A stretch of 35,108 bases of DNA from a virus. Shown piece after piece: positions 1 through 35,108 of the stretch. Location: positions 1-35,108 of the IMG/VR virus record IMGVR_UViG_3300037042_001656. One strand, given 5' to 3'. How positions within the stretch are numbered: position 1 is the first letter of the stretch; every line of letters begins with the position of its first letter. Made by a program: the position numbers and the translations under genes. The notes beneath the pieces were generated by a model. It made no database searches, was not told where the DNA came from, and was given only the letters and a program-made list of their open reading frames with translations.

Positions 1-87
1 GGAAGTTGCAGACGGCACCCAAGAAGAGCGCCGTGCGTACGAGGCCAAACGGGCACGGGAAGACGCCGAAGCCCTGCTTCGGGGTGA
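1..87. repeat. Terminal overlap, left copy
   Basis: These 87 bases are identical to 35022-35108 at the other end. An exact overlap of this size at contig ends is the usual product of assembling a circular or circularly permuted genome, and the gene crossing it stays in frame when the ends are joined. Real short terminal repeats on the packaged DNA cannot be excluded, but the headful-type terminase favours circular permutation. Confidence 0.9.
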
Positions 88-94
88 GTTGTAA
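1..94 (+). CDS. Small membrane protein, 3' part (continues from 34951)
   Basis: This is the C-terminal part of a 54-residue protein that starts at 34951 and runs across the circle join. The in-frame codons begin at base 2 and end at TAA 92-94. This part is strongly charged, rich in Glu, Arg and Ala (EERRAYEAKRAREDAEALL), and probably forms a cytoplasmic helix behind the N-terminal membrane segment encoded at the other end. Function unknown. Confidence 0.6.
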   Translation, partial: EVADGTQEERRAYEAKRAREDAEALLRGEL

Positions 95-119
95 AGAAAC
101 AAGTAATGGAGATAACTAA

Positions 120-455
120 ATGACAGAGCAACAAATAACCCAAGCCCGCGAAGATTTGGAACAGCTTGGGATTGAGCAATTGCGTTGTGGCGTGATGATT
201 CAGCTACTCAAGATCGAGGCACTCACAAAAGAGCGTGACGCACTTCAAAAGCAAGTTGACAAACTATCGTCTTGGGAAGGCGGGGGCGTTGAGGTATCAC
301 TCAATGCGTGGAAAGCTGCACAAGCAGACGCAGCCCGGTATCGCTGGCTGCGGCGAACCGCAACAAAACTGAGTTTTGACAACGTCTTGATTGGCTCACT
401 TGTCAGAGATCAGGCCGAGTTAGACGGCGCGATTCAGGAAGCGGGTGCGCAATGA
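120..455 (+). CDS. Early phage protein of unknown function, coiled coil
   Basis: A 111-residue protein. The start at 120 is supported by a GGAG ribosome site at 108-111. Residues about 30-52 are heptad-like and rich in Lys, Glu, Gln and Leu, which suggests a short coiled coil. The middle carries an ARYRWLRR motif that I recognise from many uncharacterised early proteins of tailed phages; no function is established for it. The stop overlaps the next start as ATGA (452-455), so the two are translationally coupled. It lies in the string of small rightward genes downstream of the recombination module. Confidence 0.7.
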   Translation: MTEQQITQAREDLEQLGIEQLRCGVMIQLLKIEALTKERDALQKQVDKLSSWEGGGVEVSLNAWKAAQADAARYRWLRRTATKLSFDNVLIGSLVRDQAELDGAIQEAGAQ

Positions 456-604
456 AACCACGTATCAGAAAAGAAATGTCGGCACTCTACCGTTGCCCCA
501 TGTGGTTTTGCCGGGGGGCTGGTTGCCTTGGCGTAGCACGCGATCCGGCTTTAGCTTACTGGGACTGGAAGTGGCGCGTCAACGAGAAAGCGAGGATGCA
601 ATGA
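452..604 (+). CDS. Small basic Cys/Trp-rich protein, unknown
   Basis: A 50-residue reading frame. It begins with the ATGA overlap on the previous gene and ends with an ATGA overlap on the next, which is the main evidence that it is translated. The N-terminus is basic (MKPRIRKEM). The middle has three cysteines (CPMWFC and GAGC) and the C-terminal third is rich in aromatics (YWDWKW). The Cys pattern resembles small early-phage zinc-binding peptides but is too short to assign. A longer overlapping frame starting at 445 has no ribosome site and is less likely than this gene plus 601-792. Confidence 0.55.
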   Translation: MKPRIRKEMSALYRCPMWFCRGAGCLGVARDPALAYWDWKWRVNEKARMQ

Positions 605-792
605 GCTTGCCGACCCTACCAAGAAATGAAGGGCTAGAGAAAGCCCTTGGGTGCTCAGTGGTTCACTACCATGAGGCGATAGCCTACGGCCAAGCCTGCC
701 GAGAAACTGCGCTGCTTGACGCCATGAATGCCACCCTACCATTTGGAAAAACCGGAGCCGTTATCGCGGCTGCAATAGGAGTACTTAAATGA
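601..792 (+). CDS. Small early protein, unknown
   Basis: A 63-residue protein coupled to its neighbours by ATGA overlaps at 601-604 and 789-792. The C-terminus is small and hydrophobic (GAVIAAAIGVLK). The DNA encoding this C-terminus (754-792) recurs almost exactly at 1064-1102 and includes the ribosome site AGGAG for the next gene. The same frame is open from 445, but the overlap rule followed throughout this region and the upstream AGCGAGGATGCA favour the start at 601. No family recognised. Confidence 0.6.
   Translation: MSLPTLPRNEGLEKALGCSVVHYHEAIAYGQACRETALLDAMNATLPFGKTGAVIAAAIGVLK
754..792 (+). repeat. 39-base direct repeat, copy 1 (copy 2 at 1064-1102)
   Basis: Copies 1 and 2 agree at 36 of 39 positions, 310 bases apart. 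Both start at GGAGCCGTTAT, contain a G-rich ribosome site and end with the ATGA start/stop junction to the next gene. In copy 1 the repeat is read as GAVIAAAIGVLK-stop. In copy 2 the host gene reads it in another frame. Confidence 0.9.
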
Positions 793-1112
793 CCACACCA
801 CTACAACAAGCAGCCCAAGCTGTAATCGCCCATTTGGATACAACGGACTGGAAAAGTACAAAGCGCACAGCAGAGTACATCCTGACGCTACGCAAAGCAC
901 TTGAAGCCGAGCAAGCGCAGGCGGGGGAGCCCATCGGCTACGTCAGACATGCAGACAAGACTTTTTGGCCTCATCCCGAATGCGCCGTGTATGCATCCGT
1001 GTCACCGAGCCTTGCGCCTGTGTACGCGCACCCAGCCCCACCAGTCGAGCAAGCGCAAGCGGTGGAGCCGTTATTGCGGCTGCAATCGGAGCACTTAAAT
1101 GAAGTGGCTTGA
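789..1112 (+). CDS. Early phage protein with EQAQA repeats, mosaic C-terminus
   Basis: A 107-residue protein starting at the ATGA overlap with the gene before. Residues about 40-47 and 86-93 repeat as EQAQAGEP and EQAQAVEP, and between them lies the motif APVYAHPAPP. I recognise this style from variable, uncharacterised early proteins of many phages. Its last 13 residues are encoded by the second copy of the 39-base repeat (1064-1102), read in a different frame from the first, so the gene runs 14 bases into the next one (start 1099). This suggests that recombination replaced the original gene end. Function unknown. Confidence 0.65.
   Translation: MTTPLQQAAQAVIAHLDTTDWKSTKRTAEYILTLRKALEAEQAQAGEPIGYVRHADKTFWPHPECAVYASVSPSLAPVYAHPAPPVEQAQAVEPLLRLQSEHLNEVA
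1064..1102 (+). repeat. 39-base direct repeat, copy 2, fused to a second repeat at GGAGCC
   Basis: This matches 754-792 at 36 of 39 bases. Bases 1046-1069 also match 908-931 at 22 of 24 positions. The two homologous blocks overlap exactly at GGAGCC (1064-1069), so 1046-1102 looks like a composite of two upstream sequences joined at a shared hexamer. Confidence 0.85.
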
Positions 1113-1494
1113 TAGACGCATAGCAGCAGCAGGGCCGTATCTGACACTATGTTTATCCAACAAAGAATTTATTACCGCCCTATCTCACTGCGGCATAAAG
1201 GAACGTGTTGATTTTGTACGTGGAACCAGCGCTCATGCTACGACACACATATGCACAAATCAAAAGTCAGAACTTGTGTGCATTGTGACTCTGCGAGATT
1301 GGAAAGGACGCGATTCTATTGAAGTGGCTGGGTTACTGGTGCATGAAAGCGTGCATGTATGGCAAGAGTACCGCAAGAGCATTGGTGAAACCCATCCAGC
1401 AGCAGAGCAAGAGGCGTACGGCGTCCAAGCCATCGCCCAAGAACTTATGGCCGAGTTTGTTCGGCTGACGAAAGGCAAAAATGACACCCTTTGA
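1099..1494 (+). CDS. Candidate HExxH zinc metallopeptidase-like protein
   Basis: A 131-residue protein with the motif HESVH at residues 82-86 in a hydrophobic helix (GLLVHESVHVWQEY), followed by an acidic AAEQEAY stretch at 101-107 that could supply the third zinc ligand. This layout fits small gluzincin-like metalloproteins found in phages; peptidase activity is inferred, not shown. It lacks a signal peptide, so it would act in the host cytoplasm. The start at 1099 lies inside the repeat-derived ATGA junction, with CGGAG as ribosome site, and overlaps the end of the upstream gene by 14 bases. It could also be a non-catalytic zinc-binding protein. Confidence 0.6.
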   Translation: MKWLDRRIAAAGPYLTLCLSNKEFITALSHCGIKERVDFVRGTSAHATTHICTNQKSELVCIVTLRDWKGRDSIEVAGLLVHESVHVWQEYRKSIGETHPAAEQEAYGVQAIAQELMAEFVRLTKGKNDTL

Positions 1495-1930
1495 GCAACA
1501 CATAGACGACTGCATTGCCTCCGAAGTCGGACTAGCGCAAGCATTACAACGCGATGGATTCGGGGATTACACCGTGCCTTGGGTGGCCTCTAAGCATAAA
1601 GCTGGGGCCGGACAAATCTGTTTGGAACAAATACGCACCAGTACAAAACGAGGGGGAGGCATGAGTTGCTGCGACTTATCGGTATTCATGGATGACTTCA
1701 ACCACTATTTCAAACAGTTTTTTGATCATGCGCCAACTGAGCAGCAACTGAAGAAGGCGCGAAGCGACTGGCGAGCGGGAAATACTGGCTACGAAGGCGC
1801 TCACAACGCAGACTTCCGAGCCAAGGTGGCGATTGTGAAAGCTAATGAACGCCTTGTAAATATCGGCGGCAACAACTATGCGCATGAAGGATCAGACCTT
1901 GCAAGGCGTTATCAGGAGTCGAACAAATGA
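1481..1930 (+). CDS. Phage protein of unknown function, possible internal start
   Basis: A 149-residue frame that overlaps the previous gene by 14 bases and ends in an ATGA junction with the next. A much stronger ribosome site (AGGGGGAGG, 1651-1659) stands before an in-frame ATG at 1661, which would give an 89-residue product starting MSCCDLSVFMDD. Either start, or both, could be used. The C-terminal part is mixed charged and aromatic (DDFNHYFKQFFDHAPTEQQL, ARSDWRAGN). No domain recognised. Confidence 0.6.
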   Translation: MTPFEQHIDDCIASEVGLAQALQRDGFGDYTVPWVASKHKAGAGQICLEQIRTSTKRGGGMSCCDLSVFMDDFNHYFKQFFDHAPTEQQLKKARSDWRAGNTGYEGAHNADFRAKVAIVKANERLVNIGGNNYAHEGSDLARRYQESNK

Positions 1931-2643
1931 CAACATCAAATTGCATGACTTGCATTTATAGCGGTAGTTGGTGCGGAGGAATCAGCACAGAGCCCGGCCA
2001 CTGCTACATGTTCAAAGACGAGCCGGACGGGGTTTGTGGGCAGTGGAGGACATCAATCACCCCACCACCAGCCGGTGAGCGTGCGGAGTTGATTGCAGGA
2101 ATCAAACATGAGTTGGCAGAGTTTGCGCTGGCCGAGGCCGAGCAGGAGAACAGGCTTTTACGCGCACGCAATGAGAGACTGATGGCCGAGGCCGTGGCCA
2201 GCAACTTTGATCGCACCGCTGCCTGGTTGAAGGTTTGCGGAAAAGAGCCGAGCGCCGAGAACATGAGCGTGCAGGTGGGTTGCATGGTGGAGGAGTTCTG
2301 CGAGCTGCTGTCGTGCCTGCGCACCGACTCTGAGGGCTACGCCAAGCTGCTGGATCGCACGCGCCTCGACTTGGAGTGGTTCGCCAGCAAGTTGAAGCGC
2401 CGTGACCAGGCTATCTACATCCCGCACCACCTGCGCACCGATGCCCTGGATGCTTTGTGTGATGTCGAAGTCACTGCCAATGGCGTGGCTTACTTGGCCG
2501 AGATGGATAAGCCTGGGGCTGATCGCGCCGTGCTGGACTCCAACGACGCCAAGCTAGTCGATGGCAAGCCGGTGATTCTGGAGGGTGGAAAGATCGGCAA
2601 GCCTGCTGGTTGGACCGCTCCGGATCTGCGGGGGTTCGTATGA
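1927..2643 (+). CDS. MazG-like NTP pyrophosphohydrolase with N-terminal Cys motif
   Basis: A 238-residue protein with two parts. The N-terminus has five cysteines (C6, C9, C16, C26, C37) ending in CGQW, a likely metal-binding module. The C-terminal part resembles all-alpha NTP pyrophosphohydrolases (MazG/HisE superfamily): an EEFCE motif at 122-126 (EExxE, metal binding), then DALDALCD at 172-179, and a family-typical tail GKPAGWTAPDLRGFV. Such enzymes hydrolyse nucleoside triphosphates to the monophosphate and pyrophosphate, and phages may use them to adjust nucleotide or alarmone pools; the true substrate is unknown. A charged helix joins the parts. The start at 1927 overlaps the upstream stop as ATGA. 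Confidence 0.75.
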   Translation: MTTSNCMTCIYSGSWCGGISTEPGHCYMFKDEPDGVCGQWRTSITPPPAGERAELIAGIKHELAEFALAEAEQENRLLRARNERLMAEAVASNFDRTAAWLKVCGKEPSAENMSVQVGCMVEEFCELLSCLRTDSEGYAKLLDRTRLDLEWFASKLKRRDQAIYIPHHLRTDALDALCDVEVTANGVAYLAEMDKPGADRAVLDSNDAKLVDGKPVILEGGKIGKPAGWTAPDLRGFV

Positions 2644-3137
2644 AGAAGGCCGGGAAAAGACGCCCGGCCCAAAGGCCGAAGCACTACACCATCATGGACG
2701 AGATGATGGCCAGTCCGACCGAGCCGCTGCCTGTTGCGCACCGCACGCACCAGCTCACCATGATGTATGAGGGCTTGAATGCAATGGAGACAGCGCCAAC
2801 ACCCACCACAGATGACTGGCGTGTGGTTTCCGATGCAGTCAACCTTATGGAGACGCTGGTGCTCGACATGAAGGTCTGTGAGGATTCTGGTGGCTTGCTG
2901 ATGGATGCAATCACCGCTTTAGCGGTCGCTGGCAAGCGAAACATGGCCAGTGGCACCATCCGTATGGATGGGACTGGAATTCAGGCTGTACGGGCCATCT
3001 TGAGCGATTACGCTGACCTTCTGGATGTGCTTTCTGCACGCACCATGATTCGCTGCCACCGCCTGACCGAGAAACGCCTGCATGAGCTGCTCGATGGCAA
3101 GCGCAGGCCGCACGATGTGGAAGTGACGTCGATCTAA
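2640..3137 (+). CDS. Phage protein of unknown function
   Basis: A 165-residue protein. The start at 2640 forms an ATGA overlap with the MazG-like gene; an in-frame ATG at 2610 would lie well inside that gene and is less likely. The N-terminus is very basic (MKKAGKRRPAQRPKHY). The rest is helical, with a central VSDAVNLMETLVLDMKV stretch and a C-terminal histidine/arginine-rich segment. It is probably a soluble early protein and I cannot place it in a family. It ends the tightly coupled run, since the next gene has its own leader. Confidence 0.6.
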   Translation: MKKAGKRRPAQRPKHYTIMDEMMASPTEPLPVAHRTHQLTMMYEGLNAMETAPTPTTDDWRVVSDAVNLMETLVLDMKVCEDSGGLLMDAITALAVAGKRNMASGTIRMDGTGIQAVRAILSDYADLLDVLSARTMIRCHRLTEKRLHELLDGKRRPHDVEVTSI

Positions 3138-3223
3138 GGGTTTATCCCTATAAAATAAGTGTGAGATTGTTGGAAGTCGTGTTATAGTTGAGCCATCAAC
3201 AACCAACCAGCAAGGAGCTGACC
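3138..3223 (+). promoter_or_regulatory. Leader with candidate promoter before 3224
   Basis: This 86-base gap breaks a run of overlapping genes. It contains AGGG-TTTAT-CCCT (a small hairpin), TATAAAAT (3149-3156), and the element GTGTGAGATT followed 14 bases later by TATAGTTG (3183-3190). The same two elements occur at 34296-34319 in a closer spacing. TATAGT (3183-3188) is a good -10 match; the -35 (GTGAGA, 16-base spacer) is poor. A ribosome site, AAGGAG, precedes the GTG start at 3224. Confidence 0.45.
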
Positions 3224-3544
3224 GTGATCAAGTTCAACAAATTCAACGTGACAAATGGTACTGACAAAGCCAAGGTGCATTACAGCCTGGACAACCGCTT
3301 TGATGGCCGCGCTTGTGTGACTATTTACGCCAAGGACTATGACCGCTCCATGGGCCGTATCTTTGATGGTGAGTACACCAACAACACGGACACGATGACC
3401 GACTATTTCGACAAGGGTCGTGTGGTGTTGTTTGCTGACCATGCTTTGTATGCCGCTGCCCGTGCACGTGCTGAGGATGTGGTCGCTGAACAAAAAGCAA
3501 AGTACGAAGCACGCCGCGCATCTTGGAACTTGGCCGCAGCTTAA
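3224..3544 (+). CDS. Phage protein of unknown function
   Basis: A 106-residue protein. I chose the GTG at 3224 because AAGGAGCTGACC precedes it at proper spacing. A TTG 36 bases upstream is in frame but lies in the putative promoter. The N-terminal half looks beta-rich with alternating hydrophobics (KVHYSLDNRFDG, ACVTIYAKDYD). The C-terminal third is an Ala/Arg/Glu helix (AAARARAEDVVAEQKAKYEA). It resembles small uncharacterised phage proteins produced from their own promoter. No function is assigned. Confidence 0.65.
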   Translation: MIKFNKFNVTNGTDKAKVHYSLDNRFDGRACVTIYAKDYDRSMGRIFDGEYTNNTDTMTDYFDKGRVVLFADHALYAAARARAEDVVAEQKAKYEARRASWNLAAA

Positions 3545-3550
3545 TCAACC

Positions 3551-3572
3551 GGGGCCACTGGCCCCACCTTTT
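3551..3572 (+). terminator. GC hairpin with short T run, possible attenuator
   Basis: GGGGCC (3551-3556), loop ACT, GGCCCC (3560-3565), then ACCTTTT. The stem is six G-C pairs with a tight three-base loop, and the T tract is only four bases. It lies seven bases after the stop of 3224-3544, so it could partly terminate or attenuate transcription into the small membrane genes. The TTTTGGAGAA that follows is also the next gene's ribosome site. Confidence 0.4.
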
Positions 3573-3582
3573 GGAGAACGAC

Positions 3583-3741
3583 ATGAAGAACAACACAACA
3601 CCCCGTAATTTTGCAGACTGCACCTGGGTGCAGGGGTATGGCCGCCCAGAGCCTGTTTGGGAGAAGGTTGGGGGTTATGCCTTGGCTTTGGTAATTGGCG
3701 TCGGTATGGCCGCATTGCTGGTCGCGTGGTGGTCGTCATGA
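3583..3741 (+). CDS. Small single-pass membrane protein
   Basis: A 52-residue protein. The start at 3583 has a good site (TTGGAGAACGAC) and the stop overlaps the next start as ATGA. An N-terminal polar half is followed by a hydrophobic stretch from about residue 31 to 49 (GYALALVIGVGMAALLVAW), a clear membrane segment. It forms a pair with the next small membrane protein at the far end of the rightward arm, next to the lysis genes of the other arm. A role in lysis or superinfection exclusion is possible but unsupported. Confidence 0.6.
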   Translation: MKNNTTPRNFADCTWVQGYGRPEPVWEKVGGYALALVIGVGMAALLVAWWSS

Positions 3742-3950
3742 GCTGCTGCGACGAGTACGGGAACTGCAACCAAGGCCGGGATTGCCCGGTGCGCGTGGCC
3801 AAGATTGGCCAAAGAATGCACGGGCCTGAGCTGTTGCCAGCAAGTGTCTGGCGTTACCAGCTTAGGCGGCTGGGATACTGGATGCTGATGGCAGTGATTG
3901 GACTGACCGTGTGGCCAGCGTTGGCTTATTTGATTTTGCGCTTGTCGTAG
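3738..3950 (+). CDS. Cys-rich small membrane protein (CNQGRDCPVR motif)
   Basis: A 70-residue protein with an N-terminal cysteine cluster (CC, then CNQGRDCPVRV) and a C-terminal hydrophobic segment of about 20 residues (YWMLMAVIGLTVWPALAYLI). The CNQGRDCPVR-type motif followed by one membrane helix is something I recall from small proteins of enterobacterial and related phages; their function is not known. The start at 3738 overlaps the previous stop (ATGA). The last 25 bases overlap the 3' end of a convergent leftward gene (3926-4096), so the two arms meet without a spacer. Confidence 0.65.
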   Translation: MSCCDEYGNCNQGRDCPVRVAKIGQRMHGPELLPASVWRYQLRRLGYWMLMAVIGLTVWPALAYLILRLS

Positions 3951-4096
3951 ACCGACCAGCCGACACCAGCCAGAGCGGAGGCACCGCTAACGATTGCGTC
4001 AATAGTGCCTCCATCGACACCGTACTTAACAGCGAAGCCGCCAGCCAAAGCGGTCAAGATGTGACGGACGAGAGCTTGAATGATTGTTGCGTTCAT
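3926..4096 (-). CDS. Holin-like small membrane protein (Pam3-gp28 type)
   Basis: A 56-residue protein. The start at 4096 overlaps the endolysin stop as ATGA; a longer frame reaching 4258 runs inside the endolysin and is rejected. The sequence has an N-terminal ALVRHILTALAGG helix, a short GVDGGTID turn, a second hydrophobic helix (AIVSGASALAGVGWSVYD) and a basic tail KRKIK. This layout matches the small Pam3-gp28 family of putative phage holins as I recall it. Position directly after the endolysin supports a lysis role. Last gene of the leftward arm. Confidence 0.6.
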   Translation of the reverse strand: MNATIIQALVRHILTALAGGFAVKYGVDGGTIDAIVSGASALAGVGWSVYDKRKIK

Positions 4097-4473
4097 GGGT
4101 ATGTTTTCCTTGGTAGTTGAAAATGTGGGCCGTCTTTGAAATTGCGCCAATCGCCGCCCCACTCGATCGGCACATTCACCTGTTTTGAAGCTTCTTTCAT
4201 AGCCGCTGCAACCTTGTGATACAGCGGCCACGACCAGTCCACCTGGTTGTCCACCCAAGCCCCAAGATCGACCGCATGGCCGGTGATGTGACGTGAGTTG
4301 AGGGTCTGGCTTGCACCGGACTCCATGAGCGTTTTCTGGCGCTCAGGAGTGCGCAGGCCTTCTAGCACCGTGAAGTCCACAGTGCTGATCTCAATGGCAC
4401 GCTCGACGACCTTCACCAGGTCTTCATGCACGCCTTTGAGCCGCTGTTTTGACCTGGGTCCGAGTTTATACAT
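4093..4473 (-). CDS. Endolysin, M15-family D-Ala-D-Ala peptidase
   Basis: A 126-residue lysis enzyme. Characteristic features are TVLEGLRTPERQ (about 36-46), the zinc-site block SRHITGHAVDLGAW (60-73, with H and D in HAVDLG) and the C-terminal IEWGGDWRNFKDGPHFQL, which supplies the last histidine. This is the M15 (VanY/L-alanyl-D-glutamate endopeptidase) pattern; such phage enzymes cut the peptide part of peptidoglycan. The family is about this length and has no signal peptide, so release needs a holin. The start at 4473 shares one base with the upstream stop (TGATG); a longer frame upstream is only open sequence. Confidence 0.88.
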   Translation of the reverse strand: MYKLGPRSKQRLKGVHEDLVKVVERAIEISTVDFTVLEGLRTPERQKTLMESGASQTLNSRHITGHAVDLGAWVDNQVDWSWPLYHKVAAAMKEASKQVNVPIEWGGDWRNFKDGPHFQLPRKTYP

Positions 4474-4703
4474 CAGTTTTTCCAGTGGCTGGCCACAAAG
4501 CCAACAAAGGCCGAAAACGCCGAGGCGATACTCATGCCAATCCAAAGGCCACCCTTGGAGCGATTGGCCAGGGCCAGCAGCTCTTCGAGTTGGCGCTCCA
4601 TTTTGTCTACCTTGCGATCCATGTCCTGGACTTTTTGCCAGAGAACGCCATATTTCACAAGGTCGATCTCGTTTCCTTCTGACATAACATCCATCTCCAA
4701 CAT
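4473..4703 (-). CDS. XhlA-like coiled-coil membrane protein, lysis-associated
   Basis: A 76-residue protein. Residues about 20-48 form a charged heptad helix (VQDMDRKVDKMERQLEELLA), followed by one C-terminal membrane segment (GLWIGMSIASAFSAFVGFVA) and a short tail. This coiled coil plus C-terminal helix is the layout of the XhlA/haemolysin-type proteins that sit beside holins and endolysins. It directly precedes the endolysin, sharing one base. The start could be 4703 or the ATG at 4685 (MSEGNE), which has its own GGAG nine bases upstream. It may be a holin, a holin partner or an antiholin. Confidence 0.6.
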   Translation of the reverse strand: MLEMDVMSEGNEIDLVKYGVLWQKVQDMDRKVDKMERQLEELLALANRSKGGLWIGMSIASAFSAFVGFVASHWKN

Positions 4704-5056
4704 TAGAGGCCTTGGCCTGGTGTGATGTAGACGGTGGCAGCTGCGCTGGACAGGCCGCTGAAGAAGGTGTCCTTGTTGAAGCGCAATATTTCAACAGCGC
4801 CGGGCACCAGCACGATGGCGGCTGAAGGTGTCCCGGCTACTGGTGCTACTGCGTTGGCCGTGGCCTCTGCTGCGCTTGCACCAGTGCCCAAGAACACGGT
4901 GGTTGTACCTGCGTTGATGAAGCGGTACTGACCTGTGTTCTGCGGATCAAACTTGGCGTAGACGGGTGCTTGGATGCCAGCGGGAGCTACTGCGGCTGCT
5001 GCCACCACAATGGTCTTGCCAAGTGGGGCAAATGCGATTTGTGAGTTGTTGGACAT
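4703..5056 (-). CDS. Beta-rich protein of unknown function, possible virion decoration
   Basis: A 117-residue protein rich in Ala, Val, Thr and Gly with short alternating hydrophobic stretches (YRFINAGTTTVFLGTG, SAAIVLVPGAVEILRF, AATVYITPG). The pattern suggests a single beta-sandwich with no membrane helix or signal. Its style is close to the 12185-12520 protein of the virion cluster, so a capsid or tail surface role is plausible. However, it lies between two lysis-type genes. The start at 5056 has AAGGAAAAA upstream, and the stop and next start overlap as TAATG. No family recognised. Confidence 0.55.
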   Translation of the reverse strand: MSNNSQIAFAPLGKTIVVAAAAVAPAGIQAPVYAKFDPQNTGQYRFINAGTTTVFLGTGASAAEATANAVAPVAGTPSAAIVLVPGAVEILRFNKDTFFSGLSSAAATVYITPGQGL

Positions 5057-5071
5057 TTGATTTTTCCTTGG

Positions 5072-5272
5072 TTATTTATCTGCCAAAGCAGAAGTTGTAA
5101 CTTCACGCAGCAAGATCATTAAAACGGGCCACAGCAGGATAACGTAATTGCGATAGGGCATTGGTATGAACGAGCCGAGCAAGCCACTGTTGACCTCCAC
5201 GGCTGTTAATAGAGCGCCGATTATTGCAACCCAGTATGTACGAGATTTGAGGCGTTGGAGGATAATGTTCAT
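5072..5272 (-). CDS. Candidate holin, two membrane segments
   Basis: A 66-residue protein with a short basic N-terminus (ILQRLKSRTYW), a first hydrophobic helix (WVAIIGALLTAVEV), a turn with Gly/Pro (GSFIPMPYRN) and a second helix (YVILLWPVLMILL), ending in a polar tail. Size and topology fit a class II-type holin, and it begins one base after the tailspike stop at the head of the lysis group. Holins time lysis by forming holes that free the endolysin. Two further candidates lie downstream (4473-4703 and 3926-4096), so which one is the true holin is open. Confidence 0.6.
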   Translation of the reverse strand: MNIILQRLKSRTYWVAIIGALLTAVEVNSGLLGSFIPMPYRNYVILLWPVLMILLREVTTSALADK

Positions 5273-5273
5273 G

Positions 5274-7121
5274 TTAATTGATAAAATAAGAGCCTGTAAT
5301 TATTAGCGAATTACCCCAAGCAGCTACTGTTGGCAAATAGATATTTCCGTTTGTAAAAATCAACGCTGCACTCGGGTTGGTAACGCTGCCTGTTATTGCA
5401 CTTGCTGCGCCTACGTTTGCAGGCGTGTAGGGTAGTCCTGTAATAAAGCTAGTTAACGCAGTAGTGCTAATTGTGGATGCTTGCACCTGGACCGTAAAAG
5501 TAATTAGCTTTCCTTGTTTTGTGAATTTGGCATCAGGAAATGAAACTATTCCAGTAGTCGTAAAGCCAGTCAAAGCAGGCGTCCAAGATATAGGCGTTGC
5601 CTCTACACTATCAGCAATAATATTTGCATCTAACCCAGTTTTCAAATACGAAATATTACCGCCAACACCAACCGCAGAATATCTATTTGTTGGCGCTCCG
5701 CCAGTGGCGGCTAGAAATTCACTTGCGGATAATAAAATTTCTGAATTTGTCTGGGCTAAAATCGTAAAACAATTTCCACCTGAGCCGTTAAAAACAAGGT
5801 CGCCTACATTTCTTGCAATTCTGTTGCCTGAAAATTCAATCCTAGATGCGCTTATGTTTTTAAAGAAATAAACTTCTTCGCCTACTGCGCATGACATTGT
5901 ATTTTGATACCCAGCAAAACCGGAGACTGTGCCAGAACATCCTTCAAAAATCATGAAAGAACACTCATCCCCTGTGATGGAATTTGCTTCCGAATCCCAG
6001 CCAAGAATTGACAGACTTCTGACCCCTGAAAAAAGACACCCTGTTTTAAACGGTGAATTTACCGTAACAGCGCATTGGTCGGCAGAGCAGTTAATCAGAG
6101 TTGCAGCGATTGTTGAATCAATGTGATACGGCGTAACAGCTCCTTGCGCCATGCAGGTATCGAACTTAATGGTTGTTCCATCTTTTTTATAAAAAGCAGT
6201 CCGGCAGTTCCAAGAGAAAATTTGCTCAAGAATTGATTCGTAGGTTCCTGTGTTGTCGAACCAAGCCCCCCAGCCACCTTTTACCGTGCAGTTTGAGATT
6301 TTGCAGAATTCTGGCCACTGTGAAGCACCTGTAAATTTAAATCCGTATTTTTCATCATTCCCCAAAGCTACTGTCGGTGTCGTGTTGCCATAATTTATGA
6401 AAAAACCGTCAATTTGAAAGCTGATAAAACTACCCGGAATGTTAACAAACGCAGGGAAGTTCCCGTTTGGTGTAATTATTGTTTGAGTTCGGTTAATTAA
6501 TTTACCAGTTCCCTTAACTCTTTGATTTCCTATTAATAATGATGAGGAAATTAAATAATTTGGATTTGGAAAAATAACATCCATTCCCGTATTTAAAGCC
6601 GCTTGAATAGCAGCAGTATCATCGGTAACCCCATCACCCACAGCGCCAAAGTCTTTCACGCTCACGCTTTCGCGCAGCTTGGCCTGCACTGTTGTGGCTA
6701 CCGCGCCAGCGCCAGCTTGGTCAAAGCCAATCCAGTCTGAGCCGTCATCATCGGCCAAATCTTGAACATTGCCGACTTGCCCTTTGAATCCTATGAAGGA
6801 GACACCAGCAGCGTTTGGGCTGATGCCTGAGCCGTCTGGAAAGTTGTAAACCATCGAGCCTTTGCTGTCCTGCACCAAGATGCTGAAGTTCACGCCATCA
6901 ACGTAGATCTGGGCTGGTGTTCCTGCGCGTGAGACGTAGCCGTTGAGCGTGCGCAGTGGCTGGGGTGCGACGATGGTGAGCGCAGCGTCGTAGTAGGCAA
7001 CGACTGGGTTGGTCTGTGGATTCAGATTCGGCTCGCCAATCCAAACGTAACCGTTCTTTAGTGGCTGCCCATCACGGCCTTGAAAGACCGGGAATGGGAC
7101 TTGAATCGAGAGTGTGGACAT
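5274..7121 (-). CDS. Tailspike with P22-type head-binding domain and beta-helix
   Basis: A 615-residue receptor-binding protein. Residues 1 to about 120 match the P22 tailspike head-binding domain in style (PFPVFQGRDGQPLKNGYVWI, then QIYVDGVNFSILVQDSKGS), which docks to the tail. Residues about 153-175 (VKDFGAVGDGVTDDTAAIQ) are the start signature of pectate-lyase-like right-handed beta-helices. A long helix body and a C-terminal beta domain (ISWTPALTGF onwards) follow, probably for trimer stability. It would bind, and perhaps cleave, a surface polysaccharide. P22 gp9 has a similar length. The DNA becomes visibly AT-rich downstream of the domain junction near 6640, which suggests exchange of the receptor part. 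Confidence 0.88.
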   Translation of the reverse strand: MSTLSIQVPFPVFQGRDGQPLKNGYVWIGEPNLNPQTNPVVAYYDAALTIVAPQPLRTLNGYVSRAGTPAQIYVDGVNFSILVQDSKGSMVYNFPDGSGISPNAAGVSFIGFKGQVGNVQDLADDDGSDWIGFDQAGAGAVATTVQAKLRESVSVKDFGAVGDGVTDDTAAIQAALNTGMDVIFPNPNYLISSSLLIGNQRVKGTGKLINRTQTIITPNGNFPAFVNIPGSFISFQIDGFFINYGNTTPTVALGNDEKYGFKFTGASQWPEFCKISNCTVKGGWGAWFDNTGTYESILEQIFSWNCRTAFYKKDGTTIKFDTCMAQGAVTPYHIDSTIAATLINCSADQCAVTVNSPFKTGCLFSGVRSLSILGWDSEANSITGDECSFMIFEGCSGTVSGFAGYQNTMSCAVGEEVYFFKNISASRIEFSGNRIARNVGDLVFNGSGGNCFTILAQTNSEILLSASEFLAATGGAPTNRYSAVGVGGNISYLKTGLDANIIADSVEATPISWTPALTGFTTTGIVSFPDAKFTKQGKLITFTVQVQASTISTTALTSFITGLPYTPANVGAASAITGSVTNPSAALIFTNGNIYLPTVAAWGNSLIITGSYFIN

Positions 7122-7152
7122 TTACTGGTTCTCCTGGATGGTGGATTGTCGC

Positions 7153-9084
7153 TCAAGGCTGCACGGGTGGCAATGCGTTGAGGGCTTCATTAATCTTGGC
7201 CTTGGTGCGCCCTTCCTGGCGCATCTTAATGATCTGGCGCAGGCCAGATGCCACTGGAAGTGGCAGGCCCGTGAGTGCGCCTGTGGCACCGGCTTCTGCG
7301 ATGGCTGCCATGAGCGTGCCTGCTGTGCCTGAGCTGTTTACCAGTGTGCCTGGTGGCACTGTGGTCACGTAGCGCACAACGTCATCGAGATCGCGCACGG
7401 TCTGTGCGTTTTTCTTGCCAAGGATGACATCAAGTCGGCCATTGGCATCGAGGGCTTGCACGGACTGGTGCAGCTTGGCTGGAGAGATCAAGGGCCGGTC
7501 TTGTGAGTCCATGCCCATGCCCTTGGTGGCCTCGTCTCTGAGGTGACGAACGGTAGCGCCTTGCAGCTCTTTGAAGGCTTGCTGGCCGTCTTTGCCGCTG
7601 GTCAGGAGGACGCGCTTCAAGAACGTGATCTCTTCGGGCGACGAGTTCAAGATGGACTTGCGGAAAACCTGGTCGGCTGCTACCTGGGGATCTTCCATGC
7701 CTTTGCGGTTTTTGATGAGACGGGCGACGATGGCGCGGTTCTCGAACTTGCGAGCTTGGTCGATGCGGGTCTGACGGGCCTTTTTGTAGAGGTCTCCACC
7801 CATGCCCTCTGTCTCAACGTCGAATGCACGTTTGAGGCTGCCGCCGTGGAACTGATCTGCGCCCTCAAAGCCTGCACGCTGGAAGGTCTGGCGCAGGCTT
7901 TCTGCTTGGCGCAAGGTGATGGGTTGGGCCACGAGCCTGCCGTCTGCGTCTGGGACTGCTGCGCCGATGGCAATGGCCTTCTGCTGTGCTGCCTTGAGGA
8001 TGGGGGCCAGGTCGCCTTCTGGGATGTTCTCGTTGATGTAGTCCACCACCGAGCTGAGGGTGACGTTGTTCTCCAGCTCGCCAGCTTTCTCGGCTGCTTT
8101 GTAAGCTGCGCGAGTCTTGTTCTTGGCGGCTGTGAGGCCTTCGGTCAGGGACTTGACGACAGCGCCTCCTGTGGACGACAAGTCCATGAGCTGGGCGTCT
8201 GTCATCTCTGCGAGTGCGTCAAAGTTCTGCAAGGCTTGCAGGTTGTTTTCTTCTGCACGCTGGCGCAGGGGGCCGCCCAGATCGCTCTTGATCTGTTCCT
8301 TTTCAAAGGCCAGCTGCTGGGCGTCCCTGGTGGCCGCGCCTTTGGTGAGCTGCACCGGTACTGGAAGGCTTTCTGCTGTCGTAGTGCGACGCAATGCCTC
8401 TGGTGTGGCTGCTGCACCAACAGAAGCGCGTGCGCCTGCTGCTGGGGCTGTGGCGGTCACGGCTGGGGTCTCCATGCCCAAGGTCTCGCGCACGGCTGTG
8501 GTGGCCGCTTGCACTGGCTTGGCGATGGCTTGGCCTGTTGTCCTGGCCGCCTGCTGCACTGCGGCTGCACCGCGCTGTGCTGTGGCCTGCGTGATTGGGG
8601 CTGCGCTGCGTGCTGCCTGAGTGAGAGCGCCTGGTGCTGCAATCATGGGCAGGACGGGCGGCAGGACGTTGGCCAGGACTTGACCCACGGCTTGCACCTG
8701 CTCTTGGCCAGCTTGGGTGCGTGGCTGGTAGGTGAGCGCTTGAGCGCCAGCGGCTGCTGCCTTCTCGACCGCACGCACAGCTTCTGGCGTTCCGAACTGA
8801 CCGGACAGGATCTGCTGAGATAAACCCTGGAGAGTGCCGGCCAGTGTGCCGAGCGTGCCACCGACTGCGCCAGTGCCAAGAGTCAGGGCTGTTTCTCCAG
8901 CGCCTACGATCTGATCCATCACGCCTGGCTGCTGTGGTGCTGGTGCGTTCTGTCTTTGGAACGTGGCCGTGTTTTCTTCGCCCTTGGCAAGCTGGTAAGC
9001 CTGGGCCACGGTGTCGAACTCAGGAGTCCCGCGCTTGGAGGAATTCTTGACGATCCAAGATGCGTATTCGTCAGCGGTCGCCAT
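7153..9084 (-). CDS. Internal virion/DNA ejection protein, P22 gp16-like position
   Basis: A 643-residue protein. It starts with ADEYASWIVKNSSKRGTPEF, which I recognise from large internal proteins of short-tailed phages, then a Gly/Ala-rich stretch able to enter a membrane (GTGAVGGTLGTLAGTL, about 70-90), an Ala/Thr-rich linker and a long charged helical C-terminal half. In P22 the gene in this place, 16 (609 residues), encodes a protein ejected with the DNA that helps it cross the inner membrane. Position after gp7/gp20-like genes and before the tailspike matches P22 order, so the role is assigned mainly from synteny and composition. Starts directly after the upstream stop. Confidence 0.7.
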   Translation of the reverse strand: MATADEYASWIVKNSSKRGTPEFDTVAQAYQLAKGEENTATFQRQNAPAPQQPGVMDQIVGAGETALTLGTGAVGGTLGTLAGTLQGLSQQILSGQFGTPEAVRAVEKAAAAGAQALTYQPRTQAGQEQVQAVGQVLANVLPPVLPMIAAPGALTQAARSAAPITQATAQRGAAAVQQAARTTGQAIAKPVQAATTAVRETLGMETPAVTATAPAAGARASVGAAATPEALRRTTTAESLPVPVQLTKGAATRDAQQLAFEKEQIKSDLGGPLRQRAEENNLQALQNFDALAEMTDAQLMDLSSTGGAVVKSLTEGLTAAKNKTRAAYKAAEKAGELENNVTLSSVVDYINENIPEGDLAPILKAAQQKAIAIGAAVPDADGRLVAQPITLRQAESLRQTFQRAGFEGADQFHGGSLKRAFDVETEGMGGDLYKKARQTRIDQARKFENRAIVARLIKNRKGMEDPQVAADQVFRKSILNSSPEEITFLKRVLLTSGKDGQQAFKELQGATVRHLRDEATKGMGMDSQDRPLISPAKLHQSVQALDANGRLDVILGKKNAQTVRDLDDVVRYVTTVPPGTLVNSSGTAGTLMAAIAEAGATGALTGLPLPVASGLRQIIKMRQEGRTKAKINEALNALPPVQP

Positions 9085-10590
9085 TTATCGGCCTCCTGCA
9101 AGGATTGCGTCAGCTTGTGACCGAACATTGTTCTGCGCTGCACCGGGGTTTGGATTGCTTGGCGTCGGGATTTTATCTACCTGTGAGCTGCTTCCACCGG
9201 AGGCGTATTTCTTGTTTACGTCGATGGCTACGCGCTGGCTGAAATCATTGAATGTCTCGCCTGGCTTGACTGCGTAGTCACCAGCGGTAAACGATGATCC
9301 GGCGCGGGTGAGGGTGCCACGGTTTTGAGCAAGCCAGTCGGTCTTTGCATTGCTGACGGATGATTCAATGTCTTGGAGCTTAGCCATGCCCTTGAGGAAT
9401 TGCGCGATGCTTTTTGAGTCCGATGTATCTTTTGGAAAGCCTTTGAGGGCCATTTCAATGTCTTTGTCGGTGGCTGGGCCGGGTGGAAGTGATTTGATGG
9501 CCGCTTGATTGCGCAGGCGTGTGTACTCTTGACGCAAAGACGTTTCGTAGCCTTCCGCGCCAATGGTTGATTTTGCAAACTCTCCAAGGGTTGCGAGCTT
9601 CCCGTAACCGCCTAATCCTTCGATTCTCTTGGCTAGGTCATTAAATTGATCGGCTGATTGCTTGGCCACTGCACCAGAAACGGCTGCTTCATTAATGAGT
9701 TTGCGGGTATCGGCTGGAATGTCATTCAGGTTTTTCTGAATGCTTGATAGCTTTTCTGCTACGGTTGCCGCTGTGGTTTGCTGGTCTAGCTTGAGTCGTG
9801 ATGATCGATCACCGATTTGGCTTCTCAGATTCTTTACGTCCCAGCCTATTTTGTCTAACCCAGCAAGCTCAACCTTTTCGGCATACTTCGCTGTTACTTT
9901 CGCCTTGTCAGCATCTGCCTTTGCTTTGGCTGCGTCTGCCGCTGCCTTTTCTGGCGCGTTGGTGGCGGTGGCCTGCGCTGTGATGGCGTCTGCTACGGCT
10001 TTGTCAGCGGATGCAATCTTTTGGCGCAACTCTGCTGGGGCTTGCGCTTCTGTTCTGCGTTCACCGCCAAATTTGACGGCACTCTCGATGACCTTATCGC
10101 CACCAGGCATCTGGGAGATGGTGAAGCCAAAATAGTCTTCGGTGGCCTTTGGGTTTTCTTTGGCCACGTCGCGCCAGGTCTCCAAGAACATGGCACCTTC
10201 GTTGTCGCCGCTGTTGCGCTTGGCTTCAATCTGACGCTCAAGCAGGCTGATGGCAATCTCTGGCTTGCCAGCTTTGAAGGCGGAGAAAACCTGGCCAGAT
10301 TGCTGCAAGGCATTTTGCTGACGCTCGCCTGACAACATGCCGAAACTCTCGCGTACGGACTTGGCCTGAGCTTCTGGCAAGACCATGGCAAGGTTGGCAT
10401 AGTCGGCTGCGGTTGCACCAGGCTGGCGCAGTTTTGTGAAGCCTTCCTGAATCAGCTTCTGATTGGCCATCTGCTGCTGTTGCTGCTCTTGCTTGAGCCT
10501 GGTGTCTTGGATGGCTGCGCCTGTTTGGAAGGCGCTCAAAAATGACTGCGTTGGGTCTTGGATCTCGACCCCGTAGTTGATGGGTTGCAT
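9085..10590 (-). CDS. Internal virion/DNA ejection protein, P22 gp20-like position
   Basis: A 501-residue, mostly helical protein. A glutamine run lies near the start (KQEQQQQQMANQ), an Ala/Lys coiled coil sits in the middle (EKAAADAAKAKADADKAKV), and the C-terminus is Ser/Pro/Asn-rich. It carries no enzyme motif. P22 gp20 (471 residues) holds the same place between gp7 and gp16 and is ejected into the cell with the genome. Assignment rests on gene order, length and composition. The start at 10590 shares one base with the upstream stop (TGATG) and has the strong ribosome site GGAGGT. Confidence 0.68.
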   Translation of the reverse strand: MQPINYGVEIQDPTQSFLSAFQTGAAIQDTRLKQEQQQQQMANQKLIQEGFTKLRQPGATAADYANLAMVLPEAQAKSVRESFGMLSGERQQNALQQSGQVFSAFKAGKPEIAISLLERQIEAKRNSGDNEGAMFLETWRDVAKENPKATEDYFGFTISQMPGGDKVIESAVKFGGERRTEAQAPAELRQKIASADKAVADAITAQATATNAPEKAAADAAKAKADADKAKVTAKYAEKVELAGLDKIGWDVKNLRSQIGDRSSRLKLDQQTTAATVAEKLSSIQKNLNDIPADTRKLINEAAVSGAVAKQSADQFNDLAKRIEGLGGYGKLATLGEFAKSTIGAEGYETSLRQEYTRLRNQAAIKSLPPGPATDKDIEMALKGFPKDTSDSKSIAQFLKGMAKLQDIESSVSNAKTDWLAQNRGTLTRAGSSFTAGDYAVKPGETFNDFSQRVAIDVNKKYASGGSSSQVDKIPTPSNPNPGAAQNNVRSQADAILAGGR

Positions 10591-11237
10591 CAGAATTTAC
10601 CTCCAAGGCCGCTGAACAAACCGAGGCCTCCAGAAATTGCGGAAGGGATTGCGCCGAATGCGCGACCCTGGGCGATCTCAGCGCCAGCTGCTGCTGCACC
10701 TTGTTGGCCGAGCAGGTTGGTCACGTTGGTGCCCATCGTCTGTGCTGCTGCACCAGTGCCTGCGGCTGCGTTTTGGCCAAGGGTGGTGAGGCCACCGAGT
10801 CGGCCGTATTGCTGGTCGATCAGGCTGGAGAGCAAGGCTGGGCGAAACTGTGCAAGTGCGCCCTGTAGGTTTCCGCCACGCAAGCCACCAGTGGCCGATG
10901 CGTTTTGAAGAAGTGCGTTTTCACCCTGCTGTTGCAAGGCCTGGAAAGTCTGACCGCCCTGAATGCGCTCGATGGCTGCGCGTTCGGCCTCTGGGCCTTT
11001 CAGACCCAAGAAGGCTTGCTGCGCTTCAAGGGCTGGGACTCCGGCCTCGGTGTAAGGCTTGAGCAGCTCTTGAACTTTGTCGAACTGGCGACGCTGCTCT
11101 TGGATGCCTGCCTCTGATGCTGCGCCTTGAATGGCTGCTGCGTCCTGGGCCGCTTCGCCTTGCATGTAGCCAGAAACGAGTGTGGCACCACCGACGGCAA
11201 TGCCTGCCAGTGCTGCGCCTGTTAGTCCGAATGTCAT
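10590..11237 (-). CDS. Internal virion/DNA transfer protein, P22 gp7-like
   Basis: A 215-residue protein with an N-terminal hydrophobic Gly/Ala segment (GAALAGIAVGGATLVSGYM), a helical centre (EQRRQFDKVQELLKPYTEAG) and Gly-rich regions (NASATGGLRGGNLQGALA, then SGGLGLFSGLGGKF at the end). This is the familiar pattern of gp7-type DNA transfer proteins in podoviruses, which are packaged inside the head and ejected first. P22 gp7 has 229 residues. It overlaps the upstream cupin-like gene as ATGA. Confidence 0.75.
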   Translation of the reverse strand: MTFGLTGAALAGIAVGGATLVSGYMQGEAAQDAAAIQGAASEAGIQEQRRQFDKVQELLKPYTEAGVPALEAQQAFLGLKGPEAERAAIERIQGGQTFQALQQQGENALLQNASATGGLRGGNLQGALAQFRPALLSSLIDQQYGRLGGLTTLGQNAAAGTGAAAQTMGTNVTNLLGQQGAAAAGAEIAQGRAFGAIPSAISGGLGLFSGLGGKF

Positions 11238-11692
11238 TTTGATTCCTCCAGGTGCGCTGTTTTGCCAACCTCAAGGGCTGGCGCTGGCGCTGGAATGGTG
11301 AACATATCCCACAAGGCTTGCGGGTCTTGCTCGTTGCTTGGGTTTGCGTGAAAGGTGGTGACTTCGACATCGGTCAAAGCAATGCCAGCACGCTTAGTGC
11401 CGATCTTTGAAATGCTCATGTCGCCTGGTCCGAGGGTGCGTGGGACGCTGTCTGTGCTGACAATCAGCTCGCCCTTACGCACCAGGAAAAAGGATTCCTC
11501 TTTGTGGACTGCGCCAGTCAGGATTGTGCCTGCTGGTATGTGCATGGTGCGAGCGTAGAGGCCGTTGCAGAAGGCGTGATCGACCGGCATCTCAACCTGT
11601 GGGAGCTTGAGCAGCTCGGCCTCCAGGCGATAGATGGGCAAGTGCGCTGCTGGCACTTGCTTTTCCATTTCCTGAATCGTGACGTTGCTCAT
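11234..11692 (-). CDS. Cupin-like protein within the virion gene cluster
   Basis: A 152-residue protein with a single beta-barrel pattern typical of cupins: YARTMHIPAGTILTGAVHKE, then FFLVRKGELIVS and TLGPGDMSIS, and GTKRAGIALTDVEVTTFH. Related cupin-like proteins occur among structural genes of other phages, but I know of no defined role. The histidine in GAVHKE and the late TTFH could bind a metal. The start at 11692 is chosen because AGGAG stands six bases upstream. The frame is open further, to ATGs at 11758 and 11764 with no good ribosome site; those would close the 79-base gap to the upstream gene, so they remain possible. Confidence 0.65.
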   Translation of the reverse strand: MSNVTIQEMEKQVPAAHLPIYRLEAELLKLPQVEMPVDHAFCNGLYARTMHIPAGTILTGAVHKEESFFLVRKGELIVSTDSVPRTLGPGDMSISKIGTKRAGIALTDVEVTTFHANPSNEQDPQALWDMFTIPAPAPALEVGKTAHLEESK

Positions 11693-11771
11693 GGGGCACT
11701 CCTGCGAAGGGTGAGCCACTGGCAGCTCGGTCAGCTCAGTGCGGCGATTGTCCCACATTTGCATAGTCTGT

Positions 11772-12170
11772 TCAATCCATCTCAAATTCGCGCTCTTCCC
11801 AGGCCTGGCAAGCACGCAGGTCGTGGCATATGAAGTCGAATTTGGTGCAGTAGCCTCGGAAGCCTGCATTGGTGTCCCAGGCGTTGCGCGGGATGCGCTC
11901 CATCTTGGCCTGAGTCATGGTGCTGTTGTCGTAATATTCGCAGTTCGAGCAGCGACGACGACGGGCTTCTTTCTCGTCCACTTGCATTGCCTGGCCAAGC
12001 GCGACCCAGTACACTTTGTTGGCTGTGGGCTCGTTGCTGGGGTTTTCTGGGCCAAGCATCCAGTCGTCGATGGCGATCTGGGTATTCTTCTTGTTCTCGG
12101 CTGTGCTGATGAATTCTTCCTCCATCGGCAGGCCCATAAAGCCCTTGGGCATCATCATGAATTTGTCCAT
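11772..12170 (-). CDS. Cys-motif protein in the virion cluster, unknown
   Basis: A 132-residue protein with a Met-rich N-terminus (MDKFMMMPKGFMGLPM) and a C-terminal cysteine module: C74, C77, C108, C115 and C121, in the order CSNC, GYC, FIC, CQAW. The pattern suggests metal binding. It sits where P22 carries gene 14, but I see no similarity that supports that identity. The start at 12170 has AAGGAGAACAGC upstream. A similar CxxC...C...CxxW arrangement occurs in three other proteins of this phage (1927-2643, 33840-34031 and the end of 31229-32254). Confidence 0.6.
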   Translation of the reverse strand: MDKFMMMPKGFMGLPMEEEFISTAENKKNTQIAIDDWMLGPENPSNEPTANKVYWVALGQAMQVDEKEARRRRCSNCEYYDNSTMTQAKMERIPRNAWDTNAGFRGYCTKFDFICHDLRACQAWEEREFEMD

Positions 12171-12184
12171 GCTGTTCTCCTTGA

Positions 12185-12520
12185 TTAAGTGATTTCGCGG
12201 CCAGAGGCGCGGATGGTCAGTGATGTGGCTGCGCTGGCGATCGTGCTGATGAAGCCGCCAGGATCAAGTGCTTGGCCGACCAGCTCTGGGCAGGTGTAGG
12301 TCTCATCGGGCGAGATGGCGCGGGTGTCCAGAATAAGGTTGGATGCGCCTGGGCTGCCACCACTGGTTACCAAGTTAACACTGATCGTCACGTTGCCTGC
12401 GCTGGTGTTGGTGATGGTGAATTTGTCAATGATGGCTTTGCAGTTGGTGGCTGTGTACTGCGTGGTCTGGGCGTTCTCGGCCTGCTTTGCTGGGATCAGC
12501 ACCTTGATGGATACGGTCAT
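12185..12520 (-). CDS. Beta-sandwich-type structural protein, unknown
   Basis: A 111-residue protein that is mainly alternating hydrophobic and polar residues (DKFTITNTSAGNVTISVNLV, SNLILDTRAISPDET, SLTIRASGREI), the look of an immunoglobulin-like or capsid-decoration beta-sandwich. No signal peptide or membrane helix is visible. It lies between the needle candidate and the Cys-motif gene, inside the virion cluster, with gaps of only 9 and 14 bases. A structural role is inferred from position and composition. Confidence 0.55.
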   Translation of the reverse strand: MTVSIKVLIPAKQAENAQTTQYTATNCKAIIDKFTITNTSAGNVTISVNLVTSGGSPGASNLILDTRAISPDETYTCPELVGQALDPGGFISTIASAATSLTIRASGREIT

Positions 12521-12529
12521 GGTTTTTCC

Positions 12530-13147
12530 TTATGTTGGTGCAACGTATGCGGTGATGATGCCATTGGTGAAGGTCAGAGAGCCGTTTGCTCCTAAGGCTG
12601 TGAGCTTTGCCAATGCTGCTGAGCCTGAGATGCCGACGTTCTGAAACGCCAGCGTGCCAAGACCACTGACGGCAATCGTAATCGCCCCGGCTGTGTTGGT
12701 GATGGTGATGTTTGCGCCAGGCGTAAGCGTGGCCTTGGTCAGCGTGTTTCCTGTGCTATTGCCGATCAGAAGCTCACCATTGGTGAAGGTGCTTTGACCT
12801 GTGCCGCCCGAGTCTACGGGCAACGGGGGAACGAGGCCTGAAATCTTGCCGCCCGTGATGTTTACGTTGTCTGAGTTCTGTGGGGAAAGCGTTCCAAGCT
12901 CTGATCTTGGGGCCAGTGCCAGCAACTCCACGGCATTGGCCAAGCGGCTGATCTGCGCCAATGCCTCGTTTGCTGTGGCCGCTGCGTTATCCGCCTGGTA
13001 CTCAAAGTCGGTTCCAATGATGACTTGAATCTGATCGACTGTGGAGAACAGCAGCTCGAACTGCCTGATCTGTTGCTGGTCGGTCAGGAAGGTTGCGAGT
13101 TGATCTCGCGTCAGGTTGAGCCTGCGGGATGTTGGTGCTGTGGCCAT
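12530..13147 (-). CDS. Candidate tail needle/fibre, P22 gp26 position
   Basis: A 205-residue protein that directly follows the gp10-like gene, sharing one base (TGATG), as gene 26 follows gene 10 in P22. The N-terminal 60 residues are helical (LTRDQLATFLTDQQQIRQF), then comes a short coiled coil (NAAATANEALAQISRLANAVELL). The C-terminal half is Gly/Thr/Asn-rich beta, with a fibre-type motif (PPLPVDSGGTGQSTFTNG) followed by LLIGNSTGNTLTKATLTPG. P22 gp26 is a trimeric needle of 233 residues that plugs the tail. The helical-to-beta layout fits a trimeric needle or short fibre; the beta half could be a host-contacting tip. Confidence 0.55.
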   Translation of the reverse strand: MATAPTSRRLNLTRDQLATFLTDQQQIRQFELLFSTVDQIQVIIGTDFEYQADNAAATANEALAQISRLANAVELLALAPRSELGTLSPQNSDNVNITGGKISGLVPPLPVDSGGTGQSTFTNGELLIGNSTGNTLTKATLTPGANITITNTAGAITIAVSGLGTLAFQNVGISGSAALAKLTALGANGSLTFTNGIITAYVAPT

Positions 13148-14559
13148 CAGTACGCCAATGCCTCGATTTGAGCCTCAAGGCGGACAAAAGAAACATGCGC
13201 ATCGCTGTCGCCTCGGAATCGCTGGATTCTCCAGTTCCTCATGTGGCCCTGCTGAAACCATGCAAGTCGCTTGGCAGTGTTGCCAATCGTGCCCACTCTG
13301 ATGCTGCGGTCTTGACTCCAAGACAGGCCGTCTGTGCTGTAGCTGGTGCTGATCTGCGGGTTGGTGCCAAGAGCCACGCTGCCGGTCAAACTGACCAGCT
13401 CCAGCCGGTTGAAGATCGCTCCGTTGCCCTCGTTGTAGGCAATGATGGTGCCGAATTCCCAGCGTACCTGCTGGCCCCAATGGTGGCCGGTGTTTTGCAC
13501 CAGGTAGCCGATGGCGCTGCTTTGCGGGTCTCCTACCATCCACTTGTCGTAGATCCAAACCATGTTGCGTGCGCGGTACTGGCTGAATCCTTCTGTAGTG
13601 CTGGTGAGGGTAAACCAGACTTGATCGCCGAGCGCCTCTGATGCCGATGCGTCATAGACGATGGTGCGGTCTGGGAGGTGGACGTAGAGGTGCTGATGGT
13701 TTTTGTCGTTGCGTGCCTCGAATTGCACGCGCACCAGCTGCGCCTCGGTGTAGGTCAAAAGCAGGTTGTCGATTTCCTGCGTGCTGACCTTCTGTGTGGT
13801 GGCTGCCGCCCCGATGTAGATGCCTGGCGATTCATTGCGACCACCGCCCAAGAAGGCGATGCGCTCCAAGTAAATGCAGCAGGCATGTGTGCCGAGGCAA
13901 CCTTTTTGGACTTGAGCGCCGTCGATGCGTGCAAAGGGGAACAGCTCGCCGCCTACGTTGTCGAACACTTCGATGGTGTTGCTGTTGAGCGCGTAAATCT
14001 CGTTGCGCAACTTGATGAGAGCGACCACGGGATCTGGGTCGATCTCTGAGCTGCCGTATTTCAGCGGGTTGACCTGCAAGGGGTCTGTCAGCTCAGTGAC
14101 GACCAAATTTGCGCCGTCTGTGGTCATGAAATAACCGTCCACCCAGGCCACGTCCAACACGATGCCAAGATCTGGGTCTGTGTTTTGCGCCAGCGTGTTG
14201 GTTGCTGGATTCCAAAAATACAGTCGTCCACCGGATGCGATGCCCAGCAAGTCGAAACTGTAATCCATCGTCACCAGATCAGTGACTGGCCCACCGACGT
14301 CGCCAAGAACGGTAACAGCGCCGTTGCTGGCCACGGACACCAGCTTGGTGCCCATGACCCGGTAGCAGACGCCGTTCCAGTTGATGCCGCCACGGTCTGT
14401 GCCTGGGCCTGTGCCGTTGGCCACGATGCCGTCACCAGGGCGCAGGAAGCCATTGCTGATGCCTGACTGCTTTGGGACTGGCACCATGTTGACCGGGTAG
14501 GCCGTGCGCAGCTCTGGGGTGGCGTCGGCATAGATGCCGTTGAGGATTGGGATTTGCAT
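13147..14559 (-). CDS. Packaged-DNA stabilisation/tail hub protein, P22 gp10-like
   Basis: A 470-residue protein, close to the 472 of P22 gp10. The start (IPILNGIYADATPELRTAYP) and the repeated short beta blades (GGLNW-like turns, RLYFWNPATNT, KWMVGDPQSSAIGYL, WSQDRSIRVGTIGN) match phage stabilisation proteins, which form a hexameric hub under the portal, hold in the packaged DNA and carry the tailspikes. Gene order (gp4, gp10, needle) supports it. Start at 14559, three bases after the preceding stop. Confidence 0.85.
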   Translation of the reverse strand: MQIPILNGIYADATPELRTAYPVNMVPVPKQSGISNGFLRPGDGIVANGTGPGTDRGGINWNGVCYRVMGTKLVSVASNGAVTVLGDVGGPVTDLVTMDYSFDLLGIASGGRLYFWNPATNTLAQNTDPDLGIVLDVAWVDGYFMTTDGANLVVTELTDPLQVNPLKYGSSEIDPDPVVALIKLRNEIYALNSNTIEVFDNVGGELFPFARIDGAQVQKGCLGTHACCIYLERIAFLGGGRNESPGIYIGAAATTQKVSTQEIDNLLLTYTEAQLVRVQFEARNDKNHQHLYVHLPDRTIVYDASASEALGDQVWFTLTSTTEGFSQYRARNMVWIYDKWMVGDPQSSAIGYLVQNTGHHWGQQVRWEFGTIIAYNEGNGAIFNRLELVSLTGSVALGTNPQISTSYSTDGLSWSQDRSIRVGTIGNTAKRLAWFQQGHMRNWRIQRFRGDSDAHVSFVRLEAQIEALAY

Positions 14560-14562
14560 GGC

Positions 14563-14850
14563 TTATTTCCACTTAACGCGGTCAGCCCAGTACGCTGCGC
14601 TCATTTTGCCCTTGGCAATGTTCTCAGCATGTCTGGCCTTGAATGATTCTCGACGAGCCTCGGATGCCTTCGACTCGCCTTCCTTCTTTGGTGATCCAGA
14701 CACGCCTTGCTGACCGAAGCGAATGGTTTTCACTTGGTCGCCTTCCTTGGCCACGACAACGTGGCTTTTGGTGGGGTGCGATGGCGTGGCCTTGGGCTTG
14801 TTGTAGCCCGAGACCCCAGCACGGGCAAGGCGTGTGTCTTTGGTGGCCAT
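14563..14850 (-). CDS. Small basic conserved phage protein, unknown
   Basis: A 95-residue, very basic protein. The stretch HPTKSHVVVAKEGDQVKTIRFGQQGVSG is followed by a lysine/arginine-rich helix (ASEARRESFKARHAENIAKGKMSAAYW). I recognise this layout from a small protein that recurs in the structural regions of many podoviruses, often with nearly the same KARHAKNIAKGKMSAAYWA end; its role is not known to me. It could be a minor capsid or DNA-condensing protein. Two bases separate it from the gene before and three from gp10. Confidence 0.65.
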   Translation of the reverse strand: MATKDTRLARAGVSGYNKPKATPSHPTKSHVVVAKEGDQVKTIRFGQQGVSGSPKKEGESKASEARRESFKARHAENIAKGKMSAAYWADRVKWK

Positions 14851-14852
14851 GA

Positions 14853-16043
14853 TCAGAACAGGATGTGCATGTTGTAGTATTCCAACTGAACCAACTCGTT
14901 TGCGGTGGCTGGTTGAGCAGTGATTGCAAATGTCTGATCCACATTAGTGTTAACACTTAGAGTCACGACAGCACCTGTTGATGCTCCGTGGCCAGTTGCG
15001 CCAACTGCATTTGAGACAATTTGCGATCCGCCACGATTAACGATGTTCTTTTGAACCGACACGCTTGCAACGTTGGCTGCGGCCAATGTAAAGATTGCAC
15101 TGCCACCAAAAGTCATGTTCAGGTTTTTGGCATTGGCGCTGTTGGTCATGCTGAAAAGTGCATCGAGCTCGATCTCTCCACCAGTGCCGACTGACCAGCC
15201 TGGAACTGTGACAGATGCCAAAGTGACAGCGGTGTTTGCCACGGCCACGACTGCTGTTCCATACCAGACCAAGGCAGTTTGCACGCCACTTTGTGTTCCG
15301 CTGGTGGTGACGGCTGCTCCGCCTGCGGAGGTGGACACGGTGAAGGTGTTGGCCGATAGTACGGTTTTGACGTAGTAGGTCGTATTGATGGCCAGGCCGG
15401 TGGGCAGTGCGCCAGTGGTGGTGAAGCGGATGGTGTCGTTGACCGACAGACCGTGAGCTGCCCATGTCACTACGCCTGGAGCCGCGATGCTGATGGTGAC
15501 GGTGGAGCTTTTGTAAGTCTGATCAATTGTGACTGCTGTTCCTGTGGTGTCGGTGTCCAATGCGGTGACTGGATACAAGCCTGTTCCGCCTGTTCCGCCA
15601 GTCCATGTTACATAAACATTTTCACCAACTGCGACAGCTGCTGTGAGGCCATGAGCGCCAGCGCTGTTCAGACGAACTTTGCCTGCGTTGTTGTTGTATG
15701 TCAGGGTCACGAATGTTCCAGCAGGCTCGACCAATCCAATTGGGCCTTTGTTCTCAAGCACCAATGCAGGGAAACTGCGCAGCTGGGGCTGTGCGCCAAT
15801 GCTGTACTCGACCGTGGCATTGCGGTTGTCGATGCGGATGGTGCGCTCTTCACCGAACGGGCCAAAAGTCTGGGCGCTGTTGAATAGCGTGGCTAGGGTG
15901 CTGTAAAGCCAAGGCTGGCCGGGGACGGCAGCTTGAATCTGCACGACGCTTGGCTCGTCGCCTGTGTTGCCGATGCTGATGTACTGGCCGTTGGGGATGA
16001 CCAGTTCGACCTGGCTGGATGTGAGGCTGGGCTGAATAAACAT
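14853..16043 (-). CDS. Large beta-rich virion protein with tandem AHGL modules
   Basis: A 396-residue protein, nearly all beta-type sequence. Two modules in the middle share an AHGL start: AHGLTAAVAVGENVYVTWTG and AHGLSVNDTIRFTTTGALPT, the latter followed by TYYVKTVLSANTFTVS. The second is a repeat unit common in phage surface proteins. The C-terminal part (SMTNSANAKNLNMTFGGSAI) could be a separate jelly-roll domain. It has no enzyme motif. It is not part of the P22 core set, and a role as decoration protein or fibre is inferred. Start at 16043. Confidence 0.6.
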   Translation of the reverse strand: MFIQPSLTSSQVELVIPNGQYISIGNTGDEPSVVQIQAAVPGQPWLYSTLATLFNSAQTFGPFGEERTIRIDNRNATVEYSIGAQPQLRSFPALVLENKGPIGLVEPAGTFVTLTYNNNAGKVRLNSAGAHGLTAAVAVGENVYVTWTGGTGGTGLYPVTALDTDTTGTAVTIDQTYKSSTVTISIAAPGVVTWAAHGLSVNDTIRFTTTGALPTGLAINTTYYVKTVLSANTFTVSTSAGGAAVTTSGTQSGVQTALVWYGTAVVAVANTAVTLASVTVPGWSVGTGGEIELDALFSMTNSANAKNLNMTFGGSAIFTLAAANVASVSVQKNIVNRGGSQIVSNAVGATGHGASTGAVVTLSVNTNVDQTFAITAQPATANELVQLEYYNMHILF

Positions 16044-16064
16044 GTGGATCTCCTTGGATGGGGT

Positions 16065-16520
16065 TTAGGCGACGCGATACCAGCTGTTGGTAGCCTGGTA
16101 GTAGCGCATGGTGAAGAAGGCGTTGGCGGCCAGGGTGGTGGGTGCGCCGAATGCTGCTGCTGCGCCGTTCAGGGCCAGCGTGAAGCTGGTGATGATCTGG
16201 GTGGTGGTGACCAGCACCTGTGTGCCGTCTGGCACGCCAGTGTTCAATGGCAGGGTGACTGTGCCTGCGGCCAGAGTGCCGGCAGGCTGAATGACCATCC
16301 ACTGCTGTTCGCTGGTGGGCGTGGGCACTGTGATGTTGAAGCCGGTGCCAGGGGTGTAGAGGTTCGTGGCCACGGTGGGGGCTGCGAATGTCTGCTGGAA
16401 GTATTGCAGGAGCTGGCTGATCGAGACCTTGCGTGCGTCGCCGTTGTTGGAGACGTAGACCGGCAGGAGATCGCCGCCAGATACCTGGCTGATGCCGGAG
16501 AGTTGGTTGATGGTTGGCAT
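16065..16520 (-). CDS. Structural protein of unknown role
   Basis: A 151-residue protein. The N-terminal third (INQLSGISQVSGGDLLPVYV, then VSISQLLQYFQQTF) resembles small domains at the start of fibre or scaffolding-type virion proteins. The remainder is beta-rich (QQWMVIQPAGTLAAGTVTLP, FFTMRYYQATNSWYRVA), like a compact beta-sandwich ending in an aromatic tail. It sits between the Gp49-like gene and the large beta protein. It is probably virion-associated, with no family assigned. Confidence 0.55.
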   Translation of the reverse strand: MPTINQLSGISQVSGGDLLPVYVSNNGDARKVSISQLLQYFQQTFAAPTVATNLYTPGTGFNITVPTPTSEQQWMVIQPAGTLAAGTVTLPLNTGVPDGTQVLVTTTQIITSFTLALNGAAAAFGAPTTLAANAFFTMRYYQATNSWYRVA

Positions 16521-16523
16521 AAT

Positions 16524-16958
16524 TTAATTTCCTTGCTTTTCTATTTCGGCCAACTTGCTGCGCAATTCATAGCCCATCAAATGCCAAATTTTCTGCACAG
16601 CGTTAGCGCGGGCGATCTTTTGGCCAATCTCGGCGTCAAAGTTCTCAGGGCTGGCGCAGGCCGACTCACCGGTGACGGTGAATCCGTTACGCAAGATCAG
16701 CACGCAAAACGTCAGAAGACTGAGAGGGCCAATAACCGTGGTTTTTGAAAGATCTGGGTCTTCAACCAGCGGAACAATGCTTAAGCACTCGTTTGGCGCT
16801 TCGGCGCGCATCACCGCATAGTCGGCACCGTCACTACCGTTTGCGGCTGTGAAGTAAACCTCCTTGACGATGTTGGCTTCAATGTCGGCGGGCGTGATGC
16901 GTGCGGCCGTCTTGCCCTTTTCTTGGATTTCCTGTTCGATTTGTGCGTCAGTGCTCAT
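16524..16958 (-). CDS. Gp49-like conserved phage protein (N4 gp49/Sf6 gene 66 family)
   Basis: A 144-residue protein that I recognise as a member of the N4 Gp49/Sf6 gene 66 family: ARITPADIEANIVKEVYFTA near the start, then LLTFCVLILRNGFTVTGESA and NFDAEIGQKIARANAVQKIW. The block is highly conserved across unrelated tailed phages, but no molecular function is established. The reading frame stays open upstream to 17327, but the ATG at 16958, with AAGGAAATT upstream, fits the family N-terminus and avoids overlap with gp4. Confidence 0.85.
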   Translation of the reverse strand: MSTDAQIEQEIQEKGKTAARITPADIEANIVKEVYFTAANGSDGADYAVMRAEAPNECLSIVPLVEDPDLSKTTVIGPLSLLTFCVLILRNGFTVTGESACASPENFDAEIGQKIARANAVQKIWHLMGYELRSKLAEIEKQGN

Positions 16959-16972
16959 AATAATTTCCTTTT

Positions 16973-17461
16973 TCAGTTGAATTCGATGGGGCCATCTTGA
17001 CCGGCCAGGACTGGATCGACGGGTGGACGGATGAAGGGGTTGTCGTAGACGCGCCAGGGCTTGTTGCCTGCGCCTGCTGGCATGGTGCTGGGCAGTTGTT
17101 GCTGCACTGGCATGGCTGCGCGTGACAGGAGCGTGTTGTACGACTCTTTGGCCGTGGCCTTGGTGTCGGGCATAACCTGCTTGCCGTAGGACGGCCCCAG
17201 CTTGATGGCCAAGTTGCTGTAGATGGCCTCGTTGGAGCTGTCGGGCACGTTGGTCTGCTCGTCGAGATCGCTGTCCTGGGGGCTGGATGGCAGAGGGTAG
17301 CCTAGGCGGATGCCGAGGGCGTTCCATGCGGCCATCATGGTGTCCAAGCGCCGGAGGGCGGATTGCATTTGCTCTGGTGTAAGATCAAAGGCGTAGGAGG
17401 CCATGCCGATCTCATCAAAGGCCTGCTCGATAAATTGGCGCTTGGTCCATCCCATTGTCAT
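16973..17461 (-). CDS. Tail accessory factor/portal adaptor, P22 gp4-like
   Basis: A 162-residue protein with the typical gp4 features: KRQFIEQAFDEIGMASYAFD, then QMQSALRRLDTMMAAWNALG, IRLGYPLP, and AIYSNLAIKLGPSYGKQVMP. P22 gp4 has 166 residues. It binds the portal after packaging and starts tail assembly by providing the ring onto which gp10 docks; P22 gp4 also has cell-wall hydrolase activity, which I cannot judge here. The start at 17461 overlaps the upstream stop as ATGA. MGWTKR two codons later is an alternative start. Confidence 0.85.
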   Translation of the reverse strand: MTMGWTKRQFIEQAFDEIGMASYAFDLTPEQMQSALRRLDTMMAAWNALGIRLGYPLPSSPQDSDLDEQTNVPDSSNEAIYSNLAIKLGPSYGKQVMPDTKATAKESYNTLLSRAAMPVQQQLPSTMPAGAGNKPWRVYDNPFIRPPVDPVLAGQDGPIEFN

Positions 17462-17880
17462 TCTCCAGTTGGCGTGGACAGTCTGTCCTGGATCAATTGT
17501 CCCAGCTTTTTATCCTTTGTGCGACCGTCGAACTTGATTCCGAGTTCTGTAGCCTTTGCTTCAAGTTCTTCACGTGTGGGCGCTGTGTCGTCGGGTTCTG
17601 GCTCTTGTGCTGGTGCTTTGACTATTTCGCGCCAGTTCAAGGGTTTAGCTTCTTTTTTCTTTTTGATGTGTTTCATAGCCCATTTTGGCTTTGGCTTTTG
17701 AATTCCATTAGCTTTATCACCCGCAGCTTCAATAGCGTCTGAGGACGAAAGAAACCAGCCGTCGGCTAGTTTTTCTTCAAGCTCCTCTTGGGTTTTGATT
17801 CCAATGTATTTGTAAGTTCCGCCAGTTGGCTTTTTGTTGTCGCCAGGGCTGCGATAAACCATTGTTGGAAGGTCAATCAT
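17458..17880 (-). CDS. Protein with C-terminal HeH/LEM-like domain
   Basis: A 140-residue protein. The N-terminal 50 residues form a compact unit (TMVYRSPGDNKKPTGGTYKY, then QEELEEKLADGWFLS). A lysine/proline-rich linker follows, and the C-terminus (TREELEAKATELGIKFDGRT, then KLGQLIQDRL) looks like a HeH/LEM helix-extended-loop-helix domain, a small fold that often binds DNA. It lies between the coat and gp4-like genes, where P22 has no equivalent. It may be a minor head protein that touches DNA. Overlaps both neighbours by ATGA. Confidence 0.6.
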   Translation of the reverse strand: MIDLPTMVYRSPGDNKKPTGGTYKYIGIKTQEELEEKLADGWFLSSSDAIEAAGDKANGIQKPKPKWAMKHIKKKKEAKPLNWREIVKAPAQEPEPDDTAPTREELEAKATELGIKFDGRTKDKKLGQLIQDRLSTPTGE

Positions 17881-18047
17881 TTTTTGGCTTTCTTTGGTGC
17901 TTTGCTTGGTTTGCCTGCTGCTTTTGCTGCTTTTGTAGCTGTATTGAGGGCAATTGCCACGGCTTGCTTTTGGGGCTTACCTGATTTCATCTCTTTGGAG
18001 ACGTTTTTCCCGATGGATTTAGCTGAATAGCCTTTGATTAATGGCAT
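17877..18047 (-). CDS. Small basic phage protein (MPLIKGYSAKSIGKNV type)
   Basis: A 56-residue protein, very lysine-rich. The start MPLIKGYSAKSIGKNVSKEM followed by KSGKPQKQAVAIAL is a pattern I recall from many tiny proteins coded in phage head gene clusters, conserved but with no known role. The C-terminus is a run of Ala/Lys pairs ending PKKAKK, suggesting contact with DNA. The start is ATG at 18047; the stop overlaps the next start as ATGA. It is the first gene after the coat terminator, so it depends on read-through or an unseen promoter. Confidence 0.65.
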   Translation of the reverse strand: MPLIKGYSAKSIGKNVSKEMKSGKPQKQAVAIALNTATKAAKAAGKPSKAPKKAKK

Positions 18048-18062
18048 TGGGTGATCCTATGG

Positions 18063-18085
18063 AAAAAGGGGGGCCGAAGCCCCCC
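18063..18085 (-). terminator. Strong rho-independent terminator after the coat gene
   Basis: Read on the minus strand this is GGGGGGC-TTCG-GCCCCCC followed by TTTTT: a seven-pair GC stem, a stabilising TTCG loop and a T tract. It lies 13 bases beyond the coat stop. It should reduce transcription into the tail genes and so keep coat mRNA in excess, the common arrangement in phage head operons. Confidence 0.92.
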
Positions 18086-18098
18086 AATTTAAGCCTGA

Positions 18099-19373
18099 TT
18101 AGGCTTGGTTGAACAGCAAGATGCCACTCATCTCGGGCTGTTTGTTGACCACGCCGAACAAGGTGTCCATGCGGTATTTAATCGTCATGGTGTCGATGTC
18201 GTACCACTTTTGCATCACCAGCTCGATGCCTTGGTCGGTGGTGGCGCGCATCACTGCGGTGCCAGCATCCGAAGGGACGGCGTAGCGACCGGGCAAGATT
18301 TCCAACGAATCACGTTGCCAGAACACGTTAATGTTCGAAGCTGCGACGTTCAGCCAGTTAATGTTGGCTGTAGCGGACTCGCTGGCCACTTGCACGTTCT
18401 TGTATTGCAACTCCGCATCAGTAGGCGAGCTTGTCGCGCCGATGATGGGGGGGCTGATTACCAAAGTGACGCCACCTGCGGGTACGCTGATGACGCGGAA
18501 CGTCTTGAGCTGGCCGGTGGATTGCTTGGTGATGTGGTGCACGGCTTGGATGCCGTCGATGGTGAAGCAGTCGCCTGCAACCACGCCCACGGAGTTGGAC
18601 ACGGTGACGGTCTGGTAGCGGTTGTCCACGTTGATCTGGCCGCCCACGGATGTGGAGGTGGCCTGTGGCACGTAGTCAACTTGAGAACCGTTTGTGGCGA
18701 TGGTTGTAACTCCACCACCTGCCGCAGCGATGCGGTTTGCGTAGTCGAACTTATAAGTGTCGAATCCTGCAACCATCCCGACCAAACTGCGCTCGTAGGC
18801 TTTGTCTGACTTAGCGTTACCAAACGAACGACTTGCTTGAGAAAGGTTACCGGCCAAACCGTTGTAGTCGCGGCTAGACAAGCCCAAGAAGCGGTCGTAG
18901 TCTGGAACGCCTTGTTCGTTCATGATGGCGTCGCACAAAGCAACGTCGTCATAATCGCCAGCGGCGGTAGACACGGGAACGACCAAAGTGCCTTGGGCAG
19001 CAGCGTTGGCCATAATAGCCACGTTGATGTCGGAGGCCAGCTTTTGCTTGGCAGATTCGCCCAAACGACCTTCTTGCAACGCATCGCGCAGCTCAAGGGT
19101 GGTCATTGTCCATGGCACGGACTTACCAAAACCGATTGTCGAAGGGACCGACAACTGAGTCATGTTTTGATAGGTTACGGGAGTGCCTGGAGTGCTGTTT
19201 TGCGACTGGGCAATGTAAGGCTGTGGACGCCAGATGGTGTCGTTTGTTCGAGCCATCTCGGTTTGGTTTGTGTTGTAAACCGAGACGTGACGTGACAAAA
19301 CCAAGGAGTCTTGGAAGCCTTCGAGGATGTCTTCAAACGCGACGCGTTCTTCTTTAGAAAATGCATTAGACAT
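18099..19373 (-). CDS. Major coat protein, P22 gp5-like
   Basis: A 424-residue protein (P22 coat 430) with recognisable family stretches: the N-terminal helix KEERVAFEDILEGFQDSLVL, NDTIWRPQPYIAQS, FGKSVPWTMTTLELRDALQE and AKQKLASDINVAIMANAAAQ. A central inserted beta region (GGQINVDNRYQTVTVSNSVG) could match the telokin-like I-domain. It forms the icosahedral shell with the scaffold protein. The start at 19373 has AAGGAATCACC. It is followed by a strong terminator, and scaffold and portal lie just upstream as in P22. Confidence 0.9.
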   Translation of the reverse strand: MSNAFSKEERVAFEDILEGFQDSLVLSRHVSVYNTNQTEMARTNDTIWRPQPYIAQSQNSTPGTPVTYQNMTQLSVPSTIGFGKSVPWTMTTLELRDALQEGRLGESAKQKLASDINVAIMANAAAQGTLVVPVSTAAGDYDDVALCDAIMNEQGVPDYDRFLGLSSRDYNGLAGNLSQASRSFGNAKSDKAYERSLVGMVAGFDTYKFDYANRIAAAGGGVTTIATNGSQVDYVPQATSTSVGGQINVDNRYQTVTVSNSVGVVAGDCFTIDGIQAVHHITKQSTGQLKTFRVISVPAGGVTLVISPPIIGATSSPTDAELQYKNVQVASESATANINWLNVAASNINVFWQRDSLEILPGRYAVPSDAGTAVMRATTDQGIELVMQKWYDIDTMTIKYRMDTLFGVVNKQPEMSGILLFNQA

Positions 19374-19390
19374 GGTGATTCCTTAAAAAA

Positions 19391-20266
19391 TCATTTGGAG
19401 GATGCTGATCGTTTCTGCTGCTTGTACTGGATGACTTTCGTCATGTTGCCAGTTTTCGCAGCTTCTTCGCGCAGCCGTTCGAGGGTTGAGTCCACCGCCC
19501 CAGAGACTCGGCCAGTTCCTGACACGATTATTTCGGGCGGTGGGGCTGCCCTGCGGTTGGTAACTTTCAAGTCTTTCTCCAGTTTCGCTACCGCAAAGGC
19601 AAACTTTACGGGGTCTTTGATGGCTGCAAGCTCTTGCGCCTTCTTGGGGTTCTTGCCGAGTGCGTAGACGACCAGGGCGGGGTTATCCGCACCTTGCAGC
19701 ATGACACCTTGCTGAGTGACGTTGAACAGCTCCTGGGCCACGGCCTCGGCGTCGTCAAAGTCTTTGACTCGCAGCTCGGCTTTCGCCTTGCCATAGCCAT
19801 CCAGTTTGGCTTGCCAGGCTTTTTGCTGATTCATAACTTCAGCTTCTTGCTTGGCGTTGACTTCATCGGCTTGTCGCTTGCGCTCAAACCAAGTGGTCAA
19901 TGCTTCCTCGTACTTGTCAGCGTCGTAGTCGTGATCTTCAAGTTTTGGCTTTATTCCCAGCGTGACCGGTTTGGTCTCAGTCTGTGCGGTGGTTTGCAGT
20001 TTGGTTTGAAGTTCGCGGTTTTGGCGCTGGAGTTCTCGGTTCGTCTTACGCAGCTCGCGTACCCATTCAGGAGCGTTAGTCTGTTCTTCGGGAGGTGGCG
20101 CTTCCTCACCAATGGAAACAACAACCTCATCCGATTCGCCGTCGTCTTCTGGGGTCTCGGCCTGATCGCCTTCGGCTTGCGCTTCGGGTTGCTCGGTGGC
20201 CTCGTCCTCAAGGACTGCGGTGTCGTCGTCTGTGGTGTCGATCTCCTGATCTGCCTTTGTGTTCAT
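19391..20266 (-). CDS. Scaffolding protein, P22 gp8-like position
   Basis: A 291-residue protein, highly charged. The N-terminus is very acidic (TDDDTAVLEDEATEQPEAQA and similar), the middle is a coiled coil (KTNRELQRQNRELQTKLQTT), and the C-terminus is basic with KQQKRSASSK, as needed for binding the coat. P22 gp8 has 303 residues and a basic C-terminal coat-binding helix-loop-helix. The start is ATG at 20266, after AGGG; a GTG at 20287 is the only other option. It sits between portal and coat, as expected. Confidence 0.82.
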   Translation of the reverse strand: MNTKADQEIDTTDDDTAVLEDEATEQPEAQAEGDQAETPEDDGESDEVVVSIGEEAPPPEEQTNAPEWVRELRKTNRELQRQNRELQTKLQTTAQTETKPVTLGIKPKLEDHDYDADKYEEALTTWFERKRQADEVNAKQEAEVMNQQKAWQAKLDGYGKAKAELRVKDFDDAEAVAQELFNVTQQGVMLQGADNPALVVYALGKNPKKAQELAAIKDPVKFAFAVAKLEKDLKVTNRRAAPPPEIIVSGTGRVSGAVDSTLERLREEAAKTGNMTKVIQYKQQKRSASSK

Positions 20267-20325
20267 CGTTGACCCTGTGAAACTCACCCATTAAAACGGC
20301 TGGGTGGATACCGTGTGCGTAATTG

Positions 20326-22398
20326 TCACTCAATTGTGGGTTGATTGACAACTGGTTGTGCTTGTTGCTGGATCATGCCGCCGATTTGTTCGGCCATGTT
20401 GAGGGCGTGATCCTGAGAATCCATGTCGATGTTGCTGAGGGTTTCGACTGTTTTGGCCCGGCTGAGTTCTGCGTCGGCCACGGTCTTGACGGTGTTGGCG
20501 CGTGCCTGGGCTGCTTTGGCTGTGGCTTCCTCAGCTGCGGCTTGCAGGTACATCGCGTTGGGGTCTTGCGGCTGGCCTTGCATCTCGGCCATGAGTTCCT
20601 GGGCCTCGTCGTCGGTGGGTTTGACCACGCCCATGCGCAGGAGCTTCTTGCGGAAGTAGGCGTTTGTATCGCTAAGGCCTTCGCCCTCCATGTTCATCAT
20701 GGCCATGGCGGTGAGCACCTGGGCTGTTTCCGGGTCTTGGGTAATCTGGAGCATGCCGGTAATGGCGCGAACGGTGGCGGATTTCTTGCTGCTGCTGGAC
20801 GGGCCAACGTCGGACACCACGTCGAAGGTGGCGCTGGTCATATCGTTGGCCATCACCATGGCGCCGGTTTCCTGGTCAATGGTGGGTTGCATCAACTCGA
20901 CCACGCCAGCTTCTCCTGTGGGCGCGATGGTCTTCATCTTGCGCTTGTCTTCGGTGTAGACCTCTTTGGCCATGGAGAGCCAGATCTCGCCGCAGCGCTT
21001 CATGCCCTTGGCGAAGTTGCTCATGTAGATGAACGACTGCATATCGACGCGGGTCTGAATCATCTCCACGGCTTTGCCTGACATACCGCTGACCATCTTG
21101 TCTGCGCCCTGGGGGTTGCCCAAGATGTCTTGCATGTCGGTTTCGGTGATCTGCAAAAGCGCGGCCATGGCCGGTGGGATGTTGGGGGCGCGGGTGTAAG
21201 CGACTGGGCCTGACACGGCCTGGTTGCCGTTCTGGTCGGTGATCGGGTTGATCAGCAGATACGGGTAGTCCTTGAGGTTGTCCTCGGACCACATGACCTG
21301 GTGGCCTGCGACCTGCTCGGGGGTCAGGATCGGCTTCTCAACCGATGACAGTGCTGAGATCTCGCCCAGCTTGGAGAGCTGCATGTTCTTGAGGCGCTGG
21401 GCGTCTTTGGCCAAGCGCACGTGGCCCATGCATCGTTCCACGTTGTCCACGAACCAGCGCTTGCCGTACACCACCACAATGGGGATGCACTTGCCTGCGA
21501 TGTAGCCTGCATCTACCAGCACTTTGCCGCCGGACATGATGTATTTGCGCACGCGCTTGCGTTTGACGCGCTTTTGGCGGATCTCGACTGTGCCAATGGC
21601 CGCAAGGGTTTCTTCCAAGGTTTCGTCGTTGGCAAAGTCGGCTGGGGTGTAGCGTTCCTCTTCGCCTGCGATGTTCTGGAAGATGCGGATGGTCTCGGTC
21701 TTTTCCTCGACCTTGTAGTACTCGGCCACATAGACCACATCGGGTGTGCACCAGTCGAACTCGTACTGGTGGATGATCTTGGGCCAGTCGGCTGGGTCGT
21801 CGCCCCATGTGTCTTTGTAGGCCTGGCGCGTCATGCTGGTGACGACGTAACAATATTTGGCGTCGGACTTGTCCTGGCGCTTAGCCCCGAGGTCGAAGAA
21901 TACCGAGCTGTCGGCGTCAAAAATGGGCTCGATGCGGATGCGCTGGCGGTCGTCTTCGTCGTTCTCCTCGTCTTCGTAGACTGTGCGCAGGCGCCATGCG
22001 CCAATGCCGCCACCGACTGCTTCCTCGAAGGCGTTATCGTAGGCCTCATCAGCCACGGATGCCTGCTCGTCTGCCCGGTAGAGACCGTCGCAAACCTCGG
22101 CCAGCTTGTCATTCTTTGCGCCGTCTTTGCTTACGAAGTCCACGGTAATGCGGTTATTGCGGTACTCGTTGACCACGCGGATCACGGCCAGCATGATCTT
22201 GTTGACTTCAAACTTGGGTTTGTTCTCGTACTGATCCCACAGCGGGCCTTCCCACTGGCTGCCTGCCAGCGAGTAGAAGCGCCGGTCTTGGAGGCATTGC
22301 AAGCGCTCGTCACGGAGGGCTGTTTGTACGTCGTCAAACTGCGCCAGGGCTTCTGCGTGAAGGTTGGCGAGTCGTTGGTCGTTTGAGAGTCGGGCCAT
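20326..22398 (-). CDS. Portal protein, P22 gp1-like
   Basis: A 690-residue protein (P22 portal 725). Typical features are the N-terminal RRFYSLAGSQWEGPLWDQYE, then NKIMLAVIRVVNEYRNNRIT, GGGIGAWRLRTVYEDE and FDADSSVFFDLGAKRQDKSD. The C-terminal third is a long Ala/Gln/Glu helix (AAAEEATAKAAQARANTVKT), matching the barrel domain of P22-type portals. The dodecamer forms the DNA channel and the platform for terminase and the tail adaptor. Start at 22398. Confidence 0.9.
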   Translation of the reverse strand: MARLSNDQRLANLHAEALAQFDDVQTALRDERLQCLQDRRFYSLAGSQWEGPLWDQYENKPKFEVNKIMLAVIRVVNEYRNNRITVDFVSKDGAKNDKLAEVCDGLYRADEQASVADEAYDNAFEEAVGGGIGAWRLRTVYEDEENDEDDRQRIRIEPIFDADSSVFFDLGAKRQDKSDAKYCYVVTSMTRQAYKDTWGDDPADWPKIIHQYEFDWCTPDVVYVAEYYKVEEKTETIRIFQNIAGEEERYTPADFANDETLEETLAAIGTVEIRQKRVKRKRVRKYIMSGGKVLVDAGYIAGKCIPIVVVYGKRWFVDNVERCMGHVRLAKDAQRLKNMQLSKLGEISALSSVEKPILTPEQVAGHQVMWSEDNLKDYPYLLINPITDQNGNQAVSGPVAYTRAPNIPPAMAALLQITETDMQDILGNPQGADKMVSGMSGKAVEMIQTRVDMQSFIYMSNFAKGMKRCGEIWLSMAKEVYTEDKRKMKTIAPTGEAGVVELMQPTIDQETGAMVMANDMTSATFDVVSDVGPSSSSKKSATVRAITGMLQITQDPETAQVLTAMAMMNMEGEGLSDTNAYFRKKLLRMGVVKPTDDEAQELMAEMQGQPQDPNAMYLQAAAEEATAKAAQARANTVKTVADAELSRAKTVETLSNIDMDSQDHALNMAEQIGGMIQQQAQPVVNQPTIE

Positions 22399-22425
22399 GT
22401 TATATCCTCATTTTGTGCGATTGTC

Positions 22426-23649
22426 TCACCACTTTTTCACGTTGGCGATAGGGGTGAAGATCGCGGGTTTGGATGCACCGGCTCGGCGCACGGCTTCGCA
22501 GGCGTAGCGCAGGGCATCAATTACGTGGTTTTTCTTGTCCTCAAGCACGGGCAGGATCTTGCCGGTCAGGGGGTCTTGCTTGTAGCTGTAGAGGGTGAGC
22601 TCGTCGATGGTGTGGATGCAGCGGGGGTGCACCACGATGTCATAGTTCTTGAGAAACTCGATGCCTTCCTCCACCGACTTTGGCCCTTTGACCGCTGTCA
22701 TGATCTTGGGGAAACCGTTTTTCTTCATGTGGCTGATGGTCTCTGGCCTGGCTGAGTCGGCCACGATTGGCCACTTCTCAGCCTCGGGCACCTGCATAAA
22801 TAGCTCGGGTGTGTTCACGATCTCGCAGCCGACCATGTAGGCCTCGTAATCAATGTAGAGGGTGCGGCCAATGATGTGGCAGCGCACCAGGGTGGTGGGG
22901 TCGATGGAGAAACCCCAGTCAGCGCCGAGGCGGTGGATGGCGTCCTTCGGTGCCTCGAACTCTTCGACCTTCCAGTTTTTGAACACACGGGTGTTGCTGT
23001 TGGTGAGGTAGCCGCCCATCCAAACGTGCTGGTATTTGTCTGGGTCTCTGCGCTTGTCGTATTCCATTTCGTCGCGCAGGACGTCTGGAAACCACGGATT
23101 GTCGGTGAAGTTGACCTTGAGGACGGTTGCATCTTTGGGCGGTGTCGGGCCGCGCAGGAGAAAATCCACCGGGTCACTGTTCTGCCTGGGGTTCCATGTG
23201 AACCATAGCTCGGACTCGGGCTTTCGGATGGTTGGCCGGAGCAGGTCAAGGCTGGTCTGGCTCAGGCTTTGGGCTTCCTCCACCCAGGCGCAGTCGTAAC
23301 CCTCCAGCGACTTGATTGAATCCGCCGTGTGGTTTTGCATACCCTGGAAGATGATCGCCCCGTCGCCTTTGCGACACTTGATGACGGCTTCCTGCACCTC
23401 GAAGTACGCGCCAGCGTTCATTTGCTCAATCTTGGTTTCGAGCAGGCGCTTGACCGACTGGTTGAGCGACTTCTGGATTTCACGCACGCAGACGCTTCTG
23501 CGCTTCTGGTCAAGGATGTGGGCCTCGATCATCAGCTCGGCAAACATGTGGGATTTGCCAGAGCCTCGGCCACCCCATGCGCCTTTATAGCGGCTGCCTT
23601 CCAGTAGGGGAAGCGCCCACTCGGGGGTTTGAAGTTGCAAGACGCTCAA
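22426..23649 (-). CDS. Terminase large subunit, P22/Sf6-type
   Basis: A 407-residue packaging motor. The ATPase domain has Walker A GGRGSGKS (26-33) and Walker B with the catalytic pair AWVEEA (E124/E125). The nuclease domain has the acidic residues expected of RNase H-fold terminases: GADWGF (D244), IVADSA (D298) and NHVIDAL (D378). The start PEWALPLLEGSRYKGAWGGR resembles Sf6-type TerL. It is shorter than P22 gp2 (499), but no motif is missing. The start is a TTG at 23649 sharing TTGA with the stop of the upstream methyltransferase. Confidence 0.92.
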   Translation of the reverse strand: MSVLQLQTPEWALPLLEGSRYKGAWGGRGSGKSHMFAELMIEAHILDQKRRSVCVREIQKSLNQSVKRLLETKIEQMNAGAYFEVQEAVIKCRKGDGAIIFQGMQNHTADSIKSLEGYDCAWVEEAQSLSQTSLDLLRPTIRKPESELWFTWNPRQNSDPVDFLLRGPTPPKDATVLKVNFTDNPWFPDVLRDEMEYDKRRDPDKYQHVWMGGYLTNSNTRVFKNWKVEEFEAPKDAIHRLGADWGFSIDPTTLVRCHIIGRTLYIDYEAYMVGCEIVNTPELFMQVPEAEKWPIVADSARPETISHMKKNGFPKIMTAVKGPKSVEEGIEFLKNYDIVVHPRCIHTIDELTLYSYKQDPLTGKILPVLEDKKNHVIDALRYACEAVRRAGASKPAIFTPIANVKKW

Positions 23650-24290
23650 AACATTGCCTCTTGAGTTTGCTTAATGGGCTCAGGTTCAAACAGTTGGCCC
23701 TGCGCCACCGCCTGCTCAATACGCTTGCAGGCAATGTCGAAATACTTTGGCTCGCGCTCAATTCCGATGAATTTGAGGCCCAGCTGGATGGCTGCGACGC
23801 CTGTGGTGCCGCTGCCCATGAACGGATCGAACACAACCCCTTTTGCCTTTACGGTTCGCAGCGTCCAAACCATCAGGTCTAACGGCTTTTCTGAGGGATG
23901 CCCGTTTGCAGCCCGCCCGACTGGTCGGCTCATGCGCTTTGTGTTTGCGTCCAAGCTAGTCCACGCAAGCTCACAATCAGCCATTGTTGGGACGGCGTTC
24001 TGCTTGTCCCAAACCAGCCAGCAACGGGTCGGAGGTAAACCGTAATAATTGCCACCCCAAAATACCGCGCATGGTGATAGGTCGACCAGCTTCATCAGAA
24101 AGTCAACATCAGGTGGAGCAATATCCCACTGCAAGAGTTCAGGCGTTGCACCCCAAGTGCCGCCAGACAATTTTTTCCCAAGGCCATAAGGCGGGTCAGT
24201 AACCACTGCATCCACCTTGCCCAGCGTCGGAAGCACTTCCATGCAGTCGCCAAGGTAAAGGGTGGCGCTCCCAATCTGGACCGCGCTCAA
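23646..24290 (-). CDS. DNA adenine/cytosine-N4 methyltransferase, beta class
   Basis: A 214-residue enzyme with TDPPYG (catalytic motif IV, DPPY at 32-35) near the start and the SAM-binding FDPFMGSGTTGVAA (motif I, about 154-167) near the end. That order defines the beta class of N6-adenine/N4-cytosine methylases. HPSEKPLDLM (131-140) is the usual conserved block before motif I. It lacks a target domain of notable size, so the recognition site cannot be guessed, and no restriction enzyme is near. Likely role: protect phage DNA from host restriction or mark it for packaging. The start is TTG at 24290 overlapping the upstream stop as TTGA. Confidence 0.85.
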   Translation of the reverse strand: MSAVQIGSATLYLGDCMEVLPTLGKVDAVVTDPPYGLGKKLSGGTWGATPELLQWDIAPPDVDFLMKLVDLSPCAVFWGGNYYGLPPTRCWLVWDKQNAVPTMADCELAWTSLDANTKRMSRPVGRAANGHPSEKPLDLMVWTLRTVKAKGVVFDPFMGSGTTGVAAIQLGLKFIGIEREPKYFDIACKRIEQAVAQGQLFEPEPIKQTQEAMF

Positions 24291-24733
24291 TTCTTCACCA
24301 CCACTCGCTCGATCTTGGAAAACTCCAGCGGTGCACCGTCTGCGCCAGTCAGCTCATGCTTCTGGGTCTCGGCCCAGCGCATCTGTGTCTTGCTCCACCA
24401 GATCATGGCTGTGGTGTCGCCACCCATGGCTTTCTGGAATAGCGTCTTGCCGACCTGTCCATTGGCCTTGGCCTTGCCGGACACCAGCTCGGTGGCAAAG
24501 TGCGCACGCAGGGTGTCAACGTGAATCCCATCACGCACCAGCGCGCCAATCTGGTCAATCGGCAGGCCGTAGCCGGACAAGGCTTCTACCTGTTTGCGTT
24601 CGGCGTCGGTAGGTTCAAAGGCTGGTCTGCCTGCGTTATCACGAGCGCCGCCGTAGTTTGGATCATGCGCTTTAACTGGCACGCTTTTTGTTTTTTTGCT
24701 TTTAGTGATTGGTTTTTCAAGTTTTGCTGTCAT
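24287..24733 (-). CDS. Candidate terminase small subunit
   Basis: A 148-residue protein. After a lysine-rich tail (EKPITKSKKTKSVPVKAHDP) comes NAGRPAFEPTDAERKQVEAL, then GYGLPIDQIGALV, a helix-turn-helix, and TLRAHFATELVSGKAKANGQ plus ALFQKAMGG-like and MIWWSKTQMRWAETQ stretches. This pattern recurs in proteins annotated as phage terminase small subunits, which bind the packaging-start site and load TerL. Placement upstream of TerL fits P22 gene 3 (162 residues), although a methyltransferase lies between. The start at 24733 overlaps the upstream methyltransferase by 17 bases. Confidence 0.72.
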   Translation of the reverse strand: MTAKLEKPITKSKKTKSVPVKAHDPNYGGARDNAGRPAFEPTDAERKQVEALSGYGLPIDQIGALVRDGIHVDTLRAHFATELVSGKAKANGQVGKTLFQKAMGGDTTAMIWWSKTQMRWAETQKHELTGADGAPLEFSKIERVVVKN

Positions 24734-25958
24734 TTTGAACCTCCGCGAAAGGCTTTCCGGTTTCTGCGTGTGTTGCGATTTTGCCTGTGAATTGCTGCCA
24801 GCGCTTAATGATGACGTCGCAATACTTGGGATCAAGTTCCATCAGGTTGGCGCTGCGGTTAGTTTTCTCGCAGGCAATTAGCGTGCTGCCACTGCCGCCA
24901 AATAGGTCAGCAACGATGTTGCAGTCCTTGCCCCATTGGTCAAAAAACCATACTACCAGTTCAACGGGTTTTTGGGTTGGATGAACGCGCGTTTTGGTGT
25001 CATCCTTTGCCATGCCATGATGACCAGACCAAAGAATTCTGGCAATCAGTCGCTTGTGCTTTTGCTTTGACCAGCAAAGTTCAAACGTATTGCCAGACAC
25101 CTTGTCCATGTTTTCATTTGTTCGCTTATCCCAAACGACCCACGAACCATCCTTCCGATTCGGAATCAGGTCGCTAAAGTAATCTGCACCCCAAATAAAA
25201 ACCTCTTTTGCATCTGGAAATGCGGTAAATATTGTGCTTATCAACTCAGGCGCAAAGTCATCGTGATCGCCAGCAACCTCATCAAACCTTTTCCCAGTTT
25301 TGCGGTGTGCCTTGTCAGCCGCAAACATGCTGTCGTAATCGGTGTTCAAAAACATGCCATAAGGCGGATCGGTAAACACCATGTCAGCCTTCTGGCCATC
25401 CATTAGCTTTTCCACCGCATCAATGCTGGTCGAGTCACCGCACATGAGCCTGTGCTTTCCTAGCACCCAAACATCGCCAAGCACAGTGACTGGTTGCTCA
25501 GGCACCTTTGGCACGGCATCCTCATCGGTCAGGCCAGGCTCGATCTGCTCAGGTGTCAGAGCTGCAATCTCATCGGCTGTAAAGCCAGTCAGGTCGAGGT
25601 CAAAGCCAAGCTCACCGATCTCGCCCAACTCAAGCGCCAGCATTTCATTATCCCAGCCAGCATTCATGGCCAGTTTGTTGTCGGCAATGACGTAGGCACG
25701 TTTCTTGGCATCGCTCCAGCCTTTGGCCACCATCACGGGAACCTCGGTCATCTTGAGGCGCTGGGCTGCAAGGGTTCGACCGTGGCCGGCAATGATGCTG
25801 CCGTCCTCGTCAACCAGAACTGGTGTAGTCCAGCCCCACTCTTTGATTGATGCGGCTATTTGTCTGATCTGTTCGTCTGAGTGGGTGCGGCTGTTGCGTG
25901 CGTAGGGGGTAAGCCGGGTGATGTCCCAACGCTCAACTTTGTCTGCAAGATTGGTCAT
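24717..25958 (-). CDS. ParB-domain fused DNA methyltransferase
   Basis: A 413-residue protein. Residues about 10-100 form a ParB/Srx-like domain (LTPYARNSRTHSDEQIRQIA, GSIIAGHGRTLAAQRL). The rest is a beta-class DNA methylase: TDPPYG (DPPY 197-200), HPTQKPVELVVWFFDQWG, then DLFGGSGSTLIACE for SAM binding. This fusion is frequent in phages. The ParB part may help in target DNA contact or have nuclease or nucleotide-binding activity, which is unproven here. The start is ATG at 25958, two bases after the stop of the secreted peptide; an in-frame extension to 26021 lies inside that gene. A second methyltransferase lies on the other side of the small terminase gene. Confidence 0.87.
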   Translation of the reverse strand: MTNLADKVERWDITRLTPYARNSRTHSDEQIRQIAASIKEWGWTTPVLVDEDGSIIAGHGRTLAAQRLKMTEVPVMVAKGWSDAKKRAYVIADNKLAMNAGWDNEMLALELGEIGELGFDLDLTGFTADEIAALTPEQIEPGLTDEDAVPKVPEQPVTVLGDVWVLGKHRLMCGDSTSIDAVEKLMDGQKADMVFTDPPYGMFLNTDYDSMFAADKAHRKTGKRFDEVAGDHDDFAPELISTIFTAFPDAKEVFIWGADYFSDLIPNRKDGSWVVWDKRTNENMDKVSGNTFELCWSKQKHKRLIARILWSGHHGMAKDDTKTRVHPTQKPVELVVWFFDQWGKDCNIVADLFGGSGSTLIACEKTNRSANLMELDPKYCDVIIKRWQQFTGKIATHAETGKPFAEVQNDSKT

Positions 25959-25960
25959 GC

Positions 25961-26089
25961 TCAAAACCCCCCGCCGCTGCGTGTGGTGCAAGTCACGCTG
26001 CCATCCCAGTTCTTCACGCATCGGGTGGTTGTTTGTGCCTGGGCGAGTGTTGCCGCCAGGGTGAAGGCAATGATGATGAGGGTTTTCAT
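25961..26089 (-). CDS. 42-residue secreted or lipoprotein-size peptide
   Basis: This small gene was found by reading the minus strand. A signal peptide (MKTLIIIAFTLAATLAQAQ, probable cleavage after AQA) leads to a mature peptide of about 23 residues with two cysteines (RCVKNWDGSVTC) and a Gly-rich end. The site GGGAG stands before the ATG at 26089, and the stop is two bases from the methyltransferase start. The two Cys around WDG could form a disulfide in the periplasm. Similar tiny proteins with a WDGxxxC motif occur in other phages; function unknown. Confidence 0.65.
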   Translation of the reverse strand: MKTLIIIAFTLAATLAQAQTTTRCVKNWDGSVTCTTRSGGGF

Positions 26090-26120
26090 GTTGCTCCCTT
26101 TAGATTGTGTGATTTTGTGG

Positions 26121-26336
26121 TCATGATGCATTGTCCTTCAGTTCGATGAGCTTGTCCAAATAGTGCCTGGCTTTTTTGAGGTCGTTAATTCCGCCCTTGT
26201 CTTGCCAACGTGAAACGTATTTCACGATGTTTCCTTCAAAGTAGCCGAGCTGGTTGGCCGCGATGAAGTCCCAAGGTTGGATGGATTTTTCCTTGTAGTG
26301 ATCGCCGCCGATCTGGGTGTCGTTTGCTGTTGTCAT
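26121..26336 (-). CDS. DUF3310 family protein
   Basis: A 71-residue protein with the DUF3310 signature: GGDHYKEKSIQPWDFIAANQ, then YFEGNIVKYVSRWQDKGG and DLKKARHYLDKLIEL. The family is widespread in phages, near replication or nucleotide-metabolism genes, and its function is unknown. Start ATG at 26336, overlapping the upstream stop as ATGA; the longer frame to 26357 lies in the previous gene. Confidence 0.88.
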   Translation of the reverse strand: MTTANDTQIGGDHYKEKSIQPWDFIAANQLGYFEGNIVKYVSRWQDKGGINDLKKARHYLDKLIELKDNAS

Positions 26337-26896
26337 AAGTCCTCCAAGTCTTCGCAAAGGTTGTTAAAAATGTCAAGTCTGTGCTGCTTGAGTAGCATGG
26401 CATTTTTTGTCATGAGCAGCTTTCCATTTTTAGATGAAAGCCAATAGTTTGCTTTATGAGGCACTCGCTGACCAAGCGCGACGACTTTGAGGTTGTTGCA
26501 GTTTGGTGCGTATTCTTTGCGAAACAACCGCCATTCGACGCCTGGTTCATTGTCATCGTCAAGCCTGGTGCTAGTAATCCATCCATCGCCGTCTGGCGGG
26601 TTTCCGGCAAACATCTTGGTGGATGATTTTTTCGCACGTGTCTTTTGTGCGTTAAGTTTTTGAACACATGGGACGCACCAGCGTTTGACGCCGCCGTCTT
26701 CAATAAGTCCATCGGCCAAGAGTTGATTGATGATCCCTCCTGGCCGTGATGGGGCTGCGTGGTTGTTGATGGTTCTCTCTGCGTAACCCTGATCGGACAT
26801 CCATTGCACAAAGTCATCGCGCTTAACGGTGAATTTTGTGCTGTCTGGTAAAGCACCAAGATGAAGGCAGAGCTTGTAAAAGGATTTCTGATTCAT
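26333..26896 (-). CDS. Unknown protein with primase-C-terminal-like winged-helix domain
   Basis: A 187-residue protein. Residues about 20-75 (KRDDFVQWMSDQGYAERTIN, PSRPGGIINQLLADGLIED, then WCV) align by eye with the domain in the adjacent gene 26893-27135: QGYxxxxI, PSxxxGxIxxLLxxxxI and a WxV end. The fold is probably a small winged-helix. A cysteine pair (WCVPCV) and a basic segment (QKTRAKKSSTK) follow. The C-terminal half (EWRLFRKEYAPNCNNLKVVA) is unique. It may be a DNA-binding accessory of the primase. Start at 26896 from the ATGA overlap; the extension to 26938 is rejected. Confidence 0.55.
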   Translation of the reverse strand: MNQKSFYKLCLHLGALPDSTKFTVKRDDFVQWMSDQGYAERTINNHAAPSRPGGIINQLLADGLIEDGGVKRWCVPCVQKLNAQKTRAKKSSTKMFAGNPPDGDGWITSTRLDDDNEPGVEWRLFRKEYAPNCNNLKVVALGQRVPHKANYWLSSKNGKLLMTKNAMLLKQHRLDIFNNLCEDLEDL

Positions 26897-27135
26897 TGCG
26901 ATGCTCCATGCTTGCTCATCATCATGGCGCTGGCCCATGCGTCATCAATGACGATCCAGCCATGCTCGAATGGATCGATCATGTTGGCTTGAAGCAATCC
27001 GCCAATGAGTCCATCGCCATTTGATGGGTCAACTGCCTTGCGAATTTTGGCTGCTGAGTAGCCCTGATTCTCCAAATGGTTTTTCAAACCACTTTCGCTG
27101 ATGTAGGGTCTTGACCCCTGTTTTTCCCAATTCAT
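26893..27135 (-). CDS. Candidate detached C-terminal domain of the primase
   Basis: An 80-residue protein with RPYISESGLKNHLENQGYSA, PSNGDGLIGGLLQANMI and HGWIVIDDAWASA. I recall this sequence type as the extreme C-terminal domain of long phage Toprim primase/helicases, where it follows an AWWASGAE-like segment. Here the primase ends at AWWSTQAETR, and this domain restarts 195 bases later with its own ribosome site (TTTGGAGCAACT) and start at 27135. It looks like a winged helix and probably works with the primase in trans. Followed by 26333-26896 in an ATGA overlap. Confidence 0.6.
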   Translation of the reverse strand: MNWEKQGSRPYISESGLKNHLENQGYSAAKIRKAVDPSNGDGLIGGLLQANMIDPFEHGWIVIDDAWASAMMMSKHGASQ

Positions 27136-27183
27136 AGTTGCTCCAAATTTAACCGCATTACCGAACGACCCTCCTACCTATCA

Positions 27184-27218
27184 CTCATCCCCCAGTTTCA
27201 CTTAACTGGGGGTATGAG
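27184..27218. repeat. Inverted repeat: hairpin in the leader of 26893-27135
   Basis: CTCATCCCCCAGTT, loop TCACTT, AACTGGGGG-T-ATGAG: nine perfect pairs next to the loop, then one bulged base and five more pairs. Imperfect matching continues outward (CCTACCTA on the left, GGGTAGGG on the right). No T run follows on either strand, so it is not a normal terminator. It would form a stable hairpin in RNA from the leftward promoter, or a cruciform. Confidence 0.85.
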
Positions 27219-27232
27219 AGTATGGGTAGGGT

Positions 27233-27271
27233 AGGGTAGTTTCCGGAATTTATGCCACCTTCAACTACCCT
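27233..27271. repeat. Inverted repeat AGGGTAGTT / AACTACCCT
   Basis: Nine-base arms at 27233-27241 and 27263-27271 with a 21-base loop. The left arm is part of a short GGGTA tandem (27224-27238), giving three G runs, with a fourth at 27208-27212. The spacing suits either a protein-binding palindrome or an RNA stem near the 5' end of the leftward transcript. Confidence 0.7.
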
Positions 27272-27277
27272 GCGCTT

Positions 27278-27307
27278 AGTATATAACATATTGCTTTGGG
27301 TTGTAAT
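27278..27307 (-). promoter_or_regulatory. Candidate leftward sigma70-type promoter
   Basis: On the minus strand, ATTACA (27307-27302) lies 18 bases before TATACT (27283-27278); TTACAA with 17 bases is an equal reading. TATACT matches five of six -10 consensus bases. It lies in AT-rich sequence between the primase stop and the two inverted repeats, and points at the split primase domain, the methyltransferases and the packaging genes. The start point would be near 27271, leaving a leader of about 135 bases with two stem-loops. Confidence 0.5.
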
Positions 27308-27329
27308 GGGTTTTTTAGGGTTGTTTTTG

Positions 27330-29126
27330 TTATCTTGTTTCGGCTTGTGTTGACCACCAAGCATTTTCAAGAACACGCGCCTCTGAACTGAATTTGGATT
27401 CCTTTTTCTTGGCTGTTGGGGCATCTGCGCAGACAACCACTGCGCTTGTGACCTGCTGGTCGTCCTCATCGCGCCAGCCTGGGATCGCAACTGTGTGAAG
27501 TTGTACGAAAACGGGTTCTGCCATTTCTGCGTCTTTGCTTTTGCGCTGCACGATCTGCATGGGCTGGTCATCTTTGCCTGGAATGATGCTGATCTCAATG
27601 TCCAGAGCACCACGCCATGCCGATGATCCCCTGGCCCTGTGCTGGGCTTCTTCAGAAACGCCTGTGTGGTGCACCAGGATCACTGAGCAACTGAATTCCA
27701 TCATGAGATTGTTGCAGGCATCCAGCATGGTCTTGGCATCCTGGGCTGAGTTCTCATCGCCTTGAAGGAACCGGTGCAGGGTATCGACAACGATCACGCT
27801 GGGTCTGTCTTTCAGCATTCTGACCTGCTCGACGACTTTGAGGTATCCGGTCGGGGTGTTGAGGTCACATCCGTCTTTGGACAGCCACATCTTGAGTTTG
27901 CCTGCCTGGTGGTGATGCTTCCAGGCTGCGACCCTGCCACGCAGACCGTGATGGCCTTCGCCTGCGAGGTAGACCACGTTGCCTTGGCGCACTTTGTGGC
28001 CTGCCCAGTCCTCGATGCCGCTGGCCATGCGCAGGCACCAGTCGAGCACCACGAATGTCTTGCCGCCACCGCTTGGGCCGTGAACCATCACCAGGGCTTG
28101 GGACTGAATCCACCGCTTGACCAGCCAGCTGATGGGGGAGGGCTGGGCACAAAAATCGTCGGCTGGGATAAGCCAGTCGTCTTTGACTGGCATGAGCAGG
28201 CCTGCGAGGTCGTGGCCAGCCTGTGCATAATCGTTGGCATCACCGAGTGTCGGAGGCATAACCATGCGTGCGCCGAATTTGGCGCTGGCCTGTTCTGCGT
28301 ATCGTTGACCGACACCAGAGTTGTCGTGATCTGCGACGATCACAATGTCTTGAGCTACTCCGTACATTTCCCGAAGGGTACCAGTCACCGGAACGAGGTT
28401 GCTGGCGCTGTAGGCCACCACGACTGGCCTGCCTGTGGTCTCATGGATGGTGGCTGCTGTGGCAAAGCCTTCGGCCACGAACAGCGTGCCAGGCTCATCC
28501 AGTGAGCCTACCATCCAGAACTTGCCGCCTGTCTGACCGCCTGGGTGATAGAGCTTTCCGCCTTCGTGGTCGATGTACTGCAGGGTGGCCAGTGTTCCAT
28601 CTTGGTCGTAGAGTGGCAGCACCAGTCGACCGTCTCCAGTGATTCGTGCGCCATGCACATCGATTCCCTTCTTGGCCAAGTAGGGATGCTCTGAGCTTGC
28701 TGGATTTGCCGTTGTCCAGATTTTCTCGACCGTCTCGCTGGCCACTTGGTGCTGGCGCTCCAGTGCTGCATCTCGCAGGGCTTTGGCTTCTGTCAGGCGT
28801 TTGAGGTGAGTCATTTCCTCGATCTGAGTCAGCTTGCGTCCTACGTCTGCACGCCATGTCACTTCCATGCCTGCTCGCCAGCAGCCGAATCGACCGGCTG
28901 GGATGCCATCACCGAACACCAGATACCAGCCTGGCTTATCACCGTGGCCAGGAGAGCCTTTTGTGCCTGATCGGAATCTGTGAATCTTGCCATCGAAGTG
29001 GATTTCCTCTGGTGGTTCCAGACCGGCTGCACGCATTGCGTCAATCAGTTGCACCTCTGGTGGTGCGACCAGTTTCTCTGGTGGTGGCGCCCATGGGCCG
29101 CCGAGGACTTTGGAGAGGTCAGCCAT
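27330..29126 (-). CDS. Phage DNA primase/helicase: Toprim plus RepA-type ATPase
   Basis: A 598-residue replication protein. Residues about 145-310 form a Toprim primase core: VLPLYDQDGTLATLQYID, then VAEGFATA (E219) and IVADHDNSG (DxD at 266-268). Residues about 320-560 are a RepA/AAA_25 hexameric helicase: Walker A GPSGGGKT (350-357), Walker B VIVVDTL (D448), VILVHHTG, RGSSAWRGALD. No zinc finger is seen at the N-terminus. The protein stops at AWWSTQAETR, where relatives as I recall them continue into a small C-terminal domain; that domain appears as gene 26893-27135. With no phage DNA polymerase found, it probably recruits host enzymes. It overlaps the upstream HTH gene by eight bases. Confidence 0.87.
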   Translation of the reverse strand: MADLSKVLGGPWAPPPEKLVAPPEVQLIDAMRAAGLEPPEEIHFDGKIHRFRSGTKGSPGHGDKPGWYLVFGDGIPAGRFGCWRAGMEVTWRADVGRKLTQIEEMTHLKRLTEAKALRDAALERQHQVASETVEKIWTTANPASSEHPYLAKKGIDVHGARITGDGRLVLPLYDQDGTLATLQYIDHEGGKLYHPGGQTGGKFWMVGSLDEPGTLFVAEGFATAATIHETTGRPVVVAYSASNLVPVTGTLREMYGVAQDIVIVADHDNSGVGQRYAEQASAKFGARMVMPPTLGDANDYAQAGHDLAGLLMPVKDDWLIPADDFCAQPSPISWLVKRWIQSQALVMVHGPSGGGKTFVVLDWCLRMASGIEDWAGHKVRQGNVVYLAGEGHHGLRGRVAAWKHHHQAGKLKMWLSKDGCDLNTPTGYLKVVEQVRMLKDRPSVIVVDTLHRFLQGDENSAQDAKTMLDACNNLMMEFSCSVILVHHTGVSEEAQHRARGSSAWRGALDIEISIIPGKDDQPMQIVQRKSKDAEMAEPVFVQLHTVAIPGWRDEDDQQVTSAVVVCADAPTAKKKESKFSSEARVLENAWWSTQAETR

Positions 29127-29304
29127 GTGTCACCTTGCGGCTTTCCAGGTAGTCCGAGAGAGCCTGCAAGACTTTGTGCGTGGGGTTTGCATTGGGGTCA
29201 TCGCGCACCTTGCGGATGGTGTTGTAGTGCACGCCGGTTGCGTCTGCAACCTTCATGGGCATACGGTCATAAAGAGCGTGGCGTATTTGCTCAAGGGTCA
29301 TCAT
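29119..29304 (-). CDS. Small helix-turn-helix protein, first gene of the leftward arm
   Basis: A 61-residue protein. DRMPMKVADATGVHYNTIRK (about 13-32) is a helix-turn-helix: a helix with ADATG turn and a recognition helix HYNTIRKV, followed by NPTHKVLQALSDYLE, as in small Cro/XRE-like phage proteins. AGGAGAAACCAAC precedes two possible ATGs, at 29304 and 29301. Position beside the divergent promoter region suggests it regulates one or both arms; it could also aid the primase that follows. It overlaps the primase start by eight bases. Confidence 0.75.
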   Translation of the reverse strand: MMTLEQIRHALYDRMPMKVADATGVHYNTIRKVRDDPNANPTHKVLQALSDYLESRKVTHG

Positions 29305-29425
29305 GTTGGTTTCTCCTGTTGAAAAAAAATCTTTCGATGTGTGGATATTACCCTAAAAAATGGTTTATGATTCGATCACGCCACAAACAGATTCCCTGAC
29401 AGTGGTGCAAACTAAGGAGAGCCGC
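29305..29425. promoter_or_regulatory. Divergent control region between the two arms
   Basis: This 121-base gap is the only place where the arms diverge, so promoters for both should be here. Leftward, TAATAT (minus strand, 29344-29349) is a fair -10 with no good -35. Rightward, TATGAT (29366-29371) is a candidate -10, also without a clear -35, and TTGAAA (29319-29324) is a possible -35. TTCGAT occurs twice (29333-29338 and 29371-29376) and could mark operator sites. An A8 run lies at 29322-29329. Ribosome sites: AGGAGA for the HTH gene and AAGGAGA (29414-29420) for the ATPase. Confidence 0.6.
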
Positions 29426-30103
29426 ATGGCTATCAATTTAAAGACGACCGGCAGTTTGTCTGCCAATGGAGTGAAGTTGCTTGTTTATGGTGCTGCTGGT
29501 GCTGGCAAGACTACGCTTGTCAAAACCCTGCCCAATGTGATTGTGCTGAGTGCCGAGGGTGGCTTGTTGAGCATTCAAGATGCTGACCTGCCTTACATTG
29601 AGATCGCCAGCATGGACGACTTGCGCGAGGCATTTACTTGGTGCCGCGACAGCAAGGAGGCCGCTGGATTTGAGTCGGTCGCGCTGGATTCGATCAGCGA
29701 AGTAGCCGAGGTGGTGCTGCACCACGAGATGAAGAAGTCCAAGGATGGCCGCGCTGCTTATGGCGAGATGAACAGCACCATGCAGGAGCTGATTCGCGCC
29801 TTTCGCGATCTGCCTGGCAAGCATGTCTTTATGTCGGCCAAGCTGGAGAAGTCCACCGATGAGATGGGCAAGATGCTCTACAACCCAGGCATGCCAGGCA
29901 AGAGCCTGACACAAGGCCTGCCTTACTTCTTTGATGAAGTGCTGGCGCTGCGTGTTGAGCGCGATGCTGAGGGTGTGACGCAACGCGCCTTGATGTGCGA
30001 CTCGGATGGCCTCTGGCTGGCCAAGGATCGCTCTGGAAAGTTGTCTGGCTGGGAAGCCCCAGACCTGGGCGCGATCATTGCCAAGATTGGAGCACGATCA
30101 TGA
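29426..30103 (+). CDS. Sak4-like AAA_24 recombination ATPase
   Basis: A 225-residue RecA-fold ATPase with Walker A GAAGAGKT (22-29), VLSAEGGLLSIQ (the typical second block, 40-51) and Walker B FESVALDS (D88). It matches phage AAA_24/Sak4-type proteins, which act in single-strand annealing or strand exchange together with an SSB. The neighbouring DUF669, exonuclease and helicase genes support a recombination or replication role. The start at 29426 is chosen for the AAGGAGA seven bases upstream and the fitting N-terminus; an in-frame ATG at 29360 lies in the promoter region. First gene of the rightward arm. Confidence 0.85.
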   Translation: MAINLKTTGSLSANGVKLLVYGAAGAGKTTLVKTLPNVIVLSAEGGLLSIQDADLPYIEIASMDDLREAFTWCRDSKEAAGFESVALDSISEVAEVVLHHEMKKSKDGRAAYGEMNSTMQELIRAFRDLPGKHVFMSAKLEKSTDEMGKMLYNPGMPGKSLTQGLPYFFDEVLALRVERDAEGVTQRALMCDSDGLWLAKDRSGKLSGWEAPDLGAIIAKIGARS

Positions 30104-30276
30104 AATTAGAACTGACTGAAGATGAAGTTAAGGAATTCGTTTTGGTGGGTATCAACAAGCGGTTTGGCGGCATGTTTAACACCGTACAACTGGATTGCAG
30201 CTATGGTTATTTCACGAAAGCAGTTCTGACATTTGAAGATGCAGAAGATGACATCAAGGAGATTTCAAATGAGTGA
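30100..30276 (+). CDS. Small acidic protein, unknown
   Basis: A 58-residue acidic protein (MKLELTEDEVKEFVLVGINK at the start, EDAEDDIKEISNE at the end). The start at 30100 overlaps the ATPase stop as ATGA, and the end overlaps the next start by eight bases, so it is clearly within the operon. It may modulate the ATPase or SSB, but no family or motif is recognised. Confidence 0.6.
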   Translation: MKLELTEDEVKEFVLVGINKRFGGMFNTVQLDCSYGYFTKAVLTFEDAEDDIKEISNE

Positions 30277-30655
30277 ATTACAGAACCTGAGTGCTGCGTG
30301 GATGCTTCAAAAAACCACTGAAGAACATGCCGTGATTGAACGCCGCAAGGTTGAAGATCAGATTGTAAAACTTCTGGCTATTTCCGAGAACTTTGAAGGC
30401 ACTGAGACTGCGGAGCCGGAAGGCTTTGTCATCAAGATTGCTGGCCGCATTGACCGCAAGGTGGACGGTGAAAAGGTGCAGGAGCTGGCCGCTGAGTTTG
30501 GTTTGAGCGACCACTTGGCCAAGCTGTTCCGCTGGAAGCCTGAACTGAACATGTCGGCATGGAAAGCTGCCGACGCAATGATCACCGGGCCTTTGGCTGG
30601 TGCTATTACGGCCAAGCCTGGCCGCCCTTCTTTCAAAATCATCCCCAAGGAGTAA
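30269..30655 (+). CDS. Phage protein of the recombination module, unknown
   Basis: A 128-residue protein (SELQNLSAAWMLQKTTEEHA at the start). A central IAGRIDRKVDGEKVQELAAE and a C-terminal FRWKPELNMSAWKAADAMI suggest an alpha/beta fold. Proteins of this look often sit between the AAA_24 ATPase and the DUF669 protein in phages, without known function. The start at 30269 has AAGGAG upstream; the in-frame extension to 30233 overlaps the previous gene and is less likely. Confidence 0.6.
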   Translation: MSELQNLSAAWMLQKTTEEHAVIERRKVEDQIVKLLAISENFEGTETAEPEGFVIKIAGRIDRKVDGEKVQELAAEFGLSDHLAKLFRWKPELNMSAWKAADAMITGPLAGAITAKPGRPSFKIIPKE

Positions 30656-30661
30656 TTCATC

Positions 30662-31162
30662 ATGGCTTTTCTTTCTGAATCTTTCGACGTCAACGAACTG
30701 CCCCAGGGCAACACTGGCAACTTTGAGCCTTTGCCTGCTGGCTGGTACACCGTGACGATCACGCGGGCCGAGCTGAAAGCAACTAAGGCTGGCAATGGCC
30801 AGTACATCAAGCTGCGCTACGACGTGACGGGCCCGACCCATCAGGGCCGTGTGGTGTTTGGCAATCTGAACATCAAAAACCCGAACCAGAAGGCTGAGGA
30901 GATCGGCCGGCAACAGCTGGGTGACATCATGCGTGCCATTGGCTTGGCCAAGGTGACCGACACCGATCAATTGATTGGTGGACAGATTGGCATCAAGCTA
31001 GAAGTCAAGCAGGACGAGCAGTATGGTGCAAGCAATGAGGTCAAGGGCTTCAAGTCCTTGTTGGGCAGTGCAGCACCAGCTGCTACATCAATCCCTGCCA
31101 AGACTGCTGCGCCAGCTCCAGCAGCGCCAGCCAAGGCTGCACCGCCTTGGGCTAAGAAGTAA
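30662..31162 (+). CDS. DUF669 protein, probable ssDNA-binding protein
   Basis: A 166-residue protein with the DUF669 layout: GNFEPLPAGWYTVTITRAEL, then GQYIKLRYDVTGPTHQGRVV and NQKAEEIGRQQLGDIMRAIG. An OB-like beta core is followed by an Ala/Pro-rich flexible tail ending PPWAKK. Family members accompany Sak4/RecT-type genes and are thought to bind single-stranded DNA. The tail has no acidic tip like bacterial SSB. AAGGAG precedes the ATG at 30662. Confidence 0.8.
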   Translation: MAFLSESFDVNELPQGNTGNFEPLPAGWYTVTITRAELKATKAGNGQYIKLRYDVTGPTHQGRVVFGNLNIKNPNQKAEEIGRQQLGDIMRAIGLAKVTDTDQLIGGQIGIKLEVKQDEQYGASNEVKGFKSLLGSAAPAATSIPAKTAAPAPAAPAKAAPPWAKK

Positions 31163-31201
31163 GAAAAGAAAAAGCCCAGACTAGCGTGAACTGGTCTGGG
31201 C
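31160..31201 (-). terminator. Terminator-type hairpin with T tract on the antisense strand
   Basis: GCCCAGACTAG (31174-31184), loop CGTGAA, CTGGTCTGGGC (31191-31201): eleven pairs with one G-T. On the minus strand it is followed by TTTTTCTTTTC, a full rho-independent pattern. All genes here run on the plus strand, where the stem is preceded by the A tract and followed by AAAGTGG, so it is not a standard terminator in the sense direction. It may stop antisense transcripts, or act as an RNA stem between the SSB and exonuclease genes. Confidence 0.65.
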
Positions 31202-31228
31202 AAAGTGGCAACTACAAAGGAGAAACCC

Positions 31229-32254
31229 ATGAAGATTCCCGAGTCAGAGCATAACATTCAGGCGATGATTGACAAGCACCATGAGGCCATTGCTGAGGTG
31301 CCGCGCCCACACCTTGGGGCCAGTGGGCTGGGCCACCCTTGCGACCGTTGGCTGTGGTTGTCGTTCCGATGGGCGGTGCTGCCCGAGTTTCCTGGCCGCA
31401 TCTTGCGATTGTTCCGCCGTGGCCAGAATGAGGAGGCCACGATTATCAGCGACTTGCGCTCCATTGGAATGGATGTGCGCAAGGTGTCGAGCCAGCACCG
31501 TGTGGACTTTGGCAGCCATGTGTCTGGAAGCCTGGACGCCATCATTGACAAGGGAGTTCCAGAAGCACCAAAGACCAAGCATGTGGCCGAGTTCAAGACG
31601 CACTCTAAAAAATCCTTTGATGCTTTGGTGAAGGATGGCGTGGAGAAGTCGAAGCCCGAGCATTTTGTGCAGATGCAGGTCTACATGGCAGGGACTGGCC
31701 TGGATCGTGCGCTGTATCTGGCCGTGTGCAAGGATGATGATCGGATTCACACCGAGCGTGTGAAGTTCGACCCTGCTGTGGCGCTGCCTGCGATTGAGCG
31801 AGGCCAGCGCATTGCACTGACTGACCGGATGCCGGAGCCGATCAGTTCTGACGCAAGCTGGTACAAGTGCAAATTCTGCGATGCGCATGAGTTCTGCCAC
31901 CAGTCCAAGACCACCAAGCACGTCAATTGCCGCACCTGTGCCCATGCCACACCTCTGTCGGACTCGACCTGGCACTGCGCAAAGTGGGACGATGTAATTC
32001 CATTGGATGCCCAGCGCACTGGTTGCGAGTCTCATGTCCTGCATCCTGACTTGGTGCCATGGCAGCGCAAGGATGGGCCAGACGAGTTCACCGCTGTGTA
32101 TGAGATCAATGGCGTGAATCTGGCCAATGGTGATCCTGAACAGGAGGGTGTCTATGGCTCTAAGGAGTTGCTGGCCAATGCCTCTGCCTGCGCCAGCAGT
32201 GATCCGTTCATTGCTGACATGCGCAAGATTTGGGGTGCGAGGGTGGTGGCCTGA
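31229..32254 (+). CDS. Cas4/RecB-like PD-(D/E)XK exonuclease with extra Cys4 tail
   Basis: A 341-residue nuclease. Catalytic residues: GSLDAI (D103) and AEFKTH (E121, K123), then QMQVYMAG. An iron-sulfur type arrangement as in Cas4/AddB is visible: C38 near the N-terminus and C214, C217 and C223 (CKFCDAHEFC) after the core. A further cysteine module (C234, C237, C250, C266) is joined behind it, similar in layout to other small Cys modules of this phage. It probably resects DNA ends for the annealing ATPase. The start at 31229 is set by AAGGAGA; the stop shares one base with the helicase start. Confidence 0.82.
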   Translation: MKIPESEHNIQAMIDKHHEAIAEVPRPHLGASGLGHPCDRWLWLSFRWAVLPEFPGRILRLFRRGQNEEATIISDLRSIGMDVRKVSSQHRVDFGSHVSGSLDAIIDKGVPEAPKTKHVAEFKTHSKKSFDALVKDGVEKSKPEHFVQMQVYMAGTGLDRALYLAVCKDDDRIHTERVKFDPAVALPAIERGQRIALTDRMPEPISSDASWYKCKFCDAHEFCHQSKTTKHVNCRTCAHATPLSDSTWHCAKWDDVIPLDAQRTGCESHVLHPDLVPWQRKDGPDEFTAVYEINGVNLANGDPEQEGVYGSKELLANASACASSDPFIADMRKIWGARVVA

Positions 32255-33843
32255 TGCTGAGAGAGTACCAACAACGCACGATTGACCAGCTGTATGCCTG
32301 GTTCGAGGCCGGTGGCCGGGGCAATCCCTGCCTGGTGCTGCCGACCGGATCTGGCAAGTCGCACATTGTGGCCGCGCTGTGCAAGGATGCTTTGCAGAAC
32401 TGGCCCGAGACCCGTGTCTTGATGCTGACCCATGTGAAGGAGCTGATCGAGCAGAACGCTGAGAAGATGCGCCAGCACTGGCCTGGGGCGCCGCTTGGCA
32501 TCTACAGCGCCAGCATTGGCCGCAAGGACTTGGGAGAGCCGATCACCTTTGCAGGCATCCAGTCTGTGCGTACCAAGGCCGGTGCGCTTGGCCACGTCGA
32601 TCTGGTCATCATTGACGAGTGCCACCTGGTCAACCACAAAGACGAGGGCGGTTATCGCAAGTTGCTGGTCGAGTTGAAGGCGATCAACCCGAGCCTGCGA
32701 GTCATTGGCCTGACTGCTACGCCGTACCGCTTGGGGCATGGCCTGATAACTGACAAGCCTGCGATGTTTGACGATCTGTTGACGCCGGTCAGCATCGAGG
32801 AGCTGATTTTCAAAGGCTATTTGTCCACGCTGCGCAGTAAGGTGACGCGGGCCAAACTGGACACGACTGGCGTGCATAAACGCGGGGGCGAGTTCATCGA
32901 GTCCGAGCTTCAGGCCGCCGTGGATACCGACGACCAGAACCAGGCTGTTGTGCGCGAGGTGCTAAATCTTTCTGGAGAAAGAAAGGCATGGCTGTTTTTC
33001 TGCGCTGGCGTAAAGCACGCAAACCACGTTGCCGAGGTGCTGCGCGAGCATGGGATTGCTGCTGAGTGCGTGACAGGGGAAACGTCAAAGACTGATCGTG
33101 CTCGGATGCTGGCCGATTTCAAGGCCGAGCGCCTGCGAGCGCTGACCAATGCCAATGTGCTGACTACGGGCTTCGATTACCCTGATATTGACCTGGTGGC
33201 CATGTTGCGGCCTACCATGAGCGCCAGCCTTTATGTGCAGATGGCTGGCCGGGGGATGCGCGTAAAGTCGCACACCGACCACTGCCTAGTCTTGGACTTC
33301 GCTGGCGTAGTGGAGACGCATGGGCCTATCACTGCCGTGCAGCCGCCTAAGAAGGGTGGCGATGGCAATGGCGAGGCACCAGTCAAGGTCTGCGACCACT
33401 GCGGTGAGCTGGTGCACATCTCTGCGATGGTCTGCCCAGCCTGCGGTGCTTTGTTTCCTGAGCCGGTAAAGAAGTCGATGGTTTTGCGAAACGACGACAT
33501 CATGGGCCTGGAAGGCACCGATATGGAGGTGACGAGCTGGAACTGGCGCAAGCACACCAGCAAGGCCAGTGGCAAGGATATGCTTGCCGTGACGTATTAC
33601 GGGAGCCTGAGCGATGCGCCGATTACGGAATACCTGCCGATTGCCCACGATGGTTATGCGGGCCAGCGAGCGATGGGCCAATTGTTGAGCTTGGCCACCA
33701 GCGCCAGCATTGCGCCTGGCGGGCTGAACGTGGCAACGATGGACGAGATGGCCGCCAACATGAACGAAACCACGCCGCCGAAGTTCATTGAGTTCCGCAA
33801 AGATGGTAAATTTTTTAGAGTAATGAAAAGGAGCTGGGAATGA
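32254..33843 (+). CDS. SF2 DEAD/DEAH helicase with zinc ribbon
   Basis: A 529-residue helicase with Walker A LPTGSGKS (29-36), DECH (121-124), GLTATPYR (motif III), TTGFDYPDID and QMAGRGMR (motif VI). After the two RecA lobes lies a four-cysteine ribbon (VCDHCGELVHISAMVCPACG), then a C-terminal domain of about 120 residues (DMEVTSWNWRKHTS). The layout resembles RadD/YejH-like helicases and the DEAD helicases of many phages. It is expected to unwind replication or recombination intermediates. The start at 32254 shares one base with the exonuclease stop; the open extension to 32230 is ignored. Confidence 0.87.
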   Translation: MLREYQQRTIDQLYAWFEAGGRGNPCLVLPTGSGKSHIVAALCKDALQNWPETRVLMLTHVKELIEQNAEKMRQHWPGAPLGIYSASIGRKDLGEPITFAGIQSVRTKAGALGHVDLVIIDECHLVNHKDEGGYRKLLVELKAINPSLRVIGLTATPYRLGHGLITDKPAMFDDLLTPVSIEELIFKGYLSTLRSKVTRAKLDTTGVHKRGGEFIESELQAAVDTDDQNQAVVREVLNLSGERKAWLFFCAGVKHANHVAEVLREHGIAAECVTGETSKTDRARMLADFKAERLRALTNANVLTTGFDYPDIDLVAMLRPTMSASLYVQMAGRGMRVKSHTDHCLVLDFAGVVETHGPITAVQPPKKGGDGNGEAPVKVCDHCGELVHISAMVCPACGALFPEPVKKSMVLRNDDIMGLEGTDMEVTSWNWRKHTSKASGKDMLAVTYYGSLSDAPITEYLPIAHDGYAGQRAMGQLLSLATSASIAPGGLNVATMDEMAANMNETTPPKFIEFRKDGKFFRVMKRSWE

Positions 33844-34031
33844 GACACGCTGAACCTGAATTGATAACGGATTACAAGCGATTGATTGCCTTCGGGCCAC
33901 CAAAATGCTGCCATACCTGCGAGATGTACGGCAACGATGGCATGTGTGTGGAGTTCTTCATGAAGCCGCCCAAGGAGTTTGCCGATACGGTGGGCGAGTG
34001 CCCGAAGTGGATGCAAGAGGTGCCGTTTTGA
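33840..34031 (+). CDS. Small Cys-motif protein, unknown
   Basis: A 63-residue protein with five cysteines: C23, C24, C27, C36 and C54, as PKCCHTCEMY, GMC and GECPKW. This is probably a metal-binding module. It overlaps the helicase stop (ATGA) and the next TTG start (TTGA), so it is part of the recombination operon. The layout CxxC...C...CxxW recurs in three other proteins of this phage. Function unknown. Confidence 0.62.
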   Translation: MRHAEPELITDYKRLIAFGPPKCCHTCEMYGNDGMCVEFFMKPPKEFADTVGECPKWMQEVPF

Positions 34032-34387
34032 GCGCCGACCGGATCCAGACCGAACACGAAGAACAGCGCGAGCTGGTGCGCTGGTTTCGCCAGACGTACA
34101 AAGGGGTGCGGATCTTTGCAATCCCGAACGGTGGGGCGCGAAGCCCTGCCACCGCTGGCCGCTTGAAGGCCGAAGGCGTGAGCAGTGGCGTGCCTGATCT
34201 GTTCATTCCTGCTTGGGGGCTTTGGGTGGAGATGAAGCGCACCAAGGGTGGCAGCCTGAGTGCCGAGCAGAAAGACTGGATTGCATATCTTGAAAGTGTG
34301 AGATTCTGTTGTATAGTTGGAAAAGGTGCTGATGATGCCAAGGGCAAACTTCAGGCCTTTTTCAACCAACACAAGGACAATTTATGA
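34028..34387 (+). CDS. VRR-NUC domain nuclease
   Basis: A 119-residue nuclease with the VRR-NUC pattern: EHEEQRELVRWFRQTY, AIPNGGARSPATAGRLKAEG, SGVPDLFIPAWGLWVEMKRT (catalytic D and ExK) and GSLSAEQKDWIAYLES. Stand-alone VRR-NUC proteins of phages act as structure-specific, Holliday-junction-type nucleases. The start is a TTG at 34028 overlapping the upstream stop as TTGA. A longer frame upstream reads through the Cys-motif gene and has no ribosome site. It fits with the helicase and exonuclease as the resolving step. Confidence 0.85.
   Translation: MSADRIQTEHEEQRELVRWFRQTYKGVRIFAIPNGGARSPATAGRLKAEGVSSGVPDLFIPAWGLWVEMKRTKGGSLSAEQKDWIAYLESVRFCCIVGKGADDAKGKLQAFFNQHKDNL
34290..34317 (+). promoter_or_regulatory. 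Candidate sigma70 promoter inside the VRR-NUC gene
   Basis: TTGAAA (34290-34295), 16-base spacer, TATAGT (34312-34317): close to consensus (five of six at each box). It would start transcription near 34324, just before the small early genes at 34384 and on across the join to 3950. Its spacer carries GTGTGAGATT and its -10 is followed by TG, both shared with the leader at 3138-3223. Confidence 0.55.
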
Positions 34388-34626
34388 GCACACGCATTTA
34401 CCTGGTCACTGATGTGGAGACCAACAAGCACCGCCTGATCCGCGCGAGCAACCAGGCGCAGGCGATCAAGTACGCCGCCAAGACCCGATTCGACATCGAG
34501 GTGGCTGGCCAGGATGACTTGGTCAGTCTGCTGACCAATGGCGTGCCGATCGAGCTGGCCGGTGTTCCTGCCATTGCTGACATGTTCGAGGATGCCGCCA
34601 TTGCCAATGCTGGAGGGACAGACTGA
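34384..34626 (+). CDS. Small phage protein, unknown
   Basis: An 80-residue protein that begins with the ATGA overlap at 34384-34387. The N-terminal half (STRIYLVTDVETNKHRLIRA followed by SNQAQAIKYAAKTRFDIEVA) looks like a small beta-alpha unit that could bind nucleic acid or protein; the C-terminal half is acidic. This sequence type occurs in many phages next to replication genes without known role. Ends at the start of the Arc-like gene (TGATG). Confidence 0.65.
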   Translation: MSTRIYLVTDVETNKHRLIRASNQAQAIKYAAKTRFDIEVAGQDDLVSLLTNGVPIELAGVPAIADMFEDAAIANAGGTD

Positions 34627-34784
34627 TGACCACCGAAAAAGTGAAAGATCGTTATATGACGATGCGGCTTCCGGCCGATGTGGAGCGTGAGCTGCGCAAG
34701 ATGGCCGATGCAAACACACGCACGCTGGCTGCGCAGATCCTGCACTACGTGAAGCAGGGGCTGGCGAAGGAGGTGAAGGCATGA
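34626..34784 (+). CDS. Arc-like ribbon-helix-helix DNA-binding protein
   Basis: A 52-residue protein read directly from the DNA. DRYMTMRLPADVERELRKMA followed by NTRTLAAQILHYVKQGL is the classic Arc/MetJ layout: a beta strand with alternating residues (YMTMRLP), then two helices. Such proteins dimerise and bind operators, as P22 Arc does. It probably regulates the early region. It shares one base with the upstream stop and four (ATGA) with the next gene. Confidence 0.8.
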   Translation: MTTEKVKDRYMTMRLPADVERELRKMADANTRTLAAQILHYVKQGLAKEVKA

Positions 34785-34954
34785 GCAAGCCAGAAGCTTG
34801 CGCCCCACGGGTCAAACGCCCTAACGAGGCGACTCCGCCAAAGAGTAACTACAAAGCAACTACATATAAAACGGGTGATGGGGACCTGTTCCCCCCACCT
34901 CGCCCCGGATCACTGGACTTCCTCAAGTACAAGTCCAAAGGATATCCGACATGA
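34781..34954 (+). CDS. Small Pro-rich phage protein, unknown
   Basis: A 57-residue protein read directly from the DNA between two ATGA overlaps. The N-terminal half is polar and basic (APRVKRPNEATPPKSNYKAT). The C-terminal half has FPPPRPGSLDFLKYKSKGY; I recall a similar RPGxLDFxKYxSxGY ending from small phage proteins, with no function known. Confidence 0.6.
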   Translation: MSKPEACAPRVKRPNEATPPKSNYKATTYKTGDGDLFPPPRPGSLDFLKYKSKGYPT

Positions 34955-35108
34955 GCCCCGGATACTGGGTGATGCTTATCCTAGGCGTTGTTGCGGGCTG
35001 CTGGCTTACGGCATTTCTTGCGGAAGTTGCAGACGGCACCCAAGAAGAGCGCCGTGCGTACGAGGCCAAACGGGCACGGGAAGACGCCGAAGCCCTGCTT
35101 CGGGGTGA
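34951..35108 (+). CDS. Small membrane protein, 5' part (continues at base 1)
   Basis: The start of a protein that continues in frame at the beginning of the window and stops at 92-94, giving 54 residues in all. It opens MSPGYWVMLILGVVAGCWLT, a single membrane helix from about residue 5 to 23 with a possible Cys acylation or disulfide position, and then runs into a charged helix. It overlaps the previous stop as ATGA. Function unknown; the size and topology recall small phage inner-membrane proteins. Confidence 0.65.
   Translation, partial: MSPGYWVMLILGVVAGCWLTAFLAEVADGTQEERRAYEAKRAREDAEALLRG
35022..35108. repeat. Terminal overlap, right copy
   Basis: Identical to 1-87. The unique circular length is therefore 35,021 bases. 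Confidence 0.9.

Follow-up and report, generated by a model that had tools for sequence, protein, structure and literature searches.

Several described systems of phage mosaicism lie close to the locus considered here. Illegitimate recombination at short matches is a debated source of mosaic genomes (PMC2327257, PMC3945230), and such events have been argued to be much rarer in phage evolution than recombinase-driven ones (PMC3945230). Conserved short sequences at module borders of related phages are mentioned as a further case in the introduction of PMC2327257, and relaxed homologous recombination by annealing proteins such as Red beta and Sak4 is another (PMC2327257, PMC3945230, PMC5928155). 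In HK620, Sak4 anneals strands, diverged ones included, and its SSB stimulates it (PMC5928155). For RecET, joining at 5-13 bp is reported (Shiraishi 2002, cited in PMC2327257). At the protein level, high-identity fragments common to otherwise unrelated phage proteins point to ongoing domain shuffling (Smug et al. 2023, PMC10684548).

The window, which is the whole stretch of 35,108 nucleotides analysed, is an IMG/VR virus record, and relatives of its genes B, C and D (contigs L002, L003 and so on) were found by IMG/VR scans. Of interest is a joint at the six bases GGAGCC within gene C, a clear and well-resolved example of known phage gene shuffling, in an unusually densely shuffled region. With the illegitimate recombination cases it shares unrelated flanks, few bases at the joint and a neighbouring gene that is still workable; it differs in that its parents and derived direction are readable at the base level, and in being intragenic and out of frame. 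Most junctions of the region fall on recurring short shared sequences, either at gene starts or at gene ends that carry ATGA, and the same short sequence borders different modules in several phages, which recalls the conserved border sequences, but many shared joints here are intragenic, at linker codons (EQAQAVEP and AYGQACRE among them). The phage has a Sak4-like protein, an SSB and an exonuclease, as relaxed homologous recombination calls for, and most neighbouring junctions have longer shared stretches, many of them with similarity over tens of bases at the crossover; the window joint, in contrast, has six shared bases and no extended similarity. Fragments shared by otherwise unrelated proteins are also found: in L005 and L020 the first 41 residues of E are fused with the C-terminal half of B, and the cassette of gene C has different flanks in the contigs named in Table 1. 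These fragments differ from those of Smug et al. in size, about 10-45 residues in small uncharacterised proteins, where that study required at least 50 residues of its sequence-based pairs, and in that the DNA joints are readable.

The contig ends in an 87-nt direct terminal repeat (window 1-87 and 35022-35108) and thus probably represents a complete, closed circle of about 35.0 kb. Genes B, C and D, and then E and F, follow one another on the + strand, each overlapping the next by ATGA or a short stretch; D starts with the ATGA at 1099 and belongs to phrog_882, a family of uncharacterised function. Pfam and PHROGs gave no match for B and C, nor did Pfam for their relatives; the longer C protein of L002 had no relative among annotated phage records, and the B tail and the C cassette had no confirmed relatives in bacterial genomes.

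Table 1. Positions in the window of the genes, modules and joint discussed in the text.
Feature	Positions	Strand	Description	Basis
Gene B	601..792	+	C-terminal half (…ALLDAMNATLPFGKTGAVIAAAIGVLK) is a tail common to many genes in relatives	
First tail module	754..792	+	End of gene B with the ribosome site and the ATGA at which gene C starts	
Gene C	789..1112	+	Chimeric: N-terminal part, linker, IGYV..VYAHPAP cassette, linker, frame-shifted tail LLRLQSEHLNEVA	
First linker of gene C	905..931	+	EQAQAxEP	
Cassette of gene C	932..1042	+	IGYVRHADKTFWPHPECAVYASVSPSLAPVYAHPAP; different right-hand neighbours in L002, L004, L005 and L006	
Second linker of gene C	1043..1069	+	EQAQAVEP, ending at the joint; continues in frame to VAW.. 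in L002 and L006	
Joint	1064..1069	+	GGAGCC, common to linker parent and tail parent	Match ends in relatives
Second tail module	1064..1102	+	Terminal part of a B-type gene now lost, with ribosome site GGAG and the ATGA at which D starts	39/39 to L004 and L012
Mobile block	1097..1602	+	D and first 41 codons of E; other gene order in sister phage	98.8% identical in sister phage
Gene D	1099..1494	+	HExxH-like motif; the tail in front of the gene varies between phages	phrog_882
Sak4-like single-strand annealing protein	29426..30103	+		phrog_124, E = 3.6e-55; AAA_24
Single-strand-binding-like protein (DUF669)	30662..31162	+		phrog_6015, 5.7e-30
Cas4/RecE-like exonuclease	31205..32254	+		phrog_1990, 2e-97

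The first-pass annotation had described two near-repeats, of 36/39 and 22/24 matches, that overlap exactly on GGAGCC, and both pairs are real. Bases 754-792 match 1064-1102 at 36 of 39 positions with a spacing of 310; bases 905-931 match 1043-1069 at 24 of 27, in frame and with a spacing of 138, and within this second pair 908-931 and 1046-1069 agree at 22 of 24. The two second copies have in common exactly 1064-1069. Codon-block shuffles of 1-3300 reach at best 24-26 matches in 39, against the 36 observed, and at distances of up to 6 kb no other near-repeats of this length in the 35 kb come close to these two pairs. The annotation had also proposed a search for other near-repeats of 20-60 bases; nothing comparable is present elsewhere in the window, and the pattern is visible only between phages.

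Was the second tail copied from the first, as had been supposed? The module at 1064-1102 is identical (39/39) to those of L004 and L012, whereas it agrees with the window's own 754-792 at 36/39, and literal copying of 754-792 is rejected because of this perfect match to other phages. A tail-ATGA module of this type precedes different genes in at least eight contigs, and 1064-1102 reads as a pool-wide tail module, not a fresh copy. Nor can the ATGA/ribosome-site module of D be called fresh, as the annotation had it: in L094 and L095 a B-type gene runs directly into D, with the border GGAGCC...AAATGA and no C between, so the start module of D is old. A tandem duplication, in which the end of B was copied together with C next to itself, would account for the 36/39 identity and the 310-nt spacing, but is very unlikely, as its second copy should be closest to the first but differs from it at three sites, while being identical to modules in other phages, and D already has such a tail in phages without C. 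The 24-nt repeat, likewise, is a linker that recurs across the C family and not a product of the joint event.

How, then, did the two second copies come together? The match to L002 and L003 covers window 909-1069 at 97.5% identity and ends at 1069; that to L094 and L095, two contigs giving the same match over the joint region, covers 1064-1602 at 96.3% and begins at 1064. Two identifiable parents meet at the joint, and outside GGAGCC their 25-nt flanks are identical at 8-10 of 25 positions on the left and 5-9 of 25 on the right; extended similarity around the joint is absent and the six bases are all that they have in common. The base before GGAGCC is T in linkers and C in most tails, and the base after is C or T in linkers and G in tails, which fixes the overlap at six; it would be seven with the tail of L012, which carries T before GGAGCC. 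Random joints between the two parental regions share at least six bases in 0.22% of trials, a figure to be taken as post hoc because the site was preselected by the reader of the sequence. Short repeats are common in general, but the shuffles cited above and the termination of parental matches of 96-97.5% at the same six bases leave a chance resemblance of two unrelated repeats with almost no probability.

Both parental layouts are present in relatives, with D directly behind a B-type gene in one and the linker of the window's C cassette running on in frame in the other (Table 1). In the sister phage G004 (L005), C stands behind a B tail and D behind another tail. The joint in its context is absent from all other IMG/VR contigs found, in a search from which near-identical records may have been withheld and in which six pattern matches lie in unrelated contexts, and the window state is therefore taken as derived. 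This upholds the first-pass view that gene C gained a new, frame-shifted end at a short match; the situation named there as speaking against it, relatives all with the same arrangement, was not encountered. The joint is known from a single assembled metagenomic contig from a pool of related phages, no second contig showing it, and a chimeric assembly or chimeric read might be suspected. This is improbable: the 87-nt end repeat suggests assembly words of about 87 nt, longer than the 6-nt and 39-nt repeats, and the flanks differ by 2-4% from every relative, which does not resemble a patchwork of known contigs. Taken as a whole, 1064-1069 is very probably a derived, non-homologous recombination joint, by which a C-type linker was joined to the tail before D. 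Its anatomy, parents and direction can be read from the comparison of sequences; the part of an enzyme and the effect on expression, treated below, are predictions.

Gene C is cut in the EQAQAVEP linker, beyond which the final 39 nt of a B-type gene follow in a different frame. The tail read in its own frame gives GAVIAAAIGALK followed by a stop codon, and gene C reads the same bases shifted (Table 1), with a 14-nt overlap with D; both the ribosome site GGAG and the ATGA from which D starts are preserved. The annotation's out-of-frame segment stands as regards the frame, but not as regards its supposed source in 754-792. In another context, at 12-533 of L006, the C cassette and EQAQAVEP linker lead in frame into residues 91-238 of the MazG-like protein F, whose N-terminal module in the window is a different one, joined at a PPAGERAEL linker.

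The following course of events is proposed. In an ancestor, D would have stood directly behind a B-type gene ending in GGAGCC-(tail)-ATGA, the layout kept in L094 and L095. A C-type gene would have entered behind another copy of the same tail, as laid out in the sister phage, and its right end would have been joined, within the EQAQAVEP linker, to the tail before D via the six shared bases. The joint would have truncated C, replacing its end by the frame-shifted tail reading, and left the ribosome site and start codon of D intact, so that expression of D should persist. A single relative with both immediate parents was not found, and the exact donor tail (39/39) was not seen joined to D among the relatives; the tail before D in L095 has diverged, which calls for one or more additional exchanges near 1084-1103.

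Window and sister phage are collinear outside the early region, at 85-95% identity, but window 88-3423 has only scattered matching blocks there, in a different order. One of these, the displaced D block (1097-1602), is 98.8% identical against the 85-95% of the backbone, and has probably been exchanged since the lineages split. This bears on an internal deletion, by which an ancestor with B, a long C, possibly other genes, a second B-type gene and D lost, by slippage at GGAGCC, the stretch that separated the C linker from the second tail. Such a deletion would give the same joint in one step, and serial tail-bearing genes do exist, e.g. in L002 and L095, but no relative with the exact ancestral order was found and D seems to have moved between phages recently. 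Exchange between phages is favoured for this last reason; the two are hard to separate, and the deletion is a possibility at somewhat worse than even odds.

A survey of the window and 13 relatives gave 129 three-way mosaic junctions, which overlap heavily and are not independent. Every junction that was classified either keeps the frame inside a gene or falls at a gene boundary, except those with the window's 1064-1102 piece, and the window joint is the one out-of-frame joint found among them. Frame-shifted junctions listed in other phages trace to the window piece as comparison partner and are not further events. The argued rarity of illegitimate events (PMC3945230) fits the window joint as a single exception here. 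Sequence shared at junctions extends up to 45 nt, the limit of the search, and turns up repeatedly at a small number of linkers and gene ends. Keeping the frame is automatic when the shared sequence is homologous coding DNA, and so is not by itself evidence of selection. Joining at a short match is not unique to the window, since L002 has, at 3415-3425, an 11-nt joint (AGCGGCTGCAA) at which a B tail and an A0-type tail are connected in frame. L089 has a similar joint of 8 nt around 7403-7410.

Other two-part constructs are seen in the region. Gene E (window 1481-1930) has its first 41 codons in common with sister phages and diverges at 1602, from which point the sister phages have a WQAGRE-ALLDAMNAT B tail; the hinge is used differently. 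In gene 120-455 the C-terminal half (323-455, DAARYRWL…) is common to L012 and L014, and the N-terminal 121 nt to many others. At about 2038-2068, L089 has an array of GGCTACGGC-type units, probably Gly/Tyr-rich coding sequence.

Could the early region as a whole be an open-ended combinatorial cassette system? Tentatively, and at less than an even chance, linkers (EQAQAVEP, AYGQACRE, ERDAL, PAGERAEL and ADAARYRWL) and gene ends (ribosome site and ATGA) might be kept similar as reusable recombination joints, small proteins being continually reassembled and out-of-frame joints being rare by-products that create new protein ends.

The first-pass annotation had pointed to an annealing-type recombination system in this phage, correctly in view of the Sak4-like protein (Table 1). 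Among 19 related contigs, many of them partial, Sak4 has a close match in one and weak matches in two more. The likely route to the joint is that the phage exonuclease would expose single strands, which the Sak4/SSB pair would join at the short match; alternatively, pairing at the match may have been a plain end-joining or copy-choice event. That Sak4-assisted annealing at the six-base match made the joint is plausible but unproven. The joint lies in an early-gene cassette region that is shuffled wholesale between phages, mostly via longer, frame-keeping shared sequences of linkers and gene ends.

Phage mosaic joints are usually eroded; here the parents, the six shared bases and the consequence for the reading frame are all readable. 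The region constitutes a natural data set on the share of illegitimate versus short-homology mosaicism, and the joint shows a small protein gaining a new C-terminus in one step, with the start of the next gene preserved.
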